This document shows, in pieces, positions 1-64,000 of a DNA stretch of 64,000 bases. Position 1 is the stretch's first letter. The number at the start of each line of letters is the position of its first letter. Below the pieces are notes generated by a model. It worked only from the letters and a program-made list of their open reading frames with translations, made no database searches and had not been told where the DNA came from. The stretch comes from Cladocopium goreaui (Eukaryota > Sar > Dinophyceae > Suessiales > Symbiodiniaceae). A program made the translations under genes and the position numbers. The DNA is taken from assembly GCA_947184155.2 (NCBI GenBank), contig CAMXCT020003768.1, positions 87,405 to 151,404 of the forward strand. The letters are read 5' to 3'.

Positions 1-102
1 AAGCACTTCTCCAGCTGCCCAAGCTTCGACTCCACGTAGTTCATCTGCGTCTGGAAGTTTCCGTCCAAGGTGCGGAGCCTCAAATACTCCGCATCCAAGG
101 AC
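1..102 (-). CDS. Exon, coiled-coil-like, cut by window edge
   Basis: A GC-rich block whose minus frame opens after an AG|G acceptor (AG at 104/103). The peptide includes LDAEYLRLRTLDGNFQ and YVESKLGQLEKC: charged, leucine-spaced and helical, as in a coiled coil. The window start removes its 3' side. It may belong with the coiled-coil exon at 1236-1307, but that is inference. No family is recognised. Confidence 0.5.
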
Positions 103-184
103 CTCGCGTTTGGCGCGTTTGGCGCGTTTTGCGGGGGAGAGGGATGGATGACAGTGGAAAAGTCAACCAAGGGTCATCAAGGAT

Positions 185-245
185 CAAGGAATTATATTAT
201 ATATGACATATATATATAATTATATGTATATATATATATATGTTT
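185..245. repeat. AT microsatellite
   Basis: Runs of TATATA broken by a few G and C bases. Similar short tracts lie at 1955-2010 and 2198-2232. Nothing else is seen between the neighbouring exons. Confidence 0.8.
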
Positions 246-1235
246 TGAAGATCAAGGAATTCTATCTGAATCAATGTACAGTTTGTGGGCCAGTTTGTGG
301 GCCAGTTTGTGGGTATGAAGGGCGGGAGGAGAGCTGACAGGCCATTCATGGACCATCTACCATGATTTGTTGGTGGTCTCCTGAGTTTTGTTGGTTGTAT
401 ATACTACATAGTACACAATCTCATAGTTTGTTGGCTAATCCGTAGGTAAACCATGAAAATTCCAGAGTTTGTTGGTGTTTCACCAGCCTTTTCATGGCTA
501 GAGCACCCAAAGCTGTCTCAGTCACTAAGCCCAGGGACTGTCGCCAAGCCTTTTCTTCCTTTTGCACCTGCAGGAAGGTCTCCTGAGGAATTCATCTTGG
601 GATTCCGCCACAAATCACAGCGACAACGACGCTGTGATCTCTTCATCATCAGCAAAATAGCTCATCAACATATCATATATCAACATTCTGATGATATCTC
701 CATGTGAACACCATTTGTATCCCAATGGATCACCGATTTAGTAATCTGATATAGCTCTTGGAGGATGGATGACCTATTTAGTTGGATGATCTACTGTTTC
801 TAAACATCGTGATTTTCCATAACTATTGTGAAATTACCTGAAGGCCTACCCCATCGACAAAAATGGGCCGCTGTCCAAGCTACCGGAGGGTACACAACTT
901 GGGGTGCTGGTCCACTTCTTAAGTGGCAAAAAAAACAAAAAAATAGCAAAAACAGGGGTTCTATCCCAAATTATGCTGGTGATTTACCTCGTTATACCAA
1001 ATGTTTGACCATTTATAACCCCAACTCCACCCCCTGGTATCCCATCGTCCTCATGTTTGTTGCTTCAATTTTTATTCATCACCATAAAATCCATTGAAAT
1101 CCCATGAAATTCTCTTAAATTCCCATAAAATCACATTATACCACTAAAGTGTCATTAATTTAATCCGATTCAATCCGTAAAAATATCATAAAATCCCCAT
1201 CTAAACCATCTAAACCTCATGGAAAAATCCATCTC

Positions 1236-1307
1236 CTGCAGCGTTTCTTGCTTCTCCGAAAGCTGATCCAGCTGCTGGTCGTGTTGACTCAAGCGCTGGT
1301 GTAGCTC
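1236..1307 (-). CDS. Exon, coiled-coil-like, 24 codons
   Basis: Acceptor TAG|GAG at 1309/1308. The 72 bases are exactly 24 codons, including ELHQRLSQHDQQLDQL, a glutamine- and leucine-rich helix. It ends CTGCAG followed by GAGATG, so an intron here would need a GA donor. Just upstream (about 1310-1402) the same frame reads NGGKIGYNEMRRMLGF, separated only by a TAG that forms the acceptor. That piece may be another exon behind a very short intron. Confidence 0.5.
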
Positions 1308-2051
1308 CTACCAGCACGGGGTTATGGGGCCGTGTCCGGGATTTGCCGGGAACCCCAGCATCCGGCGCATCTCGTTGTAACCAATTTTTCCGCCGTTGCT
1401 CCAAAAGGCAGAAATTTTAGTCGTTCTTGTACAGAAAAGTCTTTTTTGTAAAAAAAAAAACGCCGTTGTAAAAAATGTCCCTCCATGCGGTCGAGTAATG
1501 TCGCCGTTTGGTCGGGTCATGTCGCCGTTTCGTCGGGCAATGTCGTTGTTGCAAAAACATATATTTGGAATTGTTTGGAAATCTCAAAAAAAACGTTCCG
1601 CAAACAAAAGTCGTTCTTTCGGAAAACCTATTTTTCGAGCAAAAAGCAGAATTTTAGCACCATTTTGAAGATGCAGGTACACATCGGCTTGTGTGATATT
1701 CCATCTGGAAATTGGGATGTGTGCCAGTGTCAGTGTCAGAAGTCCTTCTCGGGCAGAACAATCGGTCTCCTGTCACTTTTCCTGATGAATCTAATCAAGA
1801 AAAATGCTGTTTATCGGATGTGCTTAATTAAGGAACATCCTAAAAATATCTTAGATATCCAAAGAAATCATTCATAATCATTCATAAATCTATCATAATC
1901 CAAAAAAAACCTTCATTGATTCATAAAATAGATTTATAATCTATGGGATGTTCATATCTAATATATGATATATGAATATATATATATATATGATAGATTT
2001 ATAATCTATGATCATTATATCTATCATTCATAAATATAGTAAATGATCCAT

Positions 2052-2157
2052 GGGGAAAGCCACATCTCCAATGGACTTCCCCAGCGAGTCACCGATAAAA
2101 AGAACGATGCTGCCATTGCTGGCTGGCTGGTTGACTTTTTGCTCCCGGTATTCGATT
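2052..2157 (-). CDS. Exon, unknown protein
   Basis: Minus frame IEYREQKVNQPASNGS followed by IVLFIGDSLGKSIGDVAF, open across a GC-rich patch in AT-rich DNA. The hydrophobic strand plus GDSLGKS looks like the core of a folded domain, but I cannot assign one; it is not a clean P-loop. Splice borders are not resolved. Confidence 0.45.
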
Positions 2158-2667
2158 ACCCACGGGTAATTTCACATAGATTTGGAACATGGAACCGTAT
2201 TATATATATATACTATATTATATATATATATGAACTGATAATGATGAATTGCCTATTGAAATGATAAAATTTCCGTATAGCCATATGTCAGTAGGCTATA
2301 CACAAGTTAATGTGCTACACCCAATGCCATAACCTATCCCAGTAACCAATCATAAAGCGGGTTATAAACATCATCCCAAATCGTTGAGGGTACACCCAAT
2401 GCCATAAGCCCCTTATTTTGGGGATTGAACTATCGCATCTATCCTTTCATTCTCGTATAATTTGCCATACTTTCCCAGATGATTAGCTTCATAGTAACAC
2501 CCAATCACATCAAAAAACATTTTGTCACACAAACAAAAGAACGCAAAACTCCAACTTGGAAAAGCAAAAATAATAGATTTGGGTATGGGTCAATACCTAT
2601 AGATACATACATTTAGTGGGTTATTCACATCCATTTTAACCGAGCTATGACTTGGGGTTCGGCCGTC

Positions 2668-2774
2668 CTGCGAGACATCCTCGATGACACGCACCAAGCG
2701 CGCCTGCGCGTCGCTGACGCCCTTCACATCACGGTGTAAGGAAAAGATGCTGCTGCTCACCTCACCGGCACAAC
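2668..2774 (-). CDS. Exon, helical, unknown protein
   Basis: Acceptor CCCAG|GTT (AG at 2776/2775) opens a 107-base frame. It contains AGEVSSSIFSLHRDVKG and AQARLVRVIEDVSQD with strong preference for G or C at third positions. The end at TCGCAG|GACGG implies a GA donor, unless the exon runs a few codons further. No family is recognised. Confidence 0.55.
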
Positions 2775-3055
2775 CTGGGCCCCTGAAAAAAAAAGCGGTG
2801 ACTTTTTAATGAAAACAATGGACATTTTTAATGGAAACGTGGGACCCTGGAAACATTGAACAAAAAAGAAGTGGTGACTTTTTCATGGAAACAATGGAAA
2901 ATGATGGAAAATGGGGATATCACTGGTAACTGTATGTTTTTGATGTGGATATTAGTGCAACTATACTCTGATTTCAGGATGAAACTCAAAAAAAAAATCT
3001 GGTTTCTGGATGGCTTGACATACAACTGACACTTGGAACCAGCCATGAGGGAATT

Positions 3056-3151
3056 CATGGCAAAAACCAACGATTTCGGCGTTGGTTGACGGTCATCCTT
3101 TTGCCGATGAAGTTCAGCCCCAAAGATCGCGATTTTGCAAAACGATGGTCC
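3056..3151 (-). CDS. Possible exon
   Basis: AG|G acceptor at 3153/3152. The minus frame includes GPSFCKIAIFGAELHRQK and stays open to about 3000. The other two minus frames are also largely open, so the frame choice is weak. Confidence 0.3.
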
Positions 3152-3329
3152 CTTGGAATTGGCGGTGCCTCATTTTTCAAACACCAATGGATAAACGGAT
3201 AAACCATGAGTGAGTCAGCTTTGTAGGATCTGAAAATCCAGGATTTAGCCACCTACAAAAAGATATGTAGAGCTTCTATTGGTCAACTAGTGATAAGCCA
3301 TTGGATGTTGGCAATTCTCAAGCCTGATC

Positions 3330-3485
3330 TCATTGAAACCCTGGAAAATTCGGCACCTCACTCTGATCCGAAACCTCTGATCTCAGACCCAGTGGCCGAG
3401 GCCGAATTGATACTGCTTTGAGTAACATCCTGAACGCTCAGGCTCCTTCAGCGACGATCCAAGAGGACGTGCAGAATCGTGCAGA
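3330..3485. other. Coding-like patch, strand unclear
   Basis: GC-richer stretch. The plus frame gives ALSNILNAQAPSATIQEDVQ, preceded in another plus frame by an open segment, as if frameshifted. No clear splice sites. It could be a decayed gene fragment. Confidence 0.25.
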
Positions 3486-3763
3486 ACTCAAAAATGCGGG
3501 TGGGTTTGTAGGTGTCAAATTCATGAAAAACCATCACAACCAGCTGTTTGGAAAAAAAAAATGTGGTAGTCCACCATAGTCAACCATCAAATTTGTGGGT
3601 GAAAAATCATCACTGATTAAAAGTAGCAAGCAACCAGCAAAACAAGGGAAAGTCCAGCTGGAATGGCCAGTCAAGACGGTCACAGTCTGAAAGAGGATGA
3701 AAGAATTGCACGCCAACGAAACATGTTGATGAAGGTTGAATTGTCATGGTCAATCTTGGATAC

Positions 3764-4040
3764 CGGTAGCCACAATCTAAGGTTAAACTCCGGAAATATC
3801 CCCACTGGCAAAACCAAAAACACTACCCTCTAGTAATTTGTTACATAGCTATTGAAAATGGCCATTTAGTTCATTGATTTACCCATTAATAGCATGGTGA
3901 TTTTCCAGTTCGTTATGTGGCTGTTTACCAGAAGGTAAACAACCCATAAACAAGGTTTAAGGTGGTTTAGACAAATTTTTGTCTGGTCACACCCCAATGT
4001 TTTGCTGGAAATAATCCGGTGATCTAAAGGCCGTACCCTC
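3764..4040 (-). CDS. Two exons joined across a family A element
   Basis: The upstream exon ends in the element terminus at TTCTG|GTAAAC (exon end 3929) and the downstream exon starts ACTAG|AGGGTA (3829). Removing 3830-3928 joins CLWVVYLL to RVVFLVLPVGIFPEF, a hydrophobic, membrane-like stretch. The second exon ends CTACCG|GTATCC at 3764. The start of the first exon is not resolved. Confidence 0.4.
3824..3937. mobile_element. Family A inverted-repeat element
   Basis: Left end TACCCTCTAGTAA and right end TTTACCAGAAGGTA are imperfect inverted repeats around the family core (GATTTACCCATTA followed by GGTGATTTTCCA). Confidence 0.75.
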
Positions 4041-4155
4041 CATGGTGAAAAAACAATATCTCCATGTTTCGAAAAATCACATCTGCGTACATCACATTTA
4101 TACAAGACATTGAAAATTTAACTGTACCTTCTACCTACTTATATGTATAAAAGTG

Positions 4156-4261
4156 TTGGTTGGTGTTTTTAATCATGTTGAGAAACATAATTTCGTCAAT
4201 GGGGTTGGGATTATCCCATATATGAAATGGAAAATAATCCAAATGTTTGAAACCACCAACC
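4156..4261. mobile_element. Family B element, divergent copy
   Basis: Ends TGGTTGGTG and CACCAACCA. The interior (ATATGAAATGGAAAATAA) matches the copy at 39819-39921. Followed directly by an AT microsatellite (4261-4310). Confidence 0.6.
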
Positions 4262-4618
4262 ATATATATATATGTATATATGTATATATATATATGTGTA
4301 TATGTATAACATGTATACACATCAAACAGGACCACCCTAAAAATTGACTTTCCCCACAACCACTCCTTCCCCTAAACCCTGGACCATAACCTCAACGCAA
4401 CCTCAACACGCCGTGGACCTTTCATGGATCATCCATGTTCATCCATGGATCATCCCCCCATGGATCCTTCAGTGATAGTCCCAAAAAAACAACGCCCGAA
4501 ATCACAACCATCAACAAAAATAGTCCTGAAATGCTAGAGTTGACCTTTATGGATTTTTCACAGGAAACCCATGGGATTTGGTGCAAAAATCGTCTGGGTT
4601 TCTGGTTAAGCCAATGAG

Positions 4619-4854
4619 ATTATGCACTGAGAATTGTATTCCCATTGCGTGCGTATGGGTCAAAATTAGATACCCCTAATATAGGATGGTTTTCATACAT
4701 GTTACCCTCTGGTAATTTGTTACATAGCGAACTGGAAAGATCCACCATGCTATTAATGGGAAAATCCACTATTTCTATGGCCATTTTCAATAGCAAACCG
4801 TTAAATTACCAGAGGGTAATACTATAAAGGAGCAGAATCTGCGGCTCTTTGGGC
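4619..4854 (-). CDS. Two exons joined across a family A element
   Basis: AG|GCCC acceptor at 4856/4855. The first exon runs to 4810 and ends CCCTCTG|GTAATT inside the element; the second starts CAG|AGGGTA at 4708. The joined frame reads FIVLPSEGNMYENHP and is open for about 44 codons before TAA. The plus strand is also open here (about 40 codons), so strand and coding status are not proven. Confidence 0.35.
4703..4818. mobile_element. Family A inverted-repeat element
   Basis: Starts TACCCTCTGGTAATTTG and ends AAATTACCAGAGGGTA, with GCGAACTGGAAAGATCC inside. It belongs to the subtype also seen at 15461-15579. Confidence 0.9.
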
Positions 4855-5144
4855 CTTAGACGATACTGAGCCATCCCATTCCTCAACCAGGACTGGCGGT
4901 TATGTTTACATCATTCCAGTCATTAAATCACCATAGTACAGCCAATTTCATAAACCTCTAATTTTTGGGGAATGGTTGATTGTAGTTATCCCATAATTAT
5001 CCATGATTATCCCGCGATTTTCCGGAAAATCACTTCATATTCTCCAATTAATTCATCTCCTACAATAGCTCATAATATCTCATGCTATCTCATTATTGTT
5101 GGGTTTACCACATTAACCAACCATTGTTTCTTGGGTTAAAACGC

Positions 5145-5255
5145 CTATCCCGTCCTCGACGCTGGCCGCAGCGCTACCGGGCCCTCCCGCGTTTCGGGGC
5201 GGCCCCGGTCGCGTGGGTCGCGCAAGTCAGCCATGGGGCGGCCAGCCCAGCCCAG
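5145..5255 (-). CDS. GC-rich exon-like island
   Basis: The most GC-rich stretch in this part of the window. One minus frame gives MADLRDPRDRGRPETREG. Another needs an acceptor inside the island (CCCGGTAG|CGC). Low-complexity Arg/Pro/Gly composition makes the frame choice uncertain. Confidence 0.3.
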   Translation of the reverse strand: MGWAGRPMADLRDPRDRGRPETREGPVALRPASRTG

Positions 5256-5950
5256 GGGATAGAGAAATATCTAGATATAACTAGTCATATAAGATGGATA
5301 ATATTAGATATTTCTATGGATGACTATATTCCATATAGATTACACACACATGTATATATATATATAAGAAATATCTATGGATGAGAAACTATATTCTAGA
5401 TGGAAAACTAGTCATATTAACTAGTCGTATTCTAAGTGATATGACTATATCCATGGATATTAGATATTTCTATGTTTCATATATTTTCCATGGATCTTCG
5501 GCCATGATTTACTTAGATGGGAAACTTCATGGCTAAGTCATATATACATAGAGAATCATAGAGATATACAGGATGTAGCTATATATAGTTTATAGAAATA
5601 GATATAGAATTTCCAAGATAGGATATGGAAATATCCCTACATATATCCTGTGGGCCACGGTCGTTTGTGTACCTACACTGTTTTATGGTTCAGATTCATC
5701 AAGCGTGATCTAGCTGGTTACATGGAGTTCAACAAAACTGTTGGGACTGCACTTCGCGTTGGAAACTGGGAACTCATATGCTTCACACGACTTCCCTACA
5801 TATCCTTTGGGCTTAACAAAAACTGAAATAGAATATAGTGTGATAAAATCCCCAAAATAAACCATCCCCAAAATCACCATAAATGGGTTGTATGAACCAT
5901 CCCCAAATGGTTTTTCTTTATGGGTACCACGTGATGCTGTTTAAGATTTC

Positions 5951-6180
5951 GTCACGTCGAAACGATGAATTTTTCCAAGGTGAGTCGGTGAGTATTGGTA
6001 ACTATGAAACACTGCCAATAATCGGAATATATACCCTCTGGTAAACTAACATAGCTATTGAAAATGGTCATTTATAGTGAGTTTTCCCATTAAAATGGTG
6101 ATTGTCCATAGTTATGTTAGTTTACCAGAGTGTAAACCATCTACCATCTGGTGCCGGATTTCTTCCATCCACAAAATAAT
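5951..6180 (-). CDS. Two exons joined across a family A element
   Basis: The first exon ends CACTCTG|GTAAAC at 6126; the second starts CAG|AGGGTA at 6037. Removal joins WMEEIRHQMVDGLHS to EGIYSDYWQCFIVTN, open for about 45 codons to a TGA. A competing frame of the upstream part (YFVDGRNPAPDG) would hit a stop at the junction. Confidence 0.35.
6032..6134. mobile_element. Family A inverted-repeat element
   Basis: TACCCTCTGGTAAACTAACA at the left and its inverse with one change (GAGTGTA) at the right. The core reads TTCCCATTAAAATGGTGATT. Confidence 0.9.
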
Positions 6181-6639
6181 ATATTTTTATATAGTTTCTG
6201 CATGGTTTTTGTTGACTTAGGTTGATCTTGCGGCACAGTTGTCATTTGATTTGCACAAATCTGGTGCGGCGCGAGCATGAAGGTGGTGGTTCAAAGTCCA
6301 TTCGGTTTCCTTGACTACACAAAGTATGACCAACAGGAGTCAACAAATGAGGTTGTCACAAAATCTACTAGGAAAGAACATACCTTTCACTTCTTGTTTC
6401 CTTCAACAAACATCACCCTCTTGGGATACACACTGAGCACAACTGGTTGGAGGTCCTCCCAGGGGGCCAGCAGCAAATTGGTTCTGAATCTGGACGCACA
6501 ACTACATTTACAAATGTGTGCGCTTATACAAATACCAAATCAGTATATTGTATGTATATATATATATACACATATATATCGTACACATTTTCCCTTTTCA
6601 AAACCAATGCAGGTATCTGTCTAGACTCTAGACAAAACT

Positions 6640-6778
6640 ATATTACATATATATATATAATTATATATATTAGAGTGGTAGATTAATCTCATCATATATC
6701 ATATATCATATATCATATATCATATATCACTGTATATATATATATACATATACAGTACATATATATATATATATCTAC
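6640..6778. repeat. AT microsatellite with CATATAT runs
   Basis: ATATAT tracts flank five or six tandem CATATAT heptamers. No gene signal. Confidence 0.85.
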
Positions 6779-6814
6779 ATGTGTGGCAAGTGCTTGGGAC
6801 CTCTTTATCCTTAC

Positions 6815-6884
6815 CGCTGGTAGCCAGCTGTCCGGGTCTCGGCGTGTCTCGATGTCGCGGCCCGGCGGAAGAACCACATGAAAT
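6815..6884 (-). CDS. Exon, unknown protein
   Basis: The donor is excellent: CCAGCG|GTAAGG. Upstream the minus frame reads LPPGRDIETRRDPDSWLPA with G or C at most third positions. The acceptor side is not resolved. Confidence 0.45.
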
Positions 6885-7139
6885 GCTCCAAAGTAGAATT
6901 TTTTGTTAAAAAAAAATGCCAAAGCGCAGTGTTTACTGGATAATCACTATAATCATCTATAATTAGATGGATTCATCTATAATCATCTATAATCATCTAT
7001 AGTCATCTATCCTCTACTCAAGACCTGTGGGTTAATGGCTTTAATGGGTCTAGATTTTTTTGGACCCATTGCCATTTGTTCAAGGACCCAAAAAAGCAGA
7101 GGTTTCAACCACATCGACCGTTGGACACGGGCATAAATC

Positions 7140-7215
7140 ACTGCGGGGTGAGACGACGGTGCCTTTCAAAGGACTCAAGTTCTATCGCACAATCGTGGCG
7201 TCTCCGCAAAAAAAA
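7140..7215. other. Coding-like patch, strand unclear
   Basis: Plus frame GETTVPFKGLKFYRTIVASP is plausible. The minus strand offers NLSPLKGTVVSP between AG acceptors. No decisive splice signals. Confidence 0.25.
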
Positions 7216-7682
7216 GGTGTTTTTCCCTCCTGAAATGGATCACTTCCTAATATATGTCTATACACTTCCAGATGTGTCCTGCTTTTCCAAAATGATCTAC
7301 AAACAGACGATAAAAACCCTGTTCAAAAGCGATTACACTTCAGTTGTTCACAGTTTCTCAAGTTCTATCCGCAGCTAACAAATCGCTCACCGCATCATGA
7401 CCAGGCGTTGCCATCGCTGCCATAAGGTGTGTGTTGGAAGGTTCAATATATAGTATAGTACATATAGAGTATAGTATCTTATAATATCATATACATAAAT
7501 ATGTACACACATACATGTACGTATGTGTATATATATATATATGTATATATATATATCTATCGAGATACATACAGAAACATATGCAAAGAATTGCAAAATA
7601 TGTACATGGATCGGACCAAGAAACAAACGAAATTAGGATTTAGCCATGGGAGTGTGGTTGGGGGCATTCAATATCGTTCTTG

Positions 7683-8042
7683 GTCATTGTGTTGGGTAAA
7701 AAAGGGGGCTGGGGCGGCCCGGGGCTACTCTCTGGTAATTTGTTATATAGCTAGTGACCATGGCCATTTAGTTCGTTGATTTATGCCTATTAAAGATGGT
7801 GATTTTCCATCGCTATGTTAGTTTACCAGAGGGTACCTCAAATTCCGAGAAACTCCCAGATGTAATCTTACGTTACCCAAAGACTTTGTTTGAACCCCAC
7901 GATGTTTAATTTGGGAGGTAGCAATTTCAACAGCAATTGAAACCAGCCCCGGGGAGAAAGTTTGAAAGACATCCAGGGTCTGACATTCATGTGATGGGAA
8001 TTCATGTGATGGAAAAATCAACATGATTTTGCACAGTTTCAA
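7683..8042 (-). CDS. Long open frame continued across a family A element
   Basis: A 72-codon minus frame (contains QTLDVFQTFSPGLVSIAVEI) ends at CCCTCTG|GTAAAC (7827). After removal of the element it continues in frame as LRVAPGRPSPLFYPTQ in GC-rich DNA from 7731. A second frame is also open across the junction (VPSESSPGPPQPP). No ATG at the far end; it may start in another exon. Confidence 0.4.
7726..7835. mobile_element. Family A inverted-repeat element
   Basis: Left end TACTCTCTGGTAATTTG, right end GTTTACCAGAGGGTA, with GTGATTTTCCATCG near the right end. Confidence 0.85.
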
Positions 8043-8080
8043 ATAACCAAGGCACGGTTCCCAAGATATTGCATGTATGT

Positions 8081-8510
8081 ATATACTTATATTATATATA
8101 TATATATATTATATATATATTATCATATATTATATTATATATTATATTTTATATATTACATATGTTATATTATATATTATATATTATATATTATATATCA
8201 TATATCAAATATCATATATCATATATGATATATTATATATTATATATTATATATATTATATATATATTATATATTATATAATATTATATAATATCATATA
8301 TTATATAATCTATATTCTATATAATATAATATTACCATTATATATTATATGTTATATATTGTATATTATATATTATATTTTATATATTATATATTATATA
8401 TTATATATTATTGATTATTATTATATATTATATAATATTATACATTATATAATATTATATATTATAAATATTATATATTATATACAGTATTATATTATAA
8501 ATATGTTCCA
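8081..8510. repeat. 430-bp AT simple repeat
   Basis: Almost pure A and T built from TATATTATA units. Long Tyr/Ile open frames here are artefacts of composition. Confidence 0.95.
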
Positions 8511-8616
8511 CACAATCCATGTACGGTCTATGTATCATTACCTACTGTACATGTTCTGGAAAGCCTGCATTAAAATCAACGGAAAAAGAACCAGAACTGC
8601 CATGATTTTGCTATAA

Positions 8617-8741
8617 TGTGGGTACAACAATAACAAACCACCCATTTGGGAATAATAAATCATCCCCCAGTCATCACCATTTTTTGGTTGGTGGTTTTTC
8701 AACCATTCCCAAATGGGTGGTTTATTGTTGTTTTACCCACA
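8617..8741. mobile_element. Family D inverted-repeat element
   Basis: TGTGGGTACAACAATAACAA at the left mirrors TTATTGTTGTTTTACCCACA at the right; both arms continue through CCACCCATTTGGGAA, giving arms of about 35 bp. Related copies lie at 15241-15324 and 32353-32476. Confidence 0.85.
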
Positions 8742-8779
8742 CTCAAAACTATCCTCTACCCGGTCATGACGGGATTTAC

Positions 8780-8889
8780 GGAGATTGAATCTTTGCTGCG
8801 ACCGGCGGTTGGCAAAAACAAAAAACATCGGCGGCTCACGGTAGCTCAACGATGCCTTCCTCAACACAAGCGGTTTCTGTGCGATATTC
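8780..8889 (-). CDS. Exon, unknown protein
   Basis: Acceptor AAAG|GAATATC (AG at 8891/8890) and donor CTCC|GTAAAT enclose 110 bases. The frame reads AQKPLVLRKASLSYREPP then MFFVFANRRSQQRFNL. The frame is also open upstream of the acceptor (DNLEIEDAQR), so the exon could be longer. Confidence 0.55.
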
Positions 8890-9269
8890 CTTTGTGCATC
8901 TTCAATTTCGAGATTGTCAGTGAAAAATCATCAGTGAATTTCCATGTTTTTGTTTGTGAAATTCCAATTCGGGCTGCTTTGATTCTTCCTGTGGTCATAT
9001 CCCCCATGTTCCTTGGGTCAATGTCTGAGAGTTTCAGATTCAGGTCCCTCCTCCAATAGATGGCTTGGTTCTATTGGATTCTTTTTCAGGAAGCCCATGG
9101 TGGTTTACGACAATCAATAAATCCTGAGGGGGCTCAAAAAAAGAAAAAGTCCGATTCAAAGAAAATTCCGTAGAAAACCCATGGGGTCTCTAGAAAACCA
9201 ACATATCGATGTGGGTCAAACGATTATTCACCCTAACATGGGACGCTCAAACTTGTTTTTTTTAACTGA

Positions 9270-9368
9270 TTATAAATGAGACAAATAAGGCTATATAGCA
9301 GGATAATTCCCCTTACTAACCATCATTCCAGTGAGGGAGAACAGTGAGGTCGTTATAGTTTACCCAGA
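9270..9368. mobile_element. Family C element, left end decayed
   Basis: Shares CCCCTTACTAACCATCATTC and GAGAACAGTGAGGTCGTTAT with full copies and ends TTTACCCAGA. The left terminus is not recognisable. Confidence 0.6.
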
Positions 9369-9622
9369 CAAAATGATTTTGAAGCATGAAGCGAAACGAT
9401 CCGAAAAGAATGTTTTTGGCTTGACGGAGAATTGGCTGTGGATTCAGCCATATTCATTCAACCCATCAAATTGGAAGTTTCAACGAGATTTGTTAACGGA
9501 AAAGTGGATATTGGGTAACAGCCAATCTCTCGAAACACAGTTACCATCCCCCATTTTTTTGCGCCCTGAGAATTCACCATTTGGTTGATCGCAAAGCCAA
9601 GCCAACCCAACCCATCCGATAC

Positions 9623-9678
9623 CAAGGCGCCGTGTTCAGAGCATTGTTTTTGATGTTTGCTCCAGCAACCATCCTCGG
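9623..9678 (-). CDS. Exon, unknown protein
   Basis: Pyrimidine-rich acceptor TTTCCGCAG|CC (AG at 9680/9679) and donor GCCTTG|GTATCG. One frame reads EDGCWSKHQKQCSEHGAL, another MVAGANIKNNALNTAPW. The splice sites are better evidence than the frame. Confidence 0.45.
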
Positions 9679-9910
9679 CTGCGGAAACAAGAAACGCGTG
9701 TTGCAAGAGAATGCCACAAAAAAAACATAAATTAGGTGCAAAAGTGATCCGATAATTCTCTGGGTGATGAGGATGGATGCTAGAAACAAGAGTGTGGTTT
9801 GTTACTTATGTATGTGTATTATATATATATATATATCATATGTAATTATATATATACACAGAGAATATAAACCCCACTATAGGTTACAAATGTATAAATA
9901 TATATATATA

Positions 9911-10023
9911 TGGGTAAATTATAACAATTCACTAACCTGAAATAAGGCCATTTGGGGATGATTTCCCTTACTAACCATGATTCCAGGGTTCGGGAGAACA
10001 GTGAGGTCGTTATAATTTACCCA
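9911..10023. mobile_element. Family C inverted-repeat element
   Basis: TGGGTAAATTATAA at the left and TTATAATTTACCCA at the right. The interior carries GGGTTCGGGAGAACAGTGAG. Placed between AT microsatellites (9895-9910 and 10025-10062). Confidence 0.85.
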
Positions 10024-10076
10024 GATATATATATATATATTATATTATATATATATTATATGCTCAGAAAATTGAG

Positions 10077-10135
10077 GCGATAGCTGGGGTTATGGAGATC
10101 GCCAGCGACTGTCGTGAGAAAACCCGGTGCTCAAG
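10077..10135 (+). CDS. Possible plus-strand exon
   Basis: Bounded by AG|GCGATA and TCAAG|GTGACT on the plus strand, with frame GVMEIASDCREKTRCS. It would run against the prevailing direction; a minus frame (RVFSRQSLAISITPAIAS) is also open. Confidence 0.3.
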
Positions 10136-10450
10136 GTGACTGGATGGCAGTGCAGATCCAGTGAACTAAGTAGGTATATAATAACCATAGTCAGTTGGGG
10201 CTATATCCCAACAAACACGGGAGATATACGATTCCCATAGTTTTACCCATTAATCTGGGTAAATTATAAGTAGCTATGTAACATTAAGCATGGTCAGTTG
10301 GGATATTCCATAGCAAACATAATTCTTTATAGAATGTTATTTCATAGTGATATACCCCCATGTTTGCTGGGACTATACCCCATTCTTCCATATCCCACAG
10401 TTTTTCCGCCATAACCATCATAACCCCTGGCCTCCACCCCTGGCCGTAGC

Positions 10451-10549
10451 CTTCCGACCCATTTTTTCAAGGCGCTCTCGTAGCTGCCGACCACCTTTCC
10501 AGTCGCTGCCAGCCTTCTTGATGATCGTCACCAATGGTGCCACATTCAA
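10451..10549 (-). CDS. Exon, basic helical protein
   Basis: Acceptor ACCAG|TTG (AG at 10551/10550) and GC donor GGAAG|GCTACG enclose exactly 33 codons: NVAPLVTIIKKAGSDWKG then GRQLRERLEKMGRK. Strong amphipathic, Lys/Arg-rich helix. No family is recognised. Confidence 0.55.
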
Positions 10550-11029
10550 CTGGTATTGATAGTCTCCACCTCAAGGAAACCATGGGAAAATCATGCGATA
10601 AACTCATGGAAAAATCATGGAACATATGGGAAATCATGGGAACATATGGGGAAAATCATAGGAAATACATAGGATACTATAGGAAATCCCATGAAAAATG
10701 GAGGGACTTTAGCTGGGACAACTACAATTTTTTATGCTTTAACAGTACTTTTAATGGGAAATCAGATGAAAAATATGGGAAAAGATAGGAAATCCGCATG
10801 AGAAATGGTGGTTCAAAGCTGAAAAACTATGGGAAAATCATGGAAAATCATAGCAAATCCCCATGAAACATGGAGGTACATATTAGTTGGTAAAACCATA
10901 TGAAAATATAGGAAAATGGTATCATCAAACATCGCCAGTTCCGGAAATCCAGAAAAAAAAATCTGTGGCTTTGAATGGGGAGATCATCAAATTGATGTAC
11001 CCCCATTTCCAAATGTGTTCAATGGATTA

Positions 11030-11156
11030 CTGGTTGGTGGTTGAGCCACCTACCCCTCTGAAAAATATGAGTTAGTGAACGTCAGTTGGGATGATGACAT
11101 TCCCAATATGATGGGAAAGTCATAAAATTTCCATGGTTCCAGTCACCACCAACCAG
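11030..11156. mobile_element. Family B inverted-repeat element
   Basis: CTGGTTGGTGG at the left, CACCAACCAG at the right. The interior has CTGAAAAATATGAGTTAG and CAGTTGGGATGATG. Confidence 0.9.
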
Positions 11157-11225
11157 ATGTAGTATGTCCAACAGATTTTCCCATGGATCCGTATTTCCAA
11201 TGGGAAAAATCCCATGGAAAAGAAC

Positions 11226-11295
11226 CTTGGGCGGCATAGCCACGTTGACAAAAACACAGGAGGAAGGCCCCGTTGGGCCCGAACGATCTGTCAAG
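11226..11295 (-). CDS. Exon, possible short sheet repeat
   Basis: CCCAG|CTTGAC acceptor (11297/11296) and CCCAAG|GTTCTT donor enclose 70 bases reading LDRSFGPNGAFLLCF then CQRGYAAQ. The pattern FGPNGAF resembles short beta-sheet repeats from memory, but one unit is too little to assign. A plus frame (TLTKTQEEGPVGPERS) is also open. Confidence 0.5.
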
Positions 11296-11348
11296 CTGGG
11301 ATCGTCTCAAATCGATCCAAATAGGCTTGAAGAAGATTCAAATTGCTT

Positions 11349-11452
11349 TACCCTCTGGTAAACTAACATAACTATGGAAAATCACCATTTTTAATGGGTA
11401 AATCCACTATAAATCACCATTTTCAATAGCTATGTTAGTTTACCAGAGGGTA
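11349..11452. mobile_element. Family A inverted-repeat element
   Basis: TACCCTCTGGTAAACTAACA at the left and its exact inverse at the right. On minus, the ORF upstream (GKYGLFEVGLPS) runs for 60 codons into the terminus and after excision ends EGKAI-stop. Confidence 0.9.
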
Positions 11453-11789
11453 AACCAACTTCAAACAAACCATACTTTCCATACAGAAATTGGACAAAAA
11501 AAACTGTTGAGGAAAAAAAAAAACACGTTTGAAATGCCTGAATTTGATAGGACAAACCAGCCAGTTTCGAGCAGTTTCCCTGCCATTCCCAGTGTTGAAC
11601 CTTGCTCTCTAGCTTGAGCTGCACCCCTCAATTTTTTCTGAGGCCAGTGGATTTCAGTGGTTGCACTTAGTGAGTGGTTCGTCAATCTTTAATCACCCAT
11701 CTTGAACTGAAATAGAGTTTTCAAAGAATCCCCAAATTGAACGATCGTCATCGTCATAGACCAAAGAATCAACGATCCCCAATTGAGGT

Positions 11790-11893
11790 TAGAGGGTAAA
11801 CAGCCACATAACTATGGAAAATCATCATGCTATTAATGGCTAAATCAACCTATGGCCATGTTCAATAGCTTTTTGTATGTTTACCAGAGGGTA
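11790..11893. mobile_element. Family A element, left end eroded
   Basis: Reverse orientation of the subtype at 13318-13437 (GGGTAAACAGCCACATAA at left, TTTTTGTATGTTTACCAG at right). The left terminus reads TTAGAGGGTAAAC. Confidence 0.75.
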
Positions 11894-11993
11894 TCTGTCA
11901 TACATCATATATTTCCCATAAATCACCATAGTTTCCATATATTTCCCATATATTCCCATATATTCCCCAGAGGTTTATGAGGCCCAAAGGAAC

Positions 11994-12123
11994 CCTCCCG
12001 GACCCAACCAATGATCTCACCCGAGGTGCTACGGGCCAACGCCAGGGTCTTCCTGGCTTTTCGATACAAATGCGCCAAGGCCTGGGGCAATCGGGAGAGG
12101 CCCTGGGCCATCTGTGTGTTTTG
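11994..12123 (-). CDS. Exon, helical, unknown protein
   Basis: CCTCAG|CAAAAC acceptor (12125/12124) and GGGAGG|GTTCC donor enclose 130 bases. The frame reads MAQGLSRLPQALAHLYRK then ARKTLALARSTSGEIIGW, with a high share of G or C at third positions. One of the clearest islands in the window. Confidence 0.6.
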
Positions 12124-12137
12124 CTGAGGTTTGTACA

Positions 12138-12298
12138 TGATATAATTATATATATATATAATTATATAATCATATATATATATATAATTATATAATCATA
12201 TATATATAATTATATTATATATATATATAATTATATATAAAATTATATATATAGTTATATATATATGATTCTGTATGTATATATATATATATATACAT
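12138..12298. repeat. AT microsatellite
   Basis: ATATATAATTAT units for about 160 bp, directly upstream (minus sense) of the exon ending at 12123. Confidence 0.95.
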
Positions 12299-12321
12299 AG
12301 ACAGTACACACTAAATGATAC

Positions 12322-12393
12322 CACTAGTGTCTTCAACAGGATCATCCAACTGGATCTCACGCTTCGCAGAAAATCCGAGCGGCTCGTCCATGA
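12322..12393 (-). CDS. Exon, acidic
   Basis: TCTGTAG|TCATGG acceptor (12395/12394) and TAGTG|GTATCA donor enclose 72 bases: MDEPLGFSAKREIQLDDPVE. Acidic and without a recognised domain. Confidence 0.5.
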
Positions 12394-12585
12394 CTACAGA
12401 TAGAATATGGGGGGCTCCATAAATGATATAATCCCTAAAATAGCTGGTTATAGAATGGAAAACCCTATTGAAATGGATGATTTAGGGATACCCCCATGAC
12501 TTCGGAAACCTCCATATGGACATCCCTAGAATAGTCAATTGATGAACTCCAAGGGAGGAAAAATCTAAGGGAAAGGCAACATTAC

Positions 12586-12655
12586 CTCCAACAGAATGCG
12601 ACTGGATCTCCGAAAACATCAACTCGGGATGTGTATCCGGCAGTCGGGTACCCAC
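12586..12655 (-). CDS. Exon, unknown protein
   Basis: The donor TTGGAG|GTAATG is near ideal. Upstream the frame reads CGYPTAGYTSRVDVFGDPVA. The acceptor is not obvious, so the left limit is approximate. Confidence 0.45.
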
Positions 12656-12992
12656 AAAATGCCAGAAGATTGATGATTAAATATCAAACATGGGCAAATA
12701 TTGCCAAAAAATGCACCAGAATGCAAAAATAGGGCCAGAAGTACCCCAAAAAGAACCTTGCATTAGAATTGTAAAAAAAATGCCTAGAAAACTTCATGAA
12801 TATGAGGGCATACCCCAAAAAGTCTGGCAAGCGCATTCCGCAAGGTCCCATATTTCAGAAAAGTTGGTCCGAAATATACAGTATATGCATATATACCATA
12901 TATTATATACCTCTAAATCCATTGAGGATCATTTTCTCTTTTCTTTTCATGACACCGGCAATGTTATGGGCATTTTGTCCCCTATTTTCATA

Positions 12993-13107
12993 TACCATCT
13001 GGTTATTTAACATAGCCATGGAAAATCACCATTTTTAATAGGTAAACCCAGGTAAACCATCTATAAATGGGCCATTTTCCATGGCTATGTTAAATAACCA
13101 GAGGGTA
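12993..13107. mobile_element. Family A inverted-repeat element
   Basis: Ends TACCATCTGGTTATTTAACA and TGTTAAATAACCAGAGGGTA. The terminal GTAAAC of the family is GTTATT here, so the donor on minus would be weaker. Confidence 0.85.
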
Positions 13108-13180
13108 TGTGTTCCTATATTTTCACGGGTTCATCGTGGTAGACGCCCCGCCCCCATTTTCAGACGCATTTTTCCCGGAC

Positions 13181-13545
13181 CTCGAGAGCGTGCATCATGT
13201 TCTGCCCAGAGAGATCGGACAAGTCTTCGCCCAAGCCCATCCTGTCATCAATGGGAGCCACGAAGAAAGGGGGGACTTACCAGGGGTATTCACCACTTAA
13301 GGACGATACCTGGATTATACCCTCTGGTAAACATACAAAAAGCTATTGAACATGGCCATAGAAATAGTTAAATAGTTGATATACCCATTAATAACATGGT
13401 GATTTTCTAGTTTTATGTGGCTGTTTACCAGAGGGTACCTGGATTTGCCTGGATTTTTGTTGGGCTTCGAAGCTACTCACTGGAATCCACCAATTGTGGC
13501 GCCCAGTTTCTCCAATTTGGGGCCTTTGTTTGATCCTGACCGAGC
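13181..13545 (-). CDS. Three exons, one intron being a family A element
   Basis: Exon 1 (13429-13545) follows an AG|G acceptor and ends CCCTCTG|GTAAAC in the element. Exon 2 (13281-13323) starts CAG|AGGGTA and ends CCCCTG|GTAAGT. A 39-base GT-AG gap precedes exon 3 (13181-13241), which ends CTCGAG|GTCCGG. All joins keep one frame: QQKSRQIQVPS, then EGIIQVSSLSGEYP, then WMGLGEDLSDLSGQNMMHAL. The upstream part includes RPQIGETGRHNWWIP and could start further right. Function unknown. The 39-base intron is unusually short and is the weak link. Confidence 0.55.
13318..13437. mobile_element. Family A inverted-repeat element acting as intron
   Basis: TACCCTCTGGTAAACATAC at the left and GCTGTTTACCAGAGGGTA at the right. 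The direct repeat TACCTGGATT at 13307-13316 and 13436-13445 may be a target duplication. Confidence 0.9.
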
Positions 13546-14079
13546 CTTGCAACACGGGGTTCAAGCTACAACTGGGTATTTCAATGTATTTCAATGTACC
13601 GTATGGGGAAAAAAAGTGTACTAGCGCTGAACGATGGCACCTGCAGTCAACACCGTTTGACTGGATACAAAAAAGGCACTCTGATAATCTGGGATACCCA
13701 AAAAATGGCAGAGTTCATCAGAAAATGAGGATTAATCAGTGAATTTTGGGGTATACCATGTTCAAAGAATCCCCTTTGAAACGATGATCATCTTGATTCG
13801 TGAGCCCGTCTTACCTCGGATCTGATTTCCATGTTGACTATACATGATACAATGATCATGATGATTCCTCTTTTAAAATACTCTTATACTGATATCATCG
13901 CACCACGTTCTGACATCTTTTTTCCCCTCATCTTTAAATGTCGAACATCATTAATTCGTGAGTTCACTTCCAACAGAAGTCACCCAAGAACTGATAGCCT
14001 CTGGTTATTTCATATAGCTATGGATGGCTCATTGATACATGTTGATTCACCTACGTTCCTAGCATGCTGATGTTCCAAC

Positions 14080-14217
14080 CTTTGACCCACCAGGCCTTAA
14101 AAGGTCGGGACCATAGTAGAGCATGATCTGAGGTCCCACTGGACTTCCGGCCAGTTCCTGGACCAGCTGTTGGATATCTCCCAAGAGGAGTTCCGTCACC
14201 TTGGCCAATCGAGTTGA
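14080..14217 (-). CDS. Exon, unknown protein
   Basis: Minus frame TRLAKVTELLLGDIQQLVQE then LAGSPVGPQIMLYYGPDLL, ending TCAAAG|GTTGGA. A long helix followed by a Gly/Pro-rich strand. The acceptor is unresolved. A shorter plus frame (GQFLDQLLDISQEEFRHLG) covers part of it. Confidence 0.5.
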
Positions 14218-14291
14218 GCCCATGGGAAAACAGGGACCCCTGGGGCTACCAAGCTGGTGGAACTTTCGAAATTCGACAGAATCAGAATCAG

Positions 14292-14416
14292 AATCATCAT
14301 CATCATCATCATCATTGATAATTAATCATTAATAATTAATCACTAATAATCATTAATATAGCCATTAATAGCCATTATATAATAACCATTGATAACCATC
14401 ATCATCATCATCATCT
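14292..14416. repeat. CAT and ATTAAT simple repeats
   Basis: CATCATCAT runs at each end around TCATTAATAA units. No gene signal. Confidence 0.8.
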
Positions 14417-14429
14417 AGATGATTAAGCT

Positions 14430-14656
14430 GCAGAAAAAATCCAGCGCTGCGGACCGAAAAGTACAGTACGGGGATGTCTGGCTGAAGCTTTCAAGCCATC
14501 TGAAAATAGAATGAATACCCTCTGGTGAACTAACATAGCAATGGAAAATCACCATTTTTAATGGGAAAATCCACTATAAATGGCCATTTTCCATTGCTAT
14601 GTTAGTTCACCAGAGGGTATGTATGAAACAACCAAATCCACACGTTCCCTTCCTTT
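14430..14656 (-). CDS. Two exons joined across a family A element
   Basis: First exon 14611-14656 (CGCAG|AAAGG to CCCTCTG|GTGAAC) reads GRERVDLVVSYIPS. The second, from 14521, starts CAG|AGGGTA and reads EGIHSIFRWLESFSQTSPY then CTFRSAALDFFCSL. The joined frame is open for about 59 codons. The downstream end is not resolved; a plus frame over 14430-14510 (AADRKVQYGDVWLKLS) competes. Confidence 0.45.
14516..14619. mobile_element. Family A inverted-repeat element
   Basis: TACCCTCTGGTGAACTAACA and its inverse. Perfect 20-bp termini with G instead of A at the fifth intron position. Confidence 0.9.
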
Positions 14657-14730
14657 CTGCGATGATTTTCGTGTCTCAAATCTTCATTTCTGGGGTCAAT
14701 TTTTGTTCAATGACAGGGAAAATGATGACG

Positions 14731-14860
14731 TCCCCAGAGGATGTATCTGGTGTCGTCCCCAGTCTGCCCGCCTTCGCAGGGTTTTTGTAGGTGTTTCTGG
14801 TGATGGCCAGTACCCGCAACGTGGCGAGACCGGTTTCATGACAGAACACGATGCTCTTGC
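14731..14860 (-). CDS. Exon, unknown protein
   Basis: CGGCTAG|GCAAG acceptor (14862/14861) opens SIVFCHETGLATLRVLAIT then RNTYKNPAKAGRLGTTPDTS. The donor may be GGGGAC|GTCATC. An overlapping plus frame is also open. No domain assigned. Confidence 0.5.
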
Positions 14861-15163
14861 CTAGCCGGACATGGTTAGCCCCAAAAGAGCTGTAATTGAC
14901 ATGAATTTACCCATCTATCCCATCTATTCTATCTCATTTAAATTCATGTAGCGTAAATTCAAATGTAGAATTCACTTCTGTAATCCCCATAAAATGTAAA
15001 TTGCCCTGCTATTTTACTGAGAGTGTACAGTTGTTTCTTTTTCGGAGTGCAAGGGGAAGATTTACCAAACATATGATGGGAATATGATGAAAAACTCCAC
15101 GGTAAAAAGGGAAAAACATGTGGATCACTATGATCACGGGCATGTTGGTATGCTACTAATACA

Positions 15164-15164
<1 letters not shown>

Positions 15165-15197
<33 letters not shown>

Positions 15198-15218
15198 CCT
15201 ACCTACCTACCTACCTAA
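15165..15218. repeat. CTAT/CTAC tetranucleotide repeat
   Basis: About eight CTAT units then five CTAC units. Confidence 0.95.
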
Positions 15219-15240
15219 CATATAGTTAAATATTAATGCT

Positions 15241-15324
15241 GGTAAAACAATCATAAACCATCCAAAATTTCACCACTTTTCTAAGTGGTTTTTCAACCAT
15301 TCCCAGTCATGTGTGGGTAAACAC
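15241..15324. mobile_element. Family D element in intron position
   Basis: GTAAAACAATCATAAACCA at the left and GGGTAAAC at the right match family D. Read on minus it spans from the donor AGCG|GTGTTT to the acceptor TTTTACCAG|C, so it could be the whole intron after the exon ending at 15325. Confidence 0.5.
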
Positions 15325-15997
15325 CGCTGGGGTTTGGCAACAATCCCAGCTCGCTGCTCGCGGTACATAAGGTGGAGAAGTCCTTCTCGTAGTCGGGGTA
15401 GGACCTGGATGTCCATGGATGTCACTGAAATCACCTGCTGGGTTTGAAGAATGGGAGCGTTACCCTCTGGTAAACGTTTACATAACGAACTGGAAAGATC
15501 CACCATGCTATCAAAGGGGTAAATCCACGAACTAAATCACCATTTTCAATAGCAAACTGTAACAAATTACCAGAGGGTACGTCCTTGATCTTCCGTTTCT
15601 GCTTGAAGAGGCCCGAATCCTCTAAGAGTGGGCAAAATTCGACTTTTCCTGAATCAGAAATCAACAATTTTTGGGATGATCCCTTCCATTCATCCCCCAG
15701 ATGTTCGGTGCATTGTGAGCTGGGGATTTTTGTTACCGCCCAAATTGTCACTTCTAACTTGTACCCTCCAGTAATCAAACTTGGCAATGGCAAATCTCCT
15801 ATTTTCATGAATTTGCTTGATGGTAAAAACACATCTACGTCTATGGTGGATTTTCCATGACCATCCATGACCAGTGGGCTACTCCACTGCCAAGTGTTAG
15901 TCTTCTCGCCCAGCGCTGAGGCACTTTTGGAAGTTCGTGTACAAAAAGTTGAAATACAGCGTCCTCCAGACCGCCCAGGTGGCCCAAGAAGGGCCAA
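15325..15997 (-). CDS. Gene fragment, two exons around a family A element
   Basis: Exon 1 (15571 up to about 15997) is a 142-codon open frame containing TSASK-like polar stretches, KFMKIGDLPLPSLITGGYKL and GLFKQKRKIKDVPS, ending CCCTCTG|GTAATT. It may instead begin at the acceptor CTCTTAG|AGG near 15628. Exon 2 (15325-15466) starts CAG|AGGGTA and reads EGNAPILQTQQVISVTSMD then LPRLREGLLHLMYREQRAG, ending CCAGCG|GTGTTT. The join is in frame. Exon 2 therefore lies exactly between an A and a D element. Unspliced, the frame also stays open through the element, and a long plus frame overlaps, so function and strand remain to be shown. Confidence 0.5.
15461..15579. mobile_element. Family A element acting as intron
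   Basis: TACCCTCTGGTAAACG at the left, AAATTACCAGAGGGTA at the right, with CGT directly outside each end, which may be a 3-bp target duplication. Confidence 0.9.
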
Positions 15998-16045
15998 GAA
16001 TACATTGTGATGTCGAATCCGAAGACTCGCAGAAGTTCAAGGATT
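15905..16045 (-). CDS. Exon, hydrophobic helical protein
   Basis: Minus frame ILELLRVFGFDITMYSWPFL then GHLGGLEDAVFQLFVHELPK and VPQRWARR. It uses a different frame from the ORF it partly overlaps at 15997. It could be an ankyrin- or TPR-like helical segment, but no consensus is visible. Ends approximate. Confidence 0.45.
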
Positions 16046-16054
16046 GGGCGATAT

Positions 16055-16185
16055 CTATATCTATATCTATATCTATGTCTATGTATATAATATATATATA
16101 TATATACATACATATAATTATATACATATAATATATATATATATATATCATATATATCATGTATATATATATATATATTACATCT
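16055..16185. repeat. ATATCT then AT microsatellite
   Basis: Several ATATCT hexamers, then long TATATA. Confidence 0.95.
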
Positions 16186-16235
16186 GTTGGGAAATGCGTA
16201 TAAAAGTTCGATTCTTCCCCAACAAAAACACCCAC

Positions 16236-16299
16236 CGAAGTCCCCAGCGTCCTTTCATCGATGTGTGGGTCTTCCAACCTTGGTCGACAGGCAAACGAC
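16236..16299 (-). CDS. Exon, unknown protein
   Basis: CCAGAG|GTCG acceptor (16301/16300) and CTTCG|GTGGGT donor enclose 64 bases reading SFACRPRLEDPHIDERTLGT. Confidence 0.5.
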
Positions 16300-16719
16300 C
16301 TCTGGATGCGACTTGGATTGGTTATAACCAATGAATAATAGAATATAGGTATATGGTTATCTATTATCATCTATAAACTTATCATCTATAACCAACCTAT
16401 AGTTATCTAGTTATAACCAATCATCTATAAATAGATATAACCATCCTGAAGTAGATAGAATCTCTGGAATTTCAAAAAAAAAACGGTCTGAAAAAAACCT
16501 ATAGATAGAATCCCAAAATGGCTCAAAAATCCGGGTCGATGATTGGTAAAAAAAAGGTCCCTCAAAAATGATCACAAAAGCGGTCATTTAGCTTGTGATT
16601 TGGTTGTTTGGGCCTTTGGAATGACTACCAAATGTTGTCATTATGCTGGTGTATTAGGTTCTGGCATGCGAATTTCAGCCCAAAATCTTCCAAAGAAATT
16701 GTCACTGTTGCTGGTGGTT

Positions 16720-17690
16720 CCCAGAAATATAGATCCTTTGGCAGTGGTATTCAATAGTCAAATCCAAGAAAGGAATGGGTGTGGGTCAAATTATCACACC
16801 CCAAAATTGATAGTTGATTTTTTAAGATGTGAAATTTTGAAATTGAGCTGGGGCCAAATTTGACCCGTACCCATTTAGCTACAGTGTGCTCACCGGACCT
16901 CCTGGAGATTTTGAATTTGGACATCGATCAAAATCGGATACTTTAAAAAGTAATCTGTATAGAATTGGGTGTAATTGGGACAGAAGGTTTTGATCCATCC
17001 CCATATTCTTCTATATTCCTTCATATTCTATCTATGGTATCAACCACTGTGCTGACCCCTCCCTACTGCATTCTGCTAACAACGGCAGGTTTCCAAAAAC
17101 CATTCCATGTGTTGTAGATTCTTTGGCAATGGTATTTTTGGTTCCCGGGATGCCCAAATAGTCAAACCCAATAAAGGAATGGGTGTGAGTCCAAATATCA
17201 TCCCTACAAAATTGATAGTTGATTATTTAAGATGTGCAATTTTGTAATTGAGTTGGTGTGCTCACCGGACCTCCTGGAGATTTTGAATTTGGACATCGAT
17301 CAAAACCAGCTACTTTAAAAAGTAATCTGTATAGAATTGGGTGTAATTGGGACAGAAGGTTTTGATCCATCCCCATATTCTTCTATATTCTTTCATATTC
17401 TATCTATGGTATCAACCACTGTGCTGACCCCTCCCTACTGCATTCTGCTAACAACGGCAGGTTTCCAAAAACCATTCCATGTGTTGTAGATTCTTTGGCA
17501 ATGGTATTTTTGGTTCCCGGGATGCCCAAATAGTCAAACCCAATAAAGGAAAAAAAAATAAAGGAATGGGTGTGGGTAAAATGATCACCCCTACAAAATT
17601 GATAATTGATAATTGAAGATGTGCAATTTTGTAATTGAGTTGGTGTGCTCACCGGACCTCCTGGAGATTTTGAATTCGAACGTAGATATA
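16720..17690. repeat. Tandem repeat, about 372-bp unit
   Basis: GTGCTCACCGGACCTCCTGG occurs at 16886, 17258 and 17645 (spacings 372 and 387). A diverged partial copy precedes the first. Copies 2 and 3 share AACAACGGCAGGTTTCC and GTTCCCGGGATGCCC. The third has a 12-14 bp A-rich insertion. No convincing gene. The 16300-16720 stretch before it shows nothing I can support. Confidence 0.9.
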
Positions 17691-18196
17691 AACTGTTGGA
17701 TAGTCAAACTCTATATAAGATCATGAACCAACAGTGGTTTTGAATACAGCCCAAAAGGTATTTTCAGAATCCATAAATTATAATACCACTTTGGATAATA
17801 TATTGATATAGCACATGTTGTTAAATACCACTGGGTATAATCCAATTAAGAAAATTGTCTTTGACAACATGTGATTGTTTTTCCAACCGGGACCTTTTCA
17901 GGGATATTCTAACTATAGATCTTGCCAGGGGCTGACAACTCGGCTCCCCCGTAAAGGGAGCATAGCCAAAAAACGTGACGGGATTCCAGAATCCCGTCAT
18001 CACCCCCCTATGTGGGGGACGCCCCGGAAAGCGACCGAGTGTGCTACTATAGTGTGTAAGGTGCACTCTGTGTGAAATATATGCTTTGTATGTGAATGAT
18101 ATCAAATATGTAGATATAATATGTATGGTGTTTACTATGATTGAAACATATGCTTTATATGTGAATGATATAAAATATGTAAATATAATATGTATG

Positions 18197-21100
18197 GTTG
18201 GATAGTCAAACTCTAGATAGAATATCCTCTAGATCCATGAAAAGACTGAATTTTTAAAGGATGCTTGGAATTAAGCATGTATTTGTGGTGCTCCCTGCCC
18301 CTTCCTCCACATCTACCCATCCAAAGTTCATTCTTGGAGCTGTTTGAAAGCAAGCTTTAAAAGGAAAATGGCATTAAAAAAAAGGAATCCGAGATCTCAC
18401 CATCCAAAGTTGAAATTGCAGGTTTTGAAAAGAAACCACAAAAGGAAAATGGGATGAGAAAAGAAATAATCCACGATCTTACCATTCAAAGTTCAATCTT
18501 GCAGGTTTTTGAAAAGAAAGCTGCGAAAGGAAAAGGAGATGAGAAAAGTACAGAAAAGTAGGAATCCAAGATCGACCATCCAAAGTTCATTTGTGCTAGT
18601 GCTGTGCTAGGACAGTTGGGCAAAACTATAGATAGAATATCCTCTAGAACCATGAAAAGACTGAATTTTTAAAGGATGCTTGGAGTTGAGCATGTATTTG
18701 TGGTGTTCCCTGCCCCTTCCTCCACATCTACCCATCCAAAGTTCATTCTTGGAGCTGTTTGAAAGCAAGCTTTAAAAGGAAAATGGCATTAAAAAAGTAG
18801 GAATCCAAGATCTTACCATCCAAAGTTGAAATTGCAGGTTTTTGAAAAGAAGCAACAAAAGGAAAATGGGATGAGAAAAGAAGAAATCCACGATCTTACC
18901 ATTCAAAGTTCAGTCTTGCAGGTTTTTGAATAGAAAGCCGTGAAAGGAAAAGGAGATGAGAAAAGTATAGAAAAGTAGGAATCCAAGATCGACCATCCAA
19001 AGTTCATTTGTGCTAGTACTGTGCTAGGACAGTTGGGCAAAACTATAGATAGAATATCCTCTAGAACCATGAAAAGACTGAATTTTTAAAGGATGTTTGG
19101 GATTAAGCATGTATTTGTGGTGCTCCCTGCCCCTTCCTCCACATCTACCCATCCAAAGTTCATTCTTGGAGCTGTTTGAAAGCAACTTTAAAAGGAAAAT
19201 GGCATTAAAAAAGTAGGAATCCAAGATCTTACCATCCAAAGTTGAAATTGCAGGTTTTTGAAAAGAAGCAACAAAAGGAAAATGGGATGAGAAAAGAAGG
19301 AATCCACGATCTTACCATTTAAAGTTCAGTCTTGCAGGTTTTTGAATAGAAAGCTGTGAAAGGAAAAGGAGATGAGAAAAGTATAGAAAAGTAGGAATCC
19401 AAGATCGACCATCCAAAGTTCATTTGTGCTAGTGCTGTGCTAGGACAGTTGGGCAAAACTATAGATAGAATATCCTCTAGAACCATGAAAAGACTGAATT
19501 TTTAAAGGATGCTTGGAGTTGAGCATGTATTTGTGGTGTTCCCTGCCCCTTCCTCCACATCTACCCATCCAAAGTTCATTCTTGGAGCTGTTTGAAAGCA
19601 AGCTTTAAAAGGAAAATGGCATTAAAAAAATAGGAATCCGAGATCTCACCATCCAAAGTTGAAATTGCAGGTTTTTGAAAAGAAACCACAAAAGGAAAAT
19701 GGGATGAGAGAAGAAATCTCCACGATCTTACCATTCAAAGTTCAATCTTGCAGGTTTTTGAAAAGAAAGCTGCGAAAGGAAAAGGAGATGAGAAAAGTAT
19801 AGAAAAGTAGGAATCCAAGATCGACCATCCAAAGTTCATTTTTGCTAGTGCTGTGCTAGGACAGTTGGGCAAAACTATAGATAGAATATCCTCTAGAACC
19901 ATGAAAAGACTGAATTTTTAAAGGATGCTTGGAGTTGAGCATGTATTTGTGGTGTTCCCTGCCCCTTCCTCCACATCTACCCATCCAAAGTTCATTCTTG
20001 GAGCTGTTTGAAAGCAAACTTTAAAAGGAAAATGGCATTAAAAAAGTAGGAATCCAAGATCTTACCATCCAAAGTTGAAATTGCAGGTTTTTGAAAAGAA
20101 GCAACAAAAGGAAAATGGGATGAGAAAAGAAGGAATCCACGATCTTACCATTCAAAGTTCAGTCTTGCAGGTTTTTGAATAGAAAGCCGTGAAAGGAAAA
20201 GGAGATGAGAAAAGTATAGAAAAGTAGGAATCCAAGATCGACCATCCAAAGTTCATTTGTGCTAGTACTGTGCTAGGACAGTTGGGCAAAACTATAGATA
20301 GAATATCCTCTAGAACCATGAAAAGACTGAATTTTTAAAGGATGTTTGGGATTAAGCATGTATTTGTGGTGCTCCCTGCCCCTTCCTCCACATCTACCCA
20401 TCCAAAGTTCATTCTTGGAGCTGTTTGAAAGCAAGCTTTAAAAGGAAAATGGCATCTAAAAAGTAGGAATCCAAGATCTTACCATCCAAAGTTGAAATTG
20501 CAGGTTTTTGAAAAGAAACAACAAAAAGAAAATGGGATGAGAAAAGAAGGAATCCACGATCTTACCATTCAAAGTTCAGTCTTGCAGGTTTTTGAATAGA
20601 AAGCTGTGAAAGGAAAAGGAGATGAGAAAAATATAGAAAGTAGGAATCCAAGATCGACCATCCAAAGTTCATTTGTGCTAGTACTGTGCTAGGACAGTTG
20701 GGCAAAACTATAGATAGAATATCCTCTAGAACCATGAAAAGACTGAATTGTTTAAGGATGTTTGGGATTAAGCATGTATTTGTGGTGCTCCCTGCCCCTT
20801 CCTCCACATCTACCCATCCAAAGTTCATTCTTGGAGCTGTTTGAAAGCAAACTTTAAAAGGAAAATGGCATTAAAAAGTAGGAATCCAAGATCTTACCAT
20901 CCAAAGTTGAAATTGCAGGTTTTTGAAAAGAAGCAACGAAAGGAAAATGGGATGAGAAAAGAAGAAATCCACGATCTTACCATTCAAAGTTCAGTCTTGC
21001 AGGTTTTTGAATAGAAAGCTGTGAAAAGAAAAGGAGACGAGAAAAGTATAGAAAAGTAGGAATCCAAGATCGACCATCCAAAGTTCATTTTTGCTAGTGC

Positions 21101-23580
21101 TGTGCTAGGACAGTTGGGCAAAACTATAGATAGAATATCCTCTAGAACCATGAAAAGACTGAATTTTTAAAGGATGCTTGGAGTTGAGCATGTATTTGTG
21201 GTGTTCCCTGCCCCTTCCTCCACATCTACCCATCCAAAGTTCATTCTTGGAGCTGTTTGAAAGCAAGCTTTAAAAGGAAAATGGCATTAAAAAAGTAGGA
21301 ATCCAGGATCTTACCATCCAAAGTTGAAATTGCAGGTTTTTGAAAAGAAGCAACAAAAGGAAAATGGGATGAGAAAAGAAGAAATCCACGATCTTACCAT
21401 TCAAAGTTCAGTCTTGCAGGTTTTTGAATAGAAAGCCGTGAAAGGAAAAGGAGATGAGAAAAGTACAGAAAAGTAGGAATCCAAGATCGACCATCCAAAG
21501 TTCATTTTGTGCTAGTACTGTGCTAGGACAGTTGGGCAAAACTATAGATAGAATATCCTCTAGAACCATGAAAAGACTGAATTTTTAAAGGATGTTTGGG
21601 ATTAAGCATGTATTTGTGGTGCTCCCTGCCCCTTCCTCCACATCTACCCATCCAAAGTTCATTCTTGGAGCTGTTTGAAAGCAAGCTTTAAAAGGAAAAT
21701 GGCATCTAAAAAGTAGGAATCCAAGATCTTACCATCCAAAGTTGAAATTGCAGGTTTTTGAAAAGAAGCAACAAAAGGAAAATGGGATGAGAAAAGAAGG
21801 AATCCACGATCTTACCATTCAAAGTTCAGTCTTGCAGGTTTTTGAATAGAAAGCTGTGAAAGGAAAAGGAGATGAGAAAAGTATAGAAAGTAGGAATCCA
21901 AGATCGACCATCCAAAGTTCATTTTTGCTAGTGCTGTGCTAGGACAGTTGGGCAAAACTATAGATAGAATATCCTCTAGAACCATGAAAAGACTGAATTT
22001 TTAAAGGATGCTTGGAGTTGAGCATGTATTTGTGGTGTTCCCTGCCCCTTCCTCCACATCTACCCATCCAAAGTTCATTCTTGGAGCTGTTTGAAAGCAA
22101 GCTTTAAAAGGAAAATGGCATTAAAAAAGTAGGAATCCAAGATCTTACCATCCAAAGTTGAAATTGCAGGTTTTTGAAAAGAAACCACAAAAGGAAAATG
22201 GGATGAGAAAAGAAATAATCCACGATCTTACCATTCAAAGTTCAGTCTTGCAGGTTTTTGAATAGAAAGCTGTGAAAAGAAAAGGAGACGAGAAAAGTAT
22301 AGAAAAGTAGGAACCCAAGATCGACCATCCAAAGTTCATTTTTGCTAGTGCTGTGCTAGGACAGTTGGGCAAAACTATAGATAGAATATCCTCTAGAACC
22401 ATGAAAAGACTGAATTTTTAAAGGATGCTTGGAGTTGAGCATGTATTTGTGGTGTTCCCTGCCCCTTCCTCCACATCTACCCATCCAAAGTTCATTCTTG
22501 GAGCTGTTTGAAAGCAAGCTTTAAAAGGAAAATGGCATTAAAAAAGTAGGAATCCAAGATCTTACCATCCAAAGTTGAAATTGCAGGTTTTTGAAAAGAA
22601 GCAACAAAAGGAAAATGGGATGAGAAAAGAAGAAATCCACGATCTTACCATTCAAAGTTCAGTCTTGCAGGTTTTTGAATAGAAAGCCGTGAAAGGAAAA
22701 GGAGATGAGAAAAGTACAGAAAAGTAGGAATCCAAGATCGACCATCCAAAGTTCATTTGTGCTAGTACTGTGCTAGGACAGTTGGGCAAAACTATAGATA
22801 GAATATCCTCTAGAACCATGAAAAGACTGAATTTTTAAAGGATGTTTGGGATTAAGATTAAGCATGTATTTGTGGTGCTCCCTGCCCCTTCCTCCACATC
22901 TACCCATCCAAAGTTCATTCTTGGAGCTGTTTGAAAGCAAACTTTAAAAGGAAAATGGCATCTAAAAAGTAGGAATCCAAGATCTTACCATCCAAAGTTG
23001 AAATTGCAGGTTTTTGAAAAGAAGCAACAAAAGGAAAATGGGATGAGAAAAGAAGAATCCACGATCTTACCATTCAAAGTTCAGTCTTGCAGGTTTTTGA
23101 ATAGAAAGCCGTGAAAGGAAAAGGAGATGAGAAAAGTACAGAAAAGTAGGAATCCAAGATCGACCATCCAAAGTTCATTTTGTGCTAGTACTGTGCTAGG
23201 ACAGTTGGGCAAAACTATAGATAGAATATCCTCTAGAACCATGAAAAGACTGAGTTTTTAAAGGATGTTTGGGATTAAGCATGTATTTGTGGTGCTCCCT
23301 GCCCCTTCCTCCACATCTACCCATCCAAAGTTCATTCTTGGAGCTGTTTGAAAGCAAACTTTAAAAGGAAAATGGCATCTAAAAAGTAGGAATCCAAGAT
23401 CTTACCATCCAAAGTTGAAATTGCAGGTTTTTGAAAAGAAGCAACAAAAAGGAAAATGGGATGAGAAAAGAAGGAATCCACGATCTTACCATTCAAAGTT
23501 CAGTCTTGCAGGTTTTTGAATAGAAAGCCGTGAAAGGAAAAGGAGATGAGAAAAGTATAGAAAAGTAGGAATCCAAGATC
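18197..23580. repeat. Satellite array, about 416-bp unit, 13 copies
   Basis: The marker GTTGGGCAAAACTATAGATA recurs at 18615, 19032, 19448, 19864, 20281, 20697, 21113, 21531, 21947, 22364, 22781 and 23204, spacings 416-418 except one of 423. Each unit holds three or four related segments of about 85-100 bp, each beginning ACCATCCAAAGTT or ACCATTCAAAGTT. Two linked variant types alternate (TTGGAGTTGAGC against TTGGGATTAAGC). Short open frames inside are repeat artefacts. Confidence 0.97.
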
Positions 23581-24055
23581 GAGCATCCAAAGTTCATAAT
23601 TGAAGGTTTTTGAATGGAAAACTGTGTTTGAAAGGAAGAGTGCATGAGAAAAGTAGGAATAGCTGATCTTACCATCCAAAGTTCATTCTCGCAGCTGTTT
23701 GAAAAGGAAACTTGGAAGGAAAATGGAAGGAAACAAATTGGAATGCACGATCTTACCATCCAAAGTTCATAATTGAAGGTTTTTGAATGGAAAACTGTGA
23801 CAGGAAAAGGACATGAGAAAAGCAGGAATCAAACTTTGAAAGGAACATGGCATGAGAAAAGCTGGAATCCACGATCTTACCATCCAAAGTTCACAATTAC
23901 AGATTTTTGAAGGGAAAAGTGTGAAAGGAAAAGGAAATGAAAAAAGTAGGAATCTACGTCTACGATCTTACCATCCAAAGTTCATTTTTTGCAGCTGTTT
24001 GAAAAGGAAAATTTGAAAGAAAAAAATAAATTGGAAGGTTTTGAAAAGGAAAGGA
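23581..24055. repeat. Diverged monomers flanking the satellite
   Basis: Five or so units of 80-100 bp start CATCCAAAGTTCAT and carry GGTTTTTGAATGGAAAACTG or GCTGTTTGAAAAGGAAA. They resemble the segments inside the 416-bp unit but are not in the higher-order arrangement. Confidence 0.85.
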
Positions 24056-24074
24056 AAAAAAACACATTTTGAGC

Positions 24075-24205
24075 ATCCTGGAGTAGATTTTGGAATATTC
24101 TATCTAGGGGGTCCGAATATATAGTTTAGTATTGGGTCAAAAAACCCTGGGTTTTTTCAAAAAAAAAACGCCCCCTACGATACGGGATTCTATCTACTCC
24201 AGGAT
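24075..24205. mobile_element. Foldback element
   Basis: ATCCTGGAGTAGAT (24075-24088) mirrors ATCTACTCCAGGAT (24192-24205). The interior has a second hairpin of CCCTGGG flanked by homopolymer T and A. The following 24210-24780 is AT-rich with no gene signal. Confidence 0.65.
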
Positions 24206-24782
24206 TGTTATAGTTCTATAACTAATGATCAACTTGGATTGGTTCTCATCTATAGATAAATTAGTTATAGAATTGATCATTGATCATCAATGATCTGTGA
24301 ATTGATCATCTATAACTAGTCATTAATTCAAAGCAATGATGAATTGATCAACTATAATTGATGAATAATCTAATATAGATAAAATCTATGGGTATCATCT
24401 ATAATTATAATAATCTAGGGTTATCATCTATAAATGACGAGTTATCAATTCAAAGCACATTCAATGATGAATTGATCATATATAATTTATGATTGGTTAT
24501 AGCTAGTTATAGTTAAATTATTCATCTATAAAACTATTAAATTGATCATGATATTTCACCAGATCTAATCTTCATTTATCAAAATTTATGTCGTCACATC
24601 CACAGTCGCATTATGGAAGAGCACTTGTCCAACTTCTCCATCCATCTTAGCCATGCTCTGTGAAAATACTCCACCCATCAGGTACTTTAATACCGATGTG
24701 ACAAATACTATATCATGATATCATATCTGTCATATTAGTGATAATTATTAGAGTATTTCAACAAGAATACCATTGATAGCAA

Positions 24783-24894
24783 CTGGTTGGTGGTTGACCT
24801 AGCCCTCTGAAAAATATGAGTTCGCCAGTTGGGATGATTATTCCATTCCCAACTGAATGGAAACATAAAAATCATGTTTGAAAGCACCAACCAG
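24783..24894. mobile_element. Family B inverted-repeat element
   Basis: CTGGTTGGTGGTTGACCTAG at the left and AGCACCAACCAG at the right, with CTGAAAAATATGAGTTCG inside. Confidence 0.9.
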
Positions 24895-25195
24895 AGTGTA
24901 TTTCAATGCACAACACATTGATGCTATGGTCTGGTATAACCCGGTCAGGTCGGCTAACCATAGGGGAACCATGTTTTCATCCATGGGACCATATTGATGT
25001 CCCATTTCACCAAGCATTTTGTTTCGCTTATTTCACCATCAATTTCACCATAACTGTCCCAGTTCAATCCATTTCAATCCATGTCACTCATAGTTTTCCC
25101 GCAATAAAATCATCTTTTATCCCTCACCATGAATTCAGCCGAGCCACAATTTCGTGATCAGACTATCCATGGCCTCAGATCAGCCAGACGGTCAC

Positions 25196-25288
25196 TGCCG
25201 ATTTCGCACCGTGCGGCATGGTGCGCCAAGTGACACTAGTGAAGCCGACGTAGACCGGGACCAAAGCCAGTGGAAATACGAACTTCTC
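25196..25288 (-). CDS. Exon, hydrophobic segment, 31 codons
   Basis: CCCAAG|GAGAAG acceptor (25290/25289) and TCGGCA|GTGACC donor enclose exactly 31 codons: EKFVFPLALVPVYVGFTSV then TWRTMPHGAKSA. It reads like a membrane segment followed by a loop. The plus strand is also open (SDTSEADVDRDQSQWKYE). Confidence 0.5.
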
Positions 25289-25867
25289 CTTGGGAAGTTT
25301 GAAAAAAATGGCGAAAAAATGGTGCTTTTTTTGATTTGGCGATTTGTTTACAGAAGCCCTTACAGAACCCTTTACACACTCCTGCTCTTCACATCATAGC
25401 TGGTACTTGCGGATGTTCATCCCAAAAAAGGTATTTACATCAAAATAGCTGGTACTTACGGATCTTCATCCCCCACCAAAAAAAGGTATTTATAGGCTTA
25501 TAGGCATTGATTCATGGCCATGTATAAAACTAAGTCATCAGATGGACTTCTAAATCCAAAGCCATGGATCAATGCGCTGGGAGGGGAAAATTCTGTCAAT
25601 TTACCATTGAAACCGCCTAATATCACTGGCTAAGGGTAAATTCTGTAGATTCACAAAGTGACTTTGGAGACAAAGCGGGGATAACCATTCATAACCGATA
25701 ACCCAAAAAATCGTTTTTCGGATCCAGCTGGGATGCACATCCAGGGATTACGATCGATTTTCATCAGCCCCAAAAAATGATGGGTTGAATCTAAGAAAAA
25801 CAGCCAATTCTGTTGCTCCCAGATGGTCCCAGTAATGGTCCCAGTACATCGTTGGAGCCGCGTTTAC

Positions 25868-25901
25868 CTTTCGCCCAGCCGAGCAACGCTACACGAAGCT
25901 C
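25868..25901 (-). CDS. Very short exon
   Basis: CGCAG|GAGCTT acceptor and GCGAAAG|GTAAAC donor, both strong, enclose 34 bases reading ELRVALLGWAK. The reverse strand peptide FRPAEQRYTKLL is an alternative. Confidence 0.4.
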
Positions 25902-25989
25902 CTGCGATGTCAAAAATCGAATGATAGAAATAGAAGTGGAGCGTGCCATTCCTCGGTGGGGATAATTCATGATGCTGGTGAGTAAATAC

Positions 25990-26098
25990 TTACTGGTGCT
26001 AAACGCAGTGAATGGATGGGTTGCTGGGGGTTGCTGGGATTATTATTAATAGTGATTATGGATCATTCCCGAAAATTCCCTGCGTTTAGCACCAGTAA
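25990..26098. mobile_element. Inverted-repeat element with 12-bp flanking duplication
   Basis: TTACTGGTGCTAAACGCAG (25990-26008) is mirrored exactly at 26080-26098. GGTGAGTAAATA stands at 25977-25988 and again at 26099-26110. No relation to families A-D seen. Confidence 0.8.
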
Positions 26099-26151
26099 GG
26101 TGAGTAAATATGCTTAAGACATGTTAAGAATGCTGAATATCCAGCAATAAC

Positions 26152-26264
26152 CATAGCAGAAACAGATGGAGATTTGGGGCTTAAGTCATGGGGCATCCCC
26201 CACCCGTCGTCACGAAGTCTTGGGACGTCGAATGACGATGACGACGGGGATCCCGAAAGGTTCC
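26152..26264 (-). CDS. Exon, Ser-rich
   Basis: TTAGAG|GGAACC acceptor (26266/26265) opens GSPSSSSFDVPRLRDDGW then GMPHDLSPKSPSVSAM. GCTATG|GTTATT is a possible donor. Confidence 0.45.
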
Positions 26265-26290
26265 CTCTAAAGGTTCGGAAACCTCCAGAT

Positions 26291-26394
26291 GGCTGTGTCT
26301 GAAAATAGGGTATATTCCCAATTATAGCCATTTAATAGGGAAACTGATCATTAACCATTGGGTTTAGGCACACAACATTTTCAGACAAACCCAG
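26291..26394. mobile_element. Family G inverted-repeat element
   Basis: GGCTGTGTCTGAAAATAGGG at the left mirrors ATTTTCAGACAAACCCA at the right. The interior TTCCCAATTATAGCCATTTA matches the inverse of the copy at 33634-33737. Confidence 0.8.
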
Positions 26395-26648
26395 ATGTTT
26401 TTAAATGATGTTCAAGCTGATGTTCGATGGTGATGAGAACTTTGAAACTTTAGGGTTTGGCGAAAAATTGAGGGTTGACACTTGAAACCAGGAGGTTTTA
26501 CACCCCAAACATGGGGATGTCCGGTAAATCTTTCCTTCAACCAGTTCCGGAATTGTGATGATACCCCAGAAAGTCAGGAAACAACTCATCTTGTGGGTCA
26601 AGAAATGCCACTGGGAACATCTACATCTGGCAATGAAGAAATTCTCAC

Positions 26649-26685
26649 CAAAATGCGAACTTCGATGAAGCGTCCGCGTATGTCC
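26649..26685 (-). CDS. Short exon end
   Basis: Donor CATTTTG|GTGAGA after DIRGRFIEVRIL. The acceptor is not visible. A plus frame (GNEEILTKMRTSMKRPRM) overlaps. Confidence 0.35.
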
Positions 26686-27008
26686 TATCATATCAGTATT
26701 TATCCACTGACCACCTGTATTGGATTAACGACTATTTGATGTTGTGGGGTCCATATTCATCCTTAAGCACTATCTGACCACTCACTCCTGTATGCAACCA
26801 CATTTCAACCACCTCTTCAAGAAATCAAACAACATTCAACATCGTCTTCAAGTGAAAAAGGTATCAAATAGTTGTCTGAATCTGTATGATACCCATTATG
26901 ATATGTGTATATATGATTATATATGTATATATACACAGTAGGTACATTGTAGATTATTATAGCCGATTGTAGCAGTATATGTCATATGATACGTCAATTT
27001 GGTTCAGC

Positions 27009-27064
27009 CTCAGCGTTGTTCTCGCCCAGCTGCACGAGGTGTTGCCGTTCCAGCTCAAGGAGGC
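27009..27064 (-). CDS. Exon, coiled-coil-like
   Basis: CCGCAG|GCCTCC acceptor (27066/27065) and GC donor GCTGAG|GCTGAA enclose LLELERQHLVQLGENNAE, a clear amphipathic helix. The opposite strand also reads well (LHEVLPFQLKEACGMFF). Confidence 0.45.
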
Positions 27065-27857
27065 CTGCGGGATGTTTTTCCAATTTCTCCAATGGCTGTG
27101 TAATATGGATATGACCATTTAATACATCCAAATACCAATGTCAATAATGTTGCTTCGTAAAGTTCGTGCCAGGTCTTTGGTTCTTCATATTCATATCTAA
27201 TCTAATTGCCAATTTGGGTCATATTGCCTAATATCAATTACCGGGAAAGCTAATTGTCAATATTGAGGTTGAAAATGGATATTAGTCAACATGACCAGTC
27301 AATATAGTTTCCCTTGCACTTGTCAATATATTGAAAAATCAAAGCATCGCAAAAAAAAAAATGTCAAATAAATATCAAAATAGACGTCAGTACAACTGTG
27401 TTATCAAATAGATATGCGTAAAATCAGCCAACGTTGAGCGGTGTGTTGACAAACCTTACGTGTTCTGCATCTTTTGGGGGTTAAGATATGTACTAAATAA
27501 GTCCCCAAAACGAAACCTGTGATTCTCAACAACATGTTGATGATTTACCTATCAAAAATGGTGATGTTCCAGTTCACAAACTGTTACATTAGCAGTGCCA
27601 TGTAGCTGGTGCTTTGTCAGAATTGCTTTTGGAATCCTTTGCTGAAGTTGTCAAGGATGATATGAAGATATTCAATTCGAAGCATGTTCTCTTCTCATAG
27701 ACCATCAATTGATTGGGTCCTCAAATACCCACCTCAAATACCCACCTCAAAAAATGTTGGCAGTCCTGGCAGGGTCTATGTTTAGTGACCTGCAAAAATG
27801 GGAATAGTTTGACAAGCTAATTAAATAGATATGCCATGGCAGTCCAAGATCATTGTC

Positions 27858-27935
27858 CGCCCAAGCCTCGAAAGTTAATGCAGGCGATCTCTCCTTCGGC
27901 ATCGCAGGCAGGGCCCCCGGTCAAATTCGTGCGAC
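27858..27935 (-). CDS. Exon, unknown protein
   Basis: GATAG|GTCGC acceptor (27937/27936). The frame reads RTNLTGGPACDAEGEIACIN then FRGLGG. A GA donor (GGGCG|GACAAT) would give 78 bases. Confidence 0.45.
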
Positions 27936-28454
27936 CTATCCACAAAAAAAACAACTGTTGGCCTAGATATGCCTAGATTATATGGGTATGAGTCAAAACT
28001 TTGGTACCCTAGTGAACCCCAAATAACTGGTAAATGGATGTTCATCCTCCCAAATATGCAAGATTGGTTTTGATACATCCCCATATACAATAAAAAGACT
28101 GGTCTTTAAAGGTAGCCATGGAAAGTCACTATAAGGTACATCATCATTCCAGCCATCTATATCTTCAGGCCATGTTCCACTTCGTCATGTACAACAACCA
28201 GAGGGTATAAACCAACTGTACTCAGCCCCTTCCTGTACTGGGTGGTGAATGGTTGCTTGAGTCGGTGGTTGATTCAGTGGTTGCTTGATTGTTTCGTTGT
28301 CTGGGATGTTGAGTGATTTTGAGATATGTATTTGACATGTCTTGAGTGTTTGCATGCTGCATATCCATGCATATCCTCTTATTGATTGATATTAATAATC
28401 ATGGTATCTTGAATGTCCCAAGGTATCATATCAACCATGGCATATCAATCATCG

Positions 28455-28532
28455 AAACATATATATATATATATGTAATATATATATGTAGTATATATAT
28501 GTATATGTATATGTATGTGTATATATATACCC
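28455..28532. repeat. AT/GTATAT microsatellite
   Basis: ATATAT and GTATAT units. No gene signal. Confidence 0.9.
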
Positions 28533-28587
28533 ATACATAAATTCTGACATCAGTCCCATCCCGTCCCTGTCCCGGGGCCACCGTCAC

Positions 28588-28669
28588 CTTGTCCCAACTG
28601 AGGAAGTTGGAAGTTGGTTGCGAAACCCGCAGAAATGGATTCCTGCTGTGCTCGACTCAAATTCATCAC
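28588..28669 (-). CDS. Exon, unknown protein
   Basis: GGGCAG|GTGATG acceptor (28671/28670) and GACAAG|GTGACG donor. The frame reads DEFESSTAGIHFCGFRNQLP. It stays open upstream of the acceptor as well. Confidence 0.5.
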
Positions 28670-28867
28670 CTGCCCCGGTGACCCCGGTGACGCGCGATGC
28701 GAACATGGCAGGTCTGATGGTATGAAAATTCATCCCTCACATTGTGAAAATATGTCAGTTTGTCCAAGATTTTTGGGAATATGTGAAATAAAATTCAGTA
28801 AGTTATACATAAAACCTCATTTTCCCACTCAATATGTGGTTCCTTTATCTTACTCTTCTAGAGAGAC

Positions 28868-28952
28868 CCACATGTCCAGAAGGCCCGGAAGGGCCGGAAG
28901 GTGCTGCTGAGCGGCAGAAGGCAACAGCTGTTTTTTCAGTTCTTCGTTTTTC
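28868..28952 (-). CDS. Exon, helical
   Basis: TCTCAG|GAAAAAC acceptor (28954/28953). The frame reads KNEELKKQLLPSAAQQHLP then ALPGLLDM. The donor may be TGTGG|GTCTCT. Confidence 0.5.
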
Positions 28953-29007
28953 CTGAGATCACAACATGAACAGTGGGACTGGCTGAAAATGATGGACCCC
29001 AGAAAAA

Positions 29008-29215
29008 GATAGACAGATAGACAGACAGACAGACAGATAGATAGGTAGATAGGTAGATAGGTAGATTGGTAGATAGGTAGATAGCTAGATAGCTAGATAG
29101 CTAGATAGCTAGATAGCTAGATAGATAGATAGGTAGATAGGTAGATAGGTAGATAGGTAGATAGGTAGATAGGTAGATAGATAGATAGATAGGTAGATAG
29201 ATAGATAGATAGGTT
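29008..29215. repeat. AGAT/AGGT/AGCT tetranucleotide repeat
   Basis: About 50 four-base units of the AGAC, AGAT, AGGT and AGCT types arranged in blocks. Confidence 0.97.
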
Positions 29216-29711
29216 AGAAAATAACAGTAGTCATTCTGGTTCCTACATGTTCCTACCATACCTATGTGATAAACCCAATACCAGGAAAACATTCCCATTG
29301 ACCAACCATGACTGGTCATCCTAGTCATAGGGCTGTACCCGGGTGTACCAAAAATTTCATAAACTTCTATATAATTATTAGGGATGACCAGTCATGATGT
29401 GTATTAGCCTTTATACAGATCTCGAATTTACAATGATATCTACCTAATGATAATTTCATCATGATGTGTATTAAGCTTTATTGTCATTATCGGATTTACC
29501 ACAGGTTTCATTCATTTTCGGGTCATGTGTTGCTATGGGATTAAGGACAACATTGCCGTTGGTTTCAAATGTGAAATTCTTCAGGGGATTATAAGAAGTA
29601 ACTTTTTAAAACCAACTAGTGAAAGCCAATTGTTCATTATAAACTTAAGCCATCATTAATTTTGGTGATCTTTTCAGCCGTGAAGATTACTGGAAACCCC
29701 AACAGAATTGT

Positions 29712-29842
29712 TGCTTCGAATCCCCTCCTCCGCGCCAAGGTGCAACGCATTTGACAAGGCTTTGTCGTGATCGTGTGTCCGCTGATGTGGGGGTAGGGTG
29801 TCATTCACCACCTGCAGCGCGACATGATCGACCACAGGGAAA
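29712..29842 (-). CDS. Exon, unknown protein
   Basis: Minus frame FPVVDHVALQVVNDTLPPHQ then RTHDHDKALSNALHLGAEEG. High third-position GC and about 45 open codons. Splice borders unresolved. Confidence 0.5.
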
Positions 29843-29867
29843 AGAAAGGATTATTTTGGACTCAGTA

Positions 29868-29942
29868 TACATATATAAATATATATTATACATATATATA
29901 TTATACATATATATATATATATTATACATATATATATATACA
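29868..29942. repeat. AT microsatellite
   Basis: TATATAAATATATATTATAC and similar. Confidence 0.9.
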
Positions 29943-30325
29943 AAACGTTTAACTGTGGCTAATTCTATGGTAACGTCCTATGACAAAACAAACCAATGGT
30001 GGATGATTATCACAAAAAATACCAATGCTGGTGGTGGCTCAGCAACTGATCCCATCCTCCTACCTCGAGCGGATACCGAAAAAAACTCATGTTTGTATGG
30101 TTAATACAGCTTGATACCTCTCACATTTCATTGGCTTTTTGTAGCCATTCACATCATTTCCCATTTCGATCTACAATGACAAATGCTGATTCTCATATTA
30201 AATGTATTTAAATGTGATTATTTATCATTTCGATTCTAATGTCCCATGATATATTTCGCGTTCTTTCCAATTAATTCTATATCTTCCCATACAAAAACAA
30301 AAAACCTCCGCGGGAATGGCGTCAC

Positions 30326-30364
30326 CTTTCGGAATTCGTCGCTCTTCCCCACGTCATGGATGAC
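30326..30364 (-). CDS. Exon of 13 codons next to an A remnant
   Basis: CCGTCAG|GTCATC acceptor (30366/30365) and CGAAAG|GTGACG donor enclose VIHDVGKSDEFRK. The intron upstream is largely a truncated A element whose intact right end (30455-30463) could serve as donor for an upstream exon reading VGYTVLYRLPS. Confidence 0.45.
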
Positions 30365-30374
30365 CTGACGGAGA

Positions 30375-30463
30375 TGCTATTGAACATGGCCATAGAAATA
30401 GTGGAATTACCCATGAAAAATGGTGATTTTCCATAGTTATATATAAACGTTTACCAGAGGGTA
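30375..30463. mobile_element. Family A element, left end lost
   Basis: Starts inside the family at GCTATTGAACATGGCC and keeps the right end AACGTTTACCAGAGGGTA. Confidence 0.75.
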
Positions 30464-30509
30464 AACGGTATAACACGGTATAACCAACAATGAATGGAAT
30501 TATAGTAGG

Positions 30510-31331
30510 AATAATCCCTTCCCCCTAGTAAACTAAACGTCCAAAAAAAAAACTAAAAACTAGGGTCCATCTTTTTTCTTTCGGAAAATTTCAGATTGGC
30601 CAATTTGACTTTTAATTGATCCCCTTTAGAAAACAATTTAAAAATGAAGCTACCATTTGTGGGTTTTGCCCCCTAATAAGAAAAACTAGTTCACCCCGGT
30701 GTGTTTATTATTAGGGTCCGTCCGATTTCTTTTGTTTTTTTAAGATTAAGGCTTTTAATTTCTTATTAGGGTCCGCTTCGAAAACTATTTTTTGGCAATA
30801 TTTTTATTGCGTTATATAAGGAAATTTAATTGATTTTGCAATCGAACAAACTAGTTTTTATCATTAAGGTTTAAATTTTATTAATAGGGTCCGCTTCGAA
30901 ATCCAATTTTTGGCAATATTTTAATCGCGTTATATAAAGAAATTTAATTGATGTTGAAATCGAACAAACTAGTTTTTATTATGAAGGTTCTAATTTTATT
31001 AATAGGGTCCGCTTCGAAATCCAATTTTTGGCAATATTTTAATCGCGTTATATAAGAAATTTTCATTGATTTTGAAATCGAACAAACTAGTTTTTATGAT
31101 TAAGGTTCTAAATTTATTAATAGGGTCCGCTTCGAAATCCAATTCTTGGCAATATTTTAATCGCGTTATATAAGAAATTTTAATTGATTTTGAAATCGAA
31201 CAAACTAGTTTTTATCATTAAGGTTTAATTTTATTAATAGGGTTCCCTAATAATAAATACCCCCCTAATACTAAAAACTACCTGAGGTGTTTATTATTTG
31301 GGGGGGTTAGTATTAGGGGGAAGGGATTATT
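30510..31331. mobile_element. 822-bp TIR element with internal tandem repeats
   Basis: AATAATCCCTTCCCCCTAGT at the left mirrors TTAGTATTAGGGGGAAGG onward at the right (31307-31331). Subterminal sequences repeat the CCCCTAATA motif in both directions. No ORF of note, so non-autonomous. Confidence 0.75.
30769..31240. repeat. 118-bp tandem repeat inside the TIR element
   Basis: GGGTCCGCTTCGAAA recurs at about 30769, 30887, 31005 and 31123, with a broken fifth copy at 31240. Each unit contains TTTTTGGCAATATTTTAATC and CGAACAAACTAGTTTTTAT. Confidence 0.9.
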
Positions 31332-31884
31332 GTTGGATACATCCGAAAAAATATCTTGAGCTAGTAATTCTAAAGGTTCCTAAACTAGTCATTTAAGATG
31401 AATGAATGGATTTTTGTCCATAGCTTTGCTAGTTTTCTGGAGGGTATATATATATATACACATCTCGCTTATAACTGCCAAAATGGAAATATGATCAGCA
31501 AAAATTGATGTTTCGACAAAATGATTAGTATAGATCAACAAGACAGGGCTTAATCAACAATACCTCTGGAGGAATTATCATGGAGACCCTGCTTTTCTCC
31601 ACAAAAAATTGGTGGAAAATGGTAAGATTCCCAATGAAGATTCGTGGGTCATTTCCTCCTACTGAAACAATCACTGAGAACGAAGAAAAGTGAGATCTCA
31701 GAGTGCCTAGCTGCTTTTTGGCAAAGTTGACCTGTGAATTTATCCAAAACAAATGCCGACCTAGGCAAACCACCAACTGAGGCTTTTTTAATCATAGATT
31801 ACAGATGGATAGAATCTGATAGAAAGATAGTTGGGGAGTCTTGGATTTATTATAGGATATTAATCATGGTTTACAGATGGATAT

Positions 31885-31991
31885 TACCCTCTGGTAAACT
31901 AACATAGCTATGGCATAGATGGCCCATTTATAGATGGTTTACCTATTAAAAATGGTGATTTTCAATAGCCATGTTAAATTACCAGAATGTA
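31885..31991. mobile_element. Family A inverted-repeat element
   Basis: TACCCTCTGGTAAACTAACA at the left and AAATTACCAGAATGTA at the right. On minus, the flank reads CSELRKLLDYIL into the terminus and continues after excision as RVISICKP-stop. Confidence 0.85.
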
Positions 31992-32119
31992 ATCCAATAA
32001 TTTGCGAAGTTCTGAACAGTCATCTTCACAGTGACGTTAGCCACTGACGTCGGCCATGTTTAAGTCACCATACCGAGTTCATCCAAGATAGCCAGATACA
32101 AAAAAAAACAGGAAAGAAC

Positions 32120-32238
32120 GACCCTTTGGTAATTTAACAAAGCGAACTGGAAGCCCCCATTTACTCGATGATTTACCGATATTTACCTACTAACAACGGT
32201 GGTTTTCCAGTTTGCAAGCTGTGAAAATGACCAGAGGA
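32120..32238. mobile_element. Family A element, degraded
   Basis: GACCCTTTGGTAATTTAACA at the left and AAAATGACCAGAGG at the right. The interior keeps GGTGGTTTTCCAGTTTGC. Confidence 0.5.
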
Positions 32239-32352
32239 ACTACAAAAACCATCCAAACCCCCTATCCGGGTGGGTTTGCAGATCAGCCCGAGCTGTAAGA
32301 TACCCTTGTTGGTTGAATTTGTCGGCCAGGGTATAGTCCAAAATTGCGGTCA

Positions 32353-32476
32353 TGTGGTAAAACAAAGCCATAAAACCACCCCCATTTTTCATGGTTTCTA
32401 CCACCTATACTTATGGTGATGACTGGGGGATGAGTTATGGCACATTATGGCACTGTTTTACCATGTTTTACCCACA
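32353..32476. mobile_element. Family D element
   Basis: TGTGGTAAAACAAAGCCATA at the left, ATGTTTTACCCACA at the right, with GACTGGGGGATGAG inside. Confidence 0.65.
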
Positions 32477-32594
32477 TTAATCAGGTATTGATCACTATTC
32501 ACCACTATTAATTAACCACTACTATAATCATCCAATGATAATAAGCGACCACTGGTAATCCACTCAAAATGGACCACTCATAATTTGCCAAGGG

Positions 32595-32700
32595 TCCAAA
32601 AAGATCATCATGCCCCACCAGTCTGCTTCAGTTGCGACATGCTTCGCAAAGTTCTCGCAGAAGTGGTAGTACTCCTTGGCGAAGTGATCAAAGCCAGATG
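32595..32700 (-). CDS. Exon, aromatic-rich helix
   Basis: Minus frame GFDHFAKEYYHFCENFAKHV then ATEADWWGMMIFLDPWQ. Dense in Phe, Tyr, Trp and His. Borders unresolved; no family assigned. Confidence 0.5.
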
Positions 32701-33427
32701 GGGATGTGTCAAAACCCATGGGTTTTGCCATGTTTTGGAGGATTCACTCATTTTTTCACCACCTACTTTGATGTGACCACAAGGGTACCAAGGTTTTGAC
32801 CCATAGCCTCATATGGATCCATGTAAAAAAAATACTGCGACAACCTGCTGCCTACTTGGACGTTCATCATTACTTAAGCATTTTCAGTTTGGGCACTTGC
32901 AGAACTACAAAAATGTATCTTTCACATAAATAAACAAGGAAAAAAACATGTGTTTCGCAGGATTTCGTACGTTTCTGTATCTTTTTTGGGGGGAGTGCTG
33001 TAGGTATGTACTGAAGATGTTGGGATCTAGACTCCAAGTGCAAGATCCAACCAGCCAGCTGCATCTCTGATGTCTAATGGGAATGAAGCGATAAAAAATG
33101 ATAAAAACGCGACAAAATGATACAAAATGTGCTTCAAACTCTTATGCTTTGGCAGGAAATCCTCTATTTTCGATGGGAAAATGATTCCAGAAATGTGCTT
33201 GACTTCCAGCTGCTCAAGACAAAAACATCACCTTAAAATGTGCCGAAAAAATGGTGGCTTCACTGGCTTCCCCACCGTCAAGAAAAGTGAGGATTGTTTT
33301 TTAAAAAAAGAGAGAAAGGCAAAGAAGATGAAAGAAGACTCAAGACCCAAAAAAGACAAAAAATAGAAAGAAACATCTTGGTCCATCCAAGCATCTGTTT
33401 TCTTGTTGCCCATATTGATGAACTTAC

Positions 33428-33475
33428 CTGTCGCAGCCGGCCCTCCCAGAAATCATGGGAACAGATTCAATGGGT
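33428..33475 (-). CDS. Short exon
   Basis: CGGCAG|ACCC acceptor and perfect donor GACAG|GTAAGT enclose 48 bases reading PIESVPMISGRAGCD. Confidence 0.45.
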
Positions 33476-33633
33476 CTGCCGAAATGGCCATTCCTGACGA
33501 GATGGTCATGTGCTTCACCCTCCGGTCATCTGTTTGCAGTTTGCGAACTGGAAGCCATGGCAAGCCATGGCAAGCCATGGCCTAGTTCGTTCGATGGTTT
33601 ACCTAAGCTATTTAAAGATTGTGATTTTCCACT

Positions 33634-33737
33634 TGGGTATGTCTGAAAATAGTGTACCCCTAAACCCAATGGTTAATGATCATTATCCCTATTAAATGGC
33701 TATAATTGGGAATATACCCTATTTTCAGACAAACCCA
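33634..33737. mobile_element. Family G inverted-repeat element
   Basis: TGGGTATGTCTGAAAATAGT at the left and ACTATT-like CCTATTTTCAGACAAACCCA at the right. In inverse orientation to 26291-26394. Confidence 0.85.
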
Positions 33738-33766
33738 CTTTGCAAAGTGTCATAAATCACCGGCAC

Positions 33767-33858
33767 CCGGCCACACTTGGCGCCACTGAGCTAAATCGCG
33801 GAGATTTTTCTGCGCCCGCCTGGGGCCTGATCGAGACTCATCGGACCGCGTTGACCGG
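33767..33858 (-). CDS. Exon, basic
   Basis: TGTTTCAG|CCGG acceptor (33860/33859) with a pyrimidine run, donor GGCCGG|GTGCCG. The frame reads RSTRSDESRSGPRRAQKNL then RDLAQWRQVWP. Confidence 0.5.
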
Positions 33859-34250
33859 CTGAAACACACTCGAGTCCAAACTCTTCCTGTGGGAAAGATC
33901 AGGTTCCAAAGCGTTTTGGGAGCTAGCCCATGTTCAAACCCACATGTGGGTCATGTTGGAGGTAGAAATTGTTGATAAAAGCTAGCTAGCCATAGATGGA
34001 GCAGGTAGATGGTGGCAATTAAGCACCAAAGACAGAAATATGGATCACAAAAAACAGCAAAGTCAGATATGGGGTCAACGTTCCGATGGGTCTTTTCCTC
34101 TAAAACGTTCATAATTTGCATGCTTTCTCCAGGATGACAAGGTTACAATATATGGAGGTTAGTATTGAAACCCATGGATATTTTGTGGATCCCCCATTTT
34201 AGGAAACTCCCATATGCTATAATCACGTTATGATTCCATGAAAAAAATGA

Positions 34251-34375
34251 TACCCTCTGGTGATTTGTTACATAGCCATGGTATAGATGGCCCTAATCGA
34301 AATAGATGGTTTACCTATTAATAGCATGGTGATTGCCCATAGAAATAGATGGTTTACCTATTAAAAATGTTTCCG
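34251..34375. mobile_element. Family A element, truncated or rearranged
   Basis: Left end TACCCTCTGGTGATTTG is intact. The core ATGGTTTACCTATTAA occurs twice and the right terminus is missing. Confidence 0.65.
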
Positions 34376-34460
34376 TTTGGGAATTCTGCCAAGCTTCGTC
34401 GTGAGCTGAGGAGTAGCACGCCAGCAATGCAACGATGGCACCGACCGTCCGGTAGTATTC
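34251..34460 (-). CDS. Exon joined across an A remnant
   Basis: Exon 34358-34460 starts TCCAAG|GAATAC and reads YYRTVGAIVALLACYSSAHD then EAWQNSQTETFLI. It ends TAATAG|GTAAAC inside element-like sequence. Skipping to CACCAG|AGGGTA at 34256 continues in frame as EGIIFFMES-stop. The hydrophobic GAIVALLACY may be a membrane helix. Confidence 0.45.
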
Positions 34461-34935
34461 CTTGGATTCAGATTTAAGTCCAAAACCTCTCTACTGTACC
34501 ATACTTTGATGGATATCTTAATGTGGACAGTAGAATATCCATCAAATAGTAGATAATCCATCTTCATAGTGGACAATGGATATTTAACTACTATTGGCTT
34601 TTCCCATAATAAATGACGCTAATAAATGGGAAAAGCCTTTGTAGTGTGGGACGGAAAGTCCAGGGATTTTTTGTGGTGGATTTTTACCATGGGATTTCAC
34701 CAAGAAATAAATGGGATATCATGGGGATAGGAGTGCTGTTTTTTTGATGGGATAAACAGGAATCAACCCTCAACAATGAGTCCATTATGGTTTATAATGT
34801 TTTATTTGGTTTATTGATTATTATAATGGGATCATCAACCATCAACAATATGGACATTTAGTAATGAGTCCAAAATAGGTGTCGTAGTTTTTTTTGTTTT
34901 TTTTTGTAAATAGGTCACTATTGTCACGGAATCCC

Positions 34936-35025
34936 CCCAGGCACCCAGAAACCGAAACCTCCGAAACCCAACCAGCAAATCATCAGCCATAACTCTCCGG
35001 TGCTGTTTCAGCGACCACAAAAACT
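34936..35025 (-). CDS. Exon, basic helical
   Basis: ATTTTTTAG|AGTTT acceptor (35027/35026). The frame reads FLWSLKQHRRVMADDLLVGF then RRFRFLGAWG. The donor is unresolved. Confidence 0.4.
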
Positions 35026-35071
35026 CTAAAAAATCAACTAGCAATCTATCAATCTATCATCATTTGTCAAC

Positions 35072-35181
35072 TGCCCTTTGGTAAACTAACAGTTTGCGAA
35101 CTGGAAAATGGCCACTCAGTTCGTTGATTTACCCATTAAAAATGGTGATTTTCCATAGATATGTTAGTTTACCAGAGGGTA
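35072..35181. mobile_element. Family A inverted-repeat element
   Basis: TGCCCTTTGGTAAACTAACA at the left, TGTTAGTTTACCAGAGGGTA at the right. On minus the acceptor-side CAG is CAA, so splicing out the exact element would be impaired. Confidence 0.9.
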
Positions 35182-35330
35182 TATAGCTCTCCCCATTTTT
35201 CGGCGTGTTTTTTGTCCCGCACCTCTACAAATTTTGCGGTGGCTTTCCCATCAATGGGAACCAAGGAGCCGTGGGGCTGTTCCCAACTTCTTCCACACCT
35301 GGACTCGTCTGTATCCGACCTGGATTCGTC
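35173..35330 (-). CDS. Exon ending in a family A terminus
   Basis: Minus frame LDESRSDTDESRCGRSWEQP then DGKATAKFVEVRDKKHAEKW and GELYTL, with the donor CCCTCTG|GTAAAC supplied by the element. If read on, the ORF stops one codon later, which fits an exon end there. Confidence 0.5.
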
Positions 35331-35684
35331 AAGGTTGATAGCTGGGAAGATCATGGGAAAATCATGGTTAAATGTAGGTATCTATGTGTGGGAACATCAT
35401 TTAACATAGTTAATGGGTTTCCGTGTTCCAGCCATGTTTCATTACAAAAGGATAGTGGTGTCAACTTTTGTACCCAAAAAAAGCTCATGTCACCCATTTC
35501 TCCATCTCACGTCGAAGCGAAAATCAGTGACTGAATTCTCCCATTGATCAATCGTGGAAACTCCTAAGTCATGGGGGTACCCCCAGTCATCCATTTTTGC
35601 TTGGGATTTTCAATTATAACTACCATCTAGCTATGTGGGCCCATTGATCAATGGGCAAAAAAAAATAAAAAAAAACACGAGCCT

Positions 35685-35765
35685 CTTCTGTACAGCTCGA
35701 GTTCCAGGAAGCTATTGTCCAACAGGTCAAGGAAACGCTTGTTCCCCTGCACGCGCAGGCGTGAC
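35685..35765. other. Coding-like island, strand unclear
   Basis: Plus: CTGTACAG|CTCG then QLEFQEAIVQQVKETLVPLH, with a GC donor. Minus: GTGCAG|GGG then NKRFLDLLDNSFLELELY. Both are good; one strand must be a shadow. Confidence 0.4.
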
Positions 35766-35828
35766 TGTGGATGGTAAATCCATGGTGGCAGAGGGTAAAC
35801 ATCCCATTATAATCCCATTATTTATATC

Positions 35829-35940
35829 TGGTTGGTGGTTGACCTACCCCTCTGAAAAATATTAGTTCGTCAGTTGGGATGATGAAACTCCCAACTGAAT
35901 GGAAAGTCATAAAATTCTATGGTTCCAAACCACCAACCAG
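35829..35940. mobile_element. Family B inverted-repeat element
   Basis: CTGGTTGGTGG and CCACCAACCAG. The best full-length reference for the family in this window (112 bp). Confidence 0.95.
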
Positions 35941-36501
35941 TTATAGTGTTTTATAGTTACCAATAGTTACCAACTGGTGCAGGATTTCGCAACCATCCAC
36001 AGTAGCTGCACATTGTCTGAAAACATGCCAACTGGGAAAAAAGGCCCAACGAAAGAGTTGGACGATTTATGTATGCTGAGCTTGTATTCAGACCTAAAAT
36101 ATCATGTGATTCATGGAGGCATTGTTTACACAAAAAAACCATGGTTGTTGCCCCAAAAATGGATAAAGACGGGCGGTTCAACCGTAATGCTTCCTTTAAA
36201 TCACTTCTGGGACCTTTAGATGCAGAACAAAAAAAATGTTGATCTGAAAAGGAACTCTCAACAGCAACCAATTGACTATGGATCCACAGTCTAAAAAACA
36301 CGGATATTGCTGCCAAATAGCTAGGACTGAAAATAGGAGATGCCCTCAAATGCCTGCCCTGTTTTGAGACAAACCGAAACATTGGGCTCTGAGATTGAGT
36401 CTTTACAGCATTACAGTGCATTCAGTGTTGGCTGATGGTTTCTACGGTATTTCTACCTATCGTGTGATGCACTCCCCTGGCTCTAAGTCAATGGATTGTA
36501 A

Positions 36502-36621
36502 TATTTCCCATTTTATATTGGTTAGTATAATCCCCTGCTAATCCCTATAATGATCTGCAGGATTTTATACTAACACTGGATTAACAGGGGATTATACTAA
36601 CCAATATAAAATTTGGGAAAT
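36502..36621. mobile_element. Family H foldback
   Basis: TATTTCCCATTTTATATTGG through TAGTATAATCCCCTG mirrors CAGGGGATTATACTAACC through AAATTTGGGAAATA, arms of about 36 bp with one mismatch. Part of an arm repeats at 36630-36665. Confidence 0.8.
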
Positions 36622-36705
36622 ACTAACCCAATATTAGGGGATTATACTAATCTCTGTTAACCCAACCAGGGCTTTTTAACACTGCAACAGGTTCCTTCAC
36701 AGATC

Positions 36706-36767
36706 TCCCACGGCCGCTGCCAAAAAGGTTTTGGCCACCTGTGCATCTGGACATTTCTCGACTCCGC
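36706..36767 (-). CDS. Exon, unknown protein
   Basis: TTCCCAG|GCGG acceptor (36769/36768). The frame reads GVEKCPDAQVAKTFLAAAVG. A plus frame (GRCQKGFGHLCIWTFLDS) is also open. The 36780-36920 flank is a run of CATGGG-rich imperfect repeats. Confidence 0.4.
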
Positions 36768-37409
36768 CTGGGAAGATACAGATCATTTCATGGGAGTTCA
36801 TAGCAGTTTTCATGGCATAAAAAATGGCAGTTTTCATGGGATTTCCATGGGATTTTTGATCGGATTTCATGGGGATATCATGGGAATCAATGAGAAATTC
36901 CATGGGATTTTTGATCGGGGAAATCATGGGTTGTACCCTCTCAAACTGTCCGACACGTGGCACTGGAGGTTTTTTCGTTCGCTGGGGAAATTGGCGAAAT
37001 GTTACGTTAGATTTTCCAGCAAGCCATGTTTGATTACCAGAAGATTCTGATCCTCACGCTAATGATATTTGATTTAAAAAAAATGATATGTTGATAATTG
37101 TTGATATGATTGTACAACCCATACGATAATTAATTCATATTAATTCCATGTGTATTGTATAATGTGTTGATCAGAACCAGAACATGATTGGTACGAATGA
37201 CAATGATTCACCGATGAGGATATGTGTGTTTCGTGGGCCTAAGATATCTTCCCACAGAAGGGAGAACTGTCAAGACATGTGGATCCTATCCTCGCGTTTT
37301 CCATGTTTTTCCACCATTCCATCTGTGGATCTCTAGGTCTAAGCTGTCGCACCTGCTTCCTTCAATGCTTGAAGAAAGGGTCTTAGACTTCTCGAAGGTT
37401 GCTCTTCAC

Positions 37410-37467
37410 CTCAGCTCAAACCGCACGATTCCTCCAGGCAGCCACGCTACCAGGCTGGTGCCGATGT
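37410..37467 (-). CDS. Exon, unknown protein
   Basis: Donor GCTGAG|GTGAAG after IGTSLVAWLPGGIVRFEL. Acceptor AAAAG|ACATC (37469/37468) is weaker. Confidence 0.45.
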
Positions 37468-37945
37468 CTTTTATCCCAGGATGTCAGATGGAAGAAATCT
37501 CCAACATTTGATGGTAGTTATACCATGTTATACCATGTTATACCAATTCTTCACAATTGAATCCCATTTCTTCATAGGTAAATCATCAAAAATCCCAACC
37601 TTTTCTGGTGCAATTCCCATGTACATCAGCTGAGTGCTCGACTAGGTCTACATGAGCAGCCTACAAGGAGATGGCTCAAGACGTCACCATGGCTGGTGTC
37701 CAGATTTGATCCCTATGTTATCTATGTTATCTATGTTTGTTGACAAAAAAGATCCAACAAATAGATGAATATCACTAATATCACATGATTATCTATGAAA
37801 TTCATGTTTGGATGAGTACTGTATGTTTGTGCTCCAAATCTATGCTGGTTGGTGGTATACCAACCCCTCTGAAAAATATGAGTTCGTCAGTTGGGACGAT
37901 TATTCCCAATATATGGAAACATAAAATTCATGTTCCAAACCACCA

Positions 37946-39347
37946 CTTTGTACCGCTTTGTGTGGCGCACTGGCTTGGGTTAGGAAGACAGTGCTTTAAC
38001 TGTGGTGACGCTTAGGTCAGTGTGGCAACGCGGCCAGGGGGACGAGCAGCCGGGCAAGCCCGGGACTGCCGTCTGAATGGAGTGAAACTGAACTTAACCG
38101 GACCAGGAGAAGATGTCTCTCCAAGCCAACGAACATTGAAAAAGAGCAACAGCGTAACCACCCAAGACCTGACACAGTGGCCGGCCCCGGCGAAAACGGC
38201 AGTTGACACAAACCCCAAAAACTGGTAGAAGGGCATCAGAGCAGCAAGAACCCACACGGCACAACAAGACCCCATCATCATCATACCACTGTGTGAACCA
38301 TGCAGTTCAGGCCCACCCCCACATTCACCATCATCTCTCAGTCGTTTCCGCAACAAGCCACGTATATGAGAAAGCTGATTCTCAAACAGAGCCTGGATGC
38401 ACTGATACTGGGTCTTACTTTGGCCGGAAAAGTGTTGAGGCGGGGCCTGCATCAGGGCCTGTGGATTCGAAACTTGTTGAGACTGAAGGTGGGTGAACTC
38501 CAGAAACTGCCTGTCAATCTGTGTTTGGTTCTGCATCAACGGTTGCACTTGACCAATAGCAGAGAGCTCAAGGTTGATGTTCTCCATCACAACTCCAGAC
38601 CAGTCAACAAACCTATCAAGGTGTTGCGAGATGAACGGATCTCTGCATGCAGGGACAGCGCATGAAAGTACCAAACCATGAACACGCTGAGACAGTGCAG
38701 CTCTAAGGTTGTTAGGAAGGGACATAGCACAAGGGTCCGCCCCTCCTTTCCGATCACCCAACTGGGAAAACAGCTGACATGAAAATCCCGCACTCTTCAC
38801 CGCAGCATGATTGCACGTGGACCACACTCCAGCGATCACCTGGGGACAGCCAGCGTCACCGATCACATACTCACATCCTCCAGGAGCCTTGTGTAAGATC
38901 ACCATAGGGGCACTAGAATCAGCAGCAACCATGGTTTGCACACCAACGGCATGGGCCCCATGTGCAGGACCATCAAACCCGTAGCAAGCATCGACCAGTT
39001 TGAGGAAGTCCTCCCAGGTATGCAGTGAGTGAACCAACACCTTAGCACCATCATCCACCTTCAGCAACGGAATAGAGACTTGCTGCACCAGGACAACATC
39101 CAACCGAGTGAGCACTTCAGGAGCTCCATCCAAGAGGCCAGTACGCACCAGACCAGTCCCATCACGGACAGAGGACCAAGTGGCGCACATACACAGGATC
39201 AACGACCACCATGACCACATCAGAGAGCTACCGCCAGCATCAACTTCAGCAAGATCCATGACGATCCATGGCACAACACGGTGAACGAAACGCTCTACGA
39301 TCAGCAGGGCACGGCCGCACCTGCTGGTAGGTGTAGAGCCCACGGCT
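37946..39347 (-). mobile_element. Inserted 1402-bp segment with 15-bp target duplication
   Basis: Flanked by exact copies of TGTTCCAAACCACCA. GC-rich compared with its surroundings and fills almost entirely with one minus ORF. In minus sense the 3' end carries two ACAAAG hexamers (CACAAAGCGGTACAAAG) just before the duplication, which could be a short tail. A 15-bp duplication fits target-primed (LINE-like) integration, of an element or a processed transcript. No terminal inverted repeats of its own were seen. Confidence 0.8.
38012..39259 (-). CDS. 415-residue protein of unknown function in the insertion
   Basis: The frame is open from 39355, but the first ATG is at 39259 (IV-MDLAEVDAGG), giving 415 residues. 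From the N terminus: a mixed region with CYGFDGPAHGAHAVGVQTM and GGCEYVIGDAGCPQVIAGVW (about residues 80-150); a glutamine-rich helical part with MQNQTQIDRQFLEFTHLQSQ (about 250-320); and a hydrophobic C terminus with VWVLAALMPFYQFLGFVSTA and VVTLLLFFNVRWLG, which may cross a membrane. The tail SSPGP is faintly like the NPGP motif at some LINE polyproteins, too weak to use. No reverse transcriptase, endonuclease or zinc-knuckle motif is visible. Codon use favours G or C at third positions. Confidence 0.6.
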   Translation of the reverse strand: MDLAEVDAGGSSLMWSWWSLILCMCATWSSVRDGTGLVRTGLLDGAPEVLTRLDVVLVQQVSIPLLKVDDGAKVLVHSLHTWEDFLKLVDACYGFDGPAHGAHAVGVQTMVAADSSAPMVILHKAPGGCEYVIGDAGCPQVIAGVWSTCNHAAVKSAGFSCQLFSQLGDRKGGADPCAMSLPNNLRAALSQRVHGLVLSCAVPACRDPFISQHLDRFVDWSGVVMENINLELSAIGQVQPLMQNQTQIDRQFLEFTHLQSQQVSNPQALMQAPPQHFSGQSKTQYQCIQALFENQLSHIRGLLRKRLRDDGECGGGPELHGSHSGMMMMGSCCAVWVLAALMPFYQFLGFVSTAVFAGAGHCVRSWVVTLLLFFNVRWLGETSSPGPVKFSFTPFRRQSRACPAARPPGRVATLT

Positions 39348-39818
39348 TGTTCCAAACCACCAACCAGTTGTCTATGAATCTGGGTAAATCACAATGATTT
39401 GCCCTGAAATTCACCGAAAAGGCCATCATTCCTGGGATGATGTTTCCAATCACGGTTCAATTTTTTGAGATAGTCACCCCATTAGAATCCAGTATATATC
39501 CATTTTTCATAGTTTTGTAAGTCCGAAATCCTGTAGATGTCAAACATTGGAACATCTCAAATTGGGACGATTTACTTTTCTAAATGTCCCAATGTCCCTT
39601 CAGGTAGTCAGCTACATGGCTGGTTTTTTTTCACCATTTTAGTTCATTGATCTTCGCGAACGAACTAAACCTCCAGTGGCTAGGCCACGGGGGGATTTAC
39701 CAGCTCGCCATGATTTTCTTTACCATGAGCTACCTCAGGAAAAAGTTGATGCTCATGTGGGGATAGTTCTATATAGTGATTAATATAACTCATATCATTT
39801 ATAGGATCTCACTATATC

Positions 39819-39921
39819 TGGTTGGTGGTTGACCTACCCCTCTGAAAAATATTAGTCAATGGGAAGGATGACATCCCACATATGAAATGGAAAATAAAAA
39901 ATGGTCCAAACCACCAACCAG
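39819..39921. mobile_element. Family B inverted-repeat element
   Basis: CTGGTTGGTGG and CCACCAACCAG with a shortened centre (CACATATGAAATGGAAAATA). Confidence 0.9.
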
Positions 39922-39966
39922 ATATGAATTCCCATGCGGATCCATAACATCCAGAACTACTCCCGC

Positions 39967-40002
39967 CTGAGAGAGCGGCTCCCATTCAGCTCGGCTCTCG
40001 GA
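39967..40002 (-). CDS. Exon of exactly 12 codons
   Basis: CCTCAG|TCC acceptor (40004/40003) and GC donor CTCAG|GCGGGAG enclose SESRAEWEPLSQ. It resembles the exon at 40890-40948 in sequence and donor. Confidence 0.4.
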
Positions 40003-40073
40003 CTGAGGTTTCAGGTTGGATTTCAGCCGGAAAAATCCATTGGACCATGGGAAGATTTGGGGATCTAAACCGT

Positions 40074-40368
40074 CTAAACATCAGGCAGAACTGGGGGGGT
40101 GAAAGTGACAAATAAGGATTTGACCAACACCAAATGGACAATGGTGGAGTTACCCTCTGGTAAATTAACATGTTGACCCTGGCAGTCATCGGGGTTGGAA
40201 GACGAGTTTCCTCTATAGAAATTGGTGAATTTCAGGGTCCAACTGTTTATTTACCAGAGGGTAACCAACAGGAAATGGGATTTTCTTTAAACCAATCAAG
40301 AACCACTTGAGATGATGAGATGAGCTCGCGCAGACATGGAACAAAAAACTGATTGCCACCGGTCACCG
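40074..40368 (-). CDS. Two exons joined across a family A element
   Basis: The upstream part reads FFVPCLRELISSSQVVLDWF then KENPISCWLPS, ending CCCTCTG|GTAAAT at 40255. After CAG|AGGGTA at 40156 it continues EGNSTIVHLVLVKSLFVTF then TPPVLPDV-stop. The joined frame is open for about 65 codons. It would end here as the C terminus of a protein. The start of the first exon is unresolved. Confidence 0.45.
40151..40263. mobile_element. Family A inverted-repeat element, diverged core
   Basis: TACCCTCTGGTAAATTAACA at the left, TTATTTACCAGAGGGTA at the right. The core is unlike other copies (GGGTTGGAAGACGAG). Confidence 0.8.
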
Positions 40369-40889
40369 GTCACCTGCATAAGGAGCTCGTAAGGTAGTAC
40401 ATATCCCGTTGCAAAAGATTGAAGTACCATACAGGATATCATCTCCCACAGATACTTTTTCAAAATCCCCAAAACGGGAAGTTTACCAAACCCCCATTTT
40501 TTTCGTGGTAAATCCAATGCCAGTACCACTATCCCATTAACCAACGACATGACTAGGGGTCATACTGAACATCATCCCATTACCGGGGGGCGAACTATGC
40601 TAAGAAACCACAAGTTGGAAACCACACAAGTTGGAACGATGTTTGCCAGGCGAATATATATGGATACAAAATGGATACAAAATGTCATAAACCTCGGATG
40701 GTCAGGGTTGCTCCAAAAATGGCAGGCACAAGGGGGGTAAATTGGGTAAATATAGAGGCAACATGACTAATAGACCCCCTTTGTGGCTATCATTTGTCTG
40801 TAATTGGATTGGAGCAACCCTGTCTATTTTTGAGTTTACCACATCAAGCGACCATTGGAAAACCATCGCTGGTTGGTTCCCTTTCCCGC

Positions 40890-40948
40890 CTGTGAGGGCT
40901 CTTCCCATCGCAGCACCCGGACTGAGCGGCCGTGCCAAGCCGATTCAC
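40890..40948 (-). CDS. Exon, unknown protein
   Basis: GC donor CACAG|GCGGGAAAG after ESAWHGRSVRVLRWEEPSQ. G or C at most third positions. A plus frame (RALPIAAPGLSGRAKPIHG) overlaps. Confidence 0.4.
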
Positions 40949-41529
40949 GGGATTTTTAAGCCCAAAAAATGGGAGTGAAACCAGAAAATTAGAGGATGTT
41001 AGCCGATGTTAGCCAACATTGGGAGTTAAACTGGGTTAAACCAGAATTAGATTTGAACCAAGATAACCAAACAACTGTTGATGTCCGAAAATTGGGTGGG
41101 TTTAAGCAACATGTATGTGGGGTTTAACTGCAAACATCTTAAATAATTTAAATATTACCCAAACATACCCAGACCATGTTATTGGATAGCAGCCATTAAC
41201 CTGACCTGTATCCACATATGTTATGTGAGACTAGCGGATACCCCAGAATGACAGTTTTGATGGGTAAAGTAAAGTGATCTATCCTATTTTCAGGCAAACC
41301 CATATTATGGTTATTGTGGGCAACAAAATGCAACAAACCTAGAATAGATTTCCCCACGAAACGTGGGGGTCCAGCCAATTCCCTAATGCCAAAACTTGTA
41401 TCAAACAAAAATATCAAACAGGGAATTCTTTTTTCAGCAATCTGTGAAAATGCGCAGAAAGTTGTGCTTCTTGAACCAACCAAAATGATGATGCAGAAAA
41501 ATGTTGTAAGATGATGCCTCCTTCAACTA

Positions 41530-41649
41530 TTGCAGCGTTTCGTGAAATCTTTGACGCTCAAAGAGAAACCTCGAGCCTCGTCCAAAACCGAGGCCCATCT
41601 GGGGGTCAAGTCATTGGGGGGGCCCAATGACTGGATGGTCATCCCACCA
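41530..41649 (-). CDS. Exon downstream of the satellite-filled intron
   Basis: Starts at the element-derived acceptor TTTACCAAG|TGG. The frame, in phase with the exon at 44030-44135, reads GGMTIQSLGPPNDLTPRW then ASVLDEARGFSLSVKDFTK. It may end at the donor CTCGAG|GTTTCT near 41570 or at a stop near 41527. A plus frame (FREIFDAQRETSSLVQNRG) is a rival. Confidence 0.5.
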
Positions 41650-41702
41650 CTTGGTAAACCAACATCCCGCGAATTTATATGGCTTAATATCATTTCTTCG
41701 TT

Positions 41703-44011
41703 GATTTACCCATGAAAAATGATGATGTTCCATGATTTACCCATGAAAAATGGTGATGTTCCATGATTTACCCATGAAAAATGGTGATGTTCCATGATTT
41801 ACCCATGAAAAATGGTGATGTTCCATGATTTACCCATGAAAAATGGTGATGTTCCATGATTTACCCATGAAAAATGGTGATGTTCCATGATTTACCCATG
41901 AAAAATGGTGATGTTCCATGATTTACCCATGAAAAATGGTGATGTTCCATGATTTACCCATGAAAAATGGTGATGTTCCATGATTTACCCATGAAAAATG
42001 GTGATGTTCCATGATTTACCCATGAAAAATGGTGATGTTCCATGATTTACCCATGAAAAATGGTGATGTTCCATGATTTACCCATGAAAAATGGTGATGT
42101 TCCATGATTTACCCATGAAAAATGGTGATGTTCCATGATTTACCCATGAAAAATGGTGATGTTCCATGATTTACCCATGAAAAATGGTGATGTTCCATGA
42201 TTTACCCATGAAAAATGGTGATGTTCCATGATTTACCCATGAAAAATGGTGATGTTCCATGATTTACCATGAAAATGGTGATTTTGTGTCAGATTTACCC
42301 ATGAAAAATGGTGATGTTTCATGATTACCTGAAAAATTGGAATGTTTCCATGATTTACCTGAAAACTGGGATGTTCCAGGATTTACCCATGAAAAATGGT
42401 GAGTTCCATGATTTACCCATGAAAAATGGTGATGTTCCATGATTTACCCATGAAAAATGGTGATGTTCCATGATTTACCCATGAAAAATGGTGATGTTCC
42501 ATGATTTACCCATGAAAAATGGTGATGTTCCATGATTTACCCATGAAAAATGGTGATGTTCCATGATTTACCCATGAAAAATGGTGATGTTCCATGATTT
42601 ACCCATGAAAAATGGTGATGTTCCATGATTTACCCATGAAAAATGGTGATGTTCCATGATTTACCCATGAAAAATGGTGATGTTCCGTGATTTACCCATG
42701 AAAAATGGTGATGTTCCATGATTTACCCATGAAAAATGGTGATGTTCCATGATTTACCCATGAAAAATGGTGATGTTCCATGCCCATGAAAAATGGTGAT
42801 GTTCCATGATTTGCCCATGAAAAATGGTGATGTTCCATGATTTGCCCATGAAAAATGGTGATGTTCCATGATTTACCCATGAAAAATGGTGATGTTCCAT
42901 GATTTACCCATGAAAAATGGTGATGTTCCATGATTTACCCATGAAAAATGGTGATGTTCCATGATTTACCCATGAAAAATGGTGATGTTCCATGATTTAC
43001 CCATGAAAAATGGTGATGTTCCATGATTTACCCATGAAAAATGGTGATGTTCCATGATTTACCCATGAAAAATGGTGATGTTCCATGATTTACCCATGAA
43101 AAATGGTGATGTTCCATGATTTACCCATGAAAAATGGTGATGTTCCATGCCCATGAAAAATGGTGATGTTCCATGATTTGCCCATGAAAAATGGTGATGT
43201 TCCATGATTTGCCCATGAAAAATGGTGATGTTCCATGATTTACCCATGAAAAATGGTGATGTTCCATGATTTACCCATGAAAAATGGTGATGTTCCATGA
43301 TTTACCCATGAAAAATGGTGATGTTCCATGATTTACCCATGAAAAATGGTGATGTTCCATGATTTACCCATGAAAAATGGTGATGTTCCATGATTTACCC
43401 ATGAAAAATGGTGATGTTCCATGATTTACCCATGAAAAATGGTGATGTTCCATGATTTACCCATGAAAAATGGTGATGTTCCATGATTTACCCATGAAAA
43501 ATGGTGATGTTCCATGATTTACCCATGAAAAATGGTGATGTTCCATGATTTACCCATGAAAAATGGTGATGTTCCATGATTTACCCATGAAAAATGGTGA
43601 TGTTCCATGATTTACCCATGAAAAATGGTGATGTTCCATGATTTACCCATGAAAAATGGTGATGTTCCATGATTTACCCATGAAAAATGGTGATGTTCCA
43701 TGATTTACCCATGAAAAATGGTGATGTTCCATGATTTACCCATGAAAAATGGTGATGTTCCATGATTTACCCATGAAAAATGGTGATGTTCCATGATTTA
43801 CCCATGAAAAATGGTGATGTTCCATGATTTACCCATGAAAAATGGTGATGTTCCATGATTTACCCATGAAAAATGGTGATGTTCCATGATTTACCCATGA
43901 AAAATGGTGATGTTCCATGATTTACCCATGAAAAATGGTGATGTTCCATGATTTACCCATGAAAAATGGTGATGTTCCATGATTTACCCATGAAAAATGA
44001 TGATTTTCCAT
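41703..44011. repeat. 31-bp satellite, about 75 copies, from an A core
   Basis: Consensus unit GATTTACCCATGAAAAATGG followed by TGATGTTCCAT. The family A core is GATTTACCCATTAAAAATGG followed by TGATTTTCCAT. The first and last units are closest to the parental form. A degraded patch sits at 42262-42400. Minus frames such as MEHHHFSWVNHGTS are repeat artefacts. Confidence 0.97.
42692..43298. repeat. 367-bp higher-order duplication within the 31-bp array
   Basis: A unit lacking five bases (TTCCATGCCCATG) followed by two GATTTG variants occurs at about 42777 and again at about 43144. 367 equals twelve 31-bp units minus the five-base deletion. Confidence 0.85.
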
Positions 44012-44029
44012 GGTTTTTTGTATGTTTAC

Positions 44030-44135
44030 CAGGCCGGGTAAGCCATCATCATCCCGTCCCCACTGAGATCATCGCTGGTGCGCCGAGTGAAACACCCTCG
44101 AGTGGGCAGAAAATGGCGACTGCGGGCGGGGCGTG
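44030..44135 (-). CDS. Exon upstream of the satellite-filled intron
   Basis: Minus frame LPTRGCFTRRTSDDLSGDG then MMMAYPA, ending GGCCTG|GTAAAC. Joined to 41649 it continues CGGMTIQSL in phase. Another minus frame (GVSLGAPAMISVGTG) and a plus frame (EIIAGAPSETPSSGQKM) are also open. Confidence 0.45.
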
Positions 44136-44213
44136 GCAAAACCTATTGATGTGTAAATATCCATTGGTGTACTTACTGTATTATACATCTAGTATTTGAT
44201 GTAGTATTTGTTA

Positions 44214-44255
44214 TAATATATATATATAATATAATAATATATATATATATATATC
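44214..44255. repeat. AT microsatellite
   Basis: ATATATATAATATAATAATA and continuing. Confidence 0.9.
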
Positions 44256-44329
44256 AGCGAAAGAACATGAAAGAACGGTATGTTCATGTTGCCATCACCA
44301 CATATCCTGTCAACTCTGTCAACCTTTAA

Positions 44330-44462
44330 CGCATTCTCGAGGACGCCAGTTGTGTTTTTTCTGCGGCATGTCGCTCCACGCTCCCTTTGGGAGCCAACTG
44401 GGGTGCACAGCCGAGACAACTGCCATCGACCTCTTTGGAAGCTCGAGGATACCCGTAAACGC
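44330..44462 (-). CDS. Exon, unknown protein
   Basis: The preferred minus frame reads GILELPKRSMAVVSAVHPSW then LPKGAWSDMPQKKHNWRPRE. All three minus frames and two plus frames are open over most of it, so the frame is uncertain though the island is clearly unlike its AT-rich surroundings. Confidence 0.4.
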
Positions 44463-44924
44463 CGTAAACCATGAAACATATGAGGATTCGGGGTCTGAAA
44501 AATGGGCAACAAATGGCAACAATCGGAAGATACTGGATATCTGCCGTGTTAAATCACATTCATAGAATGCTTTCCCAAGTGGGGTTGAATCAAGCAAAAC
44601 TTAGCAAAATGAGCTGAGTCCATTCAGAAAGACGGCCATGGATATGTTAATTCTCATGGAATAAAGTTTACATAGTACCCAGATGAGTCTCCAACACCCA
44701 ATCCCACCATGATGAATGGGTGCCTATCCAGACTTTTCTATGGGAGTTTGATAATATATACATACGTACGTGTGTGAAGGTACATGACATTATTCACAAT
44801 TGGGGGTGTAGTATATATAATATTATGTTATATTTGACATACTTGATTTGAGGATTATATAACAGCCTGAAAATGTTGGCTCATTTGGGGATGATTCCCC
44901 TTGCTAACCATCATTCCAGATTGG

Positions 44925-44990
44925 TTAAAAAACAACTTTCGAACGGAGGCAGCGTCTCGTGCTTCGGCTGTCTTCCTATGGCCCCGGGCC
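44925..44990 (-). CDS. Possible exon, basic helix
   Basis: Minus frame ARGHRKTAEARDAASVRK in a GC-rich patch. Borders not resolved. Confidence 0.35.
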
Positions 44991-45353
44991 CGAAAAAAAG
45001 TGTTTGGACGGGTCATGTCATCTTGAAACCGCCCATAGCTACAACAAAACCGCTAAAAAAAAAACACCAAAATCAGGGCAAAACATGGCAAACATCACTT
45101 ATTTGTGGTCCACTTGTGAAAAGTCAAGCCAAACTTAAGCTAGAATTCCCATCAACCTATGATAAAATATGATAAAATGGAAGCTACGATTCCCGTAGAA
45201 AAGCCCTCTATTTCGATGGCCCACTGTTCCATCGTTGGTGTTCCATGACCCATCTCTGGGAACCCGGAGGCCCATCTACAAACTAAGCGAAATGGACATG
45301 CTGAGTTTCGAAAGGCGCACATCTTGCAAGAGTTTTTGGAGATGTCAGGGGGC

Positions 45354-45480
45354 TACAAGGTGGTGCCCCATAGTTAGCTAAGTTGGTGCAAATAACTCCC
45401 ATAACTATGGTTTATGGCAGATATAACTATAGTTAATGGGGTTTATAAACCAACTTATAACTGGGGGGCACCACCTTGTA
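45354..45480. mobile_element. Family F inverted-repeat element
   Basis: TACAAGGTGGTGCCCC mirrors GGGGCACCACCTTGTA. The interior has ATAACTATAGTTAATGGGGT. A decayed copy lies at 62785-62899. Confidence 0.9.
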
Positions 45481-45734
45481 TGAACCATTGTTTCCATTGA
45501 CACCGGAGTGGTACACGTTGGTCTGTCAATGAGTGGTCCAAAAAGCTGATGAATTACAATTCAAACACATCGAAATTCACAAATGCTACGAATCAAGCCT
45601 ATCAAGCAAAGCTTTATGAAATATTCATGAAATCATTGAACAAACAAGTCTTCCATTCTTCCCCATCAATCAACACGTTCGACATCTAAATCCTCTCGAC
45701 ACATTCGACACGGTCGCAGATTTTGGCTGTTCAC

Positions 45735-45795
45735 CTGCGCCAGGGCAAAATGGATCTGCGCTCCTCCGGCCAGGTGCAAGCAGAGGTGATCATCG
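45735..45795 (-). CDS. Exon, unknown protein
   Basis: Donor GCGCAG|GTGAAC preceded by DHLCLHLAGGAQIHFALAQ. The acceptor is not visible; the left limit is approximate. Confidence 0.5.
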
Positions 45796-46242
45796 AATCT
45801 TCATCGGATCCACAATCGTTATCAGCATGGATTATTGATCTGAATACATAATTCATATATACTACATAGAAATCTCATCAAATATCCGGGTTCTTTTCAG
45901 TTGGATCATGAAAAATCATTCCGCAACATTCCTGGGATTGTCAAAGCCGACTCTAGCTGCTATGGTTGGTTCGCTGGCGTTTTTGTTGAGCCTGCCACAG
46001 CAATCTCTAGCCAACCCAATAAACCCCTGGCTTGTTGCATTGAGAAAATGATATAATTTAATACACATTAATTAGTACACCATATTACATGTTTGATTTC
46101 TTTGACTAGCCCAAAAAATAATCATCAACAGGAACTAACAGCCTCATCCAGACCCCGGAGGTCCCAGGGAGGCGTCTTTCCATAGATCAACCACCTCACA
46201 CCAGGACGGGACGGGTGAAAATTTGCGCCTTTATTTACCATC

Positions 46243-46308
46243 CCCCCAGCATAGACAGTTTCAAGGCCTATCCGAATCTACTGGCTTTGAAACTGTCTAT
46301 GCTGGGGG
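46243..46308. repeat. Perfect hairpin, 22-bp arms
   Basis: CCCCCAGCATAGACAGTTTC (46243 on) and its inverse ending 46308 are identical over 22 bp with a 22-base loop. Confidence 0.9.
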
Positions 46309-46366
46309 CATCCAATTGGATGATTACCAGTCATAGTCTGTCATTACCCATCTATGAAAGCATTGC

Positions 46367-46455
46367 GAATCATCCAACTTTGGCAATGACTTGACGCTTC
46401 CTAGGCGATGGTAATCATCCAAGGACAAGATCGGCTGGATGACACTGCCCAAGTC
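46367..46455 (-). CDS. Exon, unknown protein
   Basis: CCTATAG|GACTTG acceptor (46457/46456) opens DLGSVIQPILSLDDYHRLGS then VKSLPKLDDSQC. A different minus frame (RFSMRRDGIESAVASPYRTW) runs through the same DNA from the A element at 46523, so the border may instead be read through. Confidence 0.5.
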
Positions 46456-46522
46456 CTATAGGGTGAAGCCACTGCTGATTCTATTCCATCGCGTCTCATG
46501 GAAAATCTCAATTTTGGTTGGT

Positions 46523-46628
46523 TACCCTCGGGTAATTTGTTACATAGCTATTGAAAATGACCATTTATAGTGGATTTACCCATTAAAAATGGTGATTTTC
46601 CGTAGTTATGTTAGTTTACCAAAGGGTA
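46523..46628. mobile_element. Family A inverted-repeat element
   Basis: TACCCTCGGGTAATTTG at the left and TTAGTTTACCAAAGGGTA at the right. Both terminal splice dinucleotide contexts are altered (CCCG for CCAG on minus), so this copy may not splice exactly. Confidence 0.85.
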
Positions 46629-46994
46629 AGTCACTATCTATTCAAACCGTTTGATCCAAGCTGAAGCATTTCAAAAACATTGGGTTCCAGCACTAGCCAC
46701 CACATCTACTGTTCATCTCTGTCACCTTGGGTTTTACGATTTAAAGGAACATACAAATCACTGCAACAGCGACCAGGCACCAGTTTCCTTCAAATCCACT
46801 ATTTTCTTTTCAACTCCAAACAAACAAACAAACAAATCACCAGAAAACATAATTTTCCTTCAAACCTCTTAATTTTCTCAACTCCAAACAATCACAAAAT
46901 ATCACAAATCACCTCAACACACGCAATGTTTATCTTCACATCTCAATCAACCTAAAGAAACCTCCAGATGTTTTTCAAGACCCCAACACCTCAG

Positions 46995-47146
46995 CCCATG
47001 GTGCCCCACGCTGCACACCTTAAGAAGGATGGCCTATATGCCTTGCCCCGGGCTCGTCGGCCGCGCGGCACCGTGGCACGACCGAAGCCGAAAGGGTCGT
47101 CAGCCTCAAGGTCCTCGCTCAGCGCGGCATCCGCTCCGCCGCCGAG
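46995..47146. CDS. GC-rich exon, strand unclear
   Basis: On plus the donor GCCGAG|GTAACT is excellent and one frame reads TEAERVVSLKVLAQRGIRSA. On minus the frame SYLGGGADAALSEDLEADDP then FGFGRATVPRGRRARGK is open for over 60 codons. Third-position GC favours plus slightly. One of the most GC-rich islands in the window. Confidence 0.45.
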
Positions 47147-47569
47147 GTAACTTTCAGCGCTGCGGGGCCTGTCGTTTGACCATCTGGGGAGTGTCCTTAA
47201 CTGGGGGATCCTCAATAGCTGGATTGTTTATAATGGAAAATCCGATGAAAATGGATGATTTAGGGGTAGCCCCTTTTTGGGAAACCCATGGAAACCCCCA
47301 TTTATGAAACATAGAATCTCTCAAGATTAATGGCAATCTATAGTCTAGTATATACAAGTACCAGTAGTACCACACAAGGCGGTGGCAGAAATCTCAAAGA
47401 TAGGAAACCTATAGTAGAGGCTTGTTGTTGTGACACATGGGTGCCAGAGCGAACCCACTGACGGATCGACAATTGGTTGGAGTGTCGATGTTGGACTGCA
47501 TGGCAAACAGGGTGTCTGCCTTGCTATTTCTCCATCTGTCATGTTGATCTGCTTGATCAATTCACATGT

Positions 47570-47765
47570 ACATCCATCGTTCTTTTTGTTTATCTGTTTA
47601 TCTGACGATCTATCTGTCTATCCACCTGTCTTGCCTATCTACCTTTCCATCTACCTATCTACCTATTTATCTAGCTGTCCATCTGTCTTTCTACCTATTT
47701 ATCTGCCTATCTATCTCTGTATCCGTTTGTCTGTCTACCTATCTATCTGCCTATCTATCTAATTT
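47570..47765. repeat. CTAT/CTGT tetranucleotide repeat
   Basis: Four-base units TCTA, TCTG and TACC over nearly 200 bp. Confidence 0.9.
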
Positions 47766-48065
47766 GTCGAGTTTTTCTTTATTTCGTTCGTTCGTTCTTT
47801 CTTTAGTTCTTTTCTTTTCTTTTATTTTCCTTTCTTTTCCGTTCTTTTCCTTTATTTTCCTTTCCTTTCTTTCTTCTTTCTGTTTTTTCTTTTCTTTTCT
47901 TTGTTTTCTGTTATTTTTTGTGTGTTCTTTTTTTGTATTTCTTTTATTTTATTGTTTTTTTATTTTTTCTTTTCTTTGTTCTGTTCATGGTTCTTTGTTC
48001 ATCTTCTTGCTTTGTTCTTTGTTCTTTGTTCTTGTCTTGTTTTTTCTTGTTCCGTCCTTGTTAAT
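47766..48065. repeat. Pyrimidine tract, TTTTC-rich
   Basis: About 300 bp dominated by T with C, units like TTTTCTTT and TTGTTC. Phe/Leu-rich open frames are composition artefacts. Confidence 0.9.
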
Positions 48066-48117
48066 GTATTTCCCCACCTGCCAGGTGAGGGTTGTTAGAT
48101 TTTATGTCAGTTGCCTC

Positions 48118-48238
48118 CTCCTGCCTCCTCCTCCTCCTCCTCTCCTCCTCGTCCTCCTCGTCCTCCTTGTCATCCTTGTCGTCCTTGTCGTCCTCGTCGT
48201 CCTCGTCGTCCTCGTCGTCCTCGTCGTCCTCGTCCAAC
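48118..48238. repeat. CCT then CGTCCT trinucleotide repeats
   Basis: CTCCTC runs followed by CGTCCTCGTCCT. Confidence 0.95.
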
Positions 48239-48256
48239 TGCGACCCGCGATCCACA

Positions 48257-48480
48257 GTGTTCTCTGCCGGACCTCAAACACGACCATCCACGCCCAGTGT
48301 TCCCTGCCGGACCTCAACCACGACCAGCCACGCCCAGTGTTCCCTGCTGGACCTCAACCACGACCAGCCACGCCCAGTGTTCCCTGCCGGACCTCATCTG
48401 CGAGTATCCATGCCAAGTGTTCCCTGCCGGACCTCAACCGCGGGTATCCATGCCAAGTGTTCCCTGCCGGACCTCATGCA
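48257..48480. repeat. 40-bp tandem repeat, six copies
   Basis: TCCCTGCCGGACCTCAACCA begins copies at about 48261, 48301, 48341, 48381, 48421 and 48461. The last two have CGGGTATCCATGCCAAG in place of CGACCAGCCACGCCCAG. Confidence 0.95.
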
Positions 48481-48485
48481 GGAAG

Positions 48486-48965
48486 ATATGGGACAAAGAA
48501 TGTGCAGAAGAAAGTTAGAAAGAATGTCAGAAAGAATGTCAGAAGATATGCCAGAAGATATGCCAGAGAGAATGCCAAATAGAATGCCAGATAGAATGCC
48601 AGATAGAATGCCAGAAGATATGTCAGAATATATTCCAGAAGATATGCCAGATAGAATGCCAGATAGAATGCCAGAAGATATGTCAGAATATATGCCAGAA
48701 GATATGCCAGATAGAATGCCAGATAGAATGCCAGAAGATATGTCAGATAGAATGCCAGAAGATATGCCAGATAGAATGCCAGAAGATTTGCCAGATAGAA
48801 TGCCAGAAGAAATGCCAGAAGATATGCCAGATAGAATGCCAAATAGAATGTCAGAAGATATGTCAGATAGAATGCCAGAAGATATGCCAGAAGATATGCC
48901 AGATAGAATGCCAAATAGAATGTCAGAAGATATGTCAGATAGAATGCCAGAAGATTTGCCAGTAA
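48486..48965. repeat. 12/15/24-bp repeat encoding Met-Pro-Glu-Asp if read on plus
   Basis: Units ATGCCAGAAGAT and ATGCCAGATAGA alternate for 480 bp. All units are multiples of three, so the plus frame DRMPEDMPDRMPED is long, but start and flanks are simple repeats and there is no splice context. Confidence 0.9.
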
Positions 48966-49019
48966 GAAAATGTATAAATGTCATGGTGGGGATCACACGA
49001 AGTAAAGTAATTTTTATGT

Positions 49020-49284
49020 TTTTTGTGTTTCTTTTTTCTTTCCTTTCTCTTTGTTGTTCTTTACCTTTTTCTTTTCTTGTTCTTTTTCTGTTCCTGTTTT
49101 TTTCCTTTTTCTGTTCATTTATTTTCTTTTGTCTTTTCTTTCACCTTCTTTTTCTTTTCGTTTCGTTTTGGTTTGTTCCCTTCGTTCATTCTTTCTTTCT
49201 TCCTTTCTTCTATCTATCTATCGATCTATCTATCTAGCTATCTATCTATCTATCGATCTATCTAGCTAGCTATCTATTTATCTA

Positions 49285-49317
<33 letters not shown>

Positions 49318-49318
49318 T
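49020..49318. repeat. Pyrimidine tract then CTAT repeat
   Basis: TTTTCTTT-type tract (49020-49202) followed by CTAT/CTGT units (49203-49318): the same two repeat kinds as on the other side of the core, in opposite order. Confidence 0.9.
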
Positions 49319-49324
49319 ACCTCT

Positions 49325-49560
49325 CAACTTCCAAAAGTGGTCCGCACCCGGCAGCTTTTAACACTTTTGACTTGAAAATGTGCTTCGCGCTACAGCTGCG
49401 TGCACTTTTTCAACAAGTCAACTTCCAAAAGTGCTCCGAGCATAAGATGTTTTTGGCATTTTGATTTCCTCATCTGCTTCGCGCCACAGCCACGTGCCCT
49501 TTTTCAACAAGTCAACTTCCAAAAGTGCTCCGAACATGAGGTGCTTTTGGCATTTTTAGC
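49325..49560. repeat. 92-bp tandem repeat, about 2.5 copies
   Basis: CAACTTCCAAAAGTG recurs at about 49327, 49420 and 49512; full copies share TTTTTCAACAAGTCAACTTC and CTTCGCGCCACAGC. Confidence 0.9.
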
Positions 49561-50012
49561 GAGCCTACTTTTCGGAGCCACAAAGCATTGGCAAAACAAA
49601 GTGGTTCGAACCTTTTCTATCTTTTCGCACATTTTGATCTTCGTTCTACTGACTCTCTCTTCTCTGATTTTTCCCTTCTAATTATTTCTCTTCTCTGACT
49701 CTTCCCACCACTGTTGCTGCATCTGTCCATAAGTCGGAAGTTTGACTTCTAAACTTCCTTCAATAAATAGAAATTAATGGATTCATAGTTTTTGATGATG
49801 TTCATGATGTATAGCCATACTGTTTAAGGTTTTTCTGACTGATCATATTCCTTCGAAGCAGGCACACAGAACATTGAAGCAAAAAAACATCGTATTTTTC
49901 GCATGCAACAATGCGACAAACTTTCTTGCCGGGTACACACGCTGCTAGCAACTGACAATGCTTAAAAACACAGCTGGTGATGCTGTGCATATCAAACCAC
50001 TCAAACCGATGG

Positions 50013-51800
50013 CTACAGATATCTGAACTCGTCCTTGACTGCAGTGCTCACGCCGCCATTCTCCGGATCGCCCCAAGTCACAACACGTCCATCTGCTAAA
50101 ACAGCAGCGAAAGCGCAGCGGGTAGCATGGATTTGCCGAACGTGCCTCAGCTGATCCTCGACTCTGGTGCTGTCGCCGCCATACCCAGCATCGCCCCATG
50201 TCACAACGCTGCCATCCGCCAAAATTACAGCAAAGGCTCTCTGTGTGGCATAAATGTGCTGAACATTCCTGAGCTGGTCCCTGACTCTGGCGGAGTTTGA
50301 TATAGGCTGAGCCCTGGCTCTGGCGGGGCTTCGTCTCTGCTGAGCCCTGACTCTGGCAGGGCTTAAAGCCCTGGATCTAATAGGCATCGCGCCCAAAGCA
50401 CTGACTCGAACAGGGTTCGGCATAGGCACGACTCCAACACCGTGCACCGCGCGTAAAGCCCCGACTCTCGCGGGGTTCGGCGCCAAGGGACGCTGGGCTA
50501 CTGCAGGTTGCGTAGCAGACTCGCCAAGGCTGCCTCTGACGGTGTCACCACCACAGATAGGATTGCCCCAGGTCACAACACTGCCATCTGCCAAAATTGC
50601 AGCAAAGGCACTCATTGTTGCACAAATCTGCTGAACATTTCTGAGTTGGCTCCTGACCGCAGTGCTGTCGCCACCATTGTCTCCATGGCCCCACGTCACA
50701 ACACTGCCATCTGCCAAGATGGCAGCAAAGGCTCTGTCTGTGGCATGAATGTTCTGAACATCCCTGAGATCATCCGCGACTGCGGTGCTGTCACCGCCAT
50801 CTTGCGGACTGCCCCATGTCACAAGGCTTCCATCTGCCAAAATTGCAGCAAAAGCGTACTGTGCGGCATGGATCTGCTGAACATTCCTGAGCTGATCCGC
50901 GACTCTGGTGCTGTCGCCGCCATACCCAGCATCGCCCCACGTCACAACGTTGCCATCCGCCAAAACCGCAGCGAAAGCACAACGCGTGGCATGAATATTC
51001 CGAACATTCCTGAGCTGGTCCCTGACCCTGGTGCTGTCTCCGCCATAGTCAGGATCGCCCCAAGTCACAACGCTGCCATCTGCCAAAATTGCAGCGAAGG
51101 CGTAGAATGTGGAATGAATATTCCGAACATCCCTGAGCTGATCTTTGACCCTGGTGCTGCTGCCACCATAGCCAGGATTGCCCCACGTCACAACGCTGCC
51201 ATCTGCCAAGACAGCAGCAAAAGCCTCGGATGTCGCATGAATCTGCTGAACATCTTTGAGCTGATCCCTGACTCTGGTGCTGTCACCGCCATAGCCAGGA
51301 AATCCCCACGTCACAACGCTACCATCTGCCAAAATTGCAGCAAAAGCCTTCTTTGTGCCTTGAATTAGCTGCACATTTCTGAGCTGATCTTGGACCGCTG
51401 CTGTGTGACCTCCCTGTTCTCCTTTGCCCCATGCGACAATCCTGGCCCCTCCGGGGCACCACAAAGCCACAGCACCATCGGTTGCAGCTACTTTGGGCTG
51501 CTGTGCAATAGCAGTAACGCTGTCTCCACTTTGAAGCCCGGAACTTTGAAGAGATTCTGCTGGATCCAAGAGACGACCATCGAGAGCAACAAGCCTCAGG
51601 AAAGCTTGCCGCAACGACAGCTGGGCCGCCAATTTCAAATCCAAAACGCTGCCATCCACTGGAAGCGATAGCGATGCACAGCGGCCGCTGGGCAACGACA
51701 CATTCAGCTGCAGTGTGTTGACCGACTCCTCAGTATCACTTCCTGACAGCACCACAACCTCCACAACATCATCGGTCAATCTGCGCCTTTTCCTTGCCAT
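50013..51800 (-). CDS. Ubiquitin-like plus RCC1-like repeat protein, 595 residues
   Basis: ATG at 51800 in a strong context (GCGCCATGGCA); the frame opens 11 codons further up but without ATG. A basic start (ARKRRRLTDD) is followed by a ubiquitin-like fold at about residues 28-100: LQLNVSLPSG, then LRLVALDGRLLDP, then LQSSGLQSGDSV. Repeats of exactly 41 residues follow (about 119-420): seven full units with AFAAILADGSVVTWG and GGDSTRVRDQLRNVQQIHAT, after one degenerate unit. An 85-residue Arg/Ala/Pro linker (420-505) interrupts them, then two more units to the C terminus. The repeats match the RCC1/HERC propeller pattern and ten units could make one or more blades of a beta-propeller. Such proteins bind partners; no HECT domain is present, so ligase activity is not suggested. 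No intron. An antisense ORF of 286 residues is a shadow. Confidence 0.93.
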   Translation of the reverse strand: MARKRRRLTDDVVEVVVLSGSDTEESVNTLQLNVSLPSGRCASLSLPVDGSVLDLKLAAQLSLRQAFLRLVALDGRLLDPAESLQSSGLQSGDSVTAIAQQPKVAATDGAVALWCPGGARIVAWGKGEQGGHTAAVQDQLRNVQLIQGTKKAFAAILADGSVVTWGFPGYGGDSTRVRDQLKDVQQIHATSEAFAAVLADGSVVTWGNPGYGGSSTRVKDQLRDVRNIHSTFYAFAAILADGSVVTWGDPDYGGDSTRVRDQLRNVRNIHATRCAFAAVLADGNVVTWGDAGYGGDSTRVADQLRNVQQIHAAQYAFAAILADGSLVTWGSPQDGGDSTAVADDLRDVQNIHATDRAFAAILADGSVVTWGHGDNGGDSTAVRSQLRNVQQICATMSAFAAILADGSVVTWGNPICGGDTVRGSLGESATQPAVAQRPLAPNPARVGALRAVHGVGVVPMPNPVRVSALGAMPIRSRALSPARVRAQQRRSPARARAQPISNSARVRDQLRNVQHIYATQRAFAVILADGSVVTWGDAGYGGDSTRVEDQLRHVRQIHATRCAFAAVLADGRVVTWGDPENGGVSTAVKDEFRYL

Positions 51801-52077
51801 GGCGCCGTGAGTTTGGCCATTGTTCAGTCGCACAGCTAGATGTGTTTTTGGATTCGCAACAAGCCATTTACAACTTGATCTGTGAAGGAAGGATGAAGGA
51901 GAATCATGGGAAAAAAAAAGAACTACACCGAGCCTTTCGTCATCAACTAACGATATTCACTGCAGACCTTCAATGCGCCAAAGTATTTGTGAGTTTTCAT
52001 GGAGCCAACCGTCTAACCTCTTGTAATTTACAAAAAGCTGCGTTAAGGAAGGCACATGTAGGAGATTCTAGGAGTTA

Positions 52078-52335
52078 TCCTCTGGTAAATCAAGATAGCT
52101 GTGAAAAATCACCATCTTCAAAAACATGGAATGATCATCGAACTCAATGGCCCATCTGTACCAGTTCAATAGGTAAATCATCTATAAATCTGGGTAAATT
52201 ATAATATTTCACTAACCTGAATTAAGGTCATTTGGGGATGATGCCCCTTACTAACCATGATTCCAGTGAGGTCGCAGTGAGGTCGTTATAATTTACCCAG
52301 ATAAATCATTGCTATTTTCCATAGCAAACTATGCT
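52078..52335. mobile_element. Family A remnant split by a family C element
   Basis: TATCCTCTGGTAAATC at the left and TTGCTATTTTCCATAGCAAA at the right are A-like. A full C copy sits between them. Confidence 0.6.
52191..52299. mobile_element. Family C inverted-repeat element
   Basis: TGGGTAAATTATAA and TTATAATTTACCCA, interior CATTTGGGGATGATGCCC. Flanks AAATC and AGATAAATC suggest a short duplication of ATAAATC. Confidence 0.85.
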
Positions 52336-52780
52336 TCGATGGGATGAAACTCAACGCAATCCGTGGATTTGTGTCTTCGTGTACCCGAAGGTTTATGCTG
52401 GCAAATTGGGAATGAATGTGGTAAACTGTGTAAACCCAAAAACTCATAAAAATCCCAATAATCCAATAGTGCTATGACACACATACCTTACAAATAAGGG
52501 GAAAAATATGGAAACATAAATGTATCTATAGTACAAAGCCAAGGGTTGCAACGCAACCCACAGTTTCCGATTTGGCCATCTTCACTTTCACACGTTCTGT
52601 AAGGATACAGGGAAATACCCGCCGTGAACTTCACATCATTCATTGAAGATTTTTCAAGGAAAGCGGAAGAAACTGGGACGTTACTTCTATACTTCTATAC
52701 TTATACTGTATGCATTTGCTTCATATAAGGGAATCGGCTTCGCGCATGAACAGTGCAACGCTTTTAACGAGCGGACTCCG

Positions 52781-52861
52781 CCGATGCCCCCGGCCCAGGC
52801 CCGGCTTCGCCTCACCAAGGGTTCGGACACCTGGGGCGAGTTGTGGATCTCCCCAAATATG
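52781..52861 (+). CDS. Exon, probably plus strand
   Basis: Plus frame ERTPPMPPAQARLRLTKGSD then TWGELWISPNM has G or C at nearly every third position and ends AATATG|GTTAGG after the acceptor AACGAG|CGG. The minus frame is open but has poorer codon use. If right, it runs against the RCC1-like gene. Confidence 0.45.
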
Positions 52862-53057
52862 GTTAGGTTTTAAGCCATCGTTCGTTGATGTTCGTTGATA
52901 ACTCATGATAACTCAATAAATACTCTCATAACGCTCATAAGCATGCTGTTTTAAGCCATAGCAAAGTTAGTTTATAACTCTAAACTCTAATAACCCGGGT
53001 TGATTAGGGGATAAATGGCCATTTTCCATAGTCTGGATTAATCTAATCTACTACCCT

Positions 53058-53170
53058 CTGGTTGGTTTCAGCCCCTCTGAAAAATATGAAAGTCAGTTGG
53101 GATCAGTTGGGATTACTATATTCCCAATCTATGGAAAGTCATAAAATTGATGTTCCAAAGCACCAACCAG
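53058..53170. mobile_element. Family B inverted-repeat element
   Basis: CTGGTTGGTTTCAGCCCCTC at the left, AGCACCAACCAG at the right. The left flank CTACCCT resembles a family A terminus, so it may have landed in one. Confidence 0.85.
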
Positions 53171-53244
53171 TCATATTAATTGGAGTCTTAAAGCTTTGAA
53201 ATCTACAGTAATTCAACCATAAAGCAACCATAACATGCACACGG

Positions 53245-53325
53245 GCCCCTGGGTCCCTGCCCACCTTCAGGCGGCCGTTGGTTTTGAGGCTTCGGCTCAC
53301 ACCTCGCACGTTTTGCAGCGGCCCC
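53245..53325. other. Coding-like island, strand unclear
   Basis: Minus: NVRGVSRSLKTNGRLK with donor CTGAAG|GTGGGC. Plus: PAHLQAAVGFEASAHTSHVL then QRPQMDWFTEDLS. Both fit an exon. Confidence 0.4.
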
Positions 53326-53477
53326 AAATGGATTGGTTCACTGAGGATCTAAGCTGCCAACAATTTAGATTTTACATGATTCAACCATGATTCAACCATG
53401 ATATTGTTGGCGGGTTGGACACTGTTGCTTTGGGGGATAGTCCAATCGATACCCTCGTCTTCCTTCCTCCTAAACAT

Positions 53478-53518
53478 GGTCATGGTCGTCGTCGTCGTCG
53501 TCGTCGTCGCCTCTGCCG

Positions 53519-53553
<35 letters not shown>

Positions 53554-53560
53554 GTCGTCG

Positions 53561-53591
<31 letters not shown>

Positions 53592-53632
53592 CATCATCAT
53601 CATCATCATCATCCTCATCATCATCATCACCT
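53478..53632. repeat. GTC then ATC trinucleotide repeat
   Basis: CGTCGTCGT passes into CATCGTCAT and then CATCATCAT. Confidence 0.97.
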
Positions 53633-53918
53633 ACGAAGGAAACCCAAAGTTGGCAACGGCCCATAGGGACATCATGGTTCCAAGCCTATTTTCAGAGACC
53701 ACCTCCTTAATTTTCCAGGAACCTATAGTATAGTATCTTGATCCCTCTCCGATCCAAGAAACCGACCAAAGTTATCATTCTTCCATGATTTTCCATCATT
53801 TTCTACGGTTTTCCATATGATTATCCCCTCATTTTCCATGATGTTCCATGGTTCTCCCCATTTTTTGTGCCAAAAAATATCAAAAAATGCACCCAACTTC
53901 CATCTTTTTCAATCTAAG

Positions 53919-54073
53919 GCCACGGCTCACGGATGCCTCCCAAGGCTCTGTGCCCTTGGTGCCCATGGTGCCCATGGTGCCCGTCGCATCGACGGCGACT
54001 TCCGCATCATCGGGATCCGAGTCGGGCGAGTCCGGTGGCGGAGCACCGGGGAAGAAGCTGGGTGCCTCCAGAG
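53919..54073 (+). CDS. Exon, Ser/Gly/Val-rich, probably plus strand
   Basis: Pyrimidine-rich acceptor TCAATCTAAG|GCC and donor TCCAGAG|GTCTTC enclose 155 bases. The frame reads LTDASQGSVPLVPMVPMVP then VASTATSASSGSESGESGGG. TGGTGCCCA triplets make a small internal repeat. Looks like a disordered linker. Confidence 0.45.
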
Positions 54074-54589
54074 GTCTTCAAGTTCCATGGGCAAATTGGA
54101 GCTTTTCTCATGGATCTATGGAAAAAATATGGAAAAATGGGAGAAAATCCTCATGAAAATCATGTTCTCATCCCAAGTTCTTTCACTTTTCCATGTGATT
54201 CAACCATCAAAAATTATGGGAAAATGATGGAAAAGTGGAAGTCATCCTCACAAAAAAAGGTGGTGCTCCTCCATAAGTTAGTACGCAAACATTTTTCCCC
54301 ATCAAACTATGGACTCATCTGCCTAAACCCAACAGTTCATCTGTTAACCCAGGGTATAAGCAAGTTGTGGTTCCAAATTGGGACCATTTTCCCGCAATAT
54401 CAGGAGATCGCACAGGGCTGATCGACTCGTTTTGCAGGAAGCTGAAATTGGGCTTAATGTGGTTTTAACCCTGGCTGCCACAAACCTACCATGACTGGGG
54501 ATGGTTGAAATCCCACCCACAAAGCTATGGTGATATCATGTCTTCATCAACATTTACCAACAACGAACTGAAGCCGTTTGGGAGTCCGG

Positions 54590-54650
54590 GAAACCCGGTC
54601 TCCCAGTGCAGGACACGGAAACTTCATCTTTCGGCCATATTTCATCATGC
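54590..54650. other. Coding-like patch, strand unclear
   Basis: Plus VWESGKPGLPVQDTETSSFG; minus MMKYGRKMKFPCPALGDR with donor CCGG|GTTTCC. Neither strand is decisive. Confidence 0.25.
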
Positions 54651-55122
54651 TCTGCTTGGGAGTAGATATGCGGCATAGCTATGGTATATATGGCTGGTTC
54701 AATCCCCAGTAATTTCATTGTCCCCAATATTCCCCAGCTATTTTGAGCTAGTTTTCAAACGTTCGTCCTCATTCATGAAATCCCACGAACTATTCCCCAA
54801 CCAGAAAGTGGGCTTCGAGAAGCTTTCAAAGATCCATTTTTGAGGGGTTCCAACATTTGTTGGAAGCTTTCAATGGATTCGTTTCATGGAATGTTTTTTT
54901 CTGTACTCATGTTTTTTTGTACCTCCAATTTTTTCGGTGTGTCCTACGGATTCCGGGAACCTTGTAAAAATACCAACACTACATGTTCGCGACAAAAATA
55001 ACCTGCCCCAAGCAGTTTGGGCAATGAGAATTCCCAAACTCCAAATCATCCCCAAACCTTGTTCTATTGAAATTGTCCCTCCAGTAACATAGACCCTGGC
55101 AGATATATCGGGGCTATACTAC

Positions 55123-55204
55123 CGATGAGTTTCCACTAAAAAGGGCCACAGCGCCTCAGTCTCCGGTGCGATGACCTCCTTCTGCACAGGTGCTGGAATG
55201 GAGC
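55123..55204 (-). CDS. Exon, unknown protein
   Basis: CACCAG|GCTCC acceptor (55206/55205) and CATCG|GTAGTA donor enclose 82 bases reading SIPAPVQKEVIAPETEAL then WPFLVETH. The frame is also open upstream (RPPPG). Confidence 0.55.
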
Positions 55205-55266
55205 CTGGTGGAGGGCGTTTATACCATGGGTTTATGGTTTTATGTCATGGGGAATGGGATATCATA

Positions 55267-55358
55267 ACCCAGATGCTCCATGTATGGAATATTTACCAAC
55301 ATTGGGGTGATTTTTAGGGCAAATGTTGGTAAATATTCCATACATGGAGCATCTGGGT
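55267..55358. mobile_element. Perfect foldback, 37-bp arms, 18-bp loop
   Basis: ACCCAGATGCTCCATGTATG onward (55267-55303) is mirrored exactly at 55322-55358. Unrelated to families A-H by eye. Confidence 0.92.
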
Positions 55359-56229
55359 AAGGGTTTCAGCCAAGCGAAATTGGAATATGATGGGAATGTC
55401 GGGAAGGATGTCTTTGGATGGAACAACATGGAAAATCGGGCGAAAATATTTGGGGCCACCAGCATCGGATAGATCCGAGGATTCTGTAAAGAAATGATTT
55501 GGTGTCTTCCTCAATGTTTTTTTGACCTTGGTTGCCTGCGAGGAGCATTGGCTCATTGGCTCTCAGTCGGTGTTCTAAAATTCAATTCAAGGACCGGCCA
55601 CGAAGGGTCGCGGAAGGCTGGAAGAGTGTATGTACCTCCAGGCTCTTTTTTAAAATGTTCAGAAAAATAGAGATTAAAAAAACACACCAAAGACAAAGCA
55701 GCAAGGAGTGCTTCACTGCATCTGGGTGAATGGCTTAGTAATCTGTAATGCTGGGTTCCTAATGTCGTAATGGCTTAATAACTGGTGATTTCAAATAAAC
55801 TAACTGGAATACTGGCGATTAATAGGGATTGAGATTTAGCCCACGTCTGGCTCATGGCTAACAATGGGATTTACGGTGAATATGCATAAATTATCATAAA
55901 TTCAGATCTATAGTGTTCCATCCAATAGTGCAATTGCCATAAACACTATTCATCTTCTCAGTTCTCAATCATGTTTTTTGTGGGCAAATGCCTACCCAAC
56001 GTTCCGGCAAACTCGTATGAAATCTCCGTTTGGGTTTGCCTCGAAATATACGGTACTGCCCTAAATAAGAGTCATTTGGTGGATGTAACCGACCCGAATA
56101 TCACATCAAGTTGATCAATGATGTCACCATGAAATCACCATAAATCACCCATAAAGTCCCCAAGAAAAATACGAACATTGCCAGAAATCGCCACTTGTCT
56201 GTAGCTTCCTACACGCATCAAAATCTCAC

Positions 56230-56260
56230 CAGCCCAACCGCCTGCATCTCTCGACTTGAT
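56230..56260 (-). CDS. Short exon candidate
   Basis: Donor GGGCTG|GTGAGA after IKSRDAGGWA. Acceptor CTAAG|ATC. Only 31 bases. Confidence 0.3.
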
Positions 56261-56541
56261 CTTAGCACGTTTTTCCAGGATCTGTGGTTTCAATCACCCC
56301 CCTGAAAAACATACGACTGTCATTAGGGATCATTATCTCAAAAGGTTGAAGAAGGTAAAAACTAAAAGACATAAGCCCATCTCATTTCTGTGGTCAGATT
56401 TTCTTAGAGGCTCCCAAGAGATTCAGAGATGGAATCACCCCAGGTGAAATCTGGACGAAATTCTGGAGCATTTGCAGATGCGAAATTTGGGACTCCCCCA
56501 ATGACCCACCTCGGATTATCTCCATTTTCCCCATATTCAAT

Positions 56542-56690
56542 GGGAATTTCAGGATCCTAAAATGGAGGTACCGATTCCATAGAAAAAAGGCCTCTTTTTC
56601 GGGCCTATGTAAGTGAATATCACCACAAAATATGGCCAGAAATATGGTACGAACGTACCTCCATTTTAGGATCCTGGTATATTCCCATTG
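56542..56690. mobile_element. Foldback element
   Basis: TCAATGGGAATTTCAGGATC then CTAAAATGGAGGTAC mirrors GTACCTCCATTTTAGGATCC then ATTCCCATTGA, with one small gap. Confidence 0.8.
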
Positions 56691-56999
56691 ACATATGGAC
56701 ATTTAGGGGTACCATGATCCACTGAAAGCAGTACCTGTAGTGGCTGCATGGCTCGCCAATCATTGTACATCCCCCCTATAGTTAGTGTTGATTACTATGG
56801 CCAACAGATAAAGATCATCCATTTATATACAAGTCATGTCTGATTCCGGAATCTATCAAGTCTATCCCTTAAAAAAATTAGAGGTGCCTCTAAATCCAGT
56901 GGCTAATTATCAAATTATCAAATTTTCCCTGAAAAATGACCATTTCATGGGTATAGCATAGCCCATTTTCAGACACAGCCAAATATCATGTCATCAAGT

Positions 57000-57290
57000 C
57001 CATTATATAATCACCACAACTCATCACACAGTCCCCATAAAGACCCCATAAAGTCCCCATAAATCACAACAAATCACCATAATTCACCCGTAAATCACCC
57101 GTAACCCACAACAAATCACCATAATTCACCCATAAATCACCATAAATCACAATAAATCACCATAAATCACTATAAAATCACCATAAATCACTATAAAATC
57201 ACCATAAATCATCATAAATCCCTATAAATTCACTATAAAATCACCATAAATCATCATAAATCCCTATAAATTCACTATAAAATCTGGTGA
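57000..57290. repeat. CACCATAAAT repeat region
   Basis: About 25 loose copies of ATCACCATAAATCACTATAA-like units; a 43-bp block is duplicated near 57190-57280. Confidence 0.85.
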
Positions 57291-57339
57291 TTTATGGTGG
57301 ATCAAATGGTGGATCACTCGGAATCACTCGTCCAAATTC

Positions 57340-57425
57340 CTCATCGCCAGCGAGGCACGAGGTTTCCCAGTTTCTTCTGCAAGGACTTGCCCAGCTCCAA
57401 GCGGATCTGCAAACTTCCCATGATG
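57340..57425 (-). CDS. Exon, helical
   Basis: Minus frame IMGSLQIRLELGKSLQKKLG then NLVPRWR. The plus strand also gives a helix (SQFLLQGLAQLQADLQTSHD) after a CGAG|G acceptor, so the strand is uncertain. Confidence 0.4.
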
Positions 57426-57639
57426 TCGTGAAATATTCAGAATGATACATATTATATATATATAAGTATAAATATAAATATATGTAATTATATGATAGAT
57501 ATAGATCTATGGTGAGAATTTCCCTGCATTTTAAGGATTGAGAACTATGATATTATATATGCACATACCATGTTTCCATCTACTTCAAGATGATAATTTG
57601 CTCCTTTACGGGACGATCCGTTGGTTTTTTATCCTGTTG

Positions 57640-57770
57640 CATCAGGTCACCCCAGAAGACCACGACAACGGGGCCACAAGGAGAACACCTCTTTCAGGAT
57701 GTGCTTCGGAATTGCTTTGGCCTGCGAGTTTACGAACATGTTGTGGTCAGCAGTGGCAGCATCATGTTAA
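57640..57770. other. Coding-like island, strand unclear
   Basis: Plus: GEHLFQDVLRNCFGLRVYEH then VVVSSGSIML. Minus: DAATADHNMFVNSQAKAIPK then HILKEVFSLWPR. Both are open for more than 35 codons. Confidence 0.4.
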
Positions 57771-57829
57771 GAGGAAAAAATATAGTCACGGCCAAAATCA
57801 AGATCATGAAACAAACATCATAAAATCAT

Positions 57830-57895
57830 CAACATCAGCATCATCATCATCATCATCAACAACAACAACCTCATCATCATCATCATCATCAAAAT
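57830..57895. repeat. ATC/AAC trinucleotide repeat
   Basis: CATCATCAT, AACAACAAC, CATCATCAT. Confidence 0.95.
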
Positions 57896-58141
57896 CAAGA
57901 TCAAAAACATCATGTTTCTCAAATCCAGGAACACATCTGTGGCTTTTCCTCCAGAGTGAACCACGGCCCCTCGCCTCTTGAACACCTCTGACCTCAGAGA
58001 TGCCAGCGTTGGCGATGTCAGGTAGATAGATTGGAAGAGATACGAAAAGATTAGGTTGGATTACATCAGATCAGATTAGATTAGATTATGTAGATAGAGA
58101 TATATATCATCACACAAATGTAGGAGAATTTAAGTTCTTTG

Positions 58142-58240
58142 CCATATATACATATACATATATATATATACATATATATATATATACATAGATATATATA
58201 TATATCATATACGCATATATGCATGCATATATATATACAT
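58142..58240. repeat. AT/CATATA microsatellite
   Basis: ATATACATATACATATATAT and similar. Confidence 0.95.
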
Positions 58241-58451
58241 ATTCTATAACACAAATGAATGGAATGGGATTCTCATTTGGAAACCACTTGGAGCTTCATC
58301 TTTCCAAGGGTTGGACGGTGGATGTCCCTCAACAGGGGAGCAACTGCCAATCACATGAGTCAAACTTTGGCACCAAATGAGGATATTCTGGGATATCATC
58401 TAGGTAAATCAACGGTAAATCATACATGATTTAATTCTTATCAATATAATC

Positions 58452-58545
58452 TGGGTAAATTATGATATTTCACGAACCTGAAATCCGGCTATGTTGGGAT
58501 CAGTCCCTTAATAACTGTTACAGTGAGGTCACTTTTATTGACCCA
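58452..58545. mobile_element. Family C element, shortened
   Basis: TGGGTAAATTATGATATTTC at the left and TATTGACCCA at the right. The interior keeps AGTGAGGTCAC. Confidence 0.7.
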
Positions 58546-58826
58546 GATATGTGCCAAAATCCTCTGATCAACTCATCAACTAATGGAGCTCCCTGGGTCC
58601 AGAAATGAATCAGTTGTAGCCACTGTTGTTTCAATGGAAAGGGCACACCCCAAAAGTATCCAAATGTTACAATAAGAAGCCCCTGATAGCGGTTGATGAA
58701 GTTGATGGGGATCATTTTCTTCACTATCCCTATCAGTATGTGAGTGAAAATCCACCTTGTACCGAGCGTTTTCTATGCTGATCGCATGTTTCACAACTTC
58801 TACCCACCATTTTCCCAACTCAGACA

Positions 58827-58930
58827 CTCTGGTAATTTACCAGTTTGCCACCCAAAATTACCCATTTCTAGATGATTTACGCATCATGTCCACCACGCGA
58901 TTTTCAATGGCAAACTGCTACCAGAGGAGA
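58827..58930. mobile_element. Family A element, degraded
   Basis: CTCTGGTAATTTACCAGTTT at the left and AACTGCTACCAGAGG at the right. Confidence 0.5.
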
Positions 58931-59100
58931 TACACCAATCAAAAAATCCCATGTTTTTTCGGTTGCTGAAATCCCCATTCATTTCCCATTATCCCCAGCG
59001 TTGGGAATTGTTCCACTTATCCCCATAACATATCCCATTTCAAAATACTGGGAATGAGTTAGATCCATTCGAATTACCAACTATTTTGAAATATATCATA

Positions 59101-59184
59101 TACTATCATATACCATCACATACCATCATATACCATCATATACCATCATATACCATCACATACCATCACATACCATCATATACC
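59101..59184. repeat. 10-bp tandem repeat
   Basis: TACCATCATA and TACCATCACA in about eight exact-phase copies. Confidence 0.95.
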
Positions 59185-59256
59185 CATCTTGGAAATGATA
59201 TAATAAAGCATTAGATACACATTTTATCCCGATGAAATCCGCTACATTGAGCCTAC

Positions 59257-59320
59257 CCCTTCTGACGTCTGCTCGGCGCCGGACAAAGTGCACGCAGCAG
59301 TCGGGAGTTGCAGAGACGAC
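59257..59320 (-). CDS. Exon, basic
   Basis: CCTTAG|GTCGTC acceptor (59322/59321) and AAGGG|GTAGGC donor enclose 64 bases; one frame reads VSATPDCCVHFVRRRADVRR. The plus strand (SDVCSAPDKVHAAVGSCRDD) is a rival. Confidence 0.4.
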
Positions 59321-59611
59321 CTAAGGAGTTGCCCAAATGGGTGACCGAACAGTGGGGAAAAAAACTGTTTGAGTGGTTTTTTATAGGAAAAATATGGAAA
59401 AATCATCTACAAATAAGGACTTAGCATGACTTAACTATGTTTAAATATGGCAAATCCACCAGCTAAATGACACTTCATAGCTGGGGACATCATCCAACAA
59501 AATAGGGAGGTGTTCGTTTGATCACCGTTGCGGCTTTGCCAAGGGACGGAGAAGGGCTCAGAGACACCGCAGAGAGGAAAGAAACTCAAGGAACAGTACC
59601 TGGAGCATCAC

Positions 59612-59839
59612 CAAAGGTGATCCAAAATCAATGGAGACTTTGGGGGGATTTTCCCAGATGTGTCTAGAATATCTTTGATACCCTCTGGTAAACTAACATA
59701 ACTATTCAAAATGGCCATTTATAGTGGATTTACCCATAAAAAATGGTGATTTTCCGTTGTTACGTTAGTTTACCAGAGGGTACTTGTTGCAGTATTGATC
59801 CTTTTTGCAAAAAAACTGCGGCAAAAAACGATCCATCGC
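59612..59839 (-). CDS. Two exons joined across a family A element
   Basis: Exon 1 (59774-59839), after CATGAG|GCG, reads DGSFFAAVFLQKGSILQQVPS minus its last residue limit, ending CCCTCTG|GTAAAC. Exon 2 (59612-59684) starts CAG|AGGGTA and reads EGIKDILDTSGKIPPKSP then LILDHL, ending CTTTG|GTGATG. In-frame stops lie just outside both outer borders, as expected if those are introns. A plus exon candidate (59510-59616, LITVAALPRDGEGLRDTAER) overlaps its end by five bases. Confidence 0.5.
59679..59782. mobile_element. Family A inverted-repeat element acting as intron
   Basis: TACCCTCTGGTAAACTAACA and its inverse with one change (ACGTTAG). The core ATTTACCCATAAAAAATGGT is close to the 31-bp satellite unit. 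Confidence 0.92.
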
Positions 59840-60150
59840 CTCATGAATCCGCAACAAGACCTATGGTGCATAGACAACGACTGGCAGCCATACCACCAGC
59901 ACCACGGATGCTTCTTTGACTTGCGGCACAAGTCTCCGGGCTTCAAAACCGCACAGGTTTCTTGGCTTTCGTCCCAGTTCCTGTGAACGACAGGAAAACC
60001 TGCCTTTGTTGGGGGATGATTTATGGCTCCCCAAAAAACAACCGCCTGGGAACAACCAAAGGCCGACATGACAATCCACAGTGGAAGATGGTCGAAGATG
60101 GCCTTGTCGATGGCCGTGTCGATCGACACCAATTTTATCTGTCTTGGTAG
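59800..60150. other. Coding-like island, strand unclear
   Basis: Plus: QQDLWCIDNDWQPYHQHHGC then FFDLRHKSPGFKTAQ with donor CACAG|GTTTCT. Minus: VSIDTAIDKAIFDHLPLWIV then MSAFGCSQAVVFWG with very GC-rich third positions. Probably one or two exons; the strand cannot be settled. Confidence 0.4.
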
Positions 60151-60493
60151 TAATCTATTCTTGGTATGTATCGAGATTCATTGATAATCTGATATCTATG
60201 GTTTGTTGGTAAATCCACTATTGACTGGTTTGTTTCACTCCCCAGTCACATGAAGCAGAAACATCCCATTGTTGTTGGTTTAAATCGTTATTTTTCTTTG
60301 GATTTGCTTGAACACTAACAAAACTGGGATGAACAATTCCAATCTTGTTTTGCTAGGTTTTAAGCCCTAAAAACAGCAGAAAATCTCCCAATTTCCCTTG
60401 CAAACATCCATCAAAATCCCCTTTTTTTCATGGGTTCATCGCAGCTTTCCATGGCGAATTTGCTCATCACCATCTCTCTATGGCTCCATCCCC

Positions 60494-60547
60494 TCCTCGT
60501 ATCCGGTTCCGAGATCAACTGCGATGAGGGCGGTCGCGAGATGGGAC
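60494..60547 (-). CDS. Exon candidate, strand uncertain
   Basis: CCGCAG|GTCCC acceptor (60549/60548). The frame reads SHLATALIAVDLGTGYEE. On plus, MANLLITISLWLHPLLVSG at 60452 looks like a signal peptide, so a plus gene start is an alternative. Confidence 0.35.
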
Positions 60548-61346
60548 CTGCGGGTTCTGGAAAATGTTCTGGAAAAATTGGGTCATTTTGGAAGTCACCA
60601 ATTTTTTTTGCGTCATTTTTGAAGAGCAAAAAAATTGGATGACCAATTTTTTTGGAAATCATCATGACCATTGTTGTTTGGAAATCATCATCAAAAATGA
60701 TCATTGTTTGGATAAATTGCTGACTTCCAAACAACAAAACAATGGTCATTTTTGATGATGATTTCACCGGAACTCAGCGATTTGAAACGAGGGACAAATG
60801 ATTCAAATGATGGTTAGCCAACCCAAAAAACCTAGGAAATTGGAGCAGTTTATGTTCAATCAAGCCCATTTAATGTGGATATAATGGCGGATATAAAGCA
60901 GGGTCATGTGACCATTGATGGGCATTTCACTAACCTATTGGCGGTGGAAAATCCACCTTGCGGACCTTGGTAAAGCCGTGAAGCGTTAGAGACTTACATC
61001 CAAAAATATCCCAAATGTATGGGAAAATCAACTCACATCCAAGCAAAATCCTAGTGATACAATCCCGCGTGGTTTGTTAAAGCCATCGGATTTTTTGTTT
61101 TGCATAAAAGCCGCTTGAAATGTTTGCCTAGGCATGCCTACACCATTTCCGGGCCAGCTGGCCAAATGTGTATAGATATGAACACATTATAAATATACAT
61201 ATATACATATATTGAATATATTTAGCTGGAATTTCTCTGAACTAAATATGGGCATTTCAATAGGAAAATCATTCCAAGAGCCCCTTTCCATTCAGTTCGA
61301 TGATTTCACCATTGAAATACCAACTTCTTAGAACTCTAAATGTTAC

Positions 61347-61503
61347 CTTCTAGTAGTCAAATCTGGTAATGGACAATCCCAATTATAGATACCCTCTGGT
61401 AAATTAACATAGCTATTGAAAATGGTGATTTATAGTGGATTTTCCCATTAAAAATGGTGATTTTCAATAGCTATGTTAGTTTACCAGAGGGTAAGATGTT
61501 TTC
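61347..61503 (-). CDS. Two short exons joined across a family A element
   Basis: Exon 1 (61485-61503) runs from GAATAG|GAAAAC to CCCTCTG|GTAAAC. Exon 2 (61347-61395) runs from CAG|AGGGTA to AGAAG|GTAACA. Joined: ENILPSEGIYNWDCPLPDL then TTRR. Both outer limits coincide with in-frame stops, so the open frame is exactly the spliced one. Confidence 0.45.
61390..61493. mobile_element. Family A inverted-repeat element
   Basis: TACCCTCTGGTAAATTAACA at the left; TTTACCAGAGGGTA at the right. AGA directly outside both ends may be a 3-bp duplication. Confidence 0.92.
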
Positions 61504-61705
61504 CTATTCAAACACACGAACCTTATCATTTAGTTCGGGTTTTCCCAGCTAGCCATGTCTGATGTTCCTGTATGTCCCATGAATTTCCTACATTTTCCCA
61601 TGATTTTCCACTTTTTCCCATGATTTTCCCATGGTTTTCCCATATTTTCCCATTTTTTCCCATGACTTTCCAATGATTCCCCCATTTTGCCCTGCGATGC
61701 TCCCA

Positions 61706-61827
61706 TGATTTTCCCACGGCGCACCGGTGCTCACGTCCCGTGACAGCCATTCCCTGCTCGGTCGGTCGCTCCACAAATCCTCTCCGATGTAGTCCGGGCT
61801 GCCACGCCTGGCGTTGATCATTAGCAT
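61706..61827 (-). CDS. Exon with acceptor supplied by a truncated A element
   Basis: Starts at TTTCACCAG|ATG (AG at 61829/61828), where the element remnant 61828-61895 begins. The frame reads MLMINARRGSPDYIGEDLW then SDRPSREWLSRDVSTGAPW with about three quarters G or C at third positions. It ends near CCGTGG|GAAAAT. The stretch downstream (61560-61700) is a decayed CATGATTTTCCCA repeat. Confidence 0.55.
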
Positions 61828-62784
61828 CTGGTGAAATGACTAACAGTTCGCCATGGAAAATCACCATTTTAATAGGTAAACCATCTATTTCTATGGGCCA
61901 TTATTGATTGAGGATCATTATTAATAGCACTATTATCATTATTAATATCACTATTATAATGATTAATAATAAGGATATAATCATTATTGATAATGATATT
62001 GATAGTGATATTGGTAATATAATGATAGTGATTATTGATAATGATATCGTGATAATGATATTGATTATTGATTATTGATAGTGATTATTACTAATAGTTT
62101 ATCTATGCTAATATAATGATGAGCTATAATATACAATCATCACTAATTATATTATATTGATAATAATAATTGATTAGATAGTGATAATTGATAATATAAT
62201 GATAGTGAGTATTGATAATGATATCATGATAATGATATTGATATTGATTATTGATAGTGATTATGACTAATAGTTTATGACTATTATAAAATCATCATTG
62301 ATAATATTAATGAGGGACTATAATATAATTATAAATCATAAATCCGTAATGATATAACAATAAGGATAGTCATTATTGATAATATAGTGATAAATGATTA
62401 TAAGAATATATTCTTTTATAATCCTTATATATGATAGATATGTTAATATATGACTGTATCAATACGGTAATGATTATAATAATAGATATTGTTATATAGT
62501 CATCATCAATGATAATAGTCATTTGATAATAATAACTAATATTTAATATATATATATATATACAATAATATTGATAATCATTTGATAATAACAAGGATGA
62601 CCATATAATATCTATCATTATTATCAATCCATCATAGATAAGGATTATTATCAGGTCCATGATAATAAGAATTGTCATTATTATGGATTATCATTTCAAT
62701 ATTGTGGATTGTCGTTATAAGAAATCAATAATAGGATTACTATAGCATATTGTGATAGTAAGGATGGGCCCCCGTTCGACAGCG

Positions 62785-62899
62785 TTGAGTTGCCTTATAA
62801 GTGGCTAAATTCTATGGTTTATAGTACTGTAGATATAACTATAGATAACTATAGTTAATGGGGTTTAGAAACCAACTTATCACTGGGCACCATCCTGTA
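62785..62899. mobile_element. Family F element, decayed
   Basis: Keeps ATAACTATAGTTAATGGGGT and AAACCAACTTATCACTGGGC against the copy at 45354-45480; termini eroded. Confidence 0.6.
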
Positions 62900-63189
62900 G
62901 ATGATAACAGGATTACTATAGCATAGTGTGATTCATAATGATAGTAATTAGTAATAAGGGTTATCATAGATCACTGATCATATTATCAATAGACTAAGTA
63001 CTATTATTTCACACTGAGTACTAAGTACTATAATCAGTACTAAGTACTAAGTACTATAATAGTACTATAATCAGTACTATAATCAGTACTATAATCATAT
63101 TATTTCACACTAAGTACTATATTGTGATTATCATAGATCATTATCATATTATGGTACTATCATAACAGCATCTGATCCGAAAAGTTCGG

Positions 63190-63271
63190 CAATATAGCAG
63201 GCTCATTCTCCTAACGAACCGTCGATCTCCAGGGTTCGGGAGAAAGTGAGGTCGTTATAATTGACCCAGAT
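63190..63271. mobile_element. Family C fragment
   Basis: CCAGGGTTCGGGAGAAAGTG and GAGGTCGTTATAATTGACCC form the right half of a C element. Confidence 0.6.
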
Positions 63272-64000
63272 AACATAGGATTATCATTTTTATGGATTAT
63301 CATTATTATAATATTAGTGGAGTATCATTATAAGAAATGAATAATAGGATTACTATACAATAGCTTATTATGATAGTAATAAGGATTATGTTCATTATGA
63401 TATTATGGTACTACCATAATACCCTTGGATTATAAAATCCTGATGTTTATTACTATCAGAATAAGGATTATCATTAGCATAGTTCATTATCAAATCGACT
63501 GGATTATCAATAATATATAATAGCCATTGACTTAGGATTATAACATCACCGGTAACAGGATTAGCCATACTGTAATAATGTCAATGATCAATCGTCTCAA
63601 TAAGGATTCATTTGATAAAGATAATAACAATGATAATGATACTGGTCAATATGATTGATAATGTTTGCTGGATAGTCCTATAATGATAATCATCTATAAT
63701 GACTCATAATGATAACCATCTATAGAAATGAGATGAAATGATGTTTATACCAATAATGCGTTATAAGTTCTATCGTTTATTTGATAATGATCATCCTTAT
63801 TTATCATTTGAAAACGATAGAAATGATAAATCATCGCCTAATCATCGCCTCTTAGGAGGGTAACGCCTCATGACAATATGGAATGATGGCTATTGGATGG
63901 AATATGATGGTTCTGTTATATGTCATATTATCATTTTTTATCCAATGATAATATGGTTATTTTCTGTTCTATGGAATATGATGTTTCTGGAATGTGATCA

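Follow-up and report, generated by a model that had tools for sequence, protein, structure and literature searches.

Structure of the tandem array

The locus described here raises the question of how some 75 copies of a 31-bp unit came to lie between the two ends of a short repeated element, family A, and whether the resulting block is a spliced intron. It is situated in a 64,000-nucleotide stretch of Cladocopium goreaui DNA, referred to below as the window (C3768:87405-151404 in a host assembly of 1.166 Gb and 6,202 contigs). The original prediction had described it as an introner of roughly 110 bp that grew twenty-fold by tandem amplification while keeping its splice sites. The features of the locus are as follows.

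44012-44041, minus strand: left end, a GGCC-form TIR (TTACCCGGCCTGGTAAAC) with ATACAAAAAACC; shuffle test and genome matches
41703-44011, minus strand: array in which ATGGAACATCACCATTTTTCATGGGTAAATC is repeated head to tail about 75 times; TRF, unit counts and match to the A core
42767-43221, minus strand: variant block of three units (one of 26 bp and two GGGC units), present twice at a spacing of 367 bp; unit starts
42245-42425, minus strand: six consecutive irregular units; unit listing
41650-41702, minus strand: right half and inner TIR (AACGAAG...GGTTTACCAAG), diverged; local and positional tests and likeness to locus L019

TRF called the array at 41702-44016 with a period of 31, a match of 97% and 75.2 copies, a figure that rests on the assembly, and 60 of the 74 anchor-to-anchor units were identical. 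Read on the minus strand, the element runs from the left end (44041-44012) through the approximately 75 ATGGAACATCACCATTTTTCATGGGTAAATC units to AACGAAG...GGTTTACCAAG, and stops at 41650. The predicted arrangement of about 75 units between two family A ends was confirmed, with the right end being diverged. The units of the variant block start at 43221/43190/43159 and again at 42854/42823/42792, a pattern of ccd...ccd, and represent a block duplication inside the array. The irregular units at 42245-42425 are either old sequence or assembly noise. The first (44009-43981) and last (41733-41703) units of the array share ATCATC, while the inner units have the family form CACC. The first edge unit also retains AAAATC, as in family A, and the edge units grade from A-like to array-like. 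A stretch of three units folded no better than its shuffles (z +1.1), leaving slippage driven by hairpins unsupported.

Other tandem repeats are present in the window. An array of a 417-bp unit, itself consisting of 82-84-bp subrepeats, occupies 18208-23597 (12.9 copies, 96% match), and a 118-bp unit is repeated at 30737-31243 (4.3 copies, 90% match). Repeats of 12 bp (AAGAATGCCAG) are located at 48496-48968, where they lie in open frames that translate as MPEDMPDRMPE.

Family A, an abundant near-palindromic MITE

Apart from the array, the family A model matched 26 window loci at E<1e-3, amounting to 2,721 bp or 4.4%. Fifteen window copies were TIR-paired, with lengths of 103-120 bp and with TACCCTCTGGTAAAC and its reverse complement at the two ends (TIRs TACCCTCTGGTAAAC...GTTTACCAGAGGGTA). 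In total, 28 TIR matches were found in the window against 0.13 expected. An autonomous relative of the family would be expected to have TACCCTCTGGT or TTACCCGGCCTGGT ends. TA was present at both ends in 14 of the 23 listed copies, degraded ones included, which is compatible both with a TA duplication and with a TA that is terminal in the element. Most copies were matched on both strands due to their nearly palindromic sequence, and three copies that were folded gave z values of -9.5, -15.0 and -4.4. The family is short, non-coding as judged by its frames, and high in copy number, with 26 loci in the 64 kb of the window and 16 in 60 kb elsewhere. The 60 kb came from 15 stretches at round coordinates on contigs with array matches rather than from a strict random sample, and their density would correspond to some 300,000 copies in the genome. 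Family A is thus a near-palindromic MITE with an element of about 110 bp. The copies in the window that are most informative for the array are the following.

11349-11452, plus strand: complete typical A MITE of 104 bp with a TA at each end and a core that differs from the unit at 2/31; single hairpin, z -9.5
27538-27596, minus strand: partial A element with the GGAACATC change of the array; sequence match
30363-30463, minus strand: A element with one core copy (2/31) and the TTTTTC change of the array; sequence match
35072-35181, minus strand: single-copy A element, core 2/31, with an AACGAAC border as on the right side of the array; sequence match

We presume that family A resembles the Stowaway MITEs (Tc1/mariner; TA target). 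Both are short, AT-rich and hairpin-forming with TA at both ends, although the Stowaway TIR differs from that of family A. The unit and the TIR gave no match in viral_contigs, the near-full TIR gave none in genome_contigs, and the paired TIR gave none in either set. An 18-mer of the unit matched six contigs, in whose surroundings the 18-mer was not repeated.

The array unit corresponds to the family A core

The unit proved to be a contiguous segment of the A core, with 29 of its 31 bases equal in linear register, in agreement with the predicted derivation. The two mismatches were counted against the A copies at 11374 (plus strand), 30404 and 35126 (both minus strand). The ten best matches to the unit elsewhere in the window (at most five mismatches) all lie within A loci, whereas shuffling the rest of the window 30 times gave nothing closer than eight mismatches. 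The unit departs from the A consensus in two places, and each of these changes is found singly in another A copy (27542 and 30404, both minus strand). The 14-mers within the unit matched mostly A copies, while those spanning the unit junction matched no A copy but a small number of ATGGGAAAATC tracts scattered outside the family. Dispersed ATGGGAAAATCATGG tracts that resemble the unit junction are located outside A at 10582-10843, 35342-35367 and 61598-61717. The breakpoints of the 31-bp duplication, read directly from the sequence, have only the dinucleotide CA in common.

We examined the two ends of the target element separately. The left end (44041-44012) reads TTACCCGGCCTGGTAAACATACAAAAAACC on the minus strand; none of 1,000 shuffles matched A as well, and it is identical in 31 of 31 positions to an end in L047. 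Its terminus TTACCCGGCCTGGTAAAC is a second TIR form common to other loci in the genome, and the TIR form TTACCCGGCCTGG was found with at most one mismatch in 11 of the 39 array loci fetched from the host genome. In a free local test the right end scored weakly (135 of 1,000 shuffles were as good), whereas a positional test with 12 A right halves gave significance (2/2000; mean score 1/2000). Its nearest relative is L019, with 84% identity over 25 bp (E 0.039). We take it to be a diverged A end. The word GGGATGACCATCCA next to it has ten one-mismatch counterparts in other fetched loci, but the match goes no further and this candidate was dropped.

Concerning the outer borders, GTAAAC at 44029 and TTTACCAAG ending at 41650 on the minus strand, 2380 bp in all, are present as predicted. 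The element, however, extends past the outer border, as the TTACCCGGCCTG preceding GTAAAC is TIR. Taking into account that the left TIR form recurs in other array loci, the GCTTACCCGGCCTG before GTAAAC belongs to the transposon and not to an exon.

Examination of the predicted intron

Removal of the predicted intron joins MMMAYPA to CGGMTIQSL, and the joined frame is indeed open, with 79 aa from stop to stop. Such a length is at chance level: 33% of 1,835 GT..AG joins at similar spacing reached 82 aa, and 37% of 3,000 shorter joins reached 79 aa. The end of the supposed exon, ...YPA, is TIR sequence. The joined peptide had no match in Pfam or PDB up to E 10. In the host genome it matched its own two halves alone at E<2, and three further places at E 2.2 contained stops. 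Among the best candidates, with very common words skipped, the upstream 301 bp matched elsewhere only at query positions 69-177, around an AT-rich tract. The flanks of the target are GC-rich (63% and 55%). With an RCC1-like ORF of the window as reference, the codon score of the open joined frame was -0.045, which falls inside the 5-95% range observed for open frames elsewhere (-0.71 to 0.50) and is lower than that of a closed frame (-0.017); as exon evidence the GC-rich flanks thus point neither way. The reference ORF (50013-51956, minus strand) is an open frame of 647 aa with RCC1-like repeats (PF13540, E 1.7e-28; PF25390, E 5.6e-29), is coded by 123-bp tandem DNA repeats, and has weak relatives in Synechococcus phage (27% over 36%).

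The family as a whole was examined in the same manner. In 31 A elements from the window and the fetched loci, joined frames averaged 69.8 aa versus 70.2 aa in controls (P 0.51). Of 49 strand-tests, 44 gave an addition of 13 nt on splicing, three of 15 nt and two of 17 nt, with 13 of the 62 possible strand-tests having been dropped as they had no GT or CAG. Excision of an element would therefore mostly not keep the frame. A test confined to the window with another choice of AG gave 82.4 aa versus 77.0 aa in controls (P 0.26), with 11 nt added in 26 of 29 cases, 13 in two and 9 in one. Similarity also did not end near the splice boundary: on the left side of the target the TIR reaches 11-12 nt past the GT, and in ordinary A copies the corresponding figures are 9 and 4-6 nt. 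Twelve eukaryote-like loci obtained in a CCT-family search (L088-L099, several from one gene) were scanned for A elements, which were present in L092, L093 and L096. The L092 element stops 64 bp ahead of the matched conserved CCT exon stretch, with in-frame stops in between, and is not at the intron border. A search for the spliced-leader relic pattern gave no result, and no tRNAs or Rfam families were reported. The tests are indirect, and give the intron claim for the target no support: neither its identity as an introner nor the retention of splice sites was upheld. MITE termini with a chance GT and AG can mimic introner splice sites when the frame is open by chance.

Related arrays in the host genome

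With the array and its ends as query, at least 43 places were found in the host assembly including the target locus itself, and the 42 others are covered by 39 fetched stretches (L-numbered, as are the CCT loci). The fetched arrays range from 72 bp to 2.7 kb, which is minisatellite scale. Using TIR words of both forms with at most two mismatches, located within 100 bp of the edge and in the right orientation, an A TIR was found at an edge in 20 of the 39 loci (nine at both edges and 11 at one) and at neither edge in 19. In 3,000 random placements in the window, TIRs occurred at both edges in 0.27% and at one in 7.7%. As the query carried its own ends, the 25 loci whose match began inside the array were set apart, some of which are near copies (L043/L044; L036/L037/L039/L041). 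By TIR words, three of these 25 had both edges, three had one and 19 had none; with a half-model of A (E<0.01), the numbers were zero, seven and 18, respectively (control, 0.02% both and 4.9% one). The original prediction had regarded an ordinary satellite unconnected to A termini as evidence against it, and this was partly encountered. L015, the closest sibling array with 42 copies that are 90% identical, has no recognizable A end, so that the target unit also forms arrays without MITE ends, and 18-19 of the 25 array-only loci likewise have none. The target itself corresponds to a MITE-borne satellite, its unit being homologous to a MITE segment and its array flanked by MITE ends, of which the right one is diverged.

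The unit junctions differ among the arrays. The target shares GGGTAAATC/ATGGA (the slash marks the junction) with L050 and L051, whereas GGGTAAA/CTATGG is found in the A-bordered L029, L031 and L045, and in a 33-bp form in L019. Other A-bordered units are of 21 bp (L035, L053), 41 bp (L022) and a different 31 bp (L033, L046, L048), and the 64-bp period called by TRF in L024 consists of two 32-bp halves. L050 is a three-copy form of the target that shares its unit boundary and the AACGAA border, contains an AAC unit and has a TIR at each end. The A-bordered arrays of the genome range from two or three to tens of copies. The single-copy A elements, L050 and the A-bordered arrays with other junctions support the claim that 31 bp of the A core were amplified with A ends on either side, and the variety of junctions suggests that the core was tandemised repeatedly and independently. 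Tandemisation is nevertheless uncommon per A copy. In the window and the 60 kb from 15 other stretches, 25 TIR-paired elements had lengths of 103-140 bp, and a tandem core was absent in the five that were inspected, including the three longest. In L020 (G000:C5815:883800-888500), positions 975-3720 are occupied by a 10-bp array of GGTAAATCAT with 272 copies, a word that is the unit junction of the target array.

Origin of the array

We consider, with a probability of roughly 0.78, that the target arose through in-place tandem amplification of the core of a family A MITE. A 31-bp stretch of the left A core would have been duplicated head to tail at breakpoints sharing CA, and then multiplied to about 75 copies, probably through slippage and unequal exchange including the 367-bp block duplication, with both A ends staying outside the growing array. 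Arrays without ends would have lost them later. The ends, the correspondence of the unit to a segment of the A core, the duplicated block and the other A-bordered arrays with other junctions are observed directly, whereas the order of events, the slippage and unequal exchange, and the later loss of ends are inferred. Amplification in place is favoured by the unit-to-core match, which is unique to A loci, by the presence of both A ends, and by the 14-mers, which match A copies inside the unit and not across its junction. It is also favoured by the edge TIRs of 20 of the 39 other array loci (nine with both), above controls, and by the low-copy A-bordered arrays along with L050, which has the AAC change, the AACGAA border and the same boundary. 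Evidence pointing in the other direction includes the right end, which is weak when taken alone, the junction words resembling ATGGGAAAATC tracts outside A, and the ATCATC of the edge units as opposed to the CACC of the inner units. The lack of an A end in 18-19 of the 25 array-only loci, including L015, counts against birth in place everywhere.

These end-less loci can also be explained if the A core incorporated, or came from, a pre-existing satellite akin to the ATGG/AAATC tracts, making the array older than its ends. Such a capture is in accordance with the unit-junction words in non-A tracts and with 10-bp arrays without clear A ends such as that of L020, and has been proposed for miDNA4 according to a review (PMC12628747). 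We nevertheless find it unlikely, as the core is single in many A copies of the window, the junctions differ among A-bordered arrays, low-copy forms exist, and the edge units grade from A-like to array-like. It is less probable still that the copy number is partly a product of the assembly. Six irregular units stand in a row within a uniform array, and uninterrupted full-length Cpn60 frames of a bacterial kind are found on contigs C1 (7.4 Mb) and C2380 (0.64 Mb) of the assembly (G000), which probably come from bacteria. On the other hand, both edges of the array pass into different sequence inside a single contig, and similarly built arrays are present at other loci. Least probable of all, and very unlikely, is a spliced minus-strand intron from GT 44029 to AG 41650 that grew twenty-fold with its splice sites retained. 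Although GT and AG, the open frame of 79 aa and the GC-rich flanks are all present, and TIR-bearing introners have been reported in dinoflagellates (PMC9860276; PMC11453091), the supposed exon end is TIR, the frame is at chance level without a Pfam, PDB or genome relative, and the frames of the 31 A elements equal the null with 13 nt mostly added (11 nt with the earlier AG choice). Moreover, the sole A element near a conserved CCT exon, in L092, is inside an intron and off its border.

The array probably has no selected function, and no splicing role emerged from the frame, frame-arithmetic, Pfam, PDB, genome-relative and CCT tests. A broader and more tentative possibility, which we hold at somewhat below even odds, is that one abundant MITE family acts as a recurrent minisatellite nursery, in which a core of 10-11-bp words is tandemised again and again, independently and with varying junctions, to give units of about 10, 21, 31-33 and 41 bp, and the arrays shed their ends to become free ATGG/AAATC satellites. 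If so, all forms from a single copy to a free array would be found side by side.

Comparison with known systems

Among the titles and abstract openings covered, which were part of the literature matches with subscription journals mostly outside, no report was found of an introner or a dinoflagellate MITE with a tandem array within it. Introners of dinoflagellates are described as short TIR elements of high copy number with GT/AG near their ends (PMC9860276; Roy et al. 2023 via PMC11453091), and one family in Aureococcus is reported to add 12 nt (PMC9860276). Those of Symbiodinium have 4-bp TSDs and are spliced at the element edge (PMC9860276), whereas family A has TA ends and GT/AG within its TIRs, and showed no link to coding exons here.

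Tandem repeats borne by MITEs are known from other organisms. Xstir and miDNA4 of Xenopus (PMC12628747) contain tandem repeats in or from the MITE interior, from one to many copies and with microhomology proposed as the mechanism, as in our case. They differ in sequence and host, and capture of a pre-existing repeat is reported for miDNA4, while here several junctions are found in one MITE family. In Drosophila virilis, the internal tandem repeats of the inverted-repeat transposon Tetris (TIR-220; PMC4079207) also occur in longer arrays, some without transposon parts, as observed here; those repeats are of 220 bp and lie in the long TIRs of a foldback element, whereas the 31-bp units derive from the A core, in an element about 110 bp long. 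The BrickBuilt MITE of Porphyromonas gingivalis (PMC4596501) carries a minisatellite of 23-nt units between inverted-repeat ends and is similar in this respect, but it is bacterial and its repeat is regular, while most A copies have one core. MITE-borne tandem repeats and satellites are thus already known, and the target is a well-staged example of them. How a satellite begins is usually reconstructed long afterwards. In this genome, a single MITE family displays single-copy, three-copy, tens-of-copies and end-less forms with readable junctions, making the steps, the breakpoints and perhaps the rates measurable.
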